Positions 1-64,000 of a stretch of DNA of 64,000 nucleotides are shown in pieces. Origin of the DNA: Lactobacillus helsingborgensis (GTDB lineage Bacteria > Bacillota > Bacilli > Lactobacillales > Lactobacillaceae). The stretch spans positions 1,029,755 through 1,093,754 of the forward strand of contig NZ_KQ034046.1 of assembly GCF_000970855.1 (NCBI RefSeq). The letters run 5' to 3'. A model generated the notes under the pieces. The model saw only the letters and a program-made list of their open reading frames with translations. It ran no database searches and was not told where the DNA came from. Made by a program: the position numbers and the translations under genes. Position 1 is the stretch's first letter. Every line of letters begins with the position of its first letter.

Positions 1-367
1 TTTTAATTTTTAATGGTTCTAGTTGCTGTTCAATCTCAGACAGATCAACTCCAGCTTCTACCAAAGCTGCTGCCGTATATGCTCCTTCAATAAAAGAGAC
101 ATCATACACATGTATTTTCTTAGAAGTCATTTCTTGCGCCAGTTCCAAATTCATTTTGGCACTACCTAAATCATAAAAGGCCAGAATTTCGCTTGTTTGA
201 TTATCACTAAATGCTTGCAAAATTTTATCCATACTGGTACCGATGTCTTGATCATTTGTACCACCAGCAATCGTAATAGGAACATCTTTAGCTACTTGCT
301 TTAAGAGCTGGTTCAAACCTTTTGTAATTTCTGGGACGTGTGAAACTAGTGTAATTCCTAAATTCAT
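1..367 (-). CDS. dhaM: DhaM, PTS phosphotransferase subunit of dihydroxyacetone kinase (3' end cut by window)
   Basis: DhaM relays phosphate from the general PTS protein HPr to DhaL-bound ADP, so dihydroxyacetone phosphorylation is paid for by PEP rather than free ATP. Translation from the ATG at 367 gives 122 residues with no stop before the window edge. It begins MNLGITLVSHVPEI; His10 in the VSHVPE motif fits the phosphorylated histidine of the EIIA-mannose-like domain. The length suggests that only a few residues are missing. The ATG overlaps the dhaL stop codon in an ATGA junction, indicating translational coupling. It is the single-domain Gram-positive form. Assignment is strong from motif and gene order. 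Confidence 0.9.
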   Translation of the reverse strand, partial: MNLGITLVSHVPEITKGLNQLLKQVAKDVPITIAGGTNDQDIGTSMDKILQAFSDNQTSEILAFYDLGSAKMNLELAQEMTSKKIHVYDVSFIEGAYTAAALVEAGVDLSEIEQQLEPLKIK

Positions 368-948
368 AGAATACCCTCAGTTTCTAATAATGCCTTAAAA
401 AGATAGCCGCTTGATTGAGAACCGGGGTCAATATGACCCTTCGATCTTTCTCCTAAATATGATGCCCGCCCTTTTTTAGCCACCATTTCTTTAGTATGAG
501 CTACTGCTTCATCGATTTTAGCGGCTGTTAAAGAATGGTCTTTTACTTCAGGAACTAATTCTGTCCAAACATCAACCATAGTTTTATCACCAGGAACAGC
601 TCCACCACGCTTTTTTATTCCAGTTAATGCTGCTTCTAATAACTCACCGATATCACTGGTGGAGCTGCTTTTTTTAGCCATTTCTAAAAAAGCAGTACCG
701 TAAAGTGGTCCCGAAGCACCACCAACAGTAGAAATTAAAGTCATAGCAATTTGCTTAAAAGCATCTGTAATAGAATCTGGCATCGTACTTAATTTTTGAC
801 TAACAGCGCTCATACCGCGGCTCATATTAAAGCCGTGATCACCATCACCAATTGCAGTGTCAAGATCACTTAAATATTGTTTATTTTGCTCAATTTTAGT
901 GGCAAAATTATTCATCCATTCAACTAAGTTATTAACAGTTAACCCCAT
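364..948 (-). CDS. dhaL: DhaL, ADP-binding subunit of PTS-dependent dihydroxyacetone kinase
   Basis: DhaL holds a tightly bound ADP/ATP that is rephosphorylated by DhaM and used to phosphorylate dihydroxyacetone on DhaK. The 194-residue length is normal for the free-standing subunit. The nucleotide and Mg-binding motif DTAIGDGDHG is at about residues 30-39, and the glycine-rich stretch VGGASGPLYG is at about residues 75-84. The ATG is preceded by AAAGGAG at good spacing. The gene sits 19 bp after dhaK and its stop overlaps the dhaM start, so K, L and M form one transcript. Confidence 0.95.
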   Translation of the reverse strand: MGLTVNNLVEWMNNFATKIEQNKQYLSDLDTAIGDGDHGFNMSRGMSAVSQKLSTMPDSITDAFKQIAMTLISTVGGASGPLYGTAFLEMAKKSSSTSDIGELLEAALTGIKKRGGAVPGDKTMVDVWTELVPEVKDHSLTAAKIDEAVAHTKEMVAKKGRASYLGERSKGHIDPGSQSSGYLFKALLETEGIL

Positions 949-967
949 ATTACAAACTCCTTTGTGA

Positions 968-1963
968 TTACCAAGCTATTGTTTCAACCGGCTTATTCAA
1001 ATACTCCAGCCATTTCTCATCTGCTAATTCAAAAATAGTAAGAGAAATACCAGCCATATCTAAAGAAGTCATATAATTGCCGACTTTCATAAATGACGGA
1101 TTGACGTTAAACTCATTTAGTTTATCAAGTAAATCATTACTAAAAATGTACTGTTCCATTAAAGGAGTCGCACCCATGCCATTAACTAAAACCGCATATT
1201 TTTTGTGCCCTTCTAAGTGCATCTCATCGTTCAATTTTCCAACTAATTCTGTGACTAGATCTTTTGCCGGTCTAATTTTTTCACGACGATAACCTGGTTC
1301 AGAGTGAATGCCAACGCCATATTCAATTTCATCATCTTTTAAAACAAAACCTGGTTTGCCAGTTTCTGGATTGGTTGCAGCTGAAAGGGCAACAGCAATA
1401 GTCTTAATATTCGGCAAGACCTTTTTAGCAGTAGCATCAATTTCGTCTAAACTAGCACCTTCTTGAGCTAATGCCCCTACAATTTTATGCATGAAAATTG
1501 TCCCTGCAACACCGCGTCTTCCTTGAGTAAAAGTACTATTTTCAACAGCAATATCATCATCAACGACAATGGATTTAACTTTGATATTATCCATATCAGC
1601 CATATCTTTTGCCATATCAAAGTTCATGACATCTCCGGAATAGTTCTTAATAACTAAGAAAACTCCTTTACCTTGATCAACAGCTTTAATTGCTTCATAA
1701 ATTTGATCTGGGGTTGGCGATGTAAAGACTTGTCCGCAAACAGCTGCACTTAGCATACCTTTACCAACAAAACCAGCGTGAGTAGGCTCATGACCTGAAC
1801 CGCCCCCGCTGACAATGCCGACTTTGCCGCTCATTGAGTCTTTATCTGCTCTTACAACTGCTGCAGTATCTTTTATTTTTTCAAGATATTGCGGGTAGGA
1901 TCTCACCATACCATCAACCATTTCTGGTACAACATTAGCAGGATCATTAATAATTTTCTTCAT
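968..1963 (-). CDS. dhaK: DhaK, dihydroxyacetone-binding kinase subunit
   Basis: DhaK binds dihydroxyacetone covalently as a hemiaminal on a histidine and presents it to DhaL for phosphorylation to DHAP, which enters glycolysis. The protein has 331 residues, the usual size. The N-terminal SGGGSGHEPTHAGFVGKGM motif and the GIHSEPGYRR segment with the substrate-binding histidine are both intact. It is the first gene of a dhaK-dhaL-dhaM operon. A 13-bp perfect-arm palindrome lies in the promoter region about 40 bp upstream of the start. No DhaS-type or DhaR-type regulator gene is visible in the window, so the regulator is unknown. Confidence 0.95.
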   Translation of the reverse strand: MKKIINDPANVVPEMVDGMVRSYPQYLEKIKDTAAVVRADKDSMSGKVGIVSGGGSGHEPTHAGFVGKGMLSAAVCGQVFTSPTPDQIYEAIKAVDQGKGVFLVIKNYSGDVMNFDMAKDMADMDNIKVKSIVVDDDIAVENSTFTQGRRGVAGTIFMHKIVGALAQEGASLDEIDATAKKVLPNIKTIAVALSAATNPETGKPGFVLKDDEIEYGVGIHSEPGYRREKIRPAKDLVTELVGKLNDEMHLEGHKKYAVLVNGMGATPLMEQYIFSNDLLDKLNEFNVNPSFMKVGNYMTSLDMAGISLTIFELADEKWLEYLNKPVETIAW

Positions 1964-2002
1964 GACTTATACTCCTTAAACAAACTGAAAAAACAATTTA
2001 AT

Positions 2003-2050
2003 TGTAACGCTTACATTATTTATTATACCAAGTACAGATTGCATAAACCA
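2003..2050 (-). promoter_or_regulatory. dhaKLM promoter with palindromic operator
   Basis: On the minus strand a perfect -10 hexamer TATAAT lies at 2027-2022, with a weak -35 (TGGTTT) 17 bp upstream. Just downstream, around the expected transcription start, is the palindrome TGTAACGCTTACA (2003-2015), half-sites TGTAA/TTACA around a 3-bp centre. It resembles a cre site but is one base too short in the centre. It is either a CcpA-like site with altered spacing or the operator of another repressor. Confidence 0.55.
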
Positions 2051-2083
2051 TTGAGTCTGCAAAAATTATATATTTTGATAGCA

Positions 2084-2127
2084 AAAAAGCTTTAGTTTTC
2101 TTGTAAAAAGATTAACTAAAGCTTTTT
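2084..2127. terminator. Bidirectional intrinsic terminator between dha promoter and nitroreductase gene
   Basis: A 14-bp inverted repeat (2084-2097 pairs with 2114-2127) has A-runs on one arm and T-runs on the other, so it can terminate in both directions. Its likely role is to end the minus-strand transcript of the 2153-2635 gene before the dha promoter. Confidence 0.75.
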
Positions 2128-2152
2128 AAAAATTTTGTTTTTAAAAGACCTG

Positions 2153-2635
2153 TTATTTTCTGATAACCTGATACCGATTGGCACGATTATTATCTGGCTG
2201 TTCAGCAGCATGTCCGCAAGCTACTATCACACATGTCTGAAAACCAGCAGGAATACCCAATTCTTTTTGCAAATCACTCGCAGAATTAAGAACTAAAGCC
2301 GCATTCATCAAATAAACTGAACCTAAGTTTAGCTCTGCAGCTTCAATCATTAAATTCTCTGCCGCTACTGAGGCATCCCTCTCGCCAAAACTACTATCTT
2401 TTTTGACGTTAATGACAAACAACAATGGAGCATTATAGCAAGCATTATTTGTTACCTGCTCTATCTTAGACAATAAGGTTTCATCTTCGACAACCGTCAT
2501 TTGCATTACATCTGCCTCATGCATGCCGCATGGAGCAGCCTGAAAAGCAGAAATCAATTTATTGATGTCCCCTGGAGCAACCTTTTCACTGGTGTATTTT
2601 CTAACAGCTACTCTTTTTAAAACTGGATCAGTCAT
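2153..2635 (-). CDS. Small nitroreductase-family protein
   Basis: A 160-residue protein with features of FMN-dependent nitroreductases. It has the N-terminal RxxVRKYTSEKV segment, typical of the FMN phosphate-binding start of the family, a middle ASVAAENLMIEAAELNLGSVY helix-strand segment, and a C-terminal IPAGFQTCVIVACGHA strand. The electron acceptor cannot be inferred. It is at the short end of the family (commonly 170-220 residues). A strong Shine-Dalgarno (TAGGAGGC) precedes the ATG. It is monocistronic, 30 bp downstream of the SLAP gene's stop. Confidence 0.8.
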   Translation of the reverse strand: MTDPVLKRVAVRKYTSEKVAPGDINKLISAFQAAPCGMHEADVMQMTVVEDETLLSKIEQVTNNACYNAPLLFVINVKKDSSFGERDASVAAENLMIEAAELNLGSVYLMNAALVLNSASDLQKELGIPAGFQTCVIVACGHAAEQPDNNRANRYQVIRK

Positions 2636-2665
2636 TTGTATGCCTCCTAGAAAACAAAAACTAAA

Positions 2666-3379
2666 TTATTTAATAACCGCTTTACCGGTCTTGTGAACTA
2701 AATCAGACCATTTTAAGAATTCTGTATCAGAAATTCCTACAAACTTTTTGCCTTTGACCTTCTTGACGCTAAATACAAAAACTGTCTTACCTTTTTTAAC
2801 GTAAGAATATTTATTGCCTTTTACCAGAAGCTTGCCTTTGCTATTGTAGACTTTAGCATTCCGTTTGACTTTATAGCTGGCAACTTTAAAAAGTTTCACA
2901 TTACCGGGCTTGATGTATTCATCCTTCTTACTTTTCTTACCATTGACTGATATTTGCAAGTAACTCTTATTTTTAACCGTCTTAAGACCAATAATTGAAA
3001 GAATTGTTCCCTTTTTCAGCTTTTTGTTTTTAATTCTTTTACCTTTACTATCATAAATATAGGCATTTTTCTTTAACTTAACAGTTTTACCAACATACTT
3101 AAACGCGTTACTGGTATTAGTAGTATTCTTGTTAGGTTCCTTATTAGTATCTGACGGGGACGAAGTATTATTCTTATCTCCTGTTGTATTCGTCTGATTT
3201 TGATCAGTATTAGTGCTGGTATTGGTATTTCCTTCAGCTGTATTGGTGCTTGAAGCAGTAGTCTGATTTTGACTTGAAGAAGCTGCAGCTGTATCTGCGG
3301 CCAAAACCGGTCTGCTCGTACTCAAACCAATAGTCAGAGTAGCAACCCCAACTATACTTAACAATAGTCTTTTCTTCAT
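2666..3379 (-). CDS. Secreted SLAP-domain (S-layer associated) surface protein
   Basis: A 237-residue exported protein. Residues 1-28 form a signal peptide (basic MKKR start, hydrophobic core, VLA/AD cleavage). Residues 30-92 are a low-complexity linker rich in Ser, Thr, Asn and Gln. The C-terminal 140 residues are very lysine-rich and contain two copies of the SLAP/SlpA cell-wall-binding unit, each with a Y-S-K-G-K type core (AYIYDSKGKRIKNKKLKKG and AKVYNSKGKLLV). In lactobacilli this domain attaches proteins non-covalently to wall polymers. It is far too short to be the S-layer protein itself. GAGGTGT lies just before the ATG. Confidence 0.85.
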   Translation of the reverse strand: MKKRLLLSIVGVATLTIGLSTSRPVLAADTAAASSSQNQTTASSTNTAEGNTNTSTNTDQNQTNTTGDKNNTSSPSDTNKEPNKNTTNTSNAFKYVGKTVKLKKNAYIYDSKGKRIKNKKLKKGTILSIIGLKTVKNKSYLQISVNGKKSKKDEYIKPGNVKLFKVASYKVKRNAKVYNSKGKLLVKGNKYSYVKKGKTVFVFSVKKVKGKKFVGISDTEFLKWSDLVHKTGKAVIK

Positions 3380-3589
3380 ATTGACACCTCATTATTAAAA
3401 AACTTATTTATATACATTCTACTACTTTGAATAAATAATTTCTTGTCTGCCAGTGAAAACAGGCTGTACATAAACTAATTTAACCAATGATTAATACTTT
3501 TACCACTTATATTATAAGGTAATAATTTCATTTTTGCTTTATACTAGTAAAGAATGAAATTGAAACTTACGCTTCAAAGGAAGGACTCC

Positions 3590-4444
3590 ATGGAAAAGCA
3601 GCAAAAAGAACCAATCGAAATTTTGGTCACTATTGACCAGAATTATATCAAACCACTTGAAGTAATGATGTACTCACTTAAACTCAACAACTTGAATGAA
3701 AATTTTCGGGTCTGGCTGATTTACGACAATATCAATCGGCACTCTTTGACTAAATTAAAAAAATTTGGGGCAAAGATAGGCATTGACGTAATGACGCTAA
3801 CAATGAATAAAAATATTAGTTTTCCCGATTCCCTGCTTAACTTGCATGACTATCCTAAAGAAATGTATTTCAGATTACTATCAAGCAAGATTTTGCCAGC
3901 TGATTTGCATCGCATTATTTACCTGGATCCCGATATATTAGTAATCAATTCCATCGTCCCTTTATGGCAATTAGACTTACAGGGTAAAATGTTTGCTGCC
4001 TCAGTACATGAAGGTTTAACCGACATTATGAGTTCAATTAATAACATTAGGCTTGGCACGTCAACTGGATATTTTAATTCAGGAATAATGCTAATGGATT
4101 TAGACCAGATGCGTGTAAAAATAAATATTGAGGATATTACACAGGCAATTGAAGAACACCACGACACTTTAATTTTGCCAGACCAAGATATATTAAATTA
4201 CTTGTACGGTGAGGACATTTTAAAAATACCCGAAACAAGATGGAACTATGATGCCAGGGCATTTTCAGTTTACTTGACAAGAAGTACGGGTGAAATTAAT
4301 ACTGAATGGGTTATGAAAAACACTTCGATTTTGCATTTTTGTGGTAAGCCAAAACCCTGGCAAAAAGAAAAACATTCTCGTTTCAAACCCTTGTATTTGA
4401 ATTACCAACAAATGGTCAATCGCCTGTTAAAACAAGAAAAATAA
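3590..4444 (+). CDS. Family 8 glycosyltransferase
   Basis: A retaining GT8 enzyme, probably moving glucose or galactose from a UDP-sugar to a cell-envelope glycan. Signatures: an N-terminal ILVTIDQNYIKPLEVMMYSL strand, the metal-binding DxD motif in IYLDPDILVI near residue 110, the NSGIMLMDL segment, and a C-terminal ILHFCGKPKPW motif matching the HxxGxxKPW signature. An in-frame ATG at 3554 exists, but AAGGAAGGACTCC directly precedes the ATG at 3590, which I take as the start (284 residues). It is a lone gene, divergent from the SLAP gene. The acceptor is unknown. Confidence 0.85.
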   Translation: MEKQQKEPIEILVTIDQNYIKPLEVMMYSLKLNNLNENFRVWLIYDNINRHSLTKLKKFGAKIGIDVMTLTMNKNISFPDSLLNLHDYPKEMYFRLLSSKILPADLHRIIYLDPDILVINSIVPLWQLDLQGKMFAASVHEGLTDIMSSINNIRLGTSTGYFNSGIMLMDLDQMRVKINIEDITQAIEEHHDTLILPDQDILNYLYGEDILKIPETRWNYDARAFSVYLTRSTGEINTEWVMKNTSILHFCGKPKPWQKEKHSRFKPLYLNYQQMVNRLLKQEK

Positions 4445-4467
4445 ATATAACATTTAGCGTTTTACTG

Positions 4468-4495
4468 TTGAAGGAAGCTATATCTGTGCTAAAAT
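4468..4495 (+). promoter_or_regulatory. hup promoter
   Basis: The -35 TTGAAG (4468-4473) and -10 TAAAAT (4490-4495) are separated by 16 bp. Transcription would start near 4502, leaving a leader of about 110 nt before the HU start codon. Confidence 0.65.
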
Positions 4496-4505
4496 AATAA
4501 AAGTT

Positions 4506-4568
4506 GCCGAATATCAAGCGACACAATGCTTGACGTGGTCTAGGTATAGAAAATACTCGGCTATTTTT
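4506..4568 (+). ncRNA. Structured 5' leader of the HU gene, three-way-junction-like
   Basis: A closing stem GCCGA/TCGGC (4506-4510 with 4557-4561) encloses two inner hairpins: CAAGC/GCTTG (4515-4519 with 4528-4532) and GTAT/ATAC (4544-4547 with 4553-4556). A short U-rich tract follows (4564-4568). I do not recognise a known riboswitch family. It may control HU translation or act as an attenuator; this rests only on visible base pairing. Confidence 0.4.
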
Positions 4569-4610
4569 AGCATTGAATGTGTAATATTTTTTATAGAAAA
4601 GAGAAGAATT

Positions 4611-4892
4611 ATGGCTTCAATTAACAAATCTGAACTTACTAAAGAAGTTGCAGCAAAAACTGACCTTAAGCAAAAGGATGCTGAAAAAGTTATCGACGCT
4701 TTAATTGAATCAATTAAAGACAATTTGGCAAAAGGCGAAAAGGTACAAATTATTGGTTTTGGTTCTTTTGAAGTACGTGATCGTGCTGCTAGAAAAGGTA
4801 GAAACCCACAAACTGGTAAGACTTTGACCATTCCTGCAACCAAAGTACCAGCATTCAAGCCTGGTAAAGCATTAAAGGATGCAGTTAAATAA
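4611..4892 (+). CDS. hup: HU family nucleoid protein
   Basis: The 93-residue histone-like protein HU binds and bends DNA without strong sequence preference and compacts the nucleoid. Hallmarks: an N-terminal helical dimerisation half ([14 protein letters not shown]), the central [21 protein letters not shown] segment with the DNA-contacting beta arm, and the C-terminal [14 protein letters not shown]. The frame stays open upstream to 4530, but the ATG at 4611, after AGAGAAGAATT, gives the canonical HU N-terminus. It is monocistronic with its own promoter, a long structured leader and a strong terminator. Confidence 0.96.
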
Positions 4893-4910
4893 TTTCTATT
4901 AATAAATACG

Positions 4911-4943
4911 AAAAAACAACGAGTTTTTAGCTCGTTGTTTTTT
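4911..4943. terminator. Bidirectional terminator between hup and metI
   Basis: The inverted repeat AACAACGAG/CTCGTTGTT is flanked by A-run and T-run. It lies between two convergent genes and can serve both. Confidence 0.9.
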
Positions 4944-4947
4944 ATAT

Positions 4948-5649
4948 TTAATGATTTTGATGATTTAACTTGGTAGCGAAGAAGTCACCAATCACTTGAA
5001 TGATAAATATTAGAATAATGACTAAAGCTGTCGCAACAAACGTTACGTCATTATTAAACCTATTGTAACCGTATGAAATAGCTGTATTACCTAGTCCTCC
5101 TGCTCCAATAGCACCGGCCATTGCTGTCAGTCCAATTAAACTGATAATTGTAACTGTAGAAACACGTGCAAGCTCAGATCTTGCTTCATTAATATAGACA
5201 TTAAAAATAATGTCCCAAATTGTAGCTCCCAAACTTTGAGCAGCTTCAATTTTACCGTGATCAACACTTTCAAGTGCGACTTGTACTTGACGGGCGTAAA
5301 AAGGGAAAACTCCCAAAGTTAGAGGAACAAGTGCAGCCTTGACGCCAATCTGAGTGCCCACTATTTTTTGAGTGACTGGTGCGATAAATGCCAGCAAGAT
5401 AATAAATGGGATTGCCCTGAAAATCGAAACTATTTTGTCACAAATATTAAACCAGAATTTGTTTGGTCTAATACCATCACTTTTAGTTAAAACTAGAATA
5501 ACTCCGAAGATTAATCCTAATATGCCACCAAAAATACCAGACCAAAAAGTCATAAATAATGTTTGAATAATGCTGGTACCCCAGCCGGTATCACCTAACC
5601 AGCCTAACTGCACCACATTAGGAAAAACACTGTTAAACCAACTACTCAT
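4948..5649 (-). CDS. metI: MetI, methionine ABC transporter permease
   Basis: A 233-residue membrane permease of the methionine uptake (MUT) family, with about five to six transmembrane helices. It contains the EAA-type loop ([17 protein letters not shown], about residues 128-144) that docks onto the ATPase. It is the last gene of metQ-metN-metI and overlaps the metN stop by 8 bp, indicating coupling. The transporter imports L- or D-methionine and methionine sulfoxide. Confidence 0.93.
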
Positions 5650-6703
5650 ATAGGTCCCCCTTTTCGTTTAGTCGAGTAACTGCCACTTTTTCTTTTCTTA
5701 AAAAGTCCACTGTTGCTTGTTGTTTGTCTTTGTCGCCTTTAACTTGAACTAGCAATGTACCAATTGGTTCGTCATCTAATAATTCCACGTTACCATATAA
5801 CATACTTGCTTCAACGCCAATTTGACGGTACAAATCAATGATGATGGTTTTGGTCACATTTGCCATACTATAGACTAATTGGTAAATTGCTTCGTTATCA
5901 TTAAGTTTGTCCAAATTAAGTGACTTAAGCGTATTAATGACTTCAAGGGAGCCACCAACAAAACTTTTAGTAAGATCATTTTGTGGATGAAGCACCACAT
6001 CACGCAAGTTGCCTTTTTCAATTATTTGACCAGATTGCATCAAAGCAACTTTGTTACAAATTTTCTTAACAGCACCCATTTCGTGTGTGATTAAAATGAT
6101 TGTCAGATTAAGGTCTTTTTGTAACTTTTTTAGTAAAGATAAAATTTGTGCAGTATTTTGAGGGTCAAGAGCACTAGTAGCCTCATCAGAGATTAGAATA
6201 TCTGGTTCATTTGCAAGTGCGCGGGCAATCGCAACCCTTTGCTGCTGCCCACCTGAAAGCTGAGCTGGGTAAAAGTTGGCCTTCTCTTTTAAATCGACCA
6301 GGTCCAATAAATTTAGTGATTTTTCCTTTATTTCTTTTTCTTTCAGACCAGAATGCTTTAGGGCAAAGGATACGTTGTCAACTACACTAATTTCATTTAG
6401 CAAGTTAAAGTTTTGAAAAATCATGCCGATCTTTCTACGCGCTAATTGTAAATTTTTATTAGCTATCACTTGCTTGCCGTCTTTGACAAAATCAGTATCA
6501 TTGACTCTAATGTTTCCGGCAGTTGGTTTCTGCAACAAGTTAACAGTTCTTACTAAAGTAGACTTGCCTGCTCCAGAAAAACCTACGATGCCATAGATAT
6601 CACCCTTTTCTACCGTTAAATTAACGTCGTGAACAGCATGTACAACCTTTCCTTTTTTGTCAGCGAAATCAACATTAACATGTTCTAATTCAACAATCCC
6701 CAT
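5642..6703 (-). CDS. metN: MetN, methionine ABC transporter ATPase with NIL domain
   Basis: A 353-residue ATPase that powers methionine uptake. Walker A is GFSGAGKST at about residues 42-50, the ABC signature LSGGQQQR is at about 148-155, Walker [12 protein letters not shown] at about 170-180, and the switch histidine lies in ILITHEM. The C-terminal 80 or so residues form the NIL domain, which in the E. coli homologue binds methionine and inhibits transport. It is transcribed with metQ upstream and metI downstream under the T-box leader. Confidence 0.95.
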
Positions 6704-6721
6704 TACATTCTTCTCCGATCA

Positions 6722-7570
6722 TTAAAACTTAACGTCCCAAGCTGGTTTACTCATATCACCATAAAACTTCTTGTCTAAGCGCTTAGTTTCAGCTGTTTGA
6801 TATGACTTTACTACAGCTAAATAATCTTTATTCTTTTCCTGACCTTTCTTTGCACAAATGATATTTACCCATTGTAAAGAATCTTTATTAACTGGTTCAA
6901 TGAAGATAGTTTGCTTCTTACCTAAGCCTGCAGGACCGGCAAAGTCATTGTTAACTACAGCGGCATCAACAGAATTAATTACTCGACCACATTGATCAGC
7001 ACTAACTTCTTTAACTTTGATGTTCTTAGAGGTTTTAATTACGTCTGCAGCAGAAACTAAAATTTTACCTTTGCGTAACTTAATTAAACCAGCATTTTTA
7101 AGAACAAATAATGCACGTGATTCATTACTTGCGTCATTTGGAACAGCAATCGTAGCGCCCTTCGGTATCTCACTTAATTTATGGTACTTCTTGGAGTATA
7201 ACCTAATTGGGTTAATTTCAGTCCGACCAATTGCAACTACACCGCCTTTATTTGCCTTATTCCAAGCTTTAAGAAAGGCATAGTGTTGAAAAGCATTGAG
7301 GTCAATATCACCACTTTTAACAGCTTTATTAGGTTGGTTATAATCAGTAAAGTTTTTAATCTTAATTGTTACCCCGTACTTTTTCTTTGCCAAAGCAGCA
7401 GCATGTTGCCAAATAATTTGCTTGGGCTTGGTTTCACTAACAATACCCACAGTGACAACGTGATTGCTCTTTTGATTATCACCTTTTTTACCAAAACTAA
7501 ACCAAGCAATAGCTACTACAACTATAGCTACCACAACTCCAATAATTATATTGCGACTTTTCTTTGTCAT
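6722..7570 (-). CDS. metQ: MetQ, methionine-binding protein of the ABC transporter (no lipobox)
   Basis: NlpA/MetQ-family solute-binding protein. The ATG at 7570 is preceded by GGGAGG at ideal spacing; an in-frame ATG eight codons upstream (7594) lacks a ribosome binding site and lies beside the terminator arm, so I use 7570 (282 residues). Residues 7-27 form one hydrophobic helix. The mature part has the family segments VTVGIVSETKPKQI, NAFQHYAFL and ATIAVPNDASNESRAL. Unlike the classic MetQ lipoprotein there is no cysteine in or after the N-terminal helix, so it is probably anchored by an uncleaved helix. First gene of the operon. Confidence 0.92.
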   Translation of the reverse strand: MTKKSRNIIIGVVVAIVVVAIAWFSFGKKGDNQKSNHVVTVGIVSETKPKQIIWQHAAALAKKKYGVTIKIKNFTDYNQPNKAVKSGDIDLNAFQHYAFLKAWNKANKGGVVAIGRTEINPIRLYSKKYHKLSEIPKGATIAVPNDASNESRALFVLKNAGLIKLRKGKILVSAADVIKTSKNIKVKEVSADQCGRVINSVDAAVVNNDFAGPAGLGKKQTIFIEPVNKDSLQWVNIICAKKGQEKNKDYLAVVKSYQTAETKRLDKKFYGDMSKPAWDVKF

Positions 7571-7597
7571 TTGAAAAACCTCCCAATTTTTCAATAA

Positions 7598-7850
7598 AAA
7601 AAAGCACTCATCCTAACATAAGGACGAGTGCTTCGTGTTACCACCTTTATTTTATTTATTACTCACGTAATAAATCTCACTAGCTATCTACCAATAGCTT
7701 GCAATTCTAACGGATGCAACTCCGCCACTAGCTAAATATCACCAGCAGTCATCATTTCGAGCCCATGTTCACTACACTTCGTTAACTAACTCTCACCAAA
7801 CGTTAGCTCTCTTTATTAACTTGAGTAATAGTTACTCTGCTTTTCAAGAT
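7598..7850 (-). promoter_or_regulatory. T-box riboswitch, methionine-specific, controlling metQNI
   Basis: Read on the minus strand, the leader carries the conserved T-box sequence AAGGTGGTAACACG (7647-7634) next to a strong terminator hairpin (7633-7602, arms AAGCACTCGTCCT/AGGATGAGTGCTT followed by a T-run). Upstream are the AG-box region GTGAGAGTTAG and a specifier segment GAACATGGGCTC with ATG at 7766-7764, a Met codon. Uncharged tRNA-Met would stabilise the antiterminator and switch on metQNI. Confidence 0.92.
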
Positions 7851-7874
7851 GTATTAATTATTTAATTGTTTATT

Positions 7875-7903
7875 AATTTAGCATTTAAAATTTATTCTGT
7901 CAA
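7875..7903 (-). promoter_or_regulatory. Promoter of the T-box-metQNI transcript
   Basis: On the minus strand a perfect -35 TTGACA (7903-7898) and -10 TAAATT (7880-7875) are separated by 17 bp, directly upstream of the T-box leader. Confidence 0.75.
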
Positions 7904-7917
7904 CCACAAAATTAAAA

Positions 7918-8106
7918 TTATTTGCTATTTTCATGGTATGACTTTATTTGGTCAAAATAAAAACGTCCGACTGCAAAAGTAACTATTCCCATACCGATTA
8001 CTTGCCACCAATAATTATGATCCAGGTTCTCTGCTAAAATAAAACTGCTTATCAAGGTTAGGATACAGATGATTAAAATTAGACTAGATGTTAATATTCG
8101 TCTCAT
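7918..8106 (-). CDS. Small two-helix membrane protein, unknown function
   Basis: A 62-residue protein with two hydrophobic helices (about residues 5-24 and 34-51) and a charged tail. It begins inside the 3' end of the dihydrofolate reductase gene, overlapping it by 23 bp, and has a clear ribosome binding site (AAAGGAG, 8 nt before the ATG), so it is probably translated from the same mRNA. I do not recognise a family. Confidence 0.6.
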   Translation of the reverse strand: MRRILTSSLILIICILTLISSFILAENLDHNYWWQVIGMGIVTFAVGRFYFDQIKSYHENSK

Positions 8107-8617
8107 TAGATTGCTCCTTTCTTTTATATGTTAAAAAGTCAAATGAATATTTATTCTGCTCATCAGGGTAATGACTTTCTTTTTTAATCAAACTAAATTC
8201 ATCATATTTGATTGGAATCATTGTTGTGTCAGCAGTGAAAGTTGCTTTTATTGCCGTTTTTTCCAAGTAGTCTGCCTGCTTAATTAAAGCTTTAAAAACC
8301 GAATTGCCTCCTATCACACATAAATTCTGGTTTTTATGTTTTTCAACCCATTCTTGTAATTCATTCTTTGACTGCACAATTACGACATTTTTGTTATTTT
8401 GATATTTTCTTTTTAATTCTTTACTAGTTGTCAGAACTACATGTTTTCTGCCCGGCAAGACTTTAGGCAGGCTCATAAAAGTTTTACGCCCCATTATTAT
8501 TGAGTGACCATAAGTTATTTCTTTAAAGTGGTGTAAATCCAAGGGCAATTTCCACGGTAAATGCCCCTCTATACCAATTTGATGTTGTTGATCTTCAGCC
8601 CATACAAAAGTAATCAT
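8084..8617 (-). CDS. folA: Dihydrofolate reductase
   Basis: Reduces dihydrofolate to tetrahydrofolate with NADPH; the trimethoprim target. Of its 177 residues the active-site region IGIEGHLPWKLPLDLHHFKEIT is intact (Gly-X-Leu-Pro-Trp with the following acidic residue), followed by the NADPH-binding IIMGRKTFMSLPKVLPGRKHVVLT and the VIGGNSVFK strand. The ATG follows AAAGGAG. In many lactobacilli this gene follows thyA; no thyA lies next to it here. The downstream partner is the small membrane protein at 7918-8106. Confidence 0.93.
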   Translation of the reverse strand: MITFVWAEDQQHQIGIEGHLPWKLPLDLHHFKEITYGHSIIMGRKTFMSLPKVLPGRKHVVLTTSKELKRKYQNNKNVVIVQSKNELQEWVEKHKNQNLCVIGGNSVFKALIKQADYLEKTAIKATFTADTTMIPIKYDEFSLIKKESHYPDEQNKYSFDFLTYKRKEQSNETNINI

Positions 8618-8773
8618 TTGTTCTCCTTTAACTTAATTATACCGTTTTTGAGTGCACTTTGGGAAATACTCGCATATCTGCCGTTTATTTTTAAACGACA
8701 AATCAATTTACACATGATTTTCGCTTTTAATATTGCTATAGTTATTTAAGTAGATAAAATGATGGAGGAAAAA

Positions 8774-9082
8774 ATGACTAAAGCGGATCAATTTACAGAT
8801 GAAAAATACAACCTAATGAAACAGACAGAAGCCGATTTAATAAGGGACTTGCAAGCTGTAGTCAAGGAACCTGAAAAAGAAGCAGAGCTTAGCGCTGAAA
8901 TTTTTAAAAAGCATCAGAAATGGCTACAAATCATTATGCCTAATTATTCACCTGAAATACATTTGGGAATTGTTAGTGCCTATGACACTGATACCCGTTA
9001 TCAGTCATATTATGATGATAAGGCGGGAAAAGGTGCAACCAAAATTTTAAGCAGAATTGTCAAGAAACATTTAGCAAAATAA
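8774..9082 (+). CDS. Stand-alone TipAS-domain protein
   Basis: A 102-residue protein matching the ligand-binding TipAS domain found at the C-terminus of TipA-type MerR regulators (HQKWLQIIMPNYSPEIHLGIVSAYDTDTRYQSYYD is the characteristic stretch, about residues 54-88). Here it has no DNA-binding half. In TipA the domain traps thiopeptides; stand-alone versions are of unclear role. The ATG at 8774 has GGAGG six bases upstream and is preferred to in-frame ATGs at 8759 and 8762. It is monocistronic and ends in a strong terminator. Confidence 0.75.
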   Translation: MTKADQFTDEKYNLMKQTEADLIRDLQAVVKEPEKEAELSAEIFKKHQKWLQIIMPNYSPEIHLGIVSAYDTDTRYQSYYDDKAGKGATKILSRIVKKHLAK

Positions 9083-9111
9083 AAAGTTCTTCCTAACAGA
9101 AGAACTTTTTT
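9080..9111. terminator. Terminator shared by TipAS gene and pnuC
   Basis: The hairpin AAAAAGTTCTTC/GAAGAACTTTTT sits between convergent genes; A-runs and T-runs allow function in both directions. Its right end overlaps the pnuC stop codon. Confidence 0.85.
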
Positions 9112-9823
9112 AATGGAACCAATGTGTGTGCTTATCCGTAAAAGCTAATAAATCATTGCTTAAATACAAAATGTAGGTCAAAAATAATGTCAGATTTGCA
9201 TCCCCCTGAAAAGCAGTTACACCCCAAAGTATTATTGCTAAAATCCCCTGAATAGTCCAAAAATAATATTGCTCTCTATAATGCAACATACAAAGCATCG
9301 AACCAGTAATACCGACTGCACCTGCGGTGGCATCAATCCAGGGTCTGGGACTGATAAAAATTCGGGTATCCATTAAATAAAGCAGGCTTAAAACAACAGA
9401 GAAAAATAATAAGCTAAAAACCCAATTTTTAAAATTCAAACCACGAATATGTTTTTCAGCATTTTTCGTCCAAGACGGCAAGAGCAAAACTGGTAAGTCT
9501 AAAAGAAAAATATAGATGGCTTGCAAAATAATGTTGGCATAATTTTGCGCAGCAACAGAAACGATAATATAAATAATACTTGAAACTAACCCCAATATGC
9601 CGTTAATCGGTCTGGCATTTGTGATAGCAAGAGTGCAAGTAAATCCCAATATGGCTGCTACCATGGTAATTAGTGAAATAAAGTTTACTGACGATGAAAA
9701 AGTGGTGCCGATAATAACACCTATTCCCAACATCAATAACATATAAGTCTTAAAACTCCAACCCCGCATTTGGTTGATATACCATTGCATTTTAAAAATT
9801 CCAGTATTCAGCTGCATTTTCAT
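9110..9823 (-). CDS. pnuC: PnuC-family nicotinamide riboside transporter
   Basis: A 237-residue integral membrane protein with about seven hydrophobic segments. It matches PnuC, a facilitator that takes up nicotinamide riboside for NAD synthesis with trapping by intracellular phosphorylation. Supporting segments are the N-terminal MRGWSFKTYMLL, RPWIDATAGAVGITGSMLCMLHYREQYYFW with the conserved Trp/Tyr-rich pore region, and the C-terminal LSNDLLAF. AGGGAT lies before the ATG at 9823; ATG at 9817 is an alternative. No NrtR site or nadR gene is visible. Confidence 0.87.
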   Translation of the reverse strand: MKMQLNTGIFKMQWYINQMRGWSFKTYMLLMLGIGVIIGTTFSSSVNFISLITMVAAILGFTCTLAITNARPINGILGLVSSIIYIIVSVAAQNYANIILQAIYIFLLDLPVLLLPSWTKNAEKHIRGLNFKNWVFSLLFFSVVLSLLYLMDTRIFISPRPWIDATAGAVGITGSMLCMLHYREQYYFWTIQGILAIILWGVTAFQGDANLTLFLTYILYLSNDLLAFTDKHTHWFH

Positions 9824-9943
9824 TTTTTAAATCTATCCCTCCATCAAAATTGAATGAAAACATGTTTTTAATCATACCATACTTGAAGTGTGGGAAAAGA
9901 AATCGAACTTTTATCTGATAAAAATGTGCCACCTAAAATTGGA

Positions 9944-11098
9944 TTATTTACTATGGCTAATTGCCCATTTTAACAAAAAAGGTGATAAAACAGTGGTCAT
10001 AATAATAGCTCCAATCACAGTAGAATAAGCAGACGGCGCCAGTAAATGATTAGACAGACCTATTTGTGCAACCACCAGAGCCATTTCTCCGCGAGTAACC
10101 ATTCCCGTTCCGACCAAAAAAGCGTTTGAATTGGTAAAACCAGCTATTTTTGCCCCTAAGCCAGCTCCAATTAATTTTGAAAGTATGCTCCCTACCGTTA
10201 AAAGCAAAAACAGTAAGAAATCATTGGCAATGCTTTTAATGCTCATTTCTAGGCCAATGCTGATAAAAAAGACCGGAATAAAGCTGCTGTAACCAATAGC
10301 AGTAAAATTTTGTTTTAAGCTTTTTTGAGCTTGAGTTTTGCTTAAAGCCAATCCAGTAAAAAATGCCCCAATGACATTGCTCAGACCAACAATTTCTGCT
10401 CCCCAAGCACTTAAAATGATCACTATCATAGCTATAAGAGTCTCCGAAGCTGGTAAGGTGATTTTTTGACTTAACTTAAATAGTCGCGGTATTATCTTGA
10501 CGCTGATAAAAGCCAGCAAAAATAAGTAAAGAATTTGCAGGAATATCGCCAATATTAATTTTAAACCGGCACTATTTTTGGCGGTTGCAACCCCGATCAT
10601 ACTTGTAGCAACGCTTAATAATAAAATCGAAAGTAAGTCATCAACCACTGCTGCTCCTAAAATAGTCAGCCCCTCTTTGCTGTTTAATCGACCCATTTCC
10701 TGCAAAACAGCCACCGAAATTGAAACAGAAGTTGCCGCAAAAGTTAATCCTAAAAAGATGCTTTCTAATTGTGAAAAATGAAAAAAGATGCCAGTGGCAT
10801 AAGCTACTATGATTGGTATTATCATTCCGCACACAGCTACCAAAAAACTGGGACGTAATAATTTGACTAATATCTTTAGATCACTTTCTAAACCAGCTAA
10901 AAACATTAATAGAATTACTCCCAAATCAGAAAAGACTTTTATCATGTCATTTGGTTGCACAATGTTTAATACTGCCGGGCCTACTATAATCCCGGCAAGA
11001 AGTTCACCTATGACCGCTGGTAAATTCAATCTATTGCTTAACTGGCCGCCAATTAGTGTTGCCAGCAAAATGATAAATAAAGTTTCTAAGAATTGCAT
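9944..11098 (-). CDS. CPA2-family cation/proton antiporter (NapA/Kef type)
   Basis: A 384-residue membrane protein with about 12 helices, homologous to Na+/H+ or K+/H+ antiporters of the CPA2 family. Recognisable parts: the N-terminal GELLAGIIVGPAVL helix, LTFAATSVSISVAVLQEMG and AAVVDDLLSILLL with paired aspartates of the ion site, and MVTRGEMALVVAQIG near the C-terminus. There is no C-terminal RCK/TrkA-N domain. A GTG at 11116 is in frame, but GGAAAG precedes the ATG at 11098, which I use. A terminator-like hairpin lies immediately upstream. Ion specificity cannot be told. Confidence 0.88.
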   Translation of the reverse strand: MQFLETLFIILLATLIGGQLSNRLNLPAVIGELLAGIIVGPAVLNIVQPNDMIKVFSDLGVILLMFLAGLESDLKILVKLLRPSFLVAVCGMIIPIIVAYATGIFFHFSQLESIFLGLTFAATSVSISVAVLQEMGRLNSKEGLTILGAAVVDDLLSILLLSVATSMIGVATAKNSAGLKLILAIFLQILYLFLLAFISVKIIPRLFKLSQKITLPASETLIAMIVIILSAWGAEIVGLSNVIGAFFTGLALSKTQAQKSLKQNFTAIGYSSFIPVFFISIGLEMSIKSIANDFLLFLLLTVGSILSKLIGAGLGAKIAGFTNSNAFLVGTGMVTRGEMALVVAQIGLSNHLLAPSAYSTVIGAIIMTTVLSPFLLKWAISHSK

Positions 11099-11118
11099 TT
11101 TAAATCTACTTTCCACAT

Positions 11119-11216
11119 AAAAAAGACCTTCAAAAATCAGACAGGCAACCCAAACCTGAAACTAATTCTTGAAAGTCTATGACTCCAACCTAATACTTAT
11201 TAGTATTGATATTATA
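11119..11216 (-). promoter_or_regulatory. Leader with terminator hairpin before the CPA2 antiporter gene
   Basis: On the minus strand a TATAAT lies at 11216-11211. A small hairpin follows (11207-11202 with 11197-11192), then a 9-bp stem (11177-11169 with 11133-11125) closing an inner CAGG/CCTG hairpin and followed by six T's (11124-11119), 20 nt before the antiporter ATG. It may simply terminate azlCD (stop 60 bp upstream), or act as an attenuator for the antiporter. Confidence 0.5.
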
Positions 11217-11236
11217 ACAAACTTACCTAATAGCTG

Positions 11237-11560
11237 CTAAATTAAGCGGATAACAGCCAAAGAAACTATCCCCACTAACACAATAACCAACAATGACTTA
11301 CTAATAATCGCGGCGGCAAAAGTTGGAATTGATGCTAAAACATACTCCACATTAAATTGGGGTAAGTGTCCCGGTTTTGCGAGCAATAAATTACTGAACC
11401 AAAGCGCAGACATAATCACAATTGGCACAAATGAAAGAAAATCAACCAATTTTTCTGGTAAAGAAAATTTTTTTAACAAAATGAAGGGAATTATCCTTGA
11501 TAACCAGGTCGCAAGACCGCAGCCTAAAATCGTTAACAACGTATAATTAGAAGAAGACAT
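11237..11560 (-). CDS. azlD: AzlD-like small subunit of branched-chain amino acid exporter
   Basis: A 107-residue protein with three to four hydrophobic helices and the AzlD-type segments LATWLSRIIPFILLKKF and VPIVIMSALWFSNLL. AzlD partners AzlC to export branched-chain amino acids or their analogues. It overlaps the end of azlC by 14 bp, the usual arrangement. The substrate is inferred from the family only. Confidence 0.87.
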   Translation of the reverse strand: MSSSNYTLLTILGCGLATWLSRIIPFILLKKFSLPEKLVDFLSFVPIVIMSALWFSNLLLAKPGHLPQFNVEYVLASIPTFAAAIISKSLLVIVLVGIVSLAVIRLI

Positions 11561-12254
11561 ACTTAAGCACCATTCCTAAACTACAACCAATCAGGGTTAC
11601 CACTATCACAACCATATTTGCTGGTAAGACAATTGTCAGTAAATACGTCAAAACAAAAGTGATTGCTATGACAATAATCTGCAAAAGTTTCTGCAATTTT
11701 TTATCACCAACAACTTGCAAATATAATAAGCCAATAAACATGGCTACAAGAGCAAAATCAAGTCCAAATTTCTCTGGACTAGTAACAAAACTGCCTAGGA
11801 ATGAACCAATCAGAGTGGCAATTAACCAAGTTATGTAAGACACAATATTTGCGGTATTAAACCAATCGAAGGTCATTTTACCAGAGGTATAATTAACCTT
11901 ATTCATGCTCAGGGCAAAACTCTCATCTGTCAGAAAAGTGCCGATCAGAATGCCCTTACCCAAATTATCTTTTTTAAAATACCTTGCTACCGTGGTGCTC
12001 ATTAAAATCATACGGGAATTGACTAAAAAAGTAGCCAAAATGATTGAAGCAATAGGACTGCCCGCAGCCAACATGCTCACAGTAGTGAATTGGGCAGAGC
12101 CAGCGTATATAATTACAGACATCAAAAAGACATTTAAAGTAGAAAAACCACTTGCTTTGCCAATAATGCCAAAAGCCATGCCAATACCAACGTAGCCAAA
12201 GACTGTTGGAATTGCATCTATCACTGCAGCACGTTTAGTTAATGAGCTATCCAT
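11547..12254 (-). CDS. azlC: AzlC-family branched-chain amino acid exporter, large subunit
   Basis: A 235-residue membrane protein. The N-terminal AIPTVFGYVGIGMAFGIIGKASGF and SVIIYAGSAQFTTVSMLAAG motifs are the AzlC signature, followed by FLTDESFALSM. With AzlD it forms an efflux system for branched-chain amino acids. AGAGGTG precedes the ATG. No Lrp/AzlB-type regulator is adjacent. Confidence 0.9.
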   Translation of the reverse strand: MDSSLTKRAAVIDAIPTVFGYVGIGMAFGIIGKASGFSTLNVFLMSVIIYAGSAQFTTVSMLAAGSPIASIILATFLVNSRMILMSTTVARYFKKDNLGKGILIGTFLTDESFALSMNKVNYTSGKMTFDWFNTANIVSYITWLIATLIGSFLGSFVTSPEKFGLDFALVAMFIGLLYLQVVGDKKLQKLLQIIVIAITFVLTYLLTIVLPANMVVIVVTLIGCSLGMVLKYVFF

Positions 12255-12363
12255 CTTGCACCTCTTTATCTTGAAACATTAATATAAAATTAAATTGAAG
12301 TTAGCTTACATTAGACGATTAAAAAAGTCAAACTCCTTTCAGTCATAAAATATTTCGCCAACT

Positions 12364-12398
12364 AAAAACTAGCTCGCTAAAAAGTAGCAGCTAGTTTC
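12364..12398 (-). terminator. Terminator of the carboxymuconolactone-decarboxylase-family gene
   Basis: On the minus strand, an imperfect stem AAACTAGCT/AGCTAGTTT with inner pairing is followed by TTTTT, 10 bp after the stop codon. Confidence 0.75.
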
Positions 12399-12408
12399 AG
12401 GAATGAGC

Positions 12409-12816
12409 TTATTCATTTTTATTTGTTTTTGTAAAATCTACTCCGCGGTCTTTAAACACTTCTTTAGCAACAGTAATCGCATTCAGCACTTTGGGAAAGC
12501 CCACATAAGGAATAGTTTGAATAAAAGTTTCAATTATTTCTTCCGGCGTTAAACCAACATTCAAGGCACCATTGATATGAACATTCAGCTGTGGTTCGGT
12601 ATCGCCCTGTGTTAACAAAGTTGTGATGGTGATCATTTCTCTTTGCTTTAGATCTAAAACACCGCGATCATATACATCACCAAACGCAAACTCAATAATG
12701 TAGCGCCCGACGTCTTCAGATAAGCCAGCCAGTGATTTAATAACGGATTTACCACCTTCGCTGTCAACTTTTTCTAAATTTGCTAAACCTTTTTGATAGC
12801 GTTCATCATTTTTCAT
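12409..12816 (-). CDS. Carboxymuconolactone decarboxylase family protein
   Basis: A 135-residue alpha-helical protein of the AhpD/CMD family (segments LKQREMITITTLLTQGDTEPQLNVHINGALNVGLTPEEIIETF and PYVGFPKVLNAI). There is no CxxC redox pair of AhpD, so it is not a classic alkylhydroperoxidase partner. Similar genes sit next to MerR/AdhR-type electrophile regulators in Firmicutes. The ATG at 12816 follows AAAAAGGAGAG; an upstream in-frame ATG (12852) is embedded in the promoter. It is controlled by a 19-bp-spaced promoter and divergent from a MerR gene, so probably aldehyde or quinone stress related. Confidence 0.88.
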   Translation of the reverse strand: MKNDERYQKGLANLEKVDSEGGKSVIKSLAGLSEDVGRYIIEFAFGDVYDRGVLDLKQREMITITTLLTQGDTEPQLNVHINGALNVGLTPEEIIETFIQTIPYVGFPKVLNAITVAKEVFKDRGVDFTKTNKNE

Positions 12817-12860
12817 AGTATCTCTCCTTTTTATTCTGCAAACTTGTTTCAACAGTTATT

Positions 12861-12891
12861 AGAATAGTTGCTGGAGTGCAGTCCATGTCAA
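12861..12891 (-). promoter_or_regulatory. MerR-type promoter with 19-bp spacer and central dyad
   Basis: On the minus strand, -35 TTGACA (12891-12886) and -10 TATTCT (12866-12861) are 19 bp apart, the over-long spacing typical of MerR-activated promoters. The spacer holds the 14-bp dyad TGGAsTGCAsTCCA (12872-12885), similar to the GGAGT/ACTCC operators of the AdhR/NmlR group. It drives the CMD-family gene. Confidence 0.85.
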
Positions 12892-12956
12892 CTACTATTT
12901 TAAAAATATTACGACATGGTAAAATATAATCATATACTGTTAAGGAAGGAAATCAG

Positions 12957-13325
12957 ATGAAATATTCAATTGGTCAATTTGCCGAACTTAGTGGCTTTTC
13001 AATTGACACACTGCGTTACTACGAAAAGCAAAAACTGCTTTTTCCCAGTCGTGATAAAAACAACCGCAGATTTTATACCAAAAAAGATGTGGCTTGGATT
13101 AGTTTTATTTCGCGCTTAAAAAAGACCGGTATGAGCATCAAAGAAATGCAAAAATATGCTAAATTGCGCTATGTGGGTGACCAAACTATTCCTGAACGGC
13201 TGGTTTTGTTGTTCAATCAACTAGATAATTTACATGAAGAAGAAAAGAAAATTAATGATAATATTGCATTTGTAGAACAGAAAATCAAAACTTATCTCAA
13301 AACAATCGGAGATTTTAAGGAATGA
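12957..13325 (+). CDS. MerR-family regulator, AdhR/NmlR-like but lacking the cysteine
   Basis: A 122-residue regulator. Residues 1-70 form the winged helix (YSIGQFAELSGFSIDTLRYYE, then NNRRFYTKKDVAWI), and residues 80-118 form a dimerisation coiled coil. It is short, with no effector domain, like the aldehyde/thiol-stress regulators AdhR and NmlR. By eye alignment, the reactive cysteine of that group is replaced by Arg in FISRLKKTGMS, and the protein has no cysteine at all. AAGGAAGG lies before the ATG. It is divergent from the CMD-family gene, whose promoter it probably twists open through the dyad at 12872-12885. Confidence 0.88.
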   Translation: MKYSIGQFAELSGFSIDTLRYYEKQKLLFPSRDKNNRRFYTKKDVAWISFISRLKKTGMSIKEMQKYAKLRYVGDQTIPERLVLLFNQLDNLHEEEKKINDNIAFVEQKIKTYLKTIGDFKE

Positions 13326-13462
13326 TGGTAATTCTTTTACTTTGACTGCCTTTATAAAAACTATTGATTGACTATGAGCCGGTAAATAGCAAGCTCAGTT
13401 TTGACTAGTCTGACTAAATGCAAAGCAAGTACTCTTTTTACCGATTTATGATAAATGTCAAG

Positions 13463-13490
13463 TTGAAAAAATTTTCAGATACGGTATAAT
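13463..13490 (+). promoter_or_regulatory. tRNA-Ser promoter
   Basis: The -35 TTGAAA (13463-13468) and -10 TATAAT (13485-13490), with 16-bp spacing, lie 13 bp before the tRNA 5' end. Confidence 0.7.
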
Positions 13491-13502
13491 GTTATTCGTT
13501 AT

Positions 13503-13591
13503 GGAGAGTTGGCAGAGTGGTAATGCACCGGACTCGAAATCCGGCGAACCAAGTTTTCCTTGGCGCGCAGGTTCAAATCCTGTACTCTCCT
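13503..13591 (+). tRNA. tRNA-Ser (anticodon CGA)
   Basis: The acceptor arms GGAGAGT and ACTCTCC pair. The anticodon loop CTCGAAA is closed by CCGGA/TCCGG, giving anticodon CGA. A long variable arm follows, as expected for a class II serine tRNA, then the T loop GTTCAAATC. The 3' CCA is not encoded. A terminator-like hairpin follows at 13691-13720. Confidence 0.95.
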
Positions 13592-14063
13592 TAAATATAT
13601 GGTCTTAAAACTTGGTATATCAACATTTTTAATTTATGTGATCGCCAAATGTTCGCAACCTTTTAATTAAAGTAATACATTATTCAAGATAAAAGAGCAG
13701 TTTCTATAACTGCTCCTTTATTTATAATCTACCAATTTTTAAATTAGAATGTTATTGTATTTGAATATTGTTAATGTTGCTTGTGGCGAACCAATTTTTA
13801 CCGAGCAAAACATTATAGATATCTTGATTTAACCCTTGATCATGAACCCTCTAGAAAATTATTCACATTAAAATACCAAAGAACAGAAACTATGGCCTTA
13901 TTATTCTTAGTAAAAAAGGCCACCGAAAATACTCGGAAAAGTTGTCCATGTAGAATATGATGTTCAATAGCACTGAAAAACATATACCAATTTATTCTTT
14001 TAAGACAGTTATAAAAATGGTAAATTATAAATGTATAGTTACAAGTATAATGGGAGAAGGCAA
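13592..14063. other. Gene-free AT-rich stretch with a terminator hairpin
   Basis: I see no convincing gene. A hairpin GAGCAGTT/AACTGCTC (13695-13702 with 13708-13715) followed by CTTTA probably ends the tRNA transcript. A plus-strand stretch at about 13841-13960 reads open for roughly 39 codons without a start or ribosome binding site and may be a decayed remnant; the minus-strand reading there is equally unsupported. Confidence 0.5.
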
Positions 14064-14894
14064 ATGAAATTATTATGGATAATTGCACTAATAATCTTTG
14101 TTATTTACATAATTATTAGTGATAGAAAATTAGAAAATAACAAAAATTATAAAGAAGCATCAACACCAAGTAAAAATCCATCAAAGGAGCTGTTAGTGAA
14201 ACGTTGGTGGGTATGGGGGTTAATACTAGTTTTAATTTGTGGTTTCTTTGTCTCAAATTCAAAAGATTCCGAAAGTCATAATGAAACATACAAGACTACC
14301 ACACATCATTTTAAAAAGCCATCACCGATAAAAAAGAGAAAAAAGCTTTCTGCTTATACTACCAAAAAGGTTTCCAAATTTATACCAGTGAAAAACACTG
14401 CTAAAGCAGTTACTTTAGGTGCTGGTAAGTATAAAGTCGGCAGAGATATCAAGCCAGGCAGATACGTTATTAAAGCTGTCAAGGGCAGTGGTAATTTATC
14501 TAACAGCGATTTCACTATTAACGTTATTTTAGGAAACGATGCTAATGGCGATCGGTTAACTTCTTTTACTACCAACTTAGTAAAAAACGACAAAATCAAG
14601 ATAGATTGGATAGAGTCTACAAGCTTCACACCAACACCAGATAAATATACATATAAAACAAAAATAAGTGCTGGTATATGGTTAGTAGGACTTGATATTA
14701 AACCCGGAAGATATGTCATACGGCCAATAAAAGGCAGAGGTAATTTAATATCGGAAGATGGTTCTGATGATAATTTAAACGAAATATTAGGCAAAATTGC
14801 TGAAAAAGGTCAAGTCAGCAAAGTAACGGCTGATTTAACTGCTGGAGAAGTTATATTGTCTACTATAGAATTAATTGGCTTAAGTAAAAAATAA
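14064..14894 (+). CDS. Membrane-anchored protein with two tandem GxYxVGxDIKPGRY repeats, function unknown
   Basis: A 276-residue protein. Two hydrophobic helices (residues 1-19 and 48-65) flank a short charged loop. A Lys/His-rich linker follows, then two homologous beta-rich domains: GAGKYKVGRDIKPGRYVIKA (about 119-138) and SAGIWLVGLDIKPGRYVIRP (about 202-221), each starting a 70-75-residue unit. Similar 'KPGRY' units occur in exported Firmicute and actinobacterial proteins of unknown role. The ATG at 14064 follows GGGAGAAGG and is preferred to 14031. No operon partner; it lies in an AT-rich accessory block. Confidence 0.7.
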   Translation: MKLLWIIALIIFVIYIIISDRKLENNKNYKEASTPSKNPSKELLVKRWWVWGLILVLICGFFVSNSKDSESHNETYKTTTHHFKKPSPIKKRKKLSAYTTKKVSKFIPVKNTAKAVTLGAGKYKVGRDIKPGRYVIKAVKGSGNLSNSDFTINVILGNDANGDRLTSFTTNLVKNDKIKIDWIESTSFTPTPDKYTYKTKISAGIWLVGLDIKPGRYVIRPIKGRGNLISEDGSDDNLNEILGKIAEKGQVSKVTADLTAGEVILSTIELIGLSKK

Positions 14895-14920
14895 GATTTA
14901 AATATTTTTGAAAATGAAAA

Positions 14921-14962
14921 ACTTCTAAGAAATCACTATTCGAATTTAGATTTCTTAGAAGT
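14921..14962 (-). terminator. Perfect 14-bp hairpin with minus-strand T-run
   Basis: Arms ACTTCTAAGAAATC/GATTTCTTAGAAGT around a 14-nt loop, followed on the minus strand by TTTTTCATTTT. It could stop antisense or read-through transcripts entering the 14064-14894 gene from the right. Confidence 0.5.
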
Positions 14963-15113
14963 AACACAAATACAACAGGGTTATGCCCTTTTGCATACAC
15001 TATTAAAATTAAGCCACCCAAAAATACTAATAAGAACCATGGATTAAATATGATTCTGTTTTATTAAATTTCAACTAATGATATTATGTTTATTATATTG
15101 TTATGTAATAAAA

Positions 15114-15143
15114 GAGTCACTCAAATCTAATTGATGAGACTCC
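15114..15143 (-). terminator. Probable terminator downstream of the 15484-16188 gene
   Basis: A minus-strand stem with arms GAGTCTCA and TGAGTGACTC followed by TTTTATT. It lies 340 bp after the stop codon, so the mRNA would have an unusually long 3' region. Confidence 0.55.
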
Positions 15144-15483
15144 CCCAAATTTGTCTTAAATTGGGTATATTTATGTAAATATATTACATTTACAAGTTCA
15201 TTATTGACATTATGCTATATATAGCCAACACTATTTACGTCCTATAACCTTACAATAACTATTTTCACACTTTAAAGTATTACAACGAAATTACTTCTAA
15301 TTCATCACTTTTCTGTCCCATCTTAGCTATTTATCTTTTAGTGTGTGTTCTATAACAATATATAGGAAATTATAAACTCTGCGATTCAAAATCTAATTGA
15401 TTTGTTTTACATCCAAAATTTAAGTACAAAACTCATTAGTAAATAAATTGTCTAGTATTAGTGTCAAATTTATTTTCTTTAAA

Positions 15484-16188
15484 TTAACCCGCTTTATCCA
15501 GTAGTTGTACCTTTATCCCTTCATTTTGTTTTACTTTTTGTTGTATTTTTTTAGTACAAAAGTACATATTTAAAATCGGTGTATAAAGGGTAATGAAACC
15601 ATTTATAAAATACAAAAAATTCGCTATTACAACTACTTCTTCATTATCTTTTTCTACAATAACTAGTAAACTTACTAACGCAATTAAGAATACCGACACC
15701 GAGGACAGAATTGATAAACTAGCTTTTTCATAAAGTTTTAAAATAAACTGATTTTCACCTTTACAAATTGTATTTATTTTTCTTTTGCAAACTCTAAAAA
15801 AATCTATTCCAAGTGCACTGCCAAATATAAGATACATAATTAATGAAAAAAAAGTACCATATTGATTCTTAAAAGAAAAATGATTCATAAATAGTCCGAC
15901 AAAAACAATAAATAGCCATTGCAAAGTATAACCCACAAGAATAATAGTTAAATTATCATATTTATAAAGAAATTTACTATTTTTAATTACTTTAAGTTCT
16001 TTTAAATCCTCAAAAACAATTCTCGGAACTATTTTAAATTCCGTATAAAATATAACAGCTAAAATTAATATAATCAAAATTGCTTCAACCCAAATACGAC
16101 TAGTAAAAAAAGCCATCACCACATAAAGCAACATTGTTAAACTTGTATATATTATCAGTTTTTTAAAATTTTTATTGATATCATTCAT
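15484..16188 (-). CDS. Multi-pass membrane protein, unknown function
   Basis: A 234-residue protein with about six hydrophobic segments (approximate residues 10-28, 33-50, 78-100, 108-128, 158-178, 188-210) and a lysine-rich C-terminal tail. I do not recognise a family. It is strongly AT-rich and flanked by gene-free stretches on both sides, which suggests acquired or decaying DNA. The ATG has no strong ribosome binding site. No partner gene is adjacent. Confidence 0.6.
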   Translation of the reverse strand: MNDINKNFKKLIIYTSLTMLLYVVMAFFTSRIWVEAILIILILAVIFYTEFKIVPRIVFEDLKELKVIKNSKFLYKYDNLTIILVGYTLQWLFIVFVGLFMNHFSFKNQYGTFFSLIMYLIFGSALGIDFFRVCKRKINTICKGENQFILKLYEKASLSILSSVSVFLIALVSLLVIVEKDNEEVVVIANFLYFINGFITLYTPILNMYFCTKKIQQKVKQNEGIKVQLLDKAG

Positions 16189-16797
16189 ATAATTCTCTTA
16201 TAAAATTATTATTATAAATACGGTAAAATAAACTTTAGGATGTTTAATTATATCTCTAAAGTTTTCTTAAAAATTATGATCTTTGCTCTGTTGCTTTGGC
16301 AACCTATTAACCTATTCTACTTACCGTAATCTTATTTACTTCTAGACCTCAACTACAGCTATACATCAAACATATTAACTTTGTTCATATTCCCAGTATT
16401 GCTTTTTCCACATCAATTATGTCACTATTCTTCAAAACAACCTATGGTCAATAAAACTTCGAGTTAATTTCTACCAGCAATTTTTGTTGTGTTAATTAAT
16501 CTATTTTTGCCAAAAATCTAATATGTTCTCACTATAATACTAAAACTTGTTATTGTAGTCATATAGTTCATTGAATTCTTGTATCGTTAATTAACCTTAC
16601 TAATAATCATACTACTAATTTTGTATAAAACGTGTTTTTAACTCTCATCTGCTTAACGTAAATCAAGGTTCTTGAACTTGTGAATCTGCTTCAAAATTCT
16701 TATCTTACTTTCTTTTAACTAGGAAAGCAGAATCTTGATAAAAAATAATCCTTTTTGGTCCATAATTATGACAAAACAATAATTTATCTAATCTTTA
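16189..16797. other. Gene-free AT-rich region
   Basis: About 600 bp without an open frame of useful length on either strand. I see no tRNA, no strong hairpin and no insertion-sequence ends. It may be decayed coding sequence. Confidence 0.45.
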
Positions 16798-17718
16798 CTA
16801 ACCATCATTTTTTAATAAATAATGATATTGTACAGCTACAACAAAAGTTGCCACAAATAAACCTATCAAGTTCACAGTAAGCCAGTTAATAGCACTGCCC
16901 GAGAACAAGCATGTAGCAATCCATGGTGCAGCAATAATCAAATAGCCTCGAATTGCAGTCATAATTAAAGAGCCCCATTTAAAGCTTTTACTGATATCCT
17001 TTGCAGCAACCTTATTTCGTAAAAACTTTTGAAATATGATCGCTCCCAATATAACTAAAATAGTGATTAAGACAAATTGCCAAGCTTCAAGGTTAACTAG
17101 GATAAATTCCTTATAAGAAATATTGTTTGAGCAAACCACAAAAGCACAAACAATATCAAACAAATAGCCACGGCTAATATAATTTTTTCTGCAACTATTA
17201 ATAATGAACTTAGTAGCATTTTTAAAAGTCTGCTTAGGCGATTGCTCTTGTCTGTCAATTACTTGGCGATTAATTAGATAATGATATTGCCAAGACATCC
17301 CAATTATAGCCACAACTAGACCAGCTATAATGGAAATAAAGACATTGAACTGCCCCTTAGTATAGAGGCTATAGGCAAACAAAGGTGCATTAACTACTAC
17401 AAATGCCCGAACTCCTGTTGAAATCAAACTAGTATTGACAAAAAACGGAGTCATTTTTTTGCAAGCAATTTTATGTCTTAAAAAATTCTGGTAACGAACT
17501 AAACTAATTACTGCCACTAGAGCTAGAAGTACAAAAATCCACTCAAATCTAAGCATATAGGGTTGTAAAATTGTCAAAAGATAAAGTGTGCCATAAACAG
17601 CTAGGTCACCAATATGGTTAGTAGAATTATCAGCTAAAGCAAAAGCATGTTCATGATGAGCTATATCACGTAAAGCTTCACCGACAGTTTCCTGTTTAGT
17701 AGTTTTATTATCAGCCAT
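16798..17718 (-). CDS. Membrane protein with internal duplication, unknown function
   Basis: A 306-residue protein made of a hydrophilic N-terminus (about 1-35) and two homologous halves (about 36-152 and 180-304). Matching landmarks are YQNFLRHKIACKK versus FQKFLRNKVAAKD, TGVRAFVVVNAPLFA versus TAIRGYLIIAAPWIA, and SWQYHYLIN versus VQYHYLLKN. Each half has about three to four hydrophobic helices. GAGGTGAG precedes the ATG at 17718. The frame continues upstream to 17823 (35 more residues) without a visible ribosome binding site, so a longer form is possible. The family is not recognised; it is divergent from a PAP2 phosphatase. Confidence 0.7.
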   Translation of the reverse strand: MADNKTTKQETVGEALRDIAHHEHAFALADNSTNHIGDLAVYGTLYLLTILQPYMLRFEWIFVLLALVAVISLVRYQNFLRHKIACKKMTPFFVNTSLISTGVRAFVVVNAPLFAYSLYTKGQFNVFISIIAGLVVAIIGMSWQYHYLINRQVIDRQEQSPKQTFKNATKFIINSCRKNYISRGYLFDIVCAFVVCSNNISYKEFILVNLEAWQFVLITILVILGAIIFQKFLRNKVAAKDISKSFKWGSLIMTAIRGYLIIAAPWIATCLFSGSAINWLTVNLIGLFVATFVVAVQYHYLLKNDG

Positions 17719-17966
17719 TTTTCTCACCTCAAAATCCAGCATATCATTGATATCATCAATTTTAAGTTGTTTTTCATCAAAGTCAAGTTTTAATTTTAAG
17801 TTATATTTTACCTTTATCATCATTAATTAAAACTATTACTTATATCGAAAAAGTCTACTAATATTGCAATTCTTAAGTTTTATTCAAGAGTAAGTTTTTA
17901 TTTTTATACCAAACAAAGTTGCTGTTAAAATACAAACGAGTAATAGTTATAGGTAGGGATTTGACT

Positions 17967-18551
17967 TTGAATATTAACTTCTGGATTGCAATTTTATCTG
18001 CAGCCATATTGTTGCTACTTATTTTCAATGTCAGAAATTCTCGTCGGTTCAACTTATTCGATCATTGGCTTCACCATAAACTACTGATTAGAAAGCACGA
18101 TGGGATTGGCTGGCAGATTATAGCCTTTATAAATGATCCTAAACTACTAGTGGTCTTAGACGTATTTCTTGCTAGTTTCTTAATTAGTAAAAATAAAAAT
18201 TTACTTGCTTTTTGGGTGCTATTTACTTTAGGCTTTACGGATTTAATAGGAATATTTTTAAAAAAATGGATGCGTAGAAAACGTCCGATTTTGCACTCAG
18301 ACTTAGAAGAAGGCTATAGCTTTCCGAGCGGTCATGTTTTAGGCAGCACGGTAATGGCATTAATAATCTGGCAAATTTTTGCCAATCAATTAGGAAATCG
18401 GCTGTTATTAATTTTAGCTATCATTTGGCTGATGGTTGTGATATCGCGAATTAGTCTTAAAGCTCACTTTCCTTCAGACATTTTGGGAGCTACTTCTCTA
18501 GCAGTTTTATGCTTTAGTATTGCACAGCAGCTACTTTTCTTAATTATTTAA
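17967..18551 (+). CDS. PAP2-superfamily phosphatase (membrane)
   Basis: A membrane phosphatase likely acting on lipid phosphates such as undecaprenyl pyrophosphate or phosphatidic acid. All three PAP2 motifs are present: KKWMRRKRP, the PSGH of SFPSGHVLG, and SRISLKAHFPSD with the catalytic histidine. About five to six helices. No ATG is available near the N-terminus; GGTAGGGA precedes the TTG at 17967 by seven bases, giving 194 residues, with TTG 17919 and TTG 17961 as alternatives. Monocistronic with a terminator. Confidence 0.87.
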   Translation: MNINFWIAILSAAILLLLIFNVRNSRRFNLFDHWLHHKLLIRKHDGIGWQIIAFINDPKLLVVLDVFLASFLISKNKNLLAFWVLFTLGFTDLIGIFLKKWMRRKRPILHSDLEEGYSFPSGHVLGSTVMALIIWQIFANQLGNRLLLILAIIWLMVVISRISLKAHFPSDILGATSLAVLCFSIAQQLLFLII

Positions 18552-18554
18552 TCA

Positions 18555-18593
18555 AAAAACACCCCTGATTTTTATGAATTCAGAGGTGTTTTT
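18555..18593. terminator. Bidirectional terminator
   Basis: The hairpin AAAAACACCCCTGA/TCAGAGGTGTTTTT, with one mismatch, lies between the convergent PAP2 gene and the lactate permease gene. Confidence 0.85.
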
Positions 18594-18628
18594 AAGTATG
18601 AGAAATTTGACTTACAGATTAATCAATA

Positions 18629-20182
18629 TTATAAGTAACTTAACATTTTACCGGCAACAAACACGATAATACACAATACTGCAGTGTACCATGCACAGTG
18701 AGGCAAAGCTTTCTTAAGAATAACCCCCTCTTTACCTTCAAGTCCGGTTGCACCAGTCGCGATTGCGATATTTTGTGGTGAAAGCATCTTACCAGCAGTA
18801 GCACCAACCATGTTAGCTGCTGCCAGCCAATATGGACTTACTTTCAGTGCATGGGCAGCTTGTACTTGCAATTCACCAAAGAGTACGTTAGCTGATGTAT
18901 CACTACCAGTAATAAAGATTCCTAGTACACCGATGATTGGTGAAATTACTGGGTAAAATGCACCAGTTAAAGTTACAAGACTAACCGCAATGACGTCAAT
19001 CATTCCGCTGTAGCCCATGACTTTGGACAAAGCCACAATAGAACAAACAGTGATAATTGTTTTAACCAATTGTTTGATTGTGCTCGTTAATACGGAAAAC
19101 ATTTCCTTAAATGATAAGCCTTGAATAGCACCACCAATGATACTTGAAAGCAGTATTAAAGTACCTGGGGATGATAACCAGTCAATGTCAACCGGTTTGG
19201 CATTTGCACCATTGTAGAAATGGAAACTAGTTTTGACACTTGCCAGTGCATTATGAATTGCAGGAAACATTGATGAAGTGAAGATAATAAAGCAAAAGAC
19301 CAAAATGAATGGTACCCAAGCTTTGATTTTTTCAGCAGTAGAAATTTGCGCTTTTTCTTCCTTTTCATTACTAGAGGATCCTGCTTCATCTTTCTTGCTG
19401 TAACCTCTAATAATAATCACCAAAAATAGCAGACAAACTAATGAACCAACAATTGAAGGTAGTTCAGGGCCCAAGTACTTAGTAATGAAAATTTCTGGTA
19501 CTGCGAAAGTTAAACCAGCTACCAAAGTGCAAACCAATACACCTTTGCCTTTGAATGACTTAAGGCCTTTACCCTCAGTCATCATTACCAAAACGAATGG
19601 CACCAGCATCATTAAAACAAACAATTGTATAGCAATTAAATAACCTAATTGAGTTACTCCCAGTCCTGTTACTTTAGCCAGAGTTGTTACTGGTAGACCA
19701 ACAGCACCAAAGGCTGTAGGAGCAGTATTTGCGACCAAGCACACTACAGCGGCTTTAATTGGGTTCATACCCAGCATTATTAAAATACTTGCAGGAATCG
19801 CTACCGCAGTACCGAAACCGGCAATGGCTTCCAAGAATCCGCCTAATCCCCATGCTAAGATTAATACTAAGAATCTCATATCCTTGGTAATTGAAGTTAA
19901 CATAGACATTATTGTATCCATTCCGCCTGATTTTCTACTGATGTTGTAGATAAACAGAGCCGAGATGATGACATAAATTATCGGCCACAAAGCCATGATT
20001 ATACCATCAATTCCTGCTGTGATACTGTTTGAAAACGAAAAGTGGAAACCGACAATGCTTAGAATTAATGATAATGCAAAGCCGATTAAACACGCCAAGT
20101 CACCCCGAATGTGAAAAACACCCAGGGAAAGTATCAGCCACACGATTGGAATGATCGCAAGGACTGTTTTAACTAAATCCAT
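18629..20182 (-). CDS. lctP: L-lactate permease (LctP family)
   Basis: A 517-residue lactate/proton symporter with about 12-14 helices. Typical segments are GGFLEAIAGFGTAVAIPASILI, LVANTAPTAFGAVGLPVTTLA, GIFITGSDTSANVLFG and GATAGKMLSPQNIAIA. GGAGGAATAATA lies directly before the ATG at 20182; the frame extends to 20233 but without a ribosome binding site. In lactobacilli such permeases can exchange or export lactate or glycolate. Two cre-like sites in the promoter region indicate carbon catabolite control. The mRNA leader is about 120 nt. Confidence 0.92.
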   Translation of the reverse strand: MDLVKTVLAIIPIVWLILSLGVFHIRGDLACLIGFALSLILSIVGFHFSFSNSITAGIDGIIMALWPIIYVIISALFIYNISRKSGGMDTIMSMLTSITKDMRFLVLILAWGLGGFLEAIAGFGTAVAIPASILIMLGMNPIKAAVVCLVANTAPTAFGAVGLPVTTLAKVTGLGVTQLGYLIAIQLFVLMMLVPFVLVMMTEGKGLKSFKGKGVLVCTLVAGLTFAVPEIFITKYLGPELPSIVGSLVCLLFLVIIIRGYSKKDEAGSSSNEKEEKAQISTAEKIKAWVPFILVFCFIIFTSSMFPAIHNALASVKTSFHFYNGANAKPVDIDWLSSPGTLILLSSIIGGAIQGLSFKEMFSVLTSTIKQLVKTIITVCSIVALSKVMGYSGMIDVIAVSLVTLTGAFYPVISPIIGVLGIFITGSDTSANVLFGELQVQAAHALKVSPYWLAAANMVGATAGKMLSPQNIAIATGATGLEGKEGVILKKALPHCAWYTAVLCIIVFVAGKMLSYL

Positions 20183-20290
20183 TATTATTCCTCCAACGAA
20201 ACTTATTAATATGATTAAACTAAAACCTCTCATTAACTAAAAGATAGATTTTAAATAAAGATAAACTTGATAGCGCAGTTTGGTTTGTGA

Positions 20291-20304
20291 TGAAAGCGCT
20301 ACCT
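20291..20304. promoter_or_regulatory. cre-like site at the lctP promoter
   Basis: TGAAAGCGCTACCT matches the CcpA cre consensus except at the last base. It overlaps the expected transcription start just after the minus-strand TATAAT (20316-20311), a repressing position. Confidence 0.75.
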
Positions 20305-20366
20305 AATTTCATTATAGCACTATGTTCAGCACTTTAGAAGATGAATTTCATTTCACAATCTATGTA

Positions 20367-20380
20367 ACAAAAGCGCTTTC
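20367..20380. promoter_or_regulatory. Second cre-like site upstream of lctP
   Basis: The core AAAGCGCTTT is perfect while the outer bases diverge. It lies about 50 bp upstream of the lctP -10, a position where CcpA can activate or cooperate with the downstream site. Confidence 0.6.
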
Positions 20381-20396
20381 TTTTTCTTACAAAAAT

Positions 20397-20424
20397 AAGT
20401 CCTAACTTTATATTGTTAGGACTT
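20397..20424 (-). terminator. Terminator of degV
   Basis: The hairpin AAGTCCTAAC/GTTAGGACTT is followed on the minus strand by ATTTTTG. Confidence 0.85.
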
Positions 20425-20481
20425 AGGCTGCTTTTTTCTAATCTGTTATCTATAGAACAAATAAAATCTGGGTTAAAAACT

Positions 20482-21312
20482 TTAGAGGTCATCAAAACCG
20501 ATCATTAGACTGCCTTCTTCGGCATAAAAGGTACATAATCCCCTCATTGGACGAATAGTTATCGCAGCTTCAGGATAAAGCTCTAAAATTTTTGCTTTTA
20601 AAGTTTCAGCATCCTTCATGTTTTTGCATTGGTCAATGATAACATGTCCACCCTGATACTTCATTTCACCCATTAATTTGATGATTTCTTTAAGCGCCCG
20701 CTTAATGCCGCGCACTTTTGCCAGTGGCTCTAATTTTCCTTCATCACTGGCAGTCCCTACTACATCAATATTTAAGACTTTGGCCACTTTGGCTACAGCC
20801 ATATTGACACGTCCATTAAGCGCTAAGTTGTGTAAAGATTTCAATACAACGAGCAAATGCGTATGGGTTTTGTAATCTGAAATTTTTTGCTCTAGATCAA
20901 CAAAACGGGCATTACTATTAACCAACTTTTGAATTTCTTGCAAAATAACCGAAATCTCGGGTCCAGCTGTTCTGGAATCAACCACAATCACGTGGCTGTC
21001 GGGATGATCTTTTTCATATATTTGTTTTGCTTGAAACGCGGAAGAAAAGCTGCCACTTAAACCACTGGTTATGGTCATAATGATAGCTCGCTTACTTCCA
21101 GATAAAGCTTCAAGCCATTCGTTGATACTGGGACAAGAAGTTTTACCTTCTTCCGTATTCTTCTCCATACTGGCAATAAATTCCTCAATATTAAGATTCT
21201 CATTATCGACAAAATCCTTGCCAGAAATAGTCATTGTCAAAGGAACGACAGTCAAATTGCTATTTGCCTGGTCATTTGAACCAGAATCTATAATTAACCT
21301 TACTTTTGTCAT
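20482..21312 (-). CDS. DegV family fatty-acid-binding protein
   Basis: A 276-residue DegV-family protein. These proteins bind a fatty acid; in several Gram-positives they act as FakB subunits presenting it to the kinase FakA. Signatures: N-terminal VRLIIDSGSNDQ, the TSCPSINEWLEAL segment, ITSGLSGSFSSAFQAK (lipid headgroup region), and DSRTAGPEISVIL. Monocistronic, with its own terminator, divergent from eno. The partner FakA is not nearby. Confidence 0.9.
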   Translation of the reverse strand: MTKVRLIIDSGSNDQANSNLTVVPLTMTISGKDFVDNENLNIEEFIASMEKNTEEGKTSCPSINEWLEALSGSKRAIIMTITSGLSGSFSSAFQAKQIYEKDHPDSHVIVVDSRTAGPEISVILQEIQKLVNSNARFVDLEQKISDYKTHTHLLVVLKSLHNLALNGRVNMAVAKVAKVLNIDVVGTASDEGKLEPLAKVRGIKRALKEIIKLMGEMKYQGGHVIIDQCKNMKDAETLKAKILELYPEAAITIRPMRGLCTFYAEEGSLMIGFDDL

Positions 21313-21440
21313 ATTAATATTCCTTTTTGAAATAAACCAATCTTTTTAAAAATTGTATAGCATAATAATAAATCAAACCTGTCAAAAAAGCGACAAAATT
21401 ATTTTTAATATTTTTTAACATTAGAAATCGGTTACAAATG

Positions 21441-21469
21441 TTTACATAATCACAAACTTAGGCTAAAAT
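21441..21469 (+). promoter_or_regulatory. eno promoter
   Basis: The -35 TTTACA (21441-21446), a 17-bp spacer and the -10 TAAAAT (21464-21469). The leader of about 80 nt contains a small GGAGC/GCTCC hairpin (21485-21499) before the strong AGGAGG ribosome binding site. Confidence 0.75.
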
Positions 21470-21555
21470 TTGACATGTAGATATGGAGCCTATGCTCCAC
21501 TAATGTATGTACTTACACAAAATAGTACAGCATTTATTATTTAGGAGGTTTTTAG

Positions 21556-22842
21556 ATGTTAAAATCAGTCATTGAAAATGTTCATGCACTGGAAATCTAT
21601 GATTCACGTGGTAACCCAACAGTTGAGGCTTTTGTAACCTTATCAAACGGTGTTGTTGGTAAAGCTGAAGTTCCATCAGGTGCTTCGACTGGTGAAAACG
21701 AGGCCGTTGAATTACGTGATGGTGGCAGCCGTGTTGGCGGCAAGGGCGTATCCAAAGCCGTTGAAAACGTAAACACTGAAATTGCCAAAGCATTAAAAGG
21801 TTTGGATCCACACGATCAGGCAAACATTGACCGCGTAATGATTGAATTAGATGGTACCCCTAACAAGGCTAAGCTTGGTGCTAACGCTATCCTGGGTGTA
21901 TCAATGGCTACTGCAGCTGCTGCAGCAAAAGATAATCACCAACCTTTATACAGATACCTTGGTGGTACTGATCTTGAAATGCCTCAAACTTTCCACAACG
22001 TTATTAACGGTGGTGAGCATGCTGACAACGGTATTGACGTTCAAGAATTCATGATCACTCCAGTTAAAAAGACTTCATTCCGTGATGGTTTTGAAAAGAT
22101 CGTTAACACATACCACACTTTGAAGAAGGTTCTTGAAGACATGGGTTACGAAACTGGCCTTGGTGATGAAGGTGGTTTCGCTCCTAACATGAAGAACTCT
22201 GAAGAAGCTTTACAAGCTTTACACGACGCTATCGTTAAGGCTGGTTACAAGCCTGGTGAAGATATTGCCATTGCGTGTGACTGTGCTGCTTCATACTTCT
22301 ACAACAAAGAAGACGGCAAGTACCACTTCGAAGGTAAAGTATTTAACGATGAAGAATTAGCTCAATACTACGACAAGTTACTTGACGAGTTCCCAGAATT
22401 AATTTCAATTGAAGACCCATACGATGAAAATGATGTTGACGGCATGATTAAATTTACTCAAAGCCACAAAGACAGAATTCAAATTGTTTTGGATGACTTC
22501 ATTTGTACCAACCCTAAGCTTTTGACTAAAGCTATTAAGGAAGGTGCCGGTAACGCTTCATTAATCAAGTTAAACCAAATTGGTACTGTTACTGAAACTT
22601 TGGAAACTATCCGTCTTTCACGTAAGAACGGATACAACACCATGATTTCTCACCGTTCAGGTGAAACTGGTGACACATTTATCGCTGACTTTGCCGTTGC
22701 TGTTAACGGTGGTCAATTAAAGACTGGTGCCCCAGCTCGTTCAGAACGTGTTGAAAAGTACAACCGTTTGCTTGAAATCGAAGAAGAACTTGGCGAAGGC
22801 GAGCGTTTAGCTACATTCCCAGACAGTGTTGACAAAGACTAA
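21556..22842 (+). CDS. eno: Enolase
   Basis: Converts 2-phosphoglycerate to phosphoenolpyruvate; 428 residues. Metal and catalytic residues are intact: VPSGASTG loop, NGGEHADN, VQEFMI, GDEGGFAP (acidic catalytic residue), the Asp of ACDCAAS, SIEDPYDEND, VLDDF, the catalytic Lys in SLIKLNQIG, and SHRSGET. Some surrounding residues differ from the B. subtilis type, as I recall for acidophilus-group enolases. A strong AGGAGG lies before the ATG. Codon use is that of a highly expressed gene. In lactobacilli it is also a surface plasminogen-binding protein. Confidence 0.97.
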   Translation: MLKSVIENVHALEIYDSRGNPTVEAFVTLSNGVVGKAEVPSGASTGENEAVELRDGGSRVGGKGVSKAVENVNTEIAKALKGLDPHDQANIDRVMIELDGTPNKAKLGANAILGVSMATAAAAAKDNHQPLYRYLGGTDLEMPQTFHNVINGGEHADNGIDVQEFMITPVKKTSFRDGFEKIVNTYHTLKKVLEDMGYETGLGDEGGFAPNMKNSEEALQALHDAIVKAGYKPGEDIAIACDCAASYFYNKEDGKYHFEGKVFNDEELAQYYDKLLDEFPELISIEDPYDENDVDGMIKFTQSHKDRIQIVLDDFICTNPKLLTKAIKEGAGNASLIKLNQIGTVTETLETIRLSRKNGYNTMISHRSGETGDTFIADFAVAVNGGQLKTGAPARSERVEKYNRLLEIEEELGEGERLATFPDSVDKD

Positions 22843-22851
22843 TTTGTTAAT

Positions 22852-22881
22852 AAAAAAGCCTGCAATATTGCGGGCTTTTTT
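22852..22881 (+). terminator. eno terminator
   Basis: The GC-rich hairpin AAAAAAGCCTGCA/TGCGGGCTTTTTT is followed by T's. Confidence 0.95.
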
Positions 22882-22918
22882 AGTGTCAAAATTTTTAAAA
22901 ATGTGTTTTTAGCATAAA

Positions 22919-22946
22919 TTCAAGATTTAAACTTCTATGCTATAAT
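22919..22946 (+). promoter_or_regulatory. Promoter upstream of the tracr-like element and CRISPR array
   Basis: An extended -10 TGCTATAAT (TATAAT at 22941-22946) with a weak -35 TTCAAG (22919-22924, 16-bp spacing). The transcript would start near 22953, cross the anti-repeat and run into the array. A hairpin ATCAGGA/TCCTGAT (22979-22985 with 23004-23010) lies in the leader. Confidence 0.6.
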
Positions 22947-23031
22947 TTGAGTAAACATTTAATTTCTAAAACTGCATTATCAGGACTAGATTAGCTACCT
23001 TTTTCCTGATATTGCTGCAAAAGCTGGTCGT

Positions 23032-23091
23032 GTTTCTAATATTATTTGGTTTAATTCAACCATATTATTAAAATTTGATGATAAAACATCG
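23032..23091 (+). ncRNA. tracrRNA-like anti-repeat plus nexus-like hairpin fused to the CRISPR array
   Basis: Bases 23032-23074 can pair with about 29 of the 36 repeat bases, counting G-U pairs. The lower stem is TAAAAT (23069-23074) with repeat GTTTTA. A bulge TATTAT faces repeat GA. The upper stem starts CAACCA (23057-23062) with TGGTTG and runs to TTCTAAT at the far end. A bulge between a 6-bp lower stem and a long upper stem is the type II-A tracrRNA:crRNA layout. A hairpin GATG/CATC (23077-23080 with 23087-23090) sits where the nexus is expected. Repeat 1 begins at 23092, so the usual tracr 3' hairpins and terminator are missing. Confidence 0.75.
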
Positions 23092-23703
23092 GTTTTAGAT
23101 GGTTGTTAAATTGATGATGATTAGAACAACAGGTCATTTATACTAGCGCTGATAATAGTTTTAGATGGTTGTTAAATTGATGATGATTAGAACACTTTCT
23201 GCATTGTCCAGTTATCAAGCCCCGTTTTAGATGGTTGTTAAATCGATGATGATTAGAACTGATTGGCGATGCTATTGGAGACGGTATCGGTTTTAGATGG
23301 TTGTTAAATCGATGATGATTAGAACAGGTTAGCAAGTCGGATTTGATGAGCAACAGTTTTAGATGGTTGTTAAATCGATGATGATTAGAACTCTTTTTTA
23401 TCGCGAATTATCATGTATACAGTTTTAGATGGTTGTTAAATCGATGATGATTAGAACCATTAAGTCAACTTACACTGACAAAAAAACGTTTTAGATGGTT
23501 GTTAAATCGATGATGATTAGAACCCAAGTAGTACAGAACACTACCAGAACCTTGTTTTAGATGGTTGTTAAATCGATGATGATTAGAACTAGGTCTTGTT
23601 AACTTAACACCAGCTACAAGTTTTAGATGGTTGTTAAATTGATGATGATTAGAACAGTTTACTACTGAAAGCAACGAGACTATGGGTTTTAGATGGTTGT
23701 TAA
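23092..23703 (+). CRISPR. Type II-A-like CRISPR array, 9 full repeats plus a truncated one, 9 spacers of 30 bp
   Basis: The 36-bp repeat begins GTTTTAGATGG and ends GATTAGAAC. Full repeats start at 23092, 23158, 23224, 23290, 23356, 23422, 23488, 23554 and 23620; an 18-bp truncated repeat is at 23686-23703. All nine spacers are 30 bp. Repeat position 21 is T in repeats 1, 2 and 9 and C in repeats 3-8. The GTTTTAG start and the degenerate right end show left-to-right transcription. The repeat resembles the L. gasseri type II-A repeat. No cas9, cas1, cas2 or csn2 occurs in the window. Minus-strand open frames across the array are repeat translations, not genes. Confidence 0.97.
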
Positions 23704-23735
23704 GCAAAAGCAAAATATTACCATAAGCTCACAAT

Positions 23736-23766
23736 AAAAGGCTTGCTTTTAAAGCAAGTCTTTTTG
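23736..23766 (+). terminator. Terminator after the CRISPR array
   Basis: The hairpin AAAGGCTTGCTTT/AAAGCAAGTCTTT followed by TTT lies 32 bp after the truncated last repeat and would end the pre-crRNA. Confidence 0.85.
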
Positions 23767-23911
23767 TTTCGCCTATTTAACCAGCCAATTAGAAAATACA
23801 ATCAATACTAGTCTTTTACAATATCTGTTCATTAAGTTCTTCATGCTAAATAACCAATAATTTTTAAAATATGATACAGACAATGTGGCAAGATCTGCAA
23901 ATTGATTAAAA

Positions 23912-24244
23912 CTAATTTTTATTTACTTTCTTATTGAATTCTCTCTTTGAAACATACTGGATTTTCTTAACATACTGACCTCTATGATCAATTTTGATAT
24001 ATTGCTTAGAAGGGTCGTAACCACCTACTCTTCTGATCCTATATGGAAGTTTCTTACCAGTCTTGGCATCATAAGCTTGAACGTTAAAATACTTTTGCGT
24101 ATTCTTTTCTACTTGAGCATAACTTTTAGTTTCGGGAATTGTAAGATTGAAACGATCGAAAATTCCATTATGAATAAAAAAGGGAAAACAAAAGAAAACT
24201 GCAATTGCTAACACAAAGACAAAAAATATTTTTCTAAAATTCAT
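23912..24244 (-). CDS. YxeA-family (DUF1093-like) exported protein
   Basis: A 110-residue protein with an N-terminal signal/anchor helix (residues 4-22) and a small beta domain resembling the YxeA family: TKSYAQV, then KYFNVQAYDAKTGKKLPYRIR, the YIKIDHRGQYVKK strand, and a Lys-rich end. The function of the family is unknown; members are often secreted and near transporters. AAGGAG lies before the ATG. Monocistronic between the CRISPR array and a divergent P-type ATPase. Confidence 0.7.
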   Translation of the reverse strand: MNFRKIFFVFVLAIAVFFCFPFFIHNGIFDRFNLTIPETKSYAQVEKNTQKYFNVQAYDAKTGKKLPYRIRRVGGYDPSKQYIKIDHRGQYVKKIQYVSKREFNKKVNKN

Positions 24245-24461
24245 GATTACTCCTTATCCAATTTGGTTTTATAGATTTAGCAGATTAGCTAAAATAACTG
24301 CTTAATTTAAATTCTAAGTGTATTAATACACTGGTATACCTTTATTATACACTTTTCATAATTTTTTACGAGTACAGCAACAATATCTATTTTATTTGCT
24401 AGCAAAAGTCAATTATTTATGCTACTTTAAGTGCAGTATTTAAAACTAAGGAAGTAGTAAT

Positions 24462-26735
24462 ATGTCTGAAAAATTTAAAGGCTTAAGCCAAGCCGAAGCA
24501 GATAAACTTCTTCAAAAAAATGGTTTAAATGAAGTTCCTGAACCTCAATTTAACTTTTTCAAAGAATTTTTATCTAAGTTATGGAATTTATCGGCTTGGA
24601 TTTTAGAAGCTGCCCTCCTTTTGGAATGCATCTTAGGTAAGTGGATTCAATCATTGTTTGTGCTTTTAATGTTGCTTTTTGCCGCATGGAACGGTGCTTC
24701 TAAGAAAAAGCAGTCACGCAAAGTATTAAACAATATTTCCCATAAGCTGACACCTTCTATTTCTGTCCAAAGAGACGGCAAGTGGCAAAATATTGATTCC
24801 AAATATTTAGTCCCAGGTGATTTAATCAGCATGCAGGCTGGTGATGTCCTAGCTGCAGATGTGAAATTACTTGAAGGTCAGATCTCTACTGACGAAAGTT
24901 CGATTACTGGCGAAGCCAAGACTGTTCGTAAAAATCCCCAGGATACAGCTTATGCGGGTACAACTGTGACAGAAGGAAACGGACTTGCTCAAGTCACAGC
25001 TACAGGAGCAAATTCGCGTTCTGGTAAAACAATTAACCTGATTAATAATTCAGCTGCTCCGGGACACCTACAACAATTATTAACCAAAATCATTTATTAC
25101 TTATGTATTTTAGATGGTATTTTGACACTAGTAATCGTTGTGGCATCCTTTTTCAAAGGTGGCGACCTCAACAATTTAATTAATATGTTGCCATTTTTAG
25201 CTATGATGTTCATAGCTTCCATCCCTGTTGCTATGCCCTCAACTTTTGCACTCTCAAATTCCTTTGAGGCAACCCGTCTAAGTAAAGAAGGCGTCTTAAC
25301 ATCAGATCTGACCGGTATTCAGGACGCAGCCAACCTTAATCTGATTTTGCTAGATAAAACCGGAACAATCACACAAAATAAAACAGCTGTTGGTCAATGG
25401 ACTAATTTTAGTTCATTAGATAATAACCAAGCCCTAGAATTGGCGGCTGCTGCCACAGATCAGAGAAATAAAAAAATTATTGATACGGCAATTGATGACT
25501 ATGTAACCGGTTTAGGACTTGAAGTGAAGACAGGTACTGACTTTACGCCATTTACTTCCAGTACTGGTTATTCAATGGCTAATTATAACGGGCACAATAT
25601 CAAGCTGGGATCTTTTAAGCAGCTCTCGCTCATTGATCAGAATGCTAATGAAAAAGCTAAAGATGTTGATTTTAGTGCGGGTCGCTCAGTTGCTGTACTG
25701 ATTGACGATAAATTAGCTGGGGTCTTTATTTTGCAGGATATGGTGCGTCCCGATTCTAAAAAATCTCTTGGTGAGCTTAAAAAGCGTGGCGTTAAACCAA
25801 TTATGCTCACAGGTGACAACCAAAAGACTGCTGAAGCTGTAGCTAAGCAAGTCGATTTACAAGGCGACGTCATATCAATTCATGATTTTAATGATCAAAC
25901 TGATACCAGTAAATTAGCGGGTATTGCGGATGTTTTACCCGAAGATAAGTTAAAGATGGTTAAGTTCTTCCAGAAAAAAGGCTATATCGTCGGCATGACC
26001 GGCGACGGTGTTAACGACTCCCCCGCTTTGAAACAAGCTGAAGTCGGAATTGCTGTTTCCAACGCTGCTGACGTTGCCAAACGTTCAGGCAAGATGGTTC
26101 TTCTAAATGATGGTTTATCTTCAATTGTTAAAATTCTTGACGCTGGTCACAGGGTCTATCAAAGAATGACAACCTGGTCGTTAACTAAATTGGCGAGAAC
26201 TGCGCAATTAACTATGCTTTTGACCTTCGGTTATCTTTTCTTTAACTATATCCCAATGGCGTTAAATGCAATGGTTATTTATACAATTATGAATAACATG
26301 GTCACAATGATGATTGGTACGGATAGGACTCACATTACCTATAAGCCTGAAAATTGGAATATGGCCCGCTTAGCCAAAATTGCTTTTTCACTTGCTTTCG
26401 GATGGACGGCCATCGGCATCTTTGCTATTGCATATCTTAATACTCACGGTTATAGTCACGGTACAGTGTCAACCATGGTCTACGTCTACCTTGTCTTAAG
26501 TGCTATGTTTATTATCTTAATCACCAGAACTAAGCGCTACTTTTGGCAGGATTACCCGTCAAAGGCTGTTGGTCTAACTCAGTTAGGTGATGTAATTTTA
26601 ACAGTAATATTAGCTTTATTCGGCATAGCAATGACTAAAATTACATGGACGAATTTATTACTAACGTTCGCTGCTGCTTTGATTGCCGCTATCATTATTG
26701 ACCTCTTTTATCAGCCGATAATGAAAAATCGCTAG
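24462..26735 (+). CDS. P-type ATPase, proton-pump-like (P3A type)
   Basis: A 757-residue cation-transporting ATPase. The N-terminal cation-ATPase domain (GLSQAEADKLLQKNGLNEV) is followed by the actuator loop TDESSITGEA, the membrane motif SIPVAMPSTFAL (PxxxP variant of H+-ATPases), the phosphorylation site DKTGT (about residue 299), and the hinge MTGDGVNDSPALKQAEVG. There is no N-terminal heavy-metal domain and no CPx motif, which excludes copper and cadmium pumps. Most similar in layout to plasma-membrane-type H+ pumps (P3A), which would help pH control, but the ion is not certain. AAGGAAG lies before the ATG. Confidence 0.88.
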   Translation: MSEKFKGLSQAEADKLLQKNGLNEVPEPQFNFFKEFLSKLWNLSAWILEAALLLECILGKWIQSLFVLLMLLFAAWNGASKKKQSRKVLNNISHKLTPSISVQRDGKWQNIDSKYLVPGDLISMQAGDVLAADVKLLEGQISTDESSITGEAKTVRKNPQDTAYAGTTVTEGNGLAQVTATGANSRSGKTINLINNSAAPGHLQQLLTKIIYYLCILDGILTLVIVVASFFKGGDLNNLINMLPFLAMMFIASIPVAMPSTFALSNSFEATRLSKEGVLTSDLTGIQDAANLNLILLDKTGTITQNKTAVGQWTNFSSLDNNQALELAAAATDQRNKKIIDTAIDDYVTGLGLEVKTGTDFTPFTSSTGYSMANYNGHNIKLGSFKQLSLIDQNANEKAKDVDFSAGRSVAVLIDDKLAGVFILQDMVRPDSKKSLGELKKRGVKPIMLTGDNQKTAEAVAKQVDLQGDVISIHDFNDQTDTSKLAGIADVLPEDKLKMVKFFQKKGYIVGMTGDGVNDSPALKQAEVGIAVSNAADVAKRSGKMVLLNDGLSSIVKILDAGHRVYQRMTTWSLTKLARTAQLTMLLTFGYLFFNYIPMALNAMVIYTIMNNMVTMMIGTDRTHITYKPENWNMARLAKIAFSLAFGWTAIGIFAIAYLNTHGYSHGTVSTMVYVYLVLSAMFIILITRTKRYFWQDYPSKAVGLTQLGDVILTVILALFGIAMTKITWTNLLLTFAAALIAAIIIDLFYQPIMKNR

Positions 26736-26759
26736 TTTATTAATTTAATAAAGCAAAAG

Positions 26760-26799
26760 AAAAACCTGATCTTGGACTTTTTCCAAAATCAGGTTTTTT
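26760..26799. terminator. Terminator of the P-type ATPase gene, bidirectional
   Basis: The hairpin AAAAACCTGAT/ATCAGGTTTTT, with an inner TTGGA/TTCCAA pairing, is followed by T's. It would also stop minus-strand transcripts arriving from 27.1 kb. Confidence 0.9.
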
Positions 26800-27170
26800 A
26801 AGGTATACCGATGAGTTCCTGAATTTTCCATCACATCGGTAAAAAGGTTTTGTATATGCTATTTGGTATAATAATTTAGAATAGGAAAAAATAGTTAAAT
26901 TAATCAGGAAAATTAATTTTGGTAAGATGCGAGTCAACAGCAAAAATAAATTTTACTTTACCAATGACCCTCATATCCCCCCTTTCGCTGGTTGTACGTT
27001 TATAACAAATGCTGCATAAACATGTAGCAAGGGCTACATTATTTATGCTTTAAATTACATTCGTTATCTTTATCTTAATACATAAAATAACTAATGTAAA
27101 CTATTTAGTTTTATTTTTTTACTATGAAATCAGTAAAATTTACTGATTTTAAATGTGTTAAATAACGAAA
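26800..27170 (-). other. Intergenic region with a candidate small transcript
   Basis: No large gene. On the minus strand there is a promoter (TTTACA 27100-27095, 17 bp, TAAGAT 27077-27072), then a long imperfect hairpin (27048-27014), then a 24-codon open frame (26974-26900) behind a G-rich Shine-Dalgarno, then an ACCGATG/CATCGGT hairpin (about 26807-26838), and finally the bidirectional terminator at 26760-26799. The whole unit would be about 300 nt. Confidence 0.4.
26900..26974 (-). CDS. Candidate 24-residue small protein
   Basis: MRVIGKVKFIFAVDSHLTK is the first part of the reading. AAAGGGGGG lies immediately upstream of the ATG, though the spacing (2-5 nt) is short. It has its own apparent promoter and an upstream hairpin. 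It could equally be the body of a small RNA. No family is recognised. Confidence 0.25.
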   Translation of the reverse strand: MRVIGKVKFIFAVDSHLTKINFPD

Positions 27171-27689
27171 TTATTTCTTTAATTCGTACACGTATGAAGT
27201 TTCGTCTGGACGATAAACTCCGTGTAACAGACCCACTTTGGTAAATCCCATTTTTGCAATCAGATGTTGCATTGCTTGGTTATCTTCATGAGTATCAATT
27301 CTAATCGAATCTATATCAGCACGATTGTCTTTAATATCATTAATAACAGCCCGCAATAACTTAGTAGCGTAGCCTTTACCAGAATGCTGTGAGTGAATTG
27401 CCACACGATGAATAACTACATATTTATCAGTGTCGCATAGCCATTCACCATCTAAATGATCGTAAATATGATCCGGTCCGTCAACAATTGCAATTGCTCC
27501 AACCGTTTCTTGATCTTCAGATACGGCTAAAAACGCCCAGCCATTTTCGATATCTTCTTTAATTTGTCCTTTTGACGGATATTCACCTTGCCACTGGTTA
27601 ACACCGTGCTCAGCTAATTGATTAGCACCGTCTTTCAAAATAGCGATAATTTGGTCAAAATCGGCCATAGTTGCTTTTCTTAATTGCAA
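27171..27689 (-). CDS. GNAT-family N-acetyltransferase
   Basis: A 172-residue acetyltransferase. It starts LRKATMADFDQIIAIL, has the AFLAVSEDQETVGAIAIVDGP strand pair, and the acetyl-CoA-binding motif A HRVAIHSQHSGKGYATKLLRAVI (Q/RxxGxG/A). The C-terminal LIAKMGFTKVGLLHGVYRPDETSYVYEL is usual for the family. The substrate is unknown. The start is TTG at 27689 (AAAGGAGA about 11 nt upstream); no nearer ATG preserves the N-terminal strand. Confidence 0.88.
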   Translation of the reverse strand: MQLRKATMADFDQIIAILKDGANQLAEHGVNQWQGEYPSKGQIKEDIENGWAFLAVSEDQETVGAIAIVDGPDHIYDHLDGEWLCDTDKYVVIHRVAIHSQHSGKGYATKLLRAVINDIKDNRADIDSIRIDTHEDNQAMQHLIAKMGFTKVGLLHGVYRPDETSYVYELKK

Positions 27690-27854
27690 ATTACTCTATT
27701 CTCCTTTTTTTGAAATACTGTACCATTATATATACTTGACCCCCAGCTTGTAAAAAATTTGCACTTCAAAAAAGAAAAAATTTTCATTTTTCAGTAAACG
27801 CTATCAAAAGAGTTTATAGACAGATTAACCTTATTTCAACTAATTTTTACTCAA

Positions 27855-27884
27855 TAAAAAAAGCCTTGCTCTCACAAGACTTTT
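27855..27884 (-). terminator. Terminator of the aldo/keto reductase gene
   Basis: On the minus strand, AAGTCTTG/CAAGGCTT around a short loop is followed by TTTTT. Confidence 0.85.
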
Positions 27885-27920
27885 AACTCAAAAAACTAAA
27901 AATAGATCTTCGTTAGGCTT

Positions 27921-28862
27921 TTAAAAATCACTAAACAATTGATCAATTTCTTGATATTCACTTGGTGACAATTTAACTGACATGGCTTTCGCATTGCTTC
28001 TGACCTGATCAGCGTTGCGCGCACCCGGAATCACGACACTAATTGCTGGATTGGCCATATACCATGCCAAAACAGTCTGGGTAACCTTCGCCTCGTGCTT
28101 AGTTGCTATCTCACGGATACCCGCAATACCCTTGATTGCTCTGTCATACCGGTCTTCGTTAAAATCGCCCAGCAGTTTTCCACCGTCAGTGCTGTTAAAC
28201 TTGTTCCAGTCATCAGCGCCGTATTTACCAGTTAACAGACCTGAAGCTAACGGGAAAAATGGCACAAATGAAATATTTTGCTCATGTAAATATTCCAATT
28301 CTTCCTTAACAGGAGCACGACGCACCAAACTATAATGATCCTCAACGATATCAACTTTCCCATTTTTATTTGCTTCTTTAATTTGACTCAAAGAAAAGTT
28401 AGAAACACCAATAGCCCGAATTTTACCAGCTTTGCGAATTTCATCTAAAGTTTCAATTGCTTCATCTTTTGGTGTATTCTCATCTGGGTAGTGCAAGTAA
28501 AAAATATCAATATAGTCTGTTTTCAACCGTAAAAGTGCGTCATCAACGGCTTTTTTAATGAAAGCAGAACTATTATTAGGTGCCATATTTTGTGACTTAT
28601 CTTGGGCAGCCTTGGTAGCAATAATTACTTTTGAGCGATCATAATTTTGCAAGACGTCCCCAATGATCTCTTCAGATCTGCCGAGTCCATAGACATAAGC
28701 AGTATCAAAAAAGTTGATGCCCTGCTTAAGAGCCTCGCGCAGTAAATCATATCCGTCTTCTTCATTTAAATTTTTAAATAAGTTATGTCCCCCAACTTTA
28801 TTTGTTCCTAAACCCAACTTAGTTGTGTAAACATCACTTTTGCCAATTCTGATTTTATCCAT
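27921..28862 (-). CDS. Aldo/keto reductase
   Basis: A 313-residue NADPH-dependent oxidoreductase with a TIM-barrel. The catalytic tetrad is recognisable: Asp and Tyr in NFFDTAYVYGLGRSEE, Lys in VIIATKA, His in FYLHYPDENT. Cofactor-binding segments near the end are IPGARNADQVRSNA. The ATG follows GGGAGTG. The substrate is unknown; general carbonyl reduction or detoxification is likely. A cre-like site about 230 bp upstream, at a -10 motif, suggests CcpA control. Confidence 0.92.
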   Translation of the reverse strand: MDKIRIGKSDVYTTKLGLGTNKVGGHNLFKNLNEEDGYDLLREALKQGINFFDTAYVYGLGRSEEIIGDVLQNYDRSKVIIATKAAQDKSQNMAPNNSSAFIKKAVDDALLRLKTDYIDIFYLHYPDENTPKDEAIETLDEIRKAGKIRAIGVSNFSLSQIKEANKNGKVDIVEDHYSLVRRAPVKEELEYLHEQNISFVPFFPLASGLLTGKYGADDWNKFNSTDGGKLLGDFNEDRYDRAIKGIAGIREIATKHEAKVTQTVLAWYMANPAISVVIPGARNADQVRSNAKAMSVKLSPSEYQEIDQLFSDF

Positions 28863-29276
28863 ATCTATTCACTCCCAAAAAGCTATCATAGCTGACAGCT
28901 TATAAATTAGCGTTGTTTTTCTAAACTAATAATGCACTATAGGGCAAGGTAACAAACTTATTAGTAATACTTTTTCAGTAAATAAATTATTTAGGTTAAG
29001 CCAATTTATATTTTCACTTAGCTACTACCTATCAAACTACAAAGTATGGTAACCTTTTTCAACAGAAATTACTAAATTTAGCAAGCGCTTACAACAATTA
29101 CAAAATTATACTTTAATTATGTCTTATATCCTCCTCTTAAAAAACGCTTTTATTACTACCGTAGTTGTATTCTAACGATTATTAAAACCAATAGTCAAGT
29201 AAGTTACCTTTTCTTAGTAGAAGAAGCTACTATATTAATATCACTGAAAGCAATAAAAATTGTCAATTTAACTACC
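28863..29276. other. Gene-free upstream region of the aldo/keto reductase gene
   Basis: About 410 bp without a gene. On the minus strand there is TATAAT at 29110-29105 with the cre-like site immediately after it, implying a leader of about 235 nt before the reductase start. An AGCT-rich hairpin (about 28881-28900) lies close to the start. Confidence 0.45.
29090..29103. promoter_or_regulatory. cre-like site upstream of the aldo/keto reductase gene
   Basis: On the minus strand, TGTAAGCGCTTGCT has a perfect left half and core of the cre consensus with two mismatches on the right. It overlaps the expected transcription start behind a TATAAT. Confidence 0.6.
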
Positions 29277-29318
29277 AAAAAAGTTCCCCAAGAGATTAAT
29301 CTCTTGGGGAACTTTTTA
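29277..29318 (-). terminator. apt terminator
   Basis: An almost perfect 18-bp stem (AAAAAGTTCCCCAAGAGA and its complement) lies 17 bp after the apt stop; A-runs and T-runs make it active in both directions. Confidence 0.92.
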
Positions 29319-29334
29319 ATTACATGTTATTCAT

Positions 29335-29862
29335 TTAAGCACCGTGGTACTTGACTAACGAATAGACGTCAAGTCCCGGTAATTTTTCTTTTCCTTTTAG
29401 ATCAGGTAATTCAATATAAAAAGCAGACCCAACTAATTCTCCACCTAAATTTTCAATTAGTTGTTTACATGCTCTTAGAGTTCCTGCTGTAGCAAGTAAA
29501 TCATCACAAACTACCACACGTTGACCTGGTTTGATTGCATCTTTATGTATTTCCAAACTATTAGAACCATATTCCAAATCATAAGAAGCACGTTCCACTT
29601 CTCTAGGTAACTTATGTGGTTTCCTAGCAGGTACAAACCCAATACCCAATTCAGTAGCTACGGGACAGCCAACTATAAAACCACGGGCCTCAGGACCTAC
29701 AATGACATCAGCATTTTTGCTTTTAACATATTCTGCTAATTCATGAGTAGCAGCTTGAAACAATTTGCCATCCTGTAAAATAGGAGTAATGTCACGAAAA
29801 ATGATCCCCTTATTAGGGAAATCCTTAACACTTGCAATATGTTTCTCAAAATCGTTTGCCAT
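29335..29862 (-). CDS. apt: Adenine phosphoribosyltransferase
   Basis: Salvages adenine to AMP using PRPP; 175 residues, the standard size. Motifs: [35 protein letters not shown], and the PRPP-binding [13 protein letters not shown] (about residues 119-131). It lies 100 bp downstream of recJ, the usual gene pair in Firmicutes. Confidence 0.96.
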
Positions 29863-29962
29863 AAGAAGAAAAAACCTCCAAAACTTAACTTTCTTGCTAA
29901 AGCTTATCCGACCTTAATATTCTAACAGATTTCAAGATTAAAAGCACTAATAATGTGAAAAA

Positions 29963-32242
29963 TTAATGCTGCTTTAATTGCTCATTCACGTACATTAGCA
30001 ATTTTTTACTAGACATATTTCTTAATTCACGAATGAAGGCAATTTGTGACCTAGTAGCAAGATAATACCGTGAAGCCGTTAACTTACTTTTAGCAGGGTG
30101 TTTGACAGCATAGATTTTATTATCTGCTAATTTAATAAAATGCAGCTCAGAAAATACACGTAAAATAAATAGAATATGATCATAACTCTGCTGTAGAAAA
30201 GGTCCAACTAAGCGGTAATCCTCGATCGTTAAACCAGGATGTGTATATACGTAGCGCAATACCTTTTCAAAATCTGACTTCACAGGCATTTGCGTCACCG
30301 GTAATTGATCCAAAATAAACCGTAAGTAAAGCTGAGCATAATTATTAGTCAAGGCTGCATCTAATTCACTTTGATTATGGGGAACGTCAAGAAAGACAGC
30401 TACCTCGCCTTCACTATCGTAATCATTAATCAGCGTAATTTTTGCTGGATCAATATCATATTTTGTAGAAGCAGAAATCTTATTTTTTTCGTCAAATAAA
30501 AGATACCTATCCGCAAAACCCATTACATATTTTTCAGATCGTAAATCAATAACTGGTGCAGGAACAACTAATTTAGGGGCTGCAAAAACAATACCTTTAA
30601 TTATACCTTGCACTTTAGTTTGATTACGAAAACAATTTTCTTGTATGCCAATAAAAAGCTGATCAATGTATGGTAACAGGACCCTGGTTAAGTATTTTTT
30701 ATTGAAACCTACCACATCCAATTTCTTATTGCTTTTACTGACAGTCAGTTTGATATGATTCTTATCTGCACCCATGTAAAAGCAGCCAGTAATATCAGGA
30801 TGCTTAATGCTAAACACCGGCTCCACATTATCTGTGCCAAAAGGACCCGCCAATTTAATTTCCGCAATAGTCTTTAGATCAAGATTAGCAAACGGTAATT
30901 CAAAATCGTAATCTCTGATATTCTGGTTGTATGAACCATTAAAATTATTCTCAAAGGCTTTTCTTAAGGAAGGAATTTTTTCTTCAGTCATTGATAATCC
31001 GCAAGCAAAATCATGCCCACCGAATTTCAAAAATAGTTTGTCTTTTAAGGGATTTAGCGCATTAAAAATATTATAACCGGCAACGGATCTTCCAGACCCC
31101 TTGATAATTCCAGCTTCATTTTTAGTTAAAACTATGGTAGGTTTATGAGTTTTCTCAACCAGCTTATTTGCTACTAAACCCAAGACGCCTTCATGAAAAT
31201 CTGGTTGATAAATTACCAGAGTTTGACTTCTGTCCCAGCCATTATTTTTAACTTGCTCAAGACATTCTTGAAAAACAGTTGCAGTCAGTTTTTTGCGTTC
31301 ATCGTTTAATTTTTCAACTTTAGCAGCTATCTCCTCGGCTTTTTCATCAGTATCACATAATAGTAATTCCACTGCCAGAGAAGCATTGGCAAGTCTGCCA
31401 ACAGCATTTAATCTTGGTGCAATATTAAAGCCAACATCAGTTTCGTCAATATGTCCTAATTGTAAACCAGCTTTTTTTATTAAAGCTCTTAGTCCCGGCC
31501 GCTCAGTCTCATTAAGCATTTTAAGGCCACGTTTTACTATTACATGACCTTCTCCTGACACCTTGACCATATCACCAATTGTGCCAATCATTGCTAATTC
31601 CAATAATTCAGGCATTGGTTCCTGCATTAACGCCCGACAAATAGTGTAGGCAACACCTGCCCCACAATAATCATCAAACGGATATTTTTGTCCAGGATAA
31701 TTGCAGTGTACCAAAGCGTAACAGTCAGGAACTTGCTCTTGAAATTTATGGTGATCTGTAATTATTGTATCTACACCTTTACTTTTGGCAAAAGCAACCT
31801 CGTCAACCCCAGTAATACCGTTATCTACAGTAATAATCAGTTTAGTTCCATCTGCTACAATTTTCTTGTAGGATTCAAGATTTGGTCCATAGCCATCTTT
31901 AAAACGATCGGGAATGAAAAAATGAACATCGGCACCTAAAATGCCCAGTGTTTCCACCATAATAGTGGTGGCAGTAATACCATCAGCATCGTAATCACCA
32001 TAGACCGTTATTTTTTCTCCTGCATCAATTGCTTGATTAATTCTGTTAACTGCCTTTTTCATGTCATGCATTAGAAAAGGATCAGCCAAATCAGCTTCAG
32101 TGGCATTAAACCAATAATCTATTTTTTCCGCAGTATTTATTCCGCGCAAAGAAAGCAGCTTAGCCGTTATTGGGCTAAGCTGATATTTCTCAATTATAGC
32201 AGGAGCTAATTCTTCACCTTTACGTTTGCGCCATTCAATCAT
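29963..32242 (-). CDS. recJ: RecJ, single-strand-specific 5'-3' exonuclease
   Basis: Degrades single-stranded DNA 5' to 3' in recombination and mismatch repair. The 759 residues match the long Firmicute form with a C-terminal extension. DHH-family motifs are intact: VYGDYDADGITAT (about 82-94), TVDNGITG, ITDHHKFQ, and the DHHA1 motif GGHDFACGLSM (about 408-418). It starts at ATG 32242 with AAAGG about 13 nt upstream. Gene order lepA-recJ-apt on the same strand; gap to lepA 38 bp. Confidence 0.95.
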   Translation of the reverse strand: MIEWRKRKGEELAPAIIEKYQLSPITAKLLSLRGINTAEKIDYWFNATEADLADPFLMHDMKKAVNRINQAIDAGEKITVYGDYDADGITATTIMVETLGILGADVHFFIPDRFKDGYGPNLESYKKIVADGTKLIITVDNGITGVDEVAFAKSKGVDTIITDHHKFQEQVPDCYALVHCNYPGQKYPFDDYCGAGVAYTICRALMQEPMPELLELAMIGTIGDMVKVSGEGHVIVKRGLKMLNETERPGLRALIKKAGLQLGHIDETDVGFNIAPRLNAVGRLANASLAVELLLCDTDEKAEEIAAKVEKLNDERKKLTATVFQECLEQVKNNGWDRSQTLVIYQPDFHEGVLGLVANKLVEKTHKPTIVLTKNEAGIIKGSGRSVAGYNIFNALNPLKDKLFLKFGGHDFACGLSMTEEKIPSLRKAFENNFNGSYNQNIRDYDFELPFANLDLKTIAEIKLAGPFGTDNVEPVFSIKHPDITGCFYMGADKNHIKLTVSKSNKKLDVVGFNKKYLTRVLLPYIDQLFIGIQENCFRNQTKVQGIIKGIVFAAPKLVVPAPVIDLRSEKYVMGFADRYLLFDEKNKISASTKYDIDPAKITLINDYDSEGEVAVFLDVPHNQSELDAALTNNYAQLYLRFILDQLPVTQMPVKSDFEKVLRYVYTHPGLTIEDYRLVGPFLQQSYDHILFILRVFSELHFIKLADNKIYAVKHPAKSKLTASRYYLATRSQIAFIRELRNMSSKKLLMYVNEQLKQH

Positions 32243-32280
32243 TAATTTAATTCAGCCTTTTGTCGTTACTTATCTTTATT

Positions 32281-34113
32281 TTAATTTAAATCGTCATCAT
32301 TCATTTTTAAGACAGCCATAAAAGCATCTTGGGGAATTTCTACATGACCCACTGCTTTCATCCGTTTTTTACCCCGCTTTTGTTTTTCAAGCAGCTTTGC
32401 CCTTCTATCAGGATCTCCTGTATGAATTTTCCAAGTAACATCCTTGCGGTATGGCTTAACAGTGGCACGAGAAATAATTTTTGCTCCAATTGCTCCTTGA
32501 ATATCAACTTCAAAGTTCTGTCTAGGAATTAACTTCTTAAGCATTGAGGTCATTTGTCGCGCTCTATTTTGAGCTTCATCACGGTGAGCAATGAAACTAA
32601 GAGCGTCGACCACTTGTTTATTCAACAGAATATCAATTTTAACTAAATCAGTTGCCCGATAACCCGTAATTTCATAATCAAGTGAAGCATAACCTTTAGT
32701 GGAAGATTTTAAATCATCAAAAAAATCATAAATAATTTCGGCTAGCGGCATATTGTAAATTACGTTAACCCGATATTTGTCTAAATAGTCCATTGTCACA
32801 AACTCGCCCCGTTTACGTTGACATAATTCCATCACAGGACCGACAAAATCATTCGGAACCATTACTTCTGCTTTAACAAAAGGTTCCTGCACTTCCTTAT
32901 ATTCACCTGCAGACGGTAAATCAGAAGGATTATCAATCACTTTGGTTGTGCCGTCATTCATAATCGCATGATAATCAACAGAAGGGGCAGTCATAATCAA
33001 GTCTAAGTCAAATTCCTGTTCAAGTCTTTCCTGCACCACATCCATGTGGAGTAAACCTAAAAAGCCGCACCTAAAGCCAAAGCCTAAAGCAGTTGAAGTT
33101 TCAGGTTCAAATTCTAAAGCAGCATCATTGAGCTGCAATTTTTGTAAAGCTTCCTTAAGGTCATCATATTTTCCATTGTCTACGGGATACATACCTGAAT
33201 AAACCATTGGTGGTATCTGACGATAACCGGGAAGTGGTTCCGCGGTCGGATGTTCTGCGGCAGTGATAGTATCACCAACACGAGTTTCACGAACGGACTT
33301 GATGTTAGCCGTTAAGTAACCAACATCCCCAGCAATTAGAATATCTTTTTTAACCGGATGTGGACTGGAAACTCCAACTTCAGTAACTTCATATTCCTTA
33401 CCAGTATTCATGATTTTTATTTTATCGCCGGGTTTAACCGTACCTTCTTCAATCCGCACAGATAAAACAACACCGCGATAGTCATCATATTTTGAATCAA
33501 AAATCAACGCTTTTAACGGTGCTTGGAGATCTCCACTAGGAGCTGGTATATCTTTAACTATGCGTTCAAGCAACTCCTTAATTCCCTGCCCGGTTTTACC
33601 GGAAACTTCAACAGCGTCGGAAGCATCTAACCCCAACATTTCTGTGATTTCCTCTTTAGCCTGCTCCGGATTAGCTGAAGGCAGATCAATTTTATTTATA
33701 ACAGGCAAAATTTCTAAGTCATCATCAATTGCTAAGTATGTATTTGCCAAAGTTTGGGCTTGCACACCTTGCGAAGCATCTACAACTAACAATGCACCTT
33801 CACAAGCTGCTAAGGAACGGGAAACCTCATAAGAAAAATCCACGTGTCCTGGTGTATCAATTAGATGAAAAATGTAGTCTTCGCCATCTTGCGCACGATA
33901 TTTAATTTCTACTGAGTTCATCTTGATGGTGATGCCACGTTGGCGTTCCAGCGGCATATCGTCTAACATCTGATTTTTTAATTGGCGTTCAGATACCGTA
34001 TCGGTCAACTCTAAAATTCGATCGGCAATCGTAGACTTACCATGATCAATATGAGCAACAATGGAAAAATTGCGAATACGCTTCTGATAATCTTGTAATT
34101 TTGTTATGTCCAT
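32281..34113 (-). CDS. lepA: LepA (elongation factor 4)
   Basis: A ribosome-associated GTPase acting in 30S biogenesis and translation under stress; 610 residues. The G domain has [10 protein letters not shown] (P-loop), the RGITIK switch, DTPGHVDF and NKIDL. The C-terminal lysine-rich KTRGKKRMK-type domain unique to LepA is present as [26 protein letters not shown] precedes the ATG. A promoter with TATAAT-like bases lies in the 100-bp gap to yitT. Confidence 0.97.
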
Positions 34114-34214
34114 AAATAATTTGCACCCTTTACTCTATCTTTATTATTATAACAAAGTAACTGAAACAGTTAAAAGCAATTAAGTAAAAAGTAAGGGTAG
34201 CCTAAACTATTTGA

Positions 34215-35150
34215 TTAATTAGATTTGGTTTTTTTATTTAAGAAAAAATTTGGGGATTTCTTTCCTGTTTTTATCCTTGATAAAAAATTGGGCCTTTTAT
34301 AAGTAAATCCTTCCCCTACTACTTCATTTACATGAAAAGAGACAATAAAGGCTGCGGGATCAAGAGACAAAACAATCTTTTTTAATTCATTTAATTCTCT
34401 AGCCGAAACTACGACAAAAAGAACACGACTTGACTTATGTGAATATCCTCCTTCAGCTTCAAAAATAGTTGATCCTCTGTTCATTTTCTTCATCACTAAA
34501 TTAACAATTTTAGAATTTTGGTTACTGATAATAAAACTACCACTGGCTTCGTAAGGACCTTCTGTAATCAGGTTGACAACTTTACTTAATGTAAAAGAAT
34601 AAATTAAGGTGTAAGCCATGTGTCTACTATCAATATAAACTAAAGAAAAAGTTAATATAATAAGATCCAAACCAAACAGTGTATGCCCAATAGGGATTCC
34701 TTTAAAGTGGTGAATCATTTTAGCAATGATATCTGTACCACCTGTGGTTCCACCAAAGCGATAGACAATTCCTTGACCCAAACCACCTGTCAGACCAGCA
34801 CTTATTGCTGCCAGCAATAGGTCATGGTTGTAATCAATACTTAATTTAACTTGTTGCCAAACCCATAACCAAACTGACAGCATAAGCGTCCCATAAATTG
34901 TATAGATTAAGGCTTTCTTGCCCAAATAGTGATAGCCAATTAAAATTAGTGGACCGTTAAGTAAAAGTGTCGTATAAGCTGGATTTAATTTAAAAACTGC
35001 TTTTAATATTAAAGTAATTCCGCTAATACCACCATCTGCGAGTTTGTTTTTTATGTTAAACAAAACCAAAGAAAAGGCAAAAATCATGCAACCTATTGCT
35101 ATCATAATCAGATCTAGGAATTTAATTTGTTCGACATCACTTCTAGTCAT
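34215..35150 (-). CDS. YitT-family membrane protein
   Basis: A 311-residue protein: an N-terminal YitT membrane domain with about five helices (GGISGITLIL, FGGTTGGTDIIAKMIHH) and a C-terminal cytoplasmic DUF2179-type domain (EGGYSHKSSRVLFVVVSARELNELKKIVLSLDPAAFIVSFHVNEVVGEGF). The function is not established; members are sometimes annotated as transporters. It starts only 15 bp after the PTS IIB stop, with AAAGGAAAT before the ATG, so it is probably read as the last gene of the beta-glucoside operon. Confidence 0.88.
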   Translation of the reverse strand: MTRSDVEQIKFLDLIMIAIGCMIFAFSLVLFNIKNKLADGGISGITLILKAVFKLNPAYTTLLLNGPLILIGYHYLGKKALIYTIYGTLMLSVWLWVWQQVKLSIDYNHDLLLAAISAGLTGGLGQGIVYRFGGTTGGTDIIAKMIHHFKGIPIGHTLFGLDLIILTFSLVYIDSRHMAYTLIYSFTLSKVVNLITEGPYEASGSFIISNQNSKIVNLVMKKMNRGSTIFEAEGGYSHKSSRVLFVVVSARELNELKKIVLSLDPAAFIVSFHVNEVVGEGFTYKRPNFLSRIKTGKKSPNFFLNKKTKSN

Positions 35151-35165
35151 TAATATTTCCTTTTT

Positions 35166-35477
35166 TTAAGATAGTATTTCCTCAATTTGTTTAAAAACCT
35201 TATCAGCTCTCATTAACCCAAAATCTTGTGAGTTAATTGTAAATACAGGAATGTTTGAAGCCATCTTCTTAACATCTTTTTCTGCAAACTTAACTTGAGG
35301 TCCAAGCAGTATACAGTCTGTATCATTTAGATATTCTTCTATTTCTGATATGGGTATTGCCAAAATTTGGGCTTTAATATTTTTTTTCTTAGCTTCTTCC
35401 TCCAATTTGACTTGCATAATTCCGGTACTCATACCCGCGTTGCAAACAAGTAAAACTTTTATTTCCTTATGCAACAT
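35166..35477 (-). CDS. PTS cellobiose/lactose-type IIB component
   Basis: A 103-residue phosphocarrier of the Lac/cellobiose PTS family. The phosphorylated cysteine is Cys12 in LLVCNAGMSTGIM. It receives phosphate from IIA and hands it to sugar on IIC. It overlaps the IIC end by 11 bp. AGGCGGAG is the ribosome binding site. Confidence 0.93.
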   Translation of the reverse strand: MLHKEIKVLLVCNAGMSTGIMQVKLEEEAKKKNIKAQILAIPISEIEEYLNDTDCILLGPQVKFAEKDVKKMASNIPVFTINSQDFGLMRADKVFKQIEEILS

Positions 35478-36795
35478 TTTCTCCGCCTCTTTCTTCTTCT
35501 AGTTTTTGCTTATCCCAAACTTTCAAGAATGGGTAATAAATTAGCCCGTCTATGATTATCATCACTAAAGTTAAAAATATTGATCTAAGATCCATATTTG
35601 ATAAAAATTGCGCTATCGGGGCGGGAATATTCCAACCTGGATAAATAAACGTTTTATTTACAATTCCTATTGCCATACAAATATATGCGATTAATCCATT
35701 TATAGTAGGGGCAAGAAGCCAAGGAATAAAGAACAACGGATTTAAAACTATTGGCAGTCCAAAAATTAGCGGTTCATTTATGTTAAATAGTGCAGGAATG
35801 ATTGCTACTTTTCCAACAGTTTTTAATTGTACAGATTTACATCTCAAAACCATGACTGCCAGAGCTAATGTGGCGCCAGAACCACCAATTACCATCCAGT
35901 TCCACCATAATGGTTCAGTCCAAATATGTGGCAAGTTAGCTGCCGCTATACCCTTAGCGTATGCAGCAGCATTAGCACTATAGTTGCTGTACATTAAAGG
36001 CTCTAATAAAGAAGTAACAGCCGTATCATGAATTCCAAACCACCAGCAAATTTGTGACAGAATAGAAGATAGCGATAGACCGAAAGCATTATCAACAGTG
36101 ACAACTAACGGATGAAACAGGTTTAAAATTGCCTGCGGAAAAGTGATACGTAAAATTGAATTACAAAGCATGGCAATTATTGTACATATCACAGTGACAA
36201 AGATGATAGGAAAAATAGAAGCAAAGGAACTTTTTAAAGCAGGTGGAACCATATCTGGCATTTTAATTGTGCCAATCTTCTTAGTAGTAAACAGTCGGTA
36301 AAGCTCAGTAACAGCTATCCCAATGATGATACCTGCAAACAAGCCTTCACCACCCCAAAAATCATTACTTAAACCACCGTCTTTAGTAACCGACGTACAC
36401 AAAATGAAAAACATTAATAAAGAAACAACAGAGGTAATAATAGTATTCATTTTGTAGTGTTTAGCTAAGAAATAAGCTATAGCTAATGATGTCCATAGAC
36501 TGATACTTGACAACGTAACTGATCTAAGAATAACAAGCGGCATGCCATAGTTATTAACAAACAGTTGCCAGCCCTTGTAAAAATTATACATGCTGTCAGT
36601 TGTTGCCATTTTGGTATAATCGACAAAAGGTGTGGTTATAATTGTGATTATTCCTCCAATTAGCATAATTGGCATTAGTGTCATAAAGGCTGATTGAATT
36701 GCTTGCAGATATTTATTTCTTTGTATTTTATTTGCAATTGGTAAAATTGATTTTTCAATCCACTTAAGCAAAAAATTGTCTTTTTGATTTTCCAT
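35467..36795 (-). CDS. celB: PTS cellobiose-type IIC permease
   Basis: A 442-residue membrane permease of the lactose/cellobiose PTS family with about ten helices. Family segments are FWGGEGLFAGIIIGIA, WWFGIHDTAVTSLLEPLMYSN (substrate site region), LPHIWTEPLWWNWMVIGGSGATLALA and LFNINEPLIFGLPIVLNPLFFIPWLLAP. The sugar is inferred as a beta-glucoside such as cellobiose, gentiobiose or salicin from the neighbouring GH1 enzyme. AGAGGAGGG precedes the ATG; the GH1 stop is one base upstream. Confidence 0.94.
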   Translation of the reverse strand: MENQKDNFLLKWIEKSILPIANKIQRNKYLQAIQSAFMTLMPIMLIGGIITIITTPFVDYTKMATTDSMYNFYKGWQLFVNNYGMPLVILRSVTLSSISLWTSLAIAYFLAKHYKMNTIITSVVSLLMFFILCTSVTKDGGLSNDFWGGEGLFAGIIIGIAVTELYRLFTTKKIGTIKMPDMVPPALKSSFASIFPIIFVTVICTIIAMLCNSILRITFPQAILNLFHPLVVTVDNAFGLSLSSILSQICWWFGIHDTAVTSLLEPLMYSNYSANAAAYAKGIAAANLPHIWTEPLWWNWMVIGGSGATLALAVMVLRCKSVQLKTVGKVAIIPALFNINEPLIFGLPIVLNPLFFIPWLLAPTINGLIAYICMAIGIVNKTFIYPGWNIPAPIAQFLSNMDLRSIFLTLVMIIIDGLIYYPFLKVWDKQKLEEERGGENVA

Positions 36796-36796
36796 G

Positions 36797-38200
36797 TTAG
36801 CCCTCCTCTGTATTTTGTAATATTAAATTTTTATACCAAAAGTAACTTTTTTTTGGTATTCTTTTTAGGTCATGATCAAAATCTACCCTAATTAGCCCAT
36901 ATCTTTTTTCATAGCCGTTTACCCAGCTATAAAGATCCATAGTTGACCACGCATAATAGCCTTGAACATTCACGCCCTCCTTCTTGGCTTTAAGCATATA
37001 GCAGATATATTTTTTCATTATTTCAATACGTTCGTCATCCACCACATAGCCTGTTTTGTCTGCAGTTTCGTATTCCCCGATACCGTTCTCTGTGATATAG
37101 ATTAAAATGTTACCGTAATTCTTTTTTATATCCATAAGCTCATCGTACATGCACTTAGGGTATAATTCACTACCCCATTTTGTTCTGGGTATATCTGGAT
37201 CGTAGTCTGTTTCAAACCAGTCTTTTATTTTAATTCCCTCTTTAACTTTGGAATTTTTACCCTTATTATTCATAAAGACTTCAGTTTTACCTTCTGTATA
37301 AGGCTTAATGAAGGCCCGTGAATAAATATTCAGCCCTAAAAAATCAACAATGCCGGACATAAAAATTGGTTTATCTGCTTTTTTCACAAATGACAAGTCT
37401 ATCCCACTATCTTTTGTTAAAGTGAACAATTGCTGCGGAAAATAACCTTTACATACAGTGTCGGTTACCCATTTGTTGTAGAATAAATCGGCCTTTCGGG
37501 CTGCTTTCATACTTAGATCATCTGATCTTTTGGTTTGAACATTGCTAGTGTCAATTACTATTCCAATTCTCCCTGGAAGATTTAACTTTTTATATTCTCT
37601 TACTACTCTTGCACTAGCCAATAAAAGATGATAACCGGATTTACAGAAAGCATTGAAATCCAATTTTTTATTAGGAGGATAATTACCCACAATATAGCTA
37701 CAATAAGAATAATAATTAGGTTCGTTAATAGTGGACCAAAGTGGTACTCTATCTCCGAAATATTTAAAACAAATTTGGGCGTATCTCACAAAATAGGTAA
37801 TTGTTTTTCTATTTTCCCAGCCACCAATATCATAAATTGGTTTCGGTAAATCATAATGAAAAAGCGTTACGTTAGGAACTAAGTGATATTTAAGACAAGT
37901 ATCAATTACTTTATTATAAAATTCTATACCTGCTGGATTTATCTCTCCTACACCATCCGGAATAATCCTTGACCAAGCTATAGAAAATCTAAATGTGTTT
38001 TGGCCACCATCAGCCAAAAGCTTGATATCTTCTTCATATTTATGATAAAAATCCGAAGCTACATCACCATTTACGTGATTAATATTCAATGCACTATGAT
38101 GTGAGAAATTATCCCATTGCGTCTCTCCTCGGTTACCTTCATTCCAACCTCCCTCACATTGATAAGACGCTGTCGCACTTCCCCACAAAAATTTATTCAT
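36797..38200 (-). CDS. 6-phospho-beta-glucosidase (GH1)
   Basis: Hydrolyses the phosphorylated beta-glucoside delivered by the PTS to glucose 6-phosphate and aglycone or glucose. The 467 residues carry the GH1 signatures: N-terminal FLWGSATASYQCEGGWNEGNRG, the acid/base glutamate in TINEPN, and the nucleophile in YITENGIGEYE. It overlaps the end of the IIA gene by 8 bp and is followed by IIC after a one-base gap, so the operon is translationally coupled. GGAAGGAG precedes the ATG. Confidence 0.95.
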   Translation of the reverse strand: MNKFLWGSATASYQCEGGWNEGNRGETQWDNFSHHSALNINHVNGDVASDFYHKYEEDIKLLADGGQNTFRFSIAWSRIIPDGVGEINPAGIEFYNKVIDTCLKYHLVPNVTLFHYDLPKPIYDIGGWENRKTITYFVRYAQICFKYFGDRVPLWSTINEPNYYSYCSYIVGNYPPNKKLDFNAFCKSGYHLLLASARVVREYKKLNLPGRIGIVIDTSNVQTKRSDDLSMKAARKADLFYNKWVTDTVCKGYFPQQLFTLTKDSGIDLSFVKKADKPIFMSGIVDFLGLNIYSRAFIKPYTEGKTEVFMNNKGKNSKVKEGIKIKDWFETDYDPDIPRTKWGSELYPKCMYDELMDIKKNYGNILIYITENGIGEYETADKTGYVVDDERIEIMKKYICYMLKAKKEGVNVQGYYAWSTMDLYSWVNGYEKRYGLIRVDFDHDLKRIPKKSYFWYKNLILQNTEEG

Positions 38201-38534
38201 TTTTATGTATCTCCTTCCATAAATTTATAAACAACTTAGACATCCTTCCAAAAAAGATTGCCATAGTTAAGTGATCCTGAGCATGCACCATTAAAATACT
38301 ATATGGGATATCTTCTTTATTAGTTTCAGATACCAATAATCCTGTTTGTGATTTATGTGCTTTGTTTAAGGATTCATTTCCCTTCTTTTGTAATATCTCT
38401 GCTTCTTTAAAATTTGCATTTTGTGCTTTTTCAACACTCTGATAGAAATAATCAAACGCATCTCCAGAATTAGAAATTATTTCAAATGCCATTAACTGTA
38501 TTTTTTGTTCTTTACTTTGGTTTTCCAAATCCAT
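38193..38534 (-). CDS. PTS lactose/cellobiose-type IIA component
   Basis: A 113-residue trimeric-type IIA protein. The active histidine lies in ILMVHAQDHLTMAIFF (His84 or His88). First gene of the operon IIA - GH1 - IIC - IIB - yitT. GAAGGTGAAAAA lies directly before the ATG. Transcribed divergently from the LicR-type activator gene with a 145-bp control region between them. Confidence 0.93.
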   Translation of the reverse strand: MDLENQSKEQKIQLMAFEIISNSGDAFDYFYQSVEKAQNANFKEAEILQKKGNESLNKAHKSQTGLLVSETNKEDIPYSILMVHAQDHLTMAIFFGRMSKLFINLWKEIHKNE

Positions 38535-38596
38535 TTTTTCACCTTCTTTTTACTCAATAATTTAAAAGAACAAGAATACGCTTGCAACTTTTGTTT

Positions 38597-38612
38597 TGCG
38601 GTATGCGCCGCA
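38597..38612. promoter_or_regulatory. Palindrome between the beta-glucoside operon and its activator
   Basis: TGCGGTATGCGCCGCA has perfect 5-bp arms TGCGG/CCGCA. It is GC-rich in an AT-rich 145-bp divergent promoter region, and so is a likely binding site for the activator at 38680-40563. Confidence 0.6.
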
Positions 38613-38679
38613 TTAAAAAGATTGCGAAATATTTCAATCTATCCTATTTTTTAATTAAAGTCTTTAATGAGGAAAAAAT

Positions 38680-40563
38680 ATGCAGTTAAATAATCGCCAG
38701 AAAAAAATTCTCTTAGTTTTGCTTGAAAAAACAGACAGGATCACCGGTAAAGAATTGGCAAACTTTTTAAATGTTTCACTCAGAACAGTCCAAACTGAGA
38801 TTCATGATATTAATAATTTCTTACCTAGAACTATTTCTTCTTCAAATAGAGGGTATAAACTAATAGATAAAGATAAATTAGCGGGTAATATTAACCTATC
38901 GCTAAATGAAAATTCTTCTGAACAAAAAATGCTTCAAGAAAAAATATTTTTTGCTGAAGCGGCATTAGATATAGACGAATTGGCGGATCAATTTTATTTG
39001 AGTATGTCTCTTTTGAATAAATACTTAAATAATATTAAGCACGATTTTAAAAAATATAATTTAAAGTTAAATCGCAAAAAGAATAAATTAAGTATTTCAG
39101 GAAGTGAATATGACAAGCGCCTATTTATCAGAAATATTATTGTTTCCGAGCTTGTAAATGAAAATAAAAGCTGGGAAATGACGTCATTAAAAATTTCTGC
39201 TAGTGACTACACTCATGTTAAGAGCATAGTATTAACTACAATTGAAGAGTTTAATTACTATATTGACAAGCCATATTTAACCAATCTAGTTATTAATGTT
39301 CTGATCACTTTATATAGAGATAGACAAGCACATTTTATTGAAAAAATTAAATACAATGTCTTTAAAGAATCAATTGAATTTCAAATTGCTCAAAGAATAT
39401 GCGACAGATTAACAGATCACTGGCCTATCATAATACCTAAAAATGATGTCGCGTATATAGCTTTATCAATCAGCGGGCAAATTGAACCAAAACAGTCTTT
39501 AGACTCTATGACAAATAATTACCAAATCTCAAAAACGATCAAATCGATTATCAAAGAGGTGTTTAATTATTATCTCTTAACTCTGGATTATGATGATATT
39601 CTGCCCCACTTTATTACTCATATTAGGTCGCTACTAAAACGAGCAAAAAGCAAACAATTTATTACTAATACCTCAATAATTAATTCAGTGAAAGAAACAT
39701 CTCCTTTTACTTATGATGTAGCAATACACCTAACTAAACTGTTAGAAGACAAATTTTTGGTCAAAATTCCGCCTACAGAAATAGATTTATTGAGTATTTA
39801 TATTGGATATGTCATTGAACAAACAAGTCAAAAAGACGATAGGATTAAAGTCGGAATCTGTTGTCCAGATTACAGACATATCTCGAAAATTTTATCTAAA
39901 CAGCTAAAAGAGAGTTTTGCCAGCAAGATACAAATAGTTTTTGTGGATAAGTGTGTACCTACTCAACACGAAATTAATCAAGTCGAATTAATAATTTCGA
40001 CCATTAAATTTAATTCAATGGGCAAACCCTTTGTTCTAATTAGTCCTTTTTTCTCAGAAAATGAAAAACTAAAGATTGAAAAGAAAATAATCTTAGTTAA
40101 ACAAATGAAGGATGAGATAGCACAAAAAAACAGTTTAGCCACTTATTTCAATAAAAGGCTCTTTTTTAAAAACAAAAATTTAACTTCAAAAAGTGACGTC
40201 ATTTACTTCTTAGGGAAAGCTATAGTAGAAGAAGGTATAGTACAAGAGAATTTTATTCAATCTGTATATCAAAGAGAGACAATATCTTCTACCTGTTTTT
40301 TTAATTTATTTGCCGTTCCGCACGCCATTGAACTTAATGCGAAAAAAACACAAATCGCTGTTTTGTTAGAAGAAAATGGCATAGAATGGGATAAAGGTCA
40401 TAAAATCAATTGTGTTTTCATGATTGCTGTCAGTCATAGTGATCGCAAAGAATTTATGAAGTTATATAACAGTTTCATACAAGTGCTTTGTAATCCCAAA
40501 TCAATTCAAAAGATTATTTTATCAGAATCTTTTGAACAGTTTATTGCCAATTTTTTACGATAA
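38680..40563 (+). CDS. licR: BglG/LicR-family PRD transcriptional activator of the beta-glucoside operon
   Basis: A 627-residue PTS-regulated activator. Domains in order: N-terminal HTH (about 5-60, RQKKILLVLLEKTDRITGKELANFLNVSLRTVQTEI), Mga-like second HTH (about 80-140), PRD1 (about 175-285), PRD2 (about 290-395), EIIB-like (about 400-490, VGICCPDYRHISKIL) and EIIA-like (about 495-627, active His in FAVPHAIEL). By eye, three of the four conserved PRD histidines are replaced (Asn in NLVINVLI, Ser in YIALSISG, Tyr in LLSIYIGY); the one in FITHIRSLLKRA remains. GAGGAAAAAAT precedes the ATG. Confidence 0.92.
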   Translation: MQLNNRQKKILLVLLEKTDRITGKELANFLNVSLRTVQTEIHDINNFLPRTISSSNRGYKLIDKDKLAGNINLSLNENSSEQKMLQEKIFFAEAALDIDELADQFYLSMSLLNKYLNNIKHDFKKYNLKLNRKKNKLSISGSEYDKRLFIRNIIVSELVNENKSWEMTSLKISASDYTHVKSIVLTTIEEFNYYIDKPYLTNLVINVLITLYRDRQAHFIEKIKYNVFKESIEFQIAQRICDRLTDHWPIIIPKNDVAYIALSISGQIEPKQSLDSMTNNYQISKTIKSIIKEVFNYYLLTLDYDDILPHFITHIRSLLKRAKSKQFITNTSIINSVKETSPFTYDVAIHLTKLLEDKFLVKIPPTEIDLLSIYIGYVIEQTSQKDDRIKVGICCPDYRHISKILSKQLKESFASKIQIVFVDKCVPTQHEINQVELIISTIKFNSMGKPFVLISPFFSENEKLKIEKKIILVKQMKDEIAQKNSLATYFNKRLFFKNKNLTSKSDVIYFLGKAIVEEGIVQENFIQSVYQRETISSTCFFNLFAVPHAIELNAKKTQIAVLLEENGIEWDKGHKINCVFMIAVSHSDRKEFMKLYNSFIQVLCNPKSIQKIILSESFEQFIANFLR

Positions 40564-40569
40564 AAATAA

Positions 40570-40603
40570 AAAGCAGTACTAAAAATTTTAGTACTGCTTT
40601 CTT
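40570..40603. terminator. Bidirectional terminator
   Basis: The hairpin AAAGCAGTACT/AGTACTGCTTT, with A-runs and T-runs, lies between the convergent activator and dnaJ genes. Confidence 0.9.
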
Positions 40604-40604
40604 A

Positions 40605-41747
40605 TTACTGTAATTTTTCTTTTAATCTTTCAAAAAAGCCTTTTTCCTGAGGGGTAATTGAGCCTCCTCCAGCTTTAACAAATTCAACTAAAGCCTGCTT
40701 TTGTTTTTCGTTAATTGATTTGGGTATTTGTACCTGAACAGTAGTAATTTGATCGCCATTACCACTGCCGCGCAAATAAGGAACACCTTCGCCATGCAAA
40801 GTAAATTCTTTATTTGGCTGAGTACCAGCAGGAATTTTTAACTTTTTATCTCCATGGACAGTTTTGACATTTATTTCATCGCCTAATGTTGCCTGTGCAA
40901 ATGAAATTGGCACTGTGGTATAAATTGTCGTTCCTTTACGTTCGAATTCTTTTGAAGGTTTAATGCGGTAGCTGATATAAAGATCGCCATAAGGACCACC
41001 ATTTTTACCAGCTTCGCCTTGGCCATCATAACGTAACTGCTGACCGTTATCAATTCCGGCGGGAATATTAACTTCAATGGTATTTTTACCATCAATTACA
41101 CCATTACCATGACAGGTTTGACAAGGATGTTCAATAATTACACCTCGACCATGACACTTATCACATACTGTTTGACGCCGAATTACGCCTAGCATCGACT
41201 TCTGGGTAACAGTCATGTAGCCACTGCCATTACACTTATCACAAGTTATTGGGTGTGTGCCTTTTTCTGCCCCATTTCCTTTGCAAGTTGGACAAGTTTC
41301 ACTTCTTGTGTAGGAAACCTGCGTCTTTTTGCCGGTAATAGCATCCATGAAATCAATTGTCAGTGTATAGTCTAAATCTTCACCACGTGTTGGTGCTGTT
41401 GGATTAGCACGACGCTGGTTAGCTCCTGTTGCACCGCCGAAGAAATCATTAAAAATATCACCAAAGTCGCCGAAGCCGCCAAAATCACTATATCCTTGGC
41501 CCGCACCACCAAAGCCGCCTTGACCATTGACTCCTGCAGAACCAAATTGATCATATTGGGCTTTCTTTTGTTTATCATGTAAGACTTCGTAGGCTTCATT
41601 AACCTCTTTATATTTTTCTTCCGCACCCGGTTCGTGATTTAAATCGGGGTGATATTTTTTGGCAAGTTTACGATAAGCAGAGGTAATTTCTTTATCACTG
41701 GCGTTACGATCAACACCAAGCACGCTATAGTAATCTTCTTGTGCCAT
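40605..41747 (-). CDS. dnaJ: DnaJ co-chaperone
   Basis: A 380-residue class I Hsp40. The J domain (1-70) has the HPD motif in [13 protein letters not shown] Gly/Phe-rich linker (about 75-115) follows, then four CxxCxGxG zinc repeats ([32 protein letters not shown]), then the C-terminal substrate domains. It delivers unfolded proteins to DnaK and stimulates its ATPase. Last gene of hrcA-grpE-dnaK-dnaJ; an attenuating hairpin lies between dnaK and dnaJ. TAAGGAG is the ribosome binding site. Confidence 0.97.
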
Positions 41748-41771
41748 CTATAAGCTCCTTAACTTTACAAA

Positions 41772-41805
41772 AGAAAAGAACTACTTTTCTTGGCAGTTCT
41801 TTTCT
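41772..41805 (-). terminator. Hairpin between dnaK and dnaJ
   Basis: An 11-bp stem AGAAAAGAACT/AGTTCTTTTCT followed by TTT on the minus strand, 22 bp after the dnaK stop. It probably lowers dnaJ expression relative to dnaK, or acts as a processing site. Confidence 0.6.
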
Positions 41806-41827
41806 AATTTATTCAATTATAAACCCT

Positions 41828-43690
41828 TTACTTATCTGGGTCTACCTTATGAAACTCGCCTTCGCCTGCGGAACCGCTACCTGAATTACCATCTTGTGAA
41901 CCAGGATTTTGGGGACCTGCTTGTGGGCCGGCTTGACCTTGTGCACCTTGAGCCCCACCATTAGCTTGGTACAATTTGACTGCTAGGTCTTGAGCAACCT
42001 TGGATAATTCATCCTTCTTAGACTTCATTTCATCCAAATTGTTGTCTTTTTGTGCCTTCTTCAAGGCATCAAGTGCGTCTTGTACTTTCTTGGTGTCGTC
42101 ATCAGATACTTTACCTTTAACATCTTTGAGAGTCTTTTCAGTGGAGAAGATTAATTGGTCAACTTCGTTACGTAGGTCAACTTCTTCTTTCTTCTTCTTA
42201 TCCTCTTCAGCATGTTCTTCAGCTTCTTTTTGCATCTTCTTAATTTCTTCATCGGATAAACCGGATGAACTCTTGATAGTAATCTTTTGTTCTTTACCGG
42301 TTCCCATATCCTTAGCAGAAACATTAACGATACCGTTCTTGTCAATATCAAAAGTAACTTGAATTTGTGGCACACCACGAGGAGCTGCTGGAATATCAGT
42401 TAATTCGAAACGACCTAAAGTCTTGTCATCAGCAGCCATTGGACGCTCACCCTGCAATACGTGCACGTCAACAGCTGGTTGATTATCAGCAGCTGTAGAG
42501 AAGATTTGACTCTTGGAGGTTGGGATTGTCGTGTTCTTCTCAATTAACTTGGTAAATACACCACCCATAGTTTCAATACCAAGTGATAGAGGAGTTACAT
42601 CAAGTAAAACAACGTCCTTAACGTCACCAGAAATGACACCACCTTGAATAGCAGCACCTAAAGCAACAGCTTCGTCTGGGTTAATTGAGTGATCAGGTTC
42701 TTTACCCGCCCACTTCTTAACAGCTTCTTGCACAGCAGGAATACGAGTAGAACCACCGTTTAAAATAACCTTGTCAATATCATTAACTGTTAATTCAGCA
42801 TCTTTTAACGCATTGTCAAACGGAATCTTAGTCTTATCAACTAAGTCAGAAGTTAATTCATCAAATTTTGCCCTAGTTAAGTCAGCTTCTAGGTGTAATG
42901 GACCAGATTCGCCAGCAGAAATGAATGGTAATGAAATATGAGTTGAAGATACACCAGAAAGATCTTTCTTAGCCTTTTCAGCAGCATCCTTTAACCTTTG
43001 TAAAGCCATTTTATCTTTAGAAAGGTCAACACCATTTTCATCTTTAAAGTTCTTAATCAACCAATCAATAATCTTGTTATCGAAGTCATCACCACCAAGG
43101 TGAGTATCACCATTAGTTGAAAGAACTTGGAACACACCGTCACCTAATTGCAAAACGGAAACATCAAAAGTACCACCACCGAGGTCGTAAACTAAAACTT
43201 TTTCGTCTTCAGCATCTTTGTCAAGACCGTAAGCAAGGGAAGATGCAGTAGGTTCGTTAATGATTCTCTTAACATCCAGGCCGGCAATTTTACCAGCATC
43301 CTTAGTAGCTTGACGTTGAGCGTCATTAAAGTATGCAGGAACTGTAATCACAGCTTCTGTTACTTTTTCACCTAAATAATCCTCGGAGAATTTCTTGATA
43401 TACTGCAAGATCATTGCTGAAATTTCTTGTGGAGTGTATGCTTTATCTCCAATCTTCACCTTATAATCAGCTTCACCCATGTGGCGCTTAATTGAAGAAA
43501 TAGTATTAGGATTGGTAATTGCTTGTCTCTTAGCAACTTCACCGACTTGAATTTCTCCATCCTTGAAAGCTACTACTGAAGGAGTTGTCCGATTTCCTTC
43601 TGGGTTAGTAATAATTTTTGGTTCCTTACCCTCAAGAACAGCAACCGCTGAGTTGGTAGTTCCGAGGTCAATTCCGATAACTTTTGACAT
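41828..43690 (-). CDS. dnaK: DnaK, Hsp70 chaperone
   Basis: A 620-residue ATP-dependent chaperone. ATPase motifs: [31 protein letters not shown] and the [14 protein letters not shown] segment; substrate-binding domain from about 370 ([16 protein letters not shown]). The first 23-residue insertion-free Gram-positive form is present. The C-terminus is a Gly/Gln/Pro-rich tail ending [17 protein letters not shown] lies before the ATG at 43690; an in-frame ATG six codons upstream lacks a ribosome binding site. Confidence 0.98.
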
Positions 43691-43708
43691 TGATATGCTT
43701 CCTTTCAA

Positions 43709-44296
43709 TTATTGTGCTACAACAACCATTGCTGGTCTTAAAGTACGATCTTTGTATAAATAACCTTTTTGCAAAACTCGCACAACATGATCTTTTTGAT
43801 CGTCATTTTCAGCCGCAACTGTTTGAACAGCCTGATGTAAATTAGGATCAAATTTTACACCTTCAGCTGTAATTTCACTAATTCCGTGATCTTTCATCGC
43901 TTTAACCAGTGAATCAAGGGTCATTTGTACACCCTTTTTAAGTTGCTTTGATGCTTCGTCATCAACTTTGGTAGCTAAAGCTCTTTCTAAATTGTCCATT
44001 GCTGGCAGAACATCTTTGGCTAAAGACTGTGATTCATATTTAATAAGTTGTGCTCTCTCGTTATTATAACGATTTTGCATATTTTGCATTTCTGCTTGAC
44101 TGCGCAAGAACTTATCTTCAAGATCATCTTTTTCCGCCTGTAACTTAGTCAATTTTTCTTTAATTTTTGTTTCTGAAGTTTCAGGCTTCGTTTTCTTGTT
44201 AGCCTCAGATTTTGAATCTGTCTTTGGTGACTGGGTTTTCTCAGAATGACGTTGATTTTCATCTACGTCTTTTTTGGTTTTTTCTTCCTTACTCAA
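43709..44296 (-). CDS. grpE: GrpE nucleotide exchange factor
   Basis: A 195-residue exchange factor for DnaK. A long charged N-terminal region (1-50, Lys/Glu-rich) is followed by the dimer coiled coil (about 50-100) and the C-terminal beta domain with [41 protein letters not shown]. The start codon is TTG at 44296, six bases after GGAGG. It lies between hrcA and dnaK. Confidence 0.96.
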
Positions 44297-44308
44297 GGCT
44301 AACCTCCT

Positions 44309-45358
44309 TTATTTAAATCTACCATAATATTCAAGCAACTTTTTTGCTAACTCGTTTCTAAAGTATTCAAGGAGTCCTATTACTTGTGAATATGGCATGT
44401 TATCAGGTCCAAGTAAAGCTATTATGCCTTTGCCATGTGAGCCGACACTGTACTCAGCTGTAAGCAGACTGTAATCTTTTAACAAGTCATTTGATAGTTC
44501 AGAGCCTAAACTTACTTTTACTGGATACCTATCACTTTTTAAACTTGCTTCATTATTCAAAATACTTGAAATCAAATCATTGTGCTCAATCAACTCATAT
44601 AATGAACGTAAATTAGAAACATCGCTTAAAGAAATATTATTGAGCAAATTAATCTGACCATCAACGTACATTTGCTCACTAGCAGCATCACTAATAACAT
44701 CTTTTACCAATTCAATTAATTCGGCAACATGACTAACTTTAAGTTTTTTACCTAAAGTTTGTTCCAGAAATTCAGGTGTCACTTCGCTTAAAGTTTTACC
44801 TGCCAATTCATCGTTAATCATTCGAACGGCACGTTCAATCTCATCACCATGAACATTATATGGTAACGTATAGACTTGATTATGAACATCACCGTCACTA
44901 GTTGCTAGAATGGCCATTATTTGTCTACTAAAAAGCGGGACTATTCTAAATCCTGAAATAGTTAAATCACTATTTTCAGGACCTTCCGCAAAAGCAGTGT
45001 AATTAGTCAAATCAGACAAAATTTTGGCAGCTTCCTGCACAATGTCATTTACCTGATGAAATGGCTGATCTAGCTGATTAATGATTCTCTTATAAACAGA
45101 AGAAGATATTTGTAAGGGCTCTACCAAGTTATCAAGGTAGTACCTGTACCCTTCAGTAGAAGGAACACGACCACTTGACAAATGGGTTTTTTCGATTAAG
45201 CCCTTTTCTTCTAAAACGGCCATTTCGTTGCGAATTGTTGCGCTCGAAACTTTAATTGGCAACTGATTCATGACTGTTTTTGAACCAACAGGATCATGTG
45301 TCTGCGTGAAATCATTGATAATTGTTTTTAAAATTAATTCTTGACGTTCGGTCAACAT
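44309..45358 (-). CDS. hrcA: HrcA heat-inducible repressor
   Basis: Represses class I heat-shock genes by binding CIRCE; its folding depends on GroEL. The winged helix is at the N-terminus ([28 protein letters not shown], then [38 protein letters not shown]). The 349 residues from the ATG at 45358 are normal; the frame continues to 45382 but GAGGG precedes 45358, and the longer start would sit in the CIRCE. First gene of the dnaK operon, autorepressed through two CIRCE elements. Confidence 0.96.
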
Positions 45359-45375
45359 AAATATCGCCCTCACTT

Positions 45376-45402
45376 TTAGCACTCAATCTTCTCAGGTGCT
45401 AA
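45376..45402. promoter_or_regulatory. CIRCE element, proximal
   Basis: TTAGCACTC, 9 bp, AGGTGCTAA: the left half is perfect and the right half has two mismatches. It lies between the hrcA promoter and start codon. Confidence 0.92.
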
Positions 45403-45423
45403 CAATTATTATGATACTAGCTT

Positions 45424-45450
45424 TTAGCAGAATGTCAAGCTGAGTGCTAA
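45424..45450. promoter_or_regulatory. CIRCE element, distal, overlapping the hrcA -35
   Basis: TTAGCAGAA, 9 bp, GAGTGCTAA: the right half is perfect and the left half diverges in its last three bases. A minus-strand TTGACA (45438-45433) lies in its spacer, with TATCAT 16 bp downstream as -10. Confidence 0.85.
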
Positions 45451-45493
45451 CTTTTTTATTAAAAACCGTTATCTTTTAAGTCTGATAATATAA

Positions 45494-46426
45494 TTACTTA
45501 TGATTTGCAAAATAATTTTTAATTTCTGACTCGTCTCGACTCATCTGCTCTTTTAATTTCTTCAAACTATCAAACTTAATTTCGCCACGGGTATACTTAT
45601 ACCATTTAATTAGCATTTCCTCATCATAAGCTTCTTGATCAAAACCAAATAAATTTGATTCAATATATAGTTTTTGACCATCATTGATAGTGACATTATA
45701 ACCAACACTTGTCATAGAGTCATACCATTTTCCTCTGATCTTAGTTTTGGTGGCATAAACTCCTACTTTAGGGACTACTTTTTTGGGCTTCCAAATTAAA
45801 TTTGCCGTTGGATAGCCTAATTTATGACCATTGCGCAGCCCATGTCCAATATAGCCAGACATTAGATAAGGAAAACCTAACAATTTAGCTGCTAATTCCA
45901 TTTCTCCGGCACTGATCGCTTTTTTTATTTCTGTTGAACCAATTTTTTCTCCGTCATAAGACTGTTTCGGGACATCAACTATAGCAAATCTGCCTTGAGC
46001 AAATTCAGGGAAGTTTTTCATATTGGCTATATTTTTGGGCCCATAGGTATAGTCAAAGCCGGCAACGACAGTATCAGTGCGCAATTTAACAATGATTTCG
46101 TCCACAAATTCTTGTGGCGTCAGCTGGCAAAATGCGTTATTAAAGTGCATTACTAATAAATAATCGACATTAAGCTTTTGCATTTTATATGCCTTTTCCG
46201 ACAAGGTATCAATGTAGGTAACGTTTTTATTTTGATAAATTTCTTTGGGGTGGCGATCAAACGTCATCACAACAAGAGGTAAATGTTTTGCTTGTGCCTT
46301 TTTTTTAGCAGCTTTTATTATTTCTTGGTGTCCCCGATGAACGCCGTCGAAAAAACCCAAAGCAAGAACTATTTTCTGGGGGAAGATATTTTTCTTAATG
46401 GGATATGTTAAATGGATTATTTCCAT
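45494..46426 (-). CDS. ribF: RibF, bifunctional riboflavin kinase/FAD synthetase
   Basis: Converts riboflavin to FMN and then FAD. The 310 residues comprise an N-terminal FAD synthetase domain with the nucleotidyl-transferase motif GFFDGVHRGHQEII and GFDYTYG, and a C-terminal flavokinase domain (GYIGHGLRNGHKLGYPTANL, then GVYATK). The ATG at 46426 has AAGG eight bases upstream; the upstream ATG at 46444 touches the truB stop codon. Last gene of the rimP-nusA-infB operon in this orientation. Confidence 0.95.
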   Translation of the reverse strand: MEIIHLTYPIKKNIFPQKIVLALGFFDGVHRGHQEIIKAAKKKAQAKHLPLVVMTFDRHPKEIYQNKNVTYIDTLSEKAYKMQKLNVDYLLVMHFNNAFCQLTPQEFVDEIIVKLRTDTVVAGFDYTYGPKNIANMKNFPEFAQGRFAIVDVPKQSYDGEKIGSTEIKKAISAGEMELAAKLLGFPYLMSGYIGHGLRNGHKLGYPTANLIWKPKKVVPKVGVYATKTKIRGKWYDSMTSVGYNVTINDGQKLYIESNLFGFDQEAYDEEMLIKWYKYTRGEIKFDSLKKLKEQMSRDESEIKNYFANHK

Positions 46427-46444
46427 AATAAGACCTTCATTCAC

Positions 46445-47338
46445 TTATTCATTTTGTAAAAGCATTAAATAAGGGCGATACATGGTACCATCTTTCTGAT
46501 AAATTGCCTTAACGCTATTATTGTACCGTAATGCCACCTTTTTTGCATTCGTTTTCAAGGAAATAGCAGCGCCATTTTTGACCTTAGTCCAATCCGTTTC
46601 ACTGAGATCAGAGTGATTATAGTCCTTGAAAAAAGCATCTAATGGCTGAATAAATTCAGTGACGCGTTCAGGATTCTCAATTATTGTAGACAATTTAACT
46701 GCCTGCTCCAAATCAAAACCCGAACTTGCTGTACGCCTTAAAGTCTTCATCACTGCTGGTACACCCAGCTTAGTTCCCAGATCATTAACTAATGACCTTA
46801 CATACGTACCCTTACTACATTCTATTTGAAAACTAAAAGTTTCTTGTCCTTTTTCGTCATCAAAAAATGGTTCACGTTCAAGTTCATAATTAGTGATATG
46901 CACTTTTCTCTTAGGTCGCTCAACACTTATGCCGGCTCTGGCATATTCATAGAGATGTTTCCCATTCACTCTCACCGCAGAGTAGATTGGCGGCACTTGC
47001 TCGATTTCTCCGATAAATTCCTGCATTGCTTTTTTAATTTCAGTTGCCGCAATTTTTTGAGTGAGTTTCTGAGAGCTTAATATTTTCCCACTAGTGTCAC
47101 AACTATCAGTAGAAAATCCTAAAATTCCTTGCCCAACATATTTTTTATTTTGTTGATGCATTAGTTCAATTAATTTTGTAGCCTGGCCAATTGCAATGGG
47201 CAATACACCTGTGACATCTGGATCAAGAGTCCCAGCATGACCAATTTTTTTAATGTGCAACACCTTGCGTAAATGATAGACAACATCTGCACTCGTCATT
47301 CCCTGATCTTTATCTATCACTAAAATACCGTTTATCAT
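46445..47338 (-). CDS. truB: TruB, tRNA pseudouridine-55 synthase
   Basis: Makes pseudouridine 55 in the T loop of tRNAs. The 297 residues start [15 protein letters not shown], with the catalytic aspartate in [19 protein letters not shown] and the C-terminal RNA-binding part. Start ATG at 47338 with AAGG upstream; in-frame ATGs at 47356 and 47371 would place the start in the terminator-like hairpin after rbfA. Confidence 0.95.
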
Positions 47339-47357
47339 TATATTTACCTTAACCATG

Positions 47358-47381
47358 AAAAAAGCGCCCAACAGCGCCTTT
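47358..47381 (-). terminator. Terminator-like hairpin between rbfA and truB
   Basis: On the minus strand, AAAGGCGC, a short loop and GCGCTTT (one bulged G) are followed by a run of T's, directly after the rbfA stop and 20 bp before the truB start. It would partly uncouple truB-ribF from the upstream genes. Confidence 0.7.
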
Positions 47382-47382
47382 C

Positions 47383-47745
47383 TTACTTATTACGATTTGC
47401 ATCCTGCTTTTTTACTTCAGCGATCAATTGATCAATTTTACTACCGTATTTAACCGAATTATCTCTTTTAAAAATCAGCTCTGGAACTTTGTAAACAGTT
47501 AGGACTTGACCTAAAAGGTGTCTCATCATTCCTTTAGCCTTATTCAAACCGGCAGCAGCTTCTTCTTCTTTTTTAGAATCTTCTGTAAGAATGCTGTAGT
47601 AGACAGTAGCATAAGACAGATCATTAGTACATTCAACCGCTGTGATTGTAACATCATTAACTCGTGGATCACGAATATTTTTGCGCAAAATTTTCGTTAA
47701 TTCACGGAGGATTTCTCCTTCAACACGACCAATTCTGTGTTTCAT
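47383..47745 (-). CDS. rbfA: RbfA, 30S ribosome-binding factor
   Basis: A 120-residue KH-like factor for late 30S maturation. Typical: [17 protein letters not shown], the [28 protein letters not shown] core and [28 protein letters not shown] precedes the ATG. It follows infB with a 20-bp gap. Confidence 0.96.
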
Positions 47746-47765
47746 GTTTTTCCTCCTAGTTAATC

Positions 47766-50402
47766 TTACTCAGGTTTAACTTCCTGCTTTTCAACCGCTT
47801 CTAATTCATCACCAATTTTAATATCATTATAGTTCTCGATGGTTAGACCACAGTCAAAACCTTGTTTGACAACTTTGGCATCATCTTTAAACCGTTTTAG
47901 AGAAGCCACTTTACCAGTATAGATAACTACACCATCACGAATTAGGTTAACTGTAGAATCTTTAGAAACATAGCCTGAGTCCACAAAAGCACCGGCAATT
48001 GTTCCTACTTTAGAAACCTTCCAAGTCTCGCGTACTGTTAAATTACCGACAACCTTATCTTCATAAGTTGGCTCAAGCATCCCCTTCATGGCAGCCTTGA
48101 CATCATCAATAGCTTTATAAATTATACTGTAAAGACGAATATCAACGCCATCGGCTTCTGCTTGTGACTTGGCAGTAGCTGTAGGTCTGACGTTAAAGCC
48201 GATGATGAACGCATTCGAGGCACCTGCTAAAGTAACATCTGATTCGTTAACCGCACCAACGCCGGCATGAATAATATTAACGCGGACGCCTTCAACTTCG
48301 ATCTTTTCAAGTGACTGTTGCAATGCTTCAGCTGAACCTTGTACGTCAGCCTTTAAGACAACGTCAACTTCCTTCATGTTTTCTTTCTTCATGGTGTCAA
48401 ACAAGTTATCAAGGGTAACATGCTGCACATTTTCACGGGATTGTTGCAATGCCTGTTGTGCCCTTTGCTCACCGACACTTCTTGCCGTCTTTTCATCGTC
48501 AAAGACTACAATTTTATCAGCTGATTCAGGCACATCGTTCAAACCAGTAATTTCCACTGGCATTGAAGGAGTAGCTTTTTCAACTTGGCGTCCGCGATCA
48601 TTAGTCATTACCCTGACACGACCAAAGCGATTACCGACAACAATAGGATCACCTACTTTTAGAGTTCCTTGTTGAACCAAAAGGTCTGCAACAGGCCCCC
48701 GACCACGAGAAAGTCGTGCTTCAATAACTGTTCCGATTGCTTTTTGTTTAGGATCAGCTTTCAATTCCATAACGTCTGCTTGCAATAAGATCATTTGCAG
48801 CAATTCATCAACATTTTCACCTGTTTTAGCAGAGATATTGACAAAAATAGTGTCTCCACCATAACTTTCAGGAATTAAATTGTATTTCATCAACTGTTCA
48901 GTGACGTGCTCTGGATTAGCCCCAGGAACATCCATCTTGTTGATTGCAACAATAATTGGCACCTTGGCACTTTTAGCGTGATCAATTGCTTCAATAGTTT
49001 GTGGCATTACACCGTCATCAGCTGCAACAACCAATACCACAATATCAGTTATTTCAGCACCACGTTCACGCATGTTTGAGAATGCAGCATGTCCTGGAGT
49101 ATCTAAAAATGTAATAGGTTGGTTATCAACTCTTACTTGATAAGCACCAATTTTTTGAGTGATACCACCTGCTTCATGTGCAGAGACGTGCGTATGACGC
49201 AAACGATCAAGTAAAGTAGTCTTACCGTGGTCAACGTGGCCCATAATCGTAACTACAGGTGGACGTTTGGTCTGGTGTTTAGATTCCTTAGAAGCAGCCA
49301 TTCTCTTATCATAAAGAGTATCAATATCTGAAATATCTTCATGAACTTTTTCTTTTGCATTAATATTGTATTCAGCTGCTACTAATTCAATCGCATCTTT
49401 ATCAAGTGATTGATTTTGATTTGTCATCACGCCCAACATGAATAGTTTTTTAACTATTTCAGCTGGTTCCCGGTGCAATATCTTTCCTAGATCTTGGGCA
49501 TTCATCCCTACTTCATAAACTAATGTTTCTGGTAAAGGACGTTCTTTTCTTTGCGTAGGCTGCTTTTTAGGAACTTGTTCAAACTGCTTTTTCTTATTCT
49601 TACGCTTATGTTTTTCTTGGTGCTTAGTATAATTATTTGCACCATAAGCTTGATTTCTACCCTTTCTGCCAGGTTTACCAGAATTGCGGCCATGACCATT
49701 ACCACGACGCTTTTCTTCTTTTGCTGGTTCAGGAGCTGCAGTAGTATCTAATACTTTCTCTTTATGAACAGTATTATTATCTTGCTGCTTCTTCATTCTT
49801 GCTGGAGAAGGTTTGATAATCTTAGGACCTGTCACTTTAGGAGTGGTAGTTTCTGATTTGACAACTTTATTTTCTTTTTCGGGCTTTGAAACAGTTTTTC
49901 TGCCTTCATTGCTGGTCTTTTTATTCTGCTCATTACTATAAGATTTTTGAGCTTTTTCAGTTTGACGGTTTAACGTATTTTCTTCAACTCGCTGTTTTTG
50001 TTTTAGTTGTTTAAGCAGGTCTTGTGCGACCGGCTTAGAGGCTTTTTGGCTAGGATTTGATCGTTGTTTATTGCGGTCTTGCCCCTGCCTTGTCCAGTTA
50101 TTTGCTCTATGCTGATTATTTCTTCTATTATTTCTGTTGCCATTATTTTCTTCATGCTTTTTTTCATTTTTGCGTATTGAGGTAACAGAAATTTTAATTT
50201 TACTACTCTTTTTTGCAGGTTTTTCTTGCTTTTTCGCGGGAGCGGAGCTACGGAAACTACCCTTTATTTGATTTACCTGTGAATCTTCAAGTGATGACAT
50301 ATGATTTTTAACATCGAAACCAAGTTCTTTAGCTTTATTAACGACAGCTTTATTATCGATGCCTAATTCTTTTGCCAATTCATAAATTCTTGTTTTAGTC
50401 AT
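47766..50402 (-). CDS. infB: Translation initiation factor IF-2
   Basis: Places fMet-tRNA on the 30S subunit and promotes subunit joining. The 878 residues begin with the IF2N helix domain ([20 protein letters not shown]). A long Lys/Asn/Arg-rich low-complexity region (about 60-300) follows, then a second IF2N domain. The G domain has [12 protein letters not shown] (about 385-396), DTPGHAAF and NKMDV, followed by beta-barrels and C2. Start ATG 50402 after AAGGAG; the frame reaches 50420 inside the ylxQ end. Confidence 0.97.
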
Positions 50403-50406
50403 CAAA

Positions 50407-50718
50407 TCACACTCCTTCATTAATTTTTTGTAATAATGCTTTGCAGAAACCGATGTCAGTTATTCCTAAAACCTTACGTTTTTTACCAATTGCTTGTGAA
50501 ATTTCCGTACTATTAAATTCTGTAATAACAGAAACTTCATATTTTTGAGCCAAATTAGTAATTTTCTTGCTTGTATCAGTTTGACTGTCTTGAGCGAGAA
50601 TAACCAGTTTAACTTTTGCGGCTTTAACACCCATTGAAACAACTTCAAAGCCGGAAACTAATTTACCAGCTTTTTGACTTAATCCCAGCAAATTTAATGC
50701 TTTTTGTCTATTTTGCAA
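50407..50718 (-). CDS. ylxQ: YlxQ, L7Ae-family RNA-binding protein
   Basis: A 103-residue protein of the L7Ae/L30e/Gadd45 fold ([36 protein letters not shown]), likely a K-turn RNA binder. The start is TTG at 50718 with GGTGAT seven bases upstream; the ylxR stop is two bases before. Standard position between ylxR and infB. Confidence 0.92.
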
Positions 50719-50720
50719 AT

Positions 50721-51017
50721 TTAATTATCACCAAACAATTCTTTTCTAGCTTTTTGATGATCAACGTATGAATATAGCTCGTCATAAAATTCTGCTGGAA
50801 TCTTAGTTCCTAAACTACGTTCAATAAGTCCTTTTTCTTGAGCATTTTTTATTTGATCAGGATCTAGAGAAACATAAGCTCCACGACCCGGTTTCTTACC
50901 AGTTGGATCAACCGAGACATTTTTCTCTTTGTCAACTACGATGCGCACCAATTCTTTTTTTGGTTGCATAGTATCTGTTAACAGATCTTTTCTCATCGGA
51001 ATTTTTCTCTTTTTCAA
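50721..51017 (-). CDS. ylxR: YlxR family RNA-binding protein
   Basis: A 98-residue basic protein with the YlxR signatures PMRKDLLTD, ELVRIVVDKEKNVSVDPTGKKPGRGAYVSLD. The usual RxCxxC-type start is changed to PMRKDLLT, with no cysteine. AGAGGTGAGC points to TTG at 51017; the frame extends to a GTG at 51026 that overlaps that Shine-Dalgarno. The biological role is reported as modulation of RNase P or transcription in some bacteria; here it is only inferred. Confidence 0.88.
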   Translation of the reverse strand: MKKRKIPMRKDLLTDTMQPKKELVRIVVDKEKNVSVDPTGKKPGRGAYVSLDPDQIKNAQEKGLIERSLGTKIPAEFYDELYSYVDHQKARKELFGDN

Positions 51018-51034
51018 AAAGCTCACCTCTTATG

Positions 51035-52279
51035 CTAATCTTCAGTAGAATCTACTGTTTCCTCATCTGTGGCTTCTTCATGTTCATCCGGAACTTCTGC
51101 TTCTTCAGATGTCAATTCTTCATTAGTATTTTCATCATCTACAGCATCATCTTGCACTTCAGGTAAAACAGTATCATCAGTGGTAGAATTTTCAGCTTCT
51201 TTGTTCTCCTCTTCTGCTTGGGCACTGCTTTCATCAACAAATTCTACTTCAGACTCTGGTCTGATATCAATTTTATAACCAGTTAATCTAGCTGCCAAAC
51301 GAACATTTTGACCTTTTTTGCCAATTGCCAGCGATAATTGATAATCAGGAACAATGACTAAAGCACTCTTTTCATCATCTTCATCTCCAAATTGCACAGC
51401 AATTACTTCCGCAGGATTAAGAGCATTGGCAATATAGTCAGACGGATCATCTTCATATTTGACTACATCAATATTTTCACCGTCAAGTTCGTTCACAACA
51501 TTTTGTACCCGCGCACCTCTTTGACCAACACAGGTACCGACAGGATCAATATTAGGGTCATTAGATTTTACCGCAATTTTAGTTCTGTCTCCAGCTTCAC
51601 GAGCAATCGAAACTATTTCAACCGTGCCATCATATATCTCAGGCACTTCTTGTTCAAACAGTCTCTTGACCATATCCGGTGCAGTCCGTGAAACCGTAAT
51701 TTGCGCACCCTTAGAATCAGAACCAACGTGGGTTACCAATACACGAATTTGATCTTGAGGATTATAAACTTCACCGGGCATTTGATCATTTCGAGGCATT
51801 ACTGCTTCAACATTACCAATTTTAACATAAACGAAACGATTATCACGTCTTTCAACAGTACCTGTAATTAATTCGTCTTCATATTGAGAATATTCATCAA
51901 TGATATGATTTCTTTCAGCTTCTCGCAAATGTTGCATGATAACTTGTTTAGCAGTCTGTGCAGCTATCCGGCCAAAGTTTTTAGGTGCGACTTCGAATCT
52001 AATTTTATCACCAAGTTCATAAGCCCTATTGATGGTTAAAGCATCCTTTAAACTAATCTCCAATCGTTCATCATGAACTTCTTCAACGACAGTCTTTTCG
52101 GTCATTAACTTAAAGTCGCCTCTGCGCTCATCAAACTCAACTATCACATTAGTGGCTTGATTATAATTTTTCTTATATGCCGCTACCAGCGCTGCTTTGA
52201 TGGCCTCAACAATCACATCCTGTTTGATACCTTTTGTCTTTTCTAAAGTAGCAAACGCCTCAAGCATTTCTTTAGACAT
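51035..52279 (-). CDS. nusA: NusA transcription factor with acidic C-terminal tail
   Basis: Controls pausing, termination and antitermination. The 414 residues comprise an N-terminal RNA polymerase-binding domain (1-125), S1 domain (about 133-200), and two KH domains (about 205-345, with IGTCVGQRGARVQNV-like VGTCVGQRGARVQNV and AIGKKGQNVRLAARLTGYKIDI). After residue 348 comes a tail of about 65 residues, dominated by Glu and Asp, absent from B. subtilis NusA. Second gene of the operon after rimP. Confidence 0.96.
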   Translation of the reverse strand: MSKEMLEAFATLEKTKGIKQDVIVEAIKAALVAAYKKNYNQATNVIVEFDERRGDFKLMTEKTVVEEVHDERLEISLKDALTINRAYELGDKIRFEVAPKNFGRIAAQTAKQVIMQHLREAERNHIIDEYSQYEDELITGTVERRDNRFVYVKIGNVEAVMPRNDQMPGEVYNPQDQIRVLVTHVGSDSKGAQITVSRTAPDMVKRLFEQEVPEIYDGTVEIVSIAREAGDRTKIAVKSNDPNIDPVGTCVGQRGARVQNVVNELDGENIDVVKYEDDPSDYIANALNPAEVIAVQFGDEDDEKSALVIVPDYQLSLAIGKKGQNVRLAARLTGYKIDIRPESEVEFVDESSAQAEEENKEAENSTTDDTVLPEVQDDAVDDENTNEELTSEEAEVPDEHEEATDEETVDSTED

Positions 52280-52297
52280 AAATTTTAATCAACCTTT

Positions 52298-52771
52298 CTA
52301 AAACTCAATTGCAAATCTAATATTCGCAATTAATTTACGGGGAAGCGATAAAACTTTTTTCCTAGTTTTAACTTTAACAACAAGTTCGATTTCGCTGTCA
52401 GTGAATGACTTTAAAGTTCCCTCATATTCTTTTTGTTTTTCAACTTTCTGGTAAAGATTGACATGAACATATTGATTTAGAGCCTTTTGCCAATCGGCTG
52501 CAGTTTTTATTGGTCTTTCAATACCAGGAGATGATAATTCCAATACGTATGGATCTGGAAAAGGATCTGGTTGCAGCTGGTCTAGTTTAGCTGAAATTAA
52601 TTCACTTAAGGCTGCAATTTCATCCATATCAATGCCATTCTCACGGTCAACGTAAATTCTTAAATAGTTTTGACCTTTTTCATTAACGTATTCAGTATCC
52701 ACAAGTTCATCATTGCGCTTTGCAATAATTGGTCTTATCTCATCAAGAACAAAATCTTTAACTTTCGCCAA
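52298..52771 (-). CDS. rimP: RimP, 30S maturation factor
   Basis: A 157-residue factor for 30S assembly. Two domains: IDMDEIAALSELISAKLDQLQPDPFPDPYVLELSSPG (N-terminal alpha/beta) and the C-terminal SH3-like barrel. GGAGG lies seven bases before TTG at 52771. An in-frame upstream start at 52813 would fall in the polC terminator hairpin, so TTG 52771 is preferred. First gene of the nusA operon. Confidence 0.92.
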   Translation of the reverse strand: MAKVKDFVLDEIRPIIAKRNDELVDTEYVNEKGQNYLRIYVDRENGIDMDEIAALSELISAKLDQLQPDPFPDPYVLELSSPGIERPIKTAADWQKALNQYVHVNLYQKVEKQKEYEGTLKSFTDSEIELVVKVKTRKKVLSLPRKLIANIRFAIEF

Positions 52772-52793
52772 GTACTTTCCTCCGTAATAAAAA

Positions 52794-52815
52794 GAGTGAG
52801 CAGAACTGCTCACTC
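52794..52815 (-). terminator. polC terminator
   Basis: The perfect inverted repeat GAGTGAGCAG/CTGCTCACTC with a 2-nt centre is followed on the minus strand by TTTTTATT. It separates polC from rimP. Confidence 0.9.
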
Positions 52816-52876
52816 CGAATTATCTATTCGAACTTCTTTATCAAAGTATATCACATTTATATTATTACTGCAAAAC

Positions 52877-55800
52877 TTAAAAGAGTGAAAGCTGATTTTG
52901 TTCCGGCATTCCTGCCAATACTTCATTTTCTTCCAAGTAATCCATAATTGTCTGAGACACTTTGCCCCGGTTTGCCAGGTCTTCTTTTGACAAGAACTTT
53001 TGCTCAGTTCTGGCAGCAACTATTTGTTTTGCAGCATTATTGCCTAATCCAGGGACGGCATTAAATGGTGCCAAAATTGTATGCTGATCAATTATTTTAA
53101 AATTAGTGGCTTCAGACTGATTAATATCAACCATTTTAATTTTAATTCCGCGCTCTAGGCATTCGTTAGCAATCTCAAGGACTGTGAGTAAACTTTTATC
53201 TTTTGCTGAGGCATCATTACCCTGATTTTGAATATCAGCCATTGCCTTTTTAACAGTATTTTTACCATGACTCATAGCCACCAAGTCGAACAAGTCAGCC
53301 CGAACTGAAAAATAAGCTGTGTAATAAATTTCAGGATAATAAACTTTAAACCAAGCAATTCTTAAAGCCATTAAAATGTAGGCAGTAGCGTGTGCCTTAG
53401 GAAACATATATTTAATTTTCAGACATGACGGAATATACCAATCAGGTATTTTATCATTTTGCTTCAAAACAGCCATGTCATCGTCACTAATTCCGCGACC
53501 ATGACGTACCGATTCCATTGTGGAAAAAGCTACTTCAGGTTTAACGCCCCAGTGAATTAAGTCCATCATGATATTGTCCCTACAACCAATAACATCCTTC
53601 AGTTTGCAAGTACCATTATTGACTAATTCTTCAGCATTTCCCAGCCAAACATCAGTACCATGTGATAGTCCAGAAATCTGCAGTAATTCTGAAAAAGTAG
53701 TCGGCTTAGTTTCTTCCAGCATGCCCCGGACAAATCTTGTACCAAATTCCGGCACACCTAATGTTCCAGTTTCTGACTGAATTTGTTCTGGGGTTACACC
53801 GAGAATTTTAGGACTGGAAAAGAGTGACATCACTCCTGGATCATCAGGTGGGATAGTTAACGGGTCAACTCCAGAAAGATCTTGCAACATTCTAATCATA
53901 GTAGGATCATCATGACCTAAAATATCGAATTTTAGAATGTTGTCATGGATTGAATGAAAGTCAAAGTGTGTTGTCAGCCATGCAGCATTAACATCATCTG
54001 CAGGATACTGAACAGGCGTAAAATCATAGATATCCATATCATCTGGAACTACAACAATACCAGCCGGGTGTTGGCCAGTTGTGCGTTTGACACCGCTGAC
54101 ACCAGCTGCAAGTCGGTCTAATTCAGCTCCACGCAAATTTAATTCTTTCTCATCATCATAATGCTTAGCATAACCATAGGCAGTTTTATCGGCTACTGTA
54201 GCTATTGTGCCCGCACGATACGAGTTTGCCGGACCAAACATTACGCGAATAAAGTTATGAGCTACCGGTTGATAGTCACCAGAGAAATTCAAATCAATAT
54301 CAGGAACCTTATCACCATGAAAGCCTAAAAATGTAGCAAACGGAATATCTTGACCGTCTTTAACCAACTTTGCGCCACAATCAGGACATTTTTTATCAGG
54401 CAAGTCATAACCTGAACCATATTCACCATTTTCAAAAAATTGGGAATACTGACATTGCGGACAACGATAATGTGGTGGTAATGGATTGACCTCAGTAATA
54501 CCAGACATTGTCGCAACCAAACTGGAACCGACAGAACCCCGCGAACCAACCAAGTAACCATCTTTATTTGATTTAGCTACCAACCGCTGTGAAATTAAAT
54601 AAATGACAGCGTAGCCATTGGAAATAATGGAATTAAGTTCCATATCAAGCCGATCTTGCACAATTTTAGGCAAAGGATCACCATATAGTTCATGTGCTTT
54701 ATCGTATGTCAAATGCTTCATTTCTTCATCAGCATTATCAATGTGCGGTGGGTAAAGTCCATCTTTTATCGGTGAAATTTCTTCAATAGACGCCGCAATT
54801 TTATTAGGATTAGTGATGACAATTTCTTTTGCCGCTTCTTCACCTAAAAAACTAAACGCGTCAAGCATTTCCTGCGTGGTATAGAAATGCATATCAGGCT
54901 GCTTTTTGTTACGATCTGGATTACTGCGTTGAGCCGAAATTAAGATTGTCCGGTAAATAGCATCGTGTTCTTCAACATAGTGTGCATCCCCAGTGGCAAC
55001 AACAGGTTTATTCAGTTCTTTTCCGAGTTTATAGATATTAGTTAAAATTTCTTCCAGCTCTTTTTCATCGGCAATTAAATGATCTTCAATCATAATAGAA
55101 TAATTAGCTGGTGGCTGTATTTCTAAATAATCGTAAAAACGGGCCTTTTTCCGAGCTTCATCATAACCTTTCTGCATCATTGCCACGAAAACATCGCCTT
55201 CTGAGCAACCAGAACCATAGAGCAGACCATCGTGGTTTTTTACCAAATCAGATTTAGGTGTGCGCGGAATGCGGTAAAAATCTTTGGTACTGGCAATTGA
55301 AACTAAACGGTACATATTCTTTAAACCAGCCTGATTTTTAGCCAGAATAGTCATATGCTGTGGACGTGCCCTTTTAAACACTTGACCATGAGCAGCATAA
55401 TCATTCATTTTGCCTAAATCATCTTCATGGTATTTTTTGTTAAAAGCATCTAAAAGCTTAAACATTAAATAGCCTGTTGCTTCCGCATCTTGATTAGCCC
55501 TGTGGTGGTGCTCAAGGACAACATTATACTTTTTAGCAAGGGAATCTAATGTATGTCTTGTCTGTTCCGGATGAAGCAAACGTGATACTTCCAACGTATC
55601 AACCACGGGCTGGGTAATTTCTGCTAGGTGAGCTCGTCTCAAGGCTGCATTAACAAAGCCCACGTCAAACTGGACATTATGCCCGCAAAGAGGACGATCG
55701 CCATAGAAATCCTGAAATTGCTTAATTACTACAGTTTCATCATCAGCCGCTCCAACCATTTCATCAGTAATTGAAGTCAGGTTAATAGTTTGTTCGCTTA

Positions 55801-57184
55801 ACGGGTGATGCGGATTGATAAACTTATCAAACCTTTCTAACACCTCTCCGTTTTTCATTTTTACGGCGCCGATTTCAATAATTGTATCGTAAACCGATGA
55901 AAGACCAGTAGTCTCAACGTCAAAAATAACAAATTCACGATCTTTGTATGTCATCGAAGCTGGATTAATAACCAGCAAAGCGTGATCGTCAATCATATTT
56001 GCTTCCAGACCGTAAATTATTTTTACGCCATTTTTTTTACCCGCATTATATGCTTCCGGAAAAGCTTGTACGTCCGCATGATCTGTTATTGCTATTGCTT
56101 TTTGACCGAACTTTTTAGCTGCTAAGACAAAATCCGTTGCAGTATTCGTAGCATCGAGTTGGCTCATATTCGTATGTAAGTGCAACTCAACTCTTTTTTC
56201 ATCACCCTGAAATTTTTCAGTCCTACCAATATGCTTTACCACTTCAAATGACGAAATGTTAAATACAATATCATGGCTATACTGGTCTTGTGACGCAGAA
56301 CCCTGCATTTTAGCCCATGTTCCGGGCTTCACATCACGCATGCTTTGGATCTGCTCATCATCAGAAATAAATTTTTTAAATGAAATTGAGTCAGTATAAT
56401 CTGTTATTTCTCCAGTAAAAAGCAGTGAGCCGGTTTTAAGTTCACGACTGGAAATGTTAAAAATATTGCCTTCAATAACTACATTTCTACTTCCGTCAGT
56501 AACTTCTTTTATTTGAGAAACAGGTATACTTTCATCTAGCTTACGATTACCGTAACGGGTCTTTTTGGTTGGAAAAGAAGTAGGAGCTGGTTTTTCCTGA
56601 GGCGGTGCAGCATCATATTTTTCCTGCATATTTTGTTCATGCTGCTGCTGCAATTTTTGCAAACTGGCTAAATTATTTTGTGAATTCTCTTCATCCACTT
56701 TTGTCACAAATTTTAAGTTAAAAAAGCCAAAATTTCTCATTTCTTCAGCTAATTGGTCAAGCATTCCTTGTTCCAACAAGCCGTCAACAATTAGATTGTC
56801 TACAGGAATGACCCAGCGACCATTTTCTTTTTCTGGTTTATGACTTGAAATAAATTCACGCGCTACCTGCTGCAATGCGTTAGAGTTTTGTACAGCAAAC
56901 TGCCAGTAATCAGTTAAGTAGTCATCTGACCCATCTTGAGAACGCACAAATAAACGAGTATTGACAAATGAGGAAAAATTGGCTGTTATTGCCTTATTTA
57001 AAGCATTATAAGTTTCAAATTTTAACGGTGTAGTAAAAAGAACATGGATATCCCACCTGTGTTCTTTAGCGTAAACATCCACGTTCTCAATTTCGCCTTT
57101 TTGCAGTAAATCATTATCTGCAAATTCTTGCGGAAACTTTATCTGCTGCAATAACCTTAAAAATAGTTTATTTTTATCAGTCAC
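52877..57184 (-). CDS. polC: DNA polymerase III PolC, Gram-positive replicative polymerase
   Basis: The 1435 residues match the family. Order: N-terminal domain, OB fold (about 225-325), PHP domain split by the proofreading exonuclease (HLHTNMSQLDATNT at about 332; exonuclease motifs FVIFDVETTGLSS at about 420 and the HRANQDAEATG end), remaining PHP (GSGCSEGDVF, AHYVEEHDAI), a zinc-finger (CPQCQ and CPDCG), and the palm with PDIDLNFSGDYQ (about 965). The GTG start at 57184 follows TTAAGGTAA. Likely cotranscribed with proS upstream. Confidence 0.97.
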   Translation of the reverse strand: MTDKNKLFLRLLQQIKFPQEFADNDLLQKGEIENVDVYAKEHRWDIHVLFTTPLKFETYNALNKAITANFSSFVNTRLFVRSQDGSDDYLTDYWQFAVQNSNALQQVAREFISSHKPEKENGRWVIPVDNLIVDGLLEQGMLDQLAEEMRNFGFFNLKFVTKVDEENSQNNLASLQKLQQQHEQNMQEKYDAAPPQEKPAPTSFPTKKTRYGNRKLDESIPVSQIKEVTDGSRNVVIEGNIFNISSRELKTGSLLFTGEITDYTDSISFKKFISDDEQIQSMRDVKPGTWAKMQGSASQDQYSHDIVFNISSFEVVKHIGRTEKFQGDEKRVELHLHTNMSQLDATNTATDFVLAAKKFGQKAIAITDHADVQAFPEAYNAGKKNGVKIIYGLEANMIDDHALLVINPASMTYKDREFVIFDVETTGLSSVYDTIIEIGAVKMKNGEVLERFDKFINPHHPLSEQTINLTSITDEMVGAADDETVVIKQFQDFYGDRPLCGHNVQFDVGFVNAALRRAHLAEITQPVVDTLEVSRLLHPEQTRHTLDSLAKKYNVVLEHHHRANQDAEATGYLMFKLLDAFNKKYHEDDLGKMNDYAAHGQVFKRARPQHMTILAKNQAGLKNMYRLVSIASTKDFYRIPRTPKSDLVKNHDGLLYGSGCSEGDVFVAMMQKGYDEARKKARFYDYLEIQPPANYSIMIEDHLIADEKELEEILTNIYKLGKELNKPVVATGDAHYVEEHDAIYRTILISAQRSNPDRNKKQPDMHFYTTQEMLDAFSFLGEEAAKEIVITNPNKIAASIEEISPIKDGLYPPHIDNADEEMKHLTYDKAHELYGDPLPKIVQDRLDMELNSIISNGYAVIYLISQRLVAKSNKDGYLVGSRGSVGSSLVATMSGITEVNPLPPHYRCPQCQYSQFFENGEYGSGYDLPDKKCPDCGAKLVKDGQDIPFATFLGFHGDKVPDIDLNFSGDYQPVAHNFIRVMFGPANSYRAGTIATVADKTAYGYAKHYDDEKELNLRGAELDRLAAGVSGVKRTTGQHPAGIVVVPDDMDIYDFTPVQYPADDVNAAWLTTHFDFHSIHDNILKFDILGHDDPTMIRMLQDLSGVDPLTIPPDDPGVMSLFSSPKILGVTPEQIQSETGTLGVPEFGTRFVRGMLEETKPTTFSELLQISGLSHGTDVWLGNAEELVNNGTCKLKDVIGCRDNIMMDLIHWGVKPEVAFSTMESVRHGRGISDDDMAVLKQNDKIPDWYIPSCLKIKYMFPKAHATAYILMALRIAWFKVYYPEIYYTAYFSVRADLFDLVAMSHGKNTVKKAMADIQNQGNDASAKDKSLLTVLEIANECLERGIKIKMVDINQSEATNFKIIDQHTILAPFNAVPGLGNNAAKQIVAARTEQKFLSKEDLANRGKVSQTIMDYLEENEVLAGMPEQNQLSLF

Positions 57185-57189
57185 GAAAA

Positions 57190-58890
57190 TTACCTTAACT
57201 CTTTATTAATAAAATCGTCCAATTCGGACAATGTCATTTCTGTAGCTTTATCTTCAGTAGGCTTTTTAACCTCGACTACTCCTTCACTGGCTTTTTTACC
57301 AACCGTTACTCTCACTGGAGCACCTAGTAAATCAGCATCAGCAAATTTGACGCCTGCTCGTTCATTGCGATCATCATATAATACATCATACTTAGCACTA
57401 TATTTTTCTTCAAGTTTTTGAGCTAAAGAAGTTTGATCATCATCTTTCATTTTCATTTGCACAATATGCAAATCAAATGGAGCAATTTCTTTTGGCCAAG
57501 CAATACCATTTGGAGTCAAATGTTGTTCAATAACAGCAGACAAAACTCTGGTAACGCCTATCCCGTATGAACCCATAATAACTGGTTGCGATTTGCCATT
57601 TTGATCCAAAAAGTTAGCGCCCATAGCTTTAGTGTAATAGGTTCCCAGTTTAAAAATGTGTCCTACTTCAATAGTAGTTGTGAATTTTAATGGTAAATGA
57701 TCAATTGGATCTGGTTCACCTTCATTAGCAACACGAATATCTCCGAATAGGTCTGGAGTAAAATCACGGTTTAAATTCACATTTTTAATTTGGTAACCAG
57801 ATTTATTTGCACCTACAACAACATTATATAGATTTTTAACAGTATTATCTGCTACTACTTTATCAGCCCAATCAGCTTTAAGTGGTCCAACGCTGCCTTT
57901 ACCAACGCCGGTTATGTTTGCTAATTCTTCATCAGTAGCAATTCTAAGTGAGTCAACATCAAGTAAATGCTTTAATTTTACTTCATTGACCTCTTTATCA
58001 CCACGAATCAAGACTAGGATGTTTTCTTTTTCATTAGCAACATAAAGCACACTCTTAACAATTCTAGTTGCTGGAATATTTAAAAATTTAACCAAGTCTG
58101 CGATACTCTCTTGTTCAGGAGTTGCAACTTCTGCTAATTGACCCGGTTCCTCTTTTTCTTGCTTGAACGTGTCAATACTGCATGCCATTTCCAAATTGGC
58201 TGAATAGGTGCCAGTCTCGTTGGTGGCAATAGTATCCTCACCAATTGCTGCGGGAGCCTGGAACTCAGTTGAGTTCTTGCCTCCCATAGTGCCGGAATCG
58301 GCTATTACAGGAGTAACCTTTAAGCCGCAACGCTCAAAAGCGGCCGTAAAAGCTTTTTTCTCATCATCAAATTGCTGATCAAGCTGTTCTTTAGTAGCAG
58401 CAAAACTATAAGCATCAAGCATGATAAATTCACGCGATCTTAATAAACCAAAACGCGGTCTATTTTCATCTCTAAATTTAGATTGAATTTGGAAAAGAGC
58501 AATAGGCATTTGCTTATAGCTTTTTAAATCTTTAGCAACAATATCAGTAAATGTTTCTTCATGGGTTGGCCCAAGCAGGCTTTGACGACCATGTCTGTCC
58601 TTCAATTTAAACATTTCCGGACCATACTTTTGCCATCTGCCTGATTCTTCCCATAGGGTAGCGGGTAATAAATTTGGCATTGCCATTTCGGGCACATTAA
58701 TCTTTGCCATTTCTTCCCGCATTATTTGCTCGGCTTTACTTAGTGCTCTGTAGCCTAAAGGCAAATAAGCATAAACTCCAGCTGTAACCTGACGAACATA
58801 GCCGCCCCGGAGCATAAGTTTATGACTTTCAGCTACAGCATCTGCTGGTGCTTCTTTTAAAGTCGGCATAAATAATTTAGATTGTCGCAT
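57190..58890 (-). CDS. proS: Prolyl-tRNA synthetase
   Basis: Charges tRNA-Pro. The 566 residues are the bacterial form with the editing (INS) domain inserted between motifs 2 and 3. Class II motifs: VTAGVYAYLPLGYRAL, the LLGPTHEETFTDIV region, FRDENRPRFGLLRSREFIMLDAYSF, and motif 3 MGSYGIGVTRVLSAVIEQH; anticodon-binding domain at the C-terminus. GGGAGAG precedes the ATG. Neighbours rseP and polC on the same strand. Confidence 0.96.
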   Translation of the reverse strand: MRQSKLFMPTLKEAPADAVAESHKLMLRGGYVRQVTAGVYAYLPLGYRALSKAEQIMREEMAKINVPEMAMPNLLPATLWEESGRWQKYGPEMFKLKDRHGRQSLLGPTHEETFTDIVAKDLKSYKQMPIALFQIQSKFRDENRPRFGLLRSREFIMLDAYSFAATKEQLDQQFDDEKKAFTAAFERCGLKVTPVIADSGTMGGKNSTEFQAPAAIGEDTIATNETGTYSANLEMACSIDTFKQEKEEPGQLAEVATPEQESIADLVKFLNIPATRIVKSVLYVANEKENILVLIRGDKEVNEVKLKHLLDVDSLRIATDEELANITGVGKGSVGPLKADWADKVVADNTVKNLYNVVVGANKSGYQIKNVNLNRDFTPDLFGDIRVANEGEPDPIDHLPLKFTTTIEVGHIFKLGTYYTKAMGANFLDQNGKSQPVIMGSYGIGVTRVLSAVIEQHLTPNGIAWPKEIAPFDLHIVQMKMKDDDQTSLAQKLEEKYSAKYDVLYDDRNERAGVKFADADLLGAPVRVTVGKKASEGVVEVKKPTEDKATEMTLSELDDFINKELR

Positions 58891-58916
58891 TAAATTTCTC
58901 TCCCAAACTAATATTT

Positions 58917-60173
58917 TTATTTAATAAAGTAGCGATAGATATCGTTACCCGTAACTGCAATAATTAAAATAAGTAGTAAGCCGAAGCCTATTAATTCAAC
59001 CATTGCTTCGTGATTTTCAGAAATTGGTTTACCTCTGAAAATTTCTATAATGTTCAGTAAAAACTTGCCGCCGTCAAGACCTGGTATTGGAATTAAATTG
59101 ACAATGCCCAAGTTAATTGAAATCATAGCTAAGAAAGCCAGAATATAGGTAAAACCCATTTGTGACACTTGCGAAGTCTGTGAATAAATTCCTACTGGTC
59201 CAGAGAGTTTATTTAAACTAAAATGTCTAAAAAGCCCTCCAACTGCCTGAAAAATCAGACCAGTAGTCGAAACCGCTGTATCCCAGCCACGCTTAAACTT
59301 TGCTCCTACTCTTTCATCGCCTTTGGCTCCAATACCAATTTGATAAACTTTTTGTCCTTGAACTTCAACAGGATTTGGCTTTAAGGATACCGTCTTTTTT
59401 TGTGCATCTTTAGTTAACGTAACGGTCACTTTTTTCCCTTTGCTGTTATTGATTGCTGTAGAAACTTGGGCAAAAGAATTTATTTTATGACCATTAACTG
59501 CCTTTATTTGTGAACCGGCCTCAATTTGGGCATTTGCAGCCGGTGAATTGGGCAAAACTTCCGCAATTGTAGTAGTTGCTGGACCTGGCACTGTAAAAGT
59601 CCAAATCAGAAAAACTACAAATCCCAAAATAATATTCATTAAGGGACCAGCAACATTGGTTGCCAGTTTTTGCCAAACATTTGCTTCTTGGAATTGTGTA
59701 TCTCTGGGTGCAATAATCAATTCCGTTTTGGATTGGTCAATAATGGTGGCATCATGGTTGACATGATATGTGACCAGCTTATCTTCTTCACCATTTTCAT
59801 ATCCGGAAATTAATAGTGCATCTACCAGATCAACTTTAGTAATTTGCAAAGGAATGCCAGCAATAGGTACATCTGATTCGGATGCATCAATTCTAACTAC
59901 TTCTTTTTGCTGATTAAGTTGCAAAACCACTCTCATACCGGGAGCTAAAGTTGTGTCATCATCTTTACTTGCCAAACGCACATAACCTCCTAAAGGAAGC
60001 CAGCGGATGGTATAGGTAGTAGGATTGCGTCGAACTTGAAAAAGTTTAGGACCCATGCCGATAGAAAATTCACGCACTAAAATACCGCATTTCTTTGCGA
60101 CGATAAAATGCCCAAATTCATGTACAAAGACCAATATTCCAAATACAACTAAAAAGATAAGTATACCTTTCAC
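58917..60173 (-). CDS. rseP: RseP/Eep-type site-2 intramembrane zinc metalloprotease
   Basis: Cleaves transmembrane segments, for example of signal peptides and anti-sigma factors. Of 418 residues, the zinc motif HEFGH (about 18-22) lies in the first helix. A PDZ domain is at about 195-265. The second active-site motif is NLIPIPGLDGGKFL near residue 365. Four transmembrane helices. The GTG start at 60173 follows AGGAGGG. Operon uppS-cdsA-rseP-proS-polC. Confidence 0.95.
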   Translation of the reverse strand: MKGILIFLVVFGILVFVHEFGHFIVAKKCGILVREFSIGMGPKLFQVRRNPTTYTIRWLPLGGYVRLASKDDDTTLAPGMRVVLQLNQQKEVVRIDASESDVPIAGIPLQITKVDLVDALLISGYENGEEDKLVTYHVNHDATIIDQSKTELIIAPRDTQFQEANVWQKLATNVAGPLMNIILGFVVFLIWTFTVPGPATTTIAEVLPNSPAANAQIEAGSQIKAVNGHKINSFAQVSTAINNSKGKKVTVTLTKDAQKKTVSLKPNPVEVQGQKVYQIGIGAKGDERVGAKFKRGWDTAVSTTGLIFQAVGGLFRHFSLNKLSGPVGIYSQTSQVSQMGFTYILAFLAMISINLGIVNLIPIPGLDGGKFLLNIIEIFRGKPISENHEAMVELIGFGLLLILIIAVTGNDIYRYFIK

Positions 60174-60183
60174 AAGAACCCTC

Positions 60184-60981
60184 CTAGTGTATGATTCCTA
60201 GTAAAGCTGCAAATACGGGTAAAACAAATAGCATACTATCGAAGCGATCCAAAATACCACCATGACCAGGCAAGATTTTGCCAGAGTCTTTAACACCATA
60301 ATAGCGTTTATAGGCGGACTCAACTAAATCGCCCATTTGTCCTACAATTGACAAAACAAATGCAAAAATTATCATTTCAACTTGTGGATGGTGCAAGTCA
60401 ACAAAGTAAACATAAATTGCGGCACAAATTACGGCACAAACTGTACCTCCGATTGATCCTTCCCAAGTTTTGTTGGGACTAATAACAGGCCATAGCTTAT
60501 GTTTACCTATTTTACGTCCAATCATGTAAGCACCGGTATCAGTCAACCAAACAACTACAAAAACGTAGCAAAGTAGCGCAAGTCCATTATTGGCATTTCT
60601 AATGCCTGCCATGTAATGAAAACCCGTACCAACATATAGTGAGCCTAACGTATAAACAGCTACGTCATCAAACGAAGTATTATTCTTGGTTAAAACTGTC
60701 CAAGTCAGCATCAACATGATGAGAGCAAAATAGATGCCGTATTTAGTCCAATGAAATGGCAGTGAGTTAATAAAACTATCAGGTACTGCCCAGGTTATTG
60801 TCGCTAATAAAGCTAATAAAAAGTTTACTGAAACTAATATTTGCTTTTTCATTAAAAAGAATTCACTAATTCCTACGGCTGCAAAAGCAACAGTGAGCCA
60901 GTCCATCCAGAGCCCGCCCATAACGACAATAGGAATAAATAATATTAAAGCAATTACTGCTGTGATCACACGTTGTTTCAT
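60184..60981 (-). CDS. cdsA: Phosphatidate cytidylyltransferase
   Basis: Makes CDP-diacylglycerol for phosphatidylglycerol and cardiolipin. A 265-residue membrane protein with the signature SAYKRYYGVKDSGKILPGHGGILDRFDS near residue 215. Next to uppS and rseP as in most Firmicutes; gap to uppS 8 bp. Confidence 0.96.
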   Translation of the reverse strand: MKQRVITAVIALILFIPIVVMGGLWMDWLTVAFAAVGISEFFLMKKQILVSVNFLLALLATITWAVPDSFINSLPFHWTKYGIYFALIMLMLTWTVLTKNNTSFDDVAVYTLGSLYVGTGFHYMAGIRNANNGLALLCYVFVVVWLTDTGAYMIGRKIGKHKLWPVISPNKTWEGSIGGTVCAVICAAIYVYFVDLHHPQVEMIIFAFVLSIVGQMGDLVESAYKRYYGVKDSGKILPGHGGILDRFDSMLFVLPVFAALLGIIH

Positions 60982-60989
60982 AAAATTAC

Positions 60990-61724
60990 CTAACTATCTG
61001 ATTCATCAACTTTACCAAAACGGCGATGACGGTTTTGAAAGTCCTCAACCAATTTTACCAAATCTTCCTTGGTAAAATCCGGCCAATTTTTCTCGCTAAA
61101 AGCTAACTCAGAATATGCCAATTGCCAAAGCATGAAATTGGAAATTCTTTGTTCACCCGAGGTTCTAATGAGCAAATCTGGATCACTATATTGCCCAAGA
61201 CTTCCTGTCATTAATCTTTGAGAAATCATTTTTTCATCAATATCAGCAGCAGAAATTGAACCTGTCGCAACTAAAGTAGCTAGCTCTTTAACAGCCGTCG
61301 TAATTTCTCTTCTTGAGCCGTAATTAAACGCAAAGTTTAAAACAAGTCCGCTGTTATTAGCAGTTTCAGCCATCGCTCTTTGCACAACATCATAAGTTTT
61401 AGATGGCAATTCATTCAAATAACCCATAATGTTGACTTTGACATTTTCCTTCATCAATGTAGGCATAAATTTATCAAAAAAACGTACAGGTAAATTCATG
61501 AGATAAGCTACTTCTTCTTTTGGCCTAGCCCAATTTTCAGTGGAAAATGCGTATAAAGATAAAACCTTTATTCCCAGTTCATTAGCTGCCAAAGTAATTC
61601 TTTTAACATTATTCATGCCTTCATAATGACCTGCAATGCGTTTCTTGCCTTGCCTAGTAGCCCAGCGACCATTGCCATCCATAATGATAGCCAAATGGTT
61701 CAATTGATTCTTTTTTTCTGCCAT
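60990..61724 (-). CDS. uppS: Undecaprenyl diphosphate synthase
   Basis: Elongates farnesyl-PP to the C55 carrier used for peptidoglycan. 244 residues; motifs [23 protein letters not shown] (catalytic Asp), [16 protein letters not shown], and [26 protein letters not shown]. It starts four bases after the frr stop. Confidence 0.97.
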
Positions 61725-61728
61725 CTAA

Positions 61729-62286
61729 TCAGCCTTGAGTAATTTCCTTACGTTTTTCCTCTGCAAGCTTGTCAATCTTTTTGGTTGCATCATCAGTAAC
61801 CTTTTGTACTTGCTTTTCTAGATTACGTTGCTCATCTTCAGTTATTTCATCGTCTTTTTGCTGTTTTTTCAAGCTAGTCATTGCATCACGACGAACATTT
61901 CTAATAGCTATCTTGCCTTCTTCAGCCAATTTATTTACTTCTTTAGCAATTTCTTGGCGTCTTTCACCAGTCAATTGTGGAATTACCAACCTAATGACTT
62001 TGCCATCATTTGCTGGTGTTAAACCTAGGTTAGATGCTAACAGAGCATGTTCAATATTATCAAGACTATTTTGATCATAGGGTGTAATTAGCAAAACCCT
62101 TGGTTCAGGAATAGTCACACTAGACATTTGAGTTAACGGTGTCGGTGCACCATAATAGTCGACTTTAACACCTTCAAGCAATGCAGCATTAGCTACACCA
62201 GCTCTAATAGAGCTCAGGTTTTTCTCAAAGACGGTAATCGACTTTTTCATGTTTTCCTGAGCTTTTTTGATTGCATCATTATTCAT
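61729..62286 (-). CDS. frr: Ribosome recycling factor
   Basis: Splits post-termination ribosomes with EF-G. 185 residues from ATG 62286, with the RRF core: [27 protein letters not shown], and [17 protein letters not shown]. The start overlaps the pyrH stop by 8 bp and has AGGAGAAAAAAATA upstream. The frame extends to 62304 inside pyrH without support. Confidence 0.97.
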
Positions 62287-63013
62287 TATTTTTTTCTCCT
62301 CCAATCATTGTGCCGATATTCTCACCCATGACAACCTTCTTAATATTGCCTTCAGTATTAACATTGAAAACAATAAGCGGTATGTTTGTATCCATTGAAA
62401 GTGAGCTGGCGGTTCTATCCATGACTTTTAAGTTTTTAGAGATAATATCTAATTGGGAAAGTTCGCTGTACTTTTTAGCATTAGGGTCAATCTTTGGATC
62501 AGCAGAGTAGACTCCATCAACTCCATTCTTGGCCATTAAAATTACATCTGCCCCGATTTCAGCTGCTCTTAAAGCTGCTGTAGTATCAGTTGAGAAATAT
62601 GGGTTTCCTGTACCTCCACCCATAATCACCACTCGTCCTTTTTCCAAGTGACGAATAGCTTTTCTTCTAATGTATGGCTCAGCAATCTGTCTCATTTCAA
62701 TAGAAGTTTGTAATCTAGTAGGAACACCAATATGCTCAAGACCATCTTGAAGGGCTAAACCATTCATTATTGTGGCAAGCATACCCATATAATCTGCTTG
62801 TGAGCGTTCCATACCTAGTTTGGCACCAGTCTCTCCGCGCCACATGTTACCGCCTCCGCAAACGATGCCGATGTCAACGCCTAAGTCATGCACCGACTTG
62901 ATTTCTTTTGCCAGATGCCCAATTACAGTAGGACTAATGCCAGTTCCTTCATCTCCAGCTAAAGCTTCACCAGAAATTTTCAAAACTACTCGCTTATATT
63001 TAACTTTAGTCAT
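62279..63013 (-). CDS. pyrH: UMP kinase
   Basis: Phosphorylates UMP to UDP; hexameric bacterial amino-acid-kinase-family enzyme. 244 residues; [15 protein letters not shown] at the N-terminus, [43 protein letters not shown] precedes the ATG. The gene upstream in the usual order would be tsf/rpsB, but here a ROK gene precedes it, so the block may have its own promoter in 63014-63130. Confidence 0.97.
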
Positions 63014-63134
63014 GACAACCTCCTCTATTAACTTTAGTTATTCTACCATATAAAGACGGCAAATGTGGACTTAGAAATAAAAGAGAGAGATTTCTTAAAA
63101 AAGGCTTTTGCTAAATCATGAAAGAATAGTAAAA

Positions 63135-63162
63135 AATCCTGAGGTGATTTAACTTCAGGATT
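63135..63162 (-). terminator. Terminator of the ROK gene
   Basis: The hairpin AATCCTGA/TCAGGATT is followed on the minus strand by TTTTTTAC, 22 bp after the stop codon. Confidence 0.85.
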
Positions 63163-63184
63163 AATTTTTAATAAAAGAGAAATA

Positions 63185-64000
63185 TTAATATTTATTCTCT
63201 CTATTAATTTGTAGCAGTAAATTATAAAGAGAACCGTACAAATTTGATTCATTTCTAAAATGAGCAGAAACAATACTTGGTTTAGTCAATGTACTGCCAA
63301 TTATCGGATTATATTCGTTTACTAATTTGTCATACGCTTTATTGATACCATTGATTAAAATCGGCTGTGCGCTAATTCCGCCACCAATAGCTACTTTATT
63401 AATATCAACCACAGTTTGCATATTAAGGATCAGAACGGCAATTTTAAAACAATAATCATGAAAAATTGCAACAGCTTCCGGAACGCCTTCTTTTATAACT
63501 TCAAAGGCATGTAGACCATCATTTTCATCTTGATAATTAACTTTTTGATTAACAGCTTTAACAAATTTGACTGCCGAGCCATTAACTCCAAGCGCTCCCT
63601 GCATATCTTTAGGAAGAGAAAGGTTGCTAATCATAAAACTTAATTCTCCAGCCTGATAATGCGTACCGCGCAAAAGATGTCCGTTAATTATTATACCGCC
63701 GCCAACACCTGTTCCTAAAGTGATAGCGGCACAGTTAGTCTCATCTTTCAAACTTCCGAGCCAATTTTCAGCCAAAACGCTGGCCTTGCCATCATTAATC
63801 ACGGCTACAGGAATGTGGAATTTCCTGCCATAGATTTCCGCAAAATCAATCCCATCTAAAAAAGGTAGTGAACCACCAAATCTAATCTTGGTATTTTCAA
63901 TCTTGCCCGGGGAACAAAAAGCTATGCCTTTTACTTCATCTATGTGGTTTTTTACAATTTGATCTACATCGCTTAAAAATTGTTCTTTGTTTTGCTTAGT
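63185..64000 (-). CDS. ROK-family sugar kinase or regulator-like protein (5' end outside window)
   Basis: The frame is open to the window edge (272 residues seen). It holds IPVAVINDGKASVLAENWLG with the catalytic Asp, the GTGVGGGIIINGHLLRGTHYQAGELSFM core and a C-terminal helix rich in Asn and Lys. The zinc site of typical ROK proteins is missing: the GEIGH histidine is changed (GELSF) and the CxCGxxGCxE cluster is absent. Zn-less ROK kinases occur in Firmicutes. The N-terminal DxGGT phosphate loop lies outside, so kinase activity is unproven. Not linked to a PTS here. Confidence 0.82.
   Translation of the reverse strand, partial: TKQNKEQFLSDVDQIVKNHIDEVKGIAFCSPGKIENTKIRFGGSLPFLDGIDFAEIYGRKFHIPVAVINDGKASVLAENWLGSLKDETNCAAITLGTGVGGGIIINGHLLRGTHYQAGELSFMISNLSLPKDMQGALGVNGSAVKFVKAVNQKVNYQDENDGLHAFEVIKEGVPEAVAIFHDYCFKIAVLILNMQTVVDINKVAIGGGISAQPILINGINKAYDKLVNEYNPIIGSTLTKPSIVSAHFRNESNLYGSLYNLLLQINRENKY

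Follow-up and report, generated by a model that had tools for sequence, protein, structure and literature searches.

Type II-A CRISPR systems are said to form a leader-repeat hairpin, reportedly the finding of Liao et al. in 2022. PMC13187072 and PMC12080349, both of which cite Liao et al. 2022, describe this hairpin: in a II-A system with the guide-repeat configuration, the leader is transcribed and base-pairs with repeat 1, a source of extraneous crRNA if left unpaired. Remote arrays, which carry the consensus repeat of a distant cas locus and a leader of their own far from any cas genes, are described in PMC12814883. For lactobacilli, including L. gasseri and L. jensenii, PMC6070500 reports a processed ldrRNA from repeat 1 in small RNA-seq and lays out the modules of the II-A tracrRNA, among them a repeat complementarity with a bulge. 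In S. thermophilus, spacer integration is guided by the repeat-proximal 10 bp of the leader, as stated in PMC6895254.

The array that follows eno in the 64-kb window, the whole stretch of DNA that was analysed, can be set beside each of these systems. Together with its leader hairpin it resembles the fold already described for type II-A and not a new kind of guide RNA; the differences are that the hairpin here belongs to a remote array and that in related cas loci its arm runs into the end of csn2. Measured against the remote arrays of PMC12814883, nothing essential differs. The locus comprises the following features.

21556-22842: eno, the upstream neighbour of the array
22938-22946, plus strand: TGCTATAAT, a candidate extended -10 element in a promoter for the leader
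22953-23033, plus strand: upstream part of the leader, with no detectable relation to csn2
23034-23061, plus strand: 5' arm of the leader-repeat-1 hairpin, previously annotated as an anti-repeat
23063-23091, plus strand: leader end, forming the lower part and loop of the hairpin, previously annotated as bulge, lower stem and nexus
23092-23685, plus strand: CRISPR array of nine 36-nt repeats and nine 30-nt spacers
23092-23127, plus strand: repeat 1, the 3' arm of the leader-repeat-1 hairpin
23458-23487, plus strand: spacer 6, matching an antirepressor-type gene in another genome of the genus (G027)
23686-23703, plus strand: truncated, leader-distal terminal repeat of 18 nt
23742-23766, plus strand: stem followed by a T-run, a possible array terminator (the terminator scan gave a minus-strand reading only)
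23912-24244, minus strand: YxeA-family gene, the downstream neighbour of the array

With a period of 66 nt and nine distinct spacers out of nine, the array has the regular repetition of type II-A. The first-pass annotation, made from the letters alone, had taken the stretch before repeat 1 for half of a tracrRNA fused to an array lacking cas genes. Its coordinates hold, with TATTAT at 23063-23068, TAAAAT at 23069-23074, GATG/CATC at 23077-23080/23087-23090 and repeat 1 at 23092, and tblastn with the genome's own Cas proteins indeed found no cas gene in the 64 kb (best E 0.48), but the genome has an intact locus. On the same contig, ~690 kb from the eno array, lie cas9, cas1, cas2 and csn2 with an array (C2:354.6-361.6 kb). 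This Cas9 has 1400 aa and is free of internal stops, and all four proteins score above the NCBIfam cut-offs; Pfam PF09711 missed the Csn2. The cas-locus array has nine full repeats of the same sequence as window repeats 1, 2 and 9, and equals the eno array in length with nine spacers in each. A matching cas9-cas1-cas2-csn2 set with the same repeat in the same genome is one of the marks of a remote II-A array.

In the cas9-cas1 interval we found a tracrRNA candidate, encoded on the opposite strand, that forms 35 pairs with the repeat at -37.1 kcal/mol. Moreover, TATTATTAAAATTTGATGATAAAATATCG stands after the csn2 stop and before the cas-locus array, and window positions 23063-23091 agree with it in 28 of the 29 bases; comparable leader ends precede repeat 1 in other Lactobacillus cas loci. 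Because it is near-identical to the cas-locus leader end, 23063-23091 is the end of a CRISPR leader and not a tracr nexus, and with a separate tracrRNA candidate at the cas locus the identification of the upstream half as a tracrRNA is not supported. Judged by the modules of a Lactobacillus II-A tracrRNA, as given in PMC6070500, 23032-23091 shares the anti-repeat (33 pairs, -19.9 kcal/mol) but has no nexus after the lower stem, where the CRISPR leader end stands, and neither terminal hairpins nor a terminator, since repeat 1 directly adjoins. The annotation had itself named three findings that would count against it; none of them holds literally, but two hold in substance. Of one, a complete cas operon and tracrRNA elsewhere with a different repeat family, we found the operon and a tracrRNA candidate, but the repeat family is the same; as to another, relatives with the same junction next to cas genes, the junction of leader end and repeat does have cas genes on its 5' side in relatives. 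The third, a lack of pairing above shuffled controls, is contradicted by the folds described next. At the level of sequence, then, the same repeat, a nearly identical leader end and a separate tracrRNA candidate are found at an intact II-A locus. We consider it quite probable that the region 23063-23703 after eno, which includes a leader of its own, is a second type II-A array, remote from the cas genes that act on it in trans, and that RNA from this leader pairs with repeat 1.

The repeat complementarity reported earlier is borne out and exceeds shuffled controls. When 23032-23127 is folded, 33 of the 36 bases of repeat 1 pair with the 60-nt leader (23032-23091), and none of 500 dinucleotide shuffles of that leader equals either the pair number or the energy. 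If the last 30 leader bases are held fixed and the rest shuffled, 5/500 reach the pair number and 1/500 the energy; the corresponding counts are 0/500 and 5/500 for a 70-nt leader and 2/500 and 1/500 for a 130-nt leader, and a 208-nt fold has z = -2.78, with 0/200 shuffles as good. In these folds of leader plus repeat 1, a transcript is able to fold on itself, as had been proposed. The promoter suggested for it fares less well: the extended -10 TGCTATAAT is present at 22938, and recurs in the eno locus of a related genome (G066, locus L006), but the pattern occurs 11 times in the 64-kb window against 5.3 expected, which makes it weak promoter evidence, and a sigma-70 scan found no -35/-10 pair at the site. 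At the gathering score, Rfam reported T-box and tRNA and nothing else in the 64-kb window; the T-box leader lies at 7617-7856 on the minus strand (RF00230, 96.5 bits). A plasmid search with 22850-23790 gave no match.

Under our preferred explanation, Cas1, Cas2, Csn2 and Cas9 from the distant cas locus would add spacers at 23091/23092, with 23063-23091 as the probable stretch on which Cas1-Cas2 are anchored, and the array would be transcribed from within the leader, from an RNA start that we infer to lie near 22953. The tracrRNA of the cas locus would mature the crRNAs of the eno array in trans, while the leader RNA would pair in cis with repeat 1. This hairpin may compete with the tracrRNA for repeat 1, lowering the yield of useless leader-derived crRNA (ecrRNA, named ldrRNA in lactobacilli) to the benefit of spacer-1 crRNA, in the way described for II-A systems. 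If processed, the repeat-1 product of the eno array would correspond to the ldrRNA or ecrRNA of lactobacilli in PMC6070500, and a full block of repeat 1 is unlikely because processed ldrRNA from repeat 1 has been seen in lactobacilli. In a crude cofold, the tracrRNA reached -25.8 kcal/mol with leader plus repeat 1 and -27.5 kcal/mol with spacer 1 plus repeat 2; since it binds the former nearly as well, any block would need to be kinetic. The function of the hairpin is thus a predicted one.

Comparison with the cas loci of the genus suggests where the 5' arm of such a hairpin usually lies. Twenty loci were tried and 19 analysed, including the genome's own (L101 was dropped for too few repeats, and in L106 and L111 repeat 1 was placed by pattern). 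At least 25 bases of repeat 1 paired with the 70-nt leader in 15 of the 19, and 11/19 by pair number and 17/19 by energy stood above 95% of shuffles. The stop of the upstream open frame, csn2, precedes repeat 1 by 32 or 33 bases in 17/19 loci, so the 5' arm includes the last csn2 codons, and in 17/19 loci 15-22 of the paired bases fall inside the csn2 coding sequence. G065 (L109) has a shortened leader end, with the csn2 stop 21 rather than 32 bases before repeat 1 and 30/36 bases paired. Outside the genus, where we took the best 30 loci of 99 genomes with a Csn2 match (L164 being mostly N, and the repeat shortened in L164, L171 and L179), six stood above 95% of shuffles by pairs, seven by energy and two by both.

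Covariation was assessed in 13 of 21 prepared leaders, 12 from cas loci and one remote; six cas-locus leaders of other register or length (G020, G046, G029, G017, G035, G065) and two eno leaders (length) were left out, and two of those excluded fitted the register poorly, with 25 and 22 of 34 pairs. Across the 13 leaders, 94.3% of cells pair, against 26-46% when the partner is slid; shuffles pair 93.1% of cells, and 2/500 reach 94.3%. Ten cells show a two-sided change versus 3.7 in shuffles (1/500), and the covariation score is 0.182 versus 0.149 (1/500); neither the number of pairs with a two-sided change (3; 139/500) nor that of further pair types (20; 392/500) rises above shuffles. Two of the three two-sided pairs are synonymous third positions in csn2 (Asp GAT/GAC and Tyr TAT/TAC), and the remaining one is an Ile/Val first position.

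In most of the Lactobacillus cas loci analysed, then, the 5' arm would consist of the last csn2 codons and a short leader, whereas the eno arm lies outside any csn2 gene. Tentatively, and with rather more doubt than confidence, we propose that in Lactobacillus II-A loci the final six codons of csn2 also serve as 5' arm of the hairpin and lock csn2 to the repeat, that the arms of remote arrays, released from this bond, keep or regain their pairing, and that the present genome holds a pair of hairpins, one weak and bound to csn2, the other strong and free of it, sharing the same Cas9 and tracrRNA. Among the matches listed in a literature search on leader hairpins and csn2, titles and abstract openings name no csn2-coded arm, which is no proof of novelty.

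Six Lactobacillus loci share 99% identity with the window's eno, including those of the bee species L. laiwuensis, L. kullabergensis, L. huangpiensis and L. melliventris, and the closest relative at this site is the MAG locus L006, taken to belong to G066. Up to 4 kb after eno, 15 of the 16 Lactobacillus eno loci compared have no leader match, L006 being the exception; L006 alone among 80 eno loci has the repeat pattern, and among 75 genus genomes the full eno leader was matched only in the window genome (G000) and G066. There the leader is 98% identical, with the same eno junction and an identical 5' arm (23034-23061), and with a 60-nt leader 29/36 bases of repeat 1 pair (shuffles 14/500 by pairs, 0/500 by energy). 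A tracr half fused to the array through loss of a cas operon at eno, one of two explanations in the first-pass annotation, was considered and rejected: such a loss is not needed because the other eno loci compared lack leader and repeat pattern, and the leader end is of the cas-locus type.

Where cas genes have been lost in relatives, the loss is at the usual cas site. In G066 that site, which can be told by its neighbours, oxidoreductase and glycosyltransferase-type genes as at the intact locus, retains only a cas9 fragment with an internal stop joined to one repeat; the MAG is 54% complete and may have cas genes elsewhere. An N-terminal cas9 fragment of ~280 codons with an internal stop adjoins a single repeat in G066 (L147), G064 (L148/L110) and G006 (L146), with the same flanking genes as the intact locus, and perhaps these junctions go back to one shared deletion. 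G006 also holds a lone leader end with half a repeat (L103, C1:121101-121146), a relic of another array, which together with the bases that follow folds on the leader with 28/36 paired.

Two further arrays stand apart from an intact csn2. In G032, 208 kb separate a second array from the one at the cas locus; this second array is directly preceded by broken csn2 pieces (residues 111-222), and its hairpin, with a 60-nt leader, pairs 30/36 bases (shuffles 1/500 by pairs, 3/500 by energy). In G002 (L105, contig 53), which gave no Cas9 match, a lactate-dehydrogenase-like gene (288.6 bits, below the 303.55 cut-off) is followed at a contig end by a leader and at least three repeats, and 31/36 bases pair (shuffles 4/500 by pairs, 61/500 by energy). 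Since pairing is found in G066, G032 and G002, arrays without an intact adjoining csn2 can keep it. These cases bear on an origin for the eno arm that is compatible with our preferred explanation and that we regard as evenly balanced: the arm may derive from a csn2 3' end copied from the cas locus along with leader and array, which drifted once non-coding while its pairing was kept. The csn2 pieces upstream of the still-paired G032 array fit such a history, as does the likeness of the eno arm to the genome's own csn2 tail: the alignment has 30 identities (0/500 shuffles) and runs on without a break into the shared leader end. That likeness could, however, arise from pairing alone, as in an arm formed de novo under the same repeat; upstream of the pairing region there is no csn2 likeness, as local alignment of 22953-23033 with five csn2 3' ends did not exceed shuffles and tblastn found no csn2 match between eno and the array, and when the arm is aligned with other csn2 tails, shuffles do as well in 78 of 500 cases for G032, 235 of 500 for the G032 remnant and 37 of 500 for G062.

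It is unlikely, in our estimation, that the leader-repeat pairing is incidental, a chance product of A+T-rich sequence beside an ordinary remote array, although several results lean that way. As a plain two-strand duplex, leader and repeat reach -19.9 kcal/mol, a value that 61 of 3934 random 60-nt pieces taken from the window also attain and that is only moderately unusual; without the leader end the duplex falls to -15.7 kcal/mol, matched by 463 of 3934. Among control repeats 2-9, three of eight (repeats 3, 5 and 9, with 20, 21 and 23 of 36 bases paired and 15, 13 and 7 of 500 shuffles) beat 95% of shuffled upstream 30-nt spacers, so the repeat pairs readily. The hairpin at the cas locus of the same genome is weak: a 60-nt leader pairs 15/36 bases of repeat 1, not above shuffles, a 130-nt leader pairs 0/36, and a 70-nt leader pairs 22/36 in another register (shuffles 41/200 by pairs, 4/200 by energy), with 33 of 34 consensus pairs still possible there, several as G-U. 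Synonymous codon identity at the csn2 end is not raised either (0.68 versus 0.62, reached by 2999 of 10000 draws, in 12 of the 13 csn2 genes, G037 having no frame found, and with four of the last six codons countable), and this ordinary value speaks against a strong constraint at the coding level. Against chance stand the leader shuffle tests, the recurrence of the pairing in the genus and some covariation.

Somewhat less probable still is that 23034-23061 is a duplicated tracrRNA anti-repeat that came to lie before a mobilised leader-array unit and has since decayed, either functionless or with a role in cis. Among the sequences compared, the arm does align best to the anti-repeat of the genome's own tracrRNA candidate (score 46, 32 identities, 0/500 shuffles), ahead of the csn2 tail (40, 30 identities) and the reverse-complemented repeat (34, 28 identities), but such likeness is expected without descent because the same complementarity acts on all of them. 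Moreover, a CRISPR leader end, not a tracr nexus or terminator, follows the arm, and its pairing with the repeat is far weaker than that of the tracrRNA candidate (-19.9 versus -37.1 kcal/mol). A permuted, self-contained guide in the order anti-repeat, nexus, repeat and spacer, which RNase III would process without a trans-acting tracrRNA, as once envisaged, and which Cas9 would likewise use without one, is highly improbable, for although the computed cis hairpin might be an RNase III substrate, the genome has a separate tracrRNA candidate, the nexus-like hairpin is the leader end that also precedes cas-locus arrays, and such a guide could serve repeat 1 alone of the nine.

The spacers and repeats give some indication of how a second, remote array served in trans, as we prefer to read the locus, may have grown. 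The G066 eno array has 11 spacers, none in common with the window, the longest shared stretch being 8 nt; its six leader-side repeats share one variant and its five older repeats another, which fits growth at the leader end. From the sequences, this split and the lack of shared spacers are as expected if spacers were added after G000 and G066 separated. The GGCTG variant of the six newer G066 eno repeats (L006 11537-11902) also occurs in the single repeat at the G066 cas site (L147), a hint of exchange between the two sites. The G066 eno array also has two identical spacers, 3 and 4 (L006 11705-11800), a pattern that either tandem duplication or double acquisition may have produced. In the window, spacer 6 is identical over 26 consecutive bases (2-27 of 30; positions 1, 28 and 30 differ) to an antirepressor-type gene in G027, a phage-type gene adjoining a DnaC-like loader gene, and this makes spacer 6 the only one of the nine with a convincing match among 75 genus genomes. 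G039 and G003 were set aside as targets, their matches being weak (22 nt, 95%). Phage records gave no match to the nine spacers, one search returning only E of 2 or more, and IMG/VR held no exact 20-mer of spacers 1-3 (three of the nine).

The array is ordinary in kind, and the csn2-coded arm is its interesting part. Should the hairpin have no function, the eno array is a remote array of the ordinary sort; should it work, one genome would hold two arrays that share repeat, Cas9 and tracrRNA but differ in their leader hairpins, and the proposed role of leader RNA in spacer priority would become comparable inside one cell. The csn2-coded arm, if true, would mean that the end of a coding sequence has been shaped by a CRISPR repeat.
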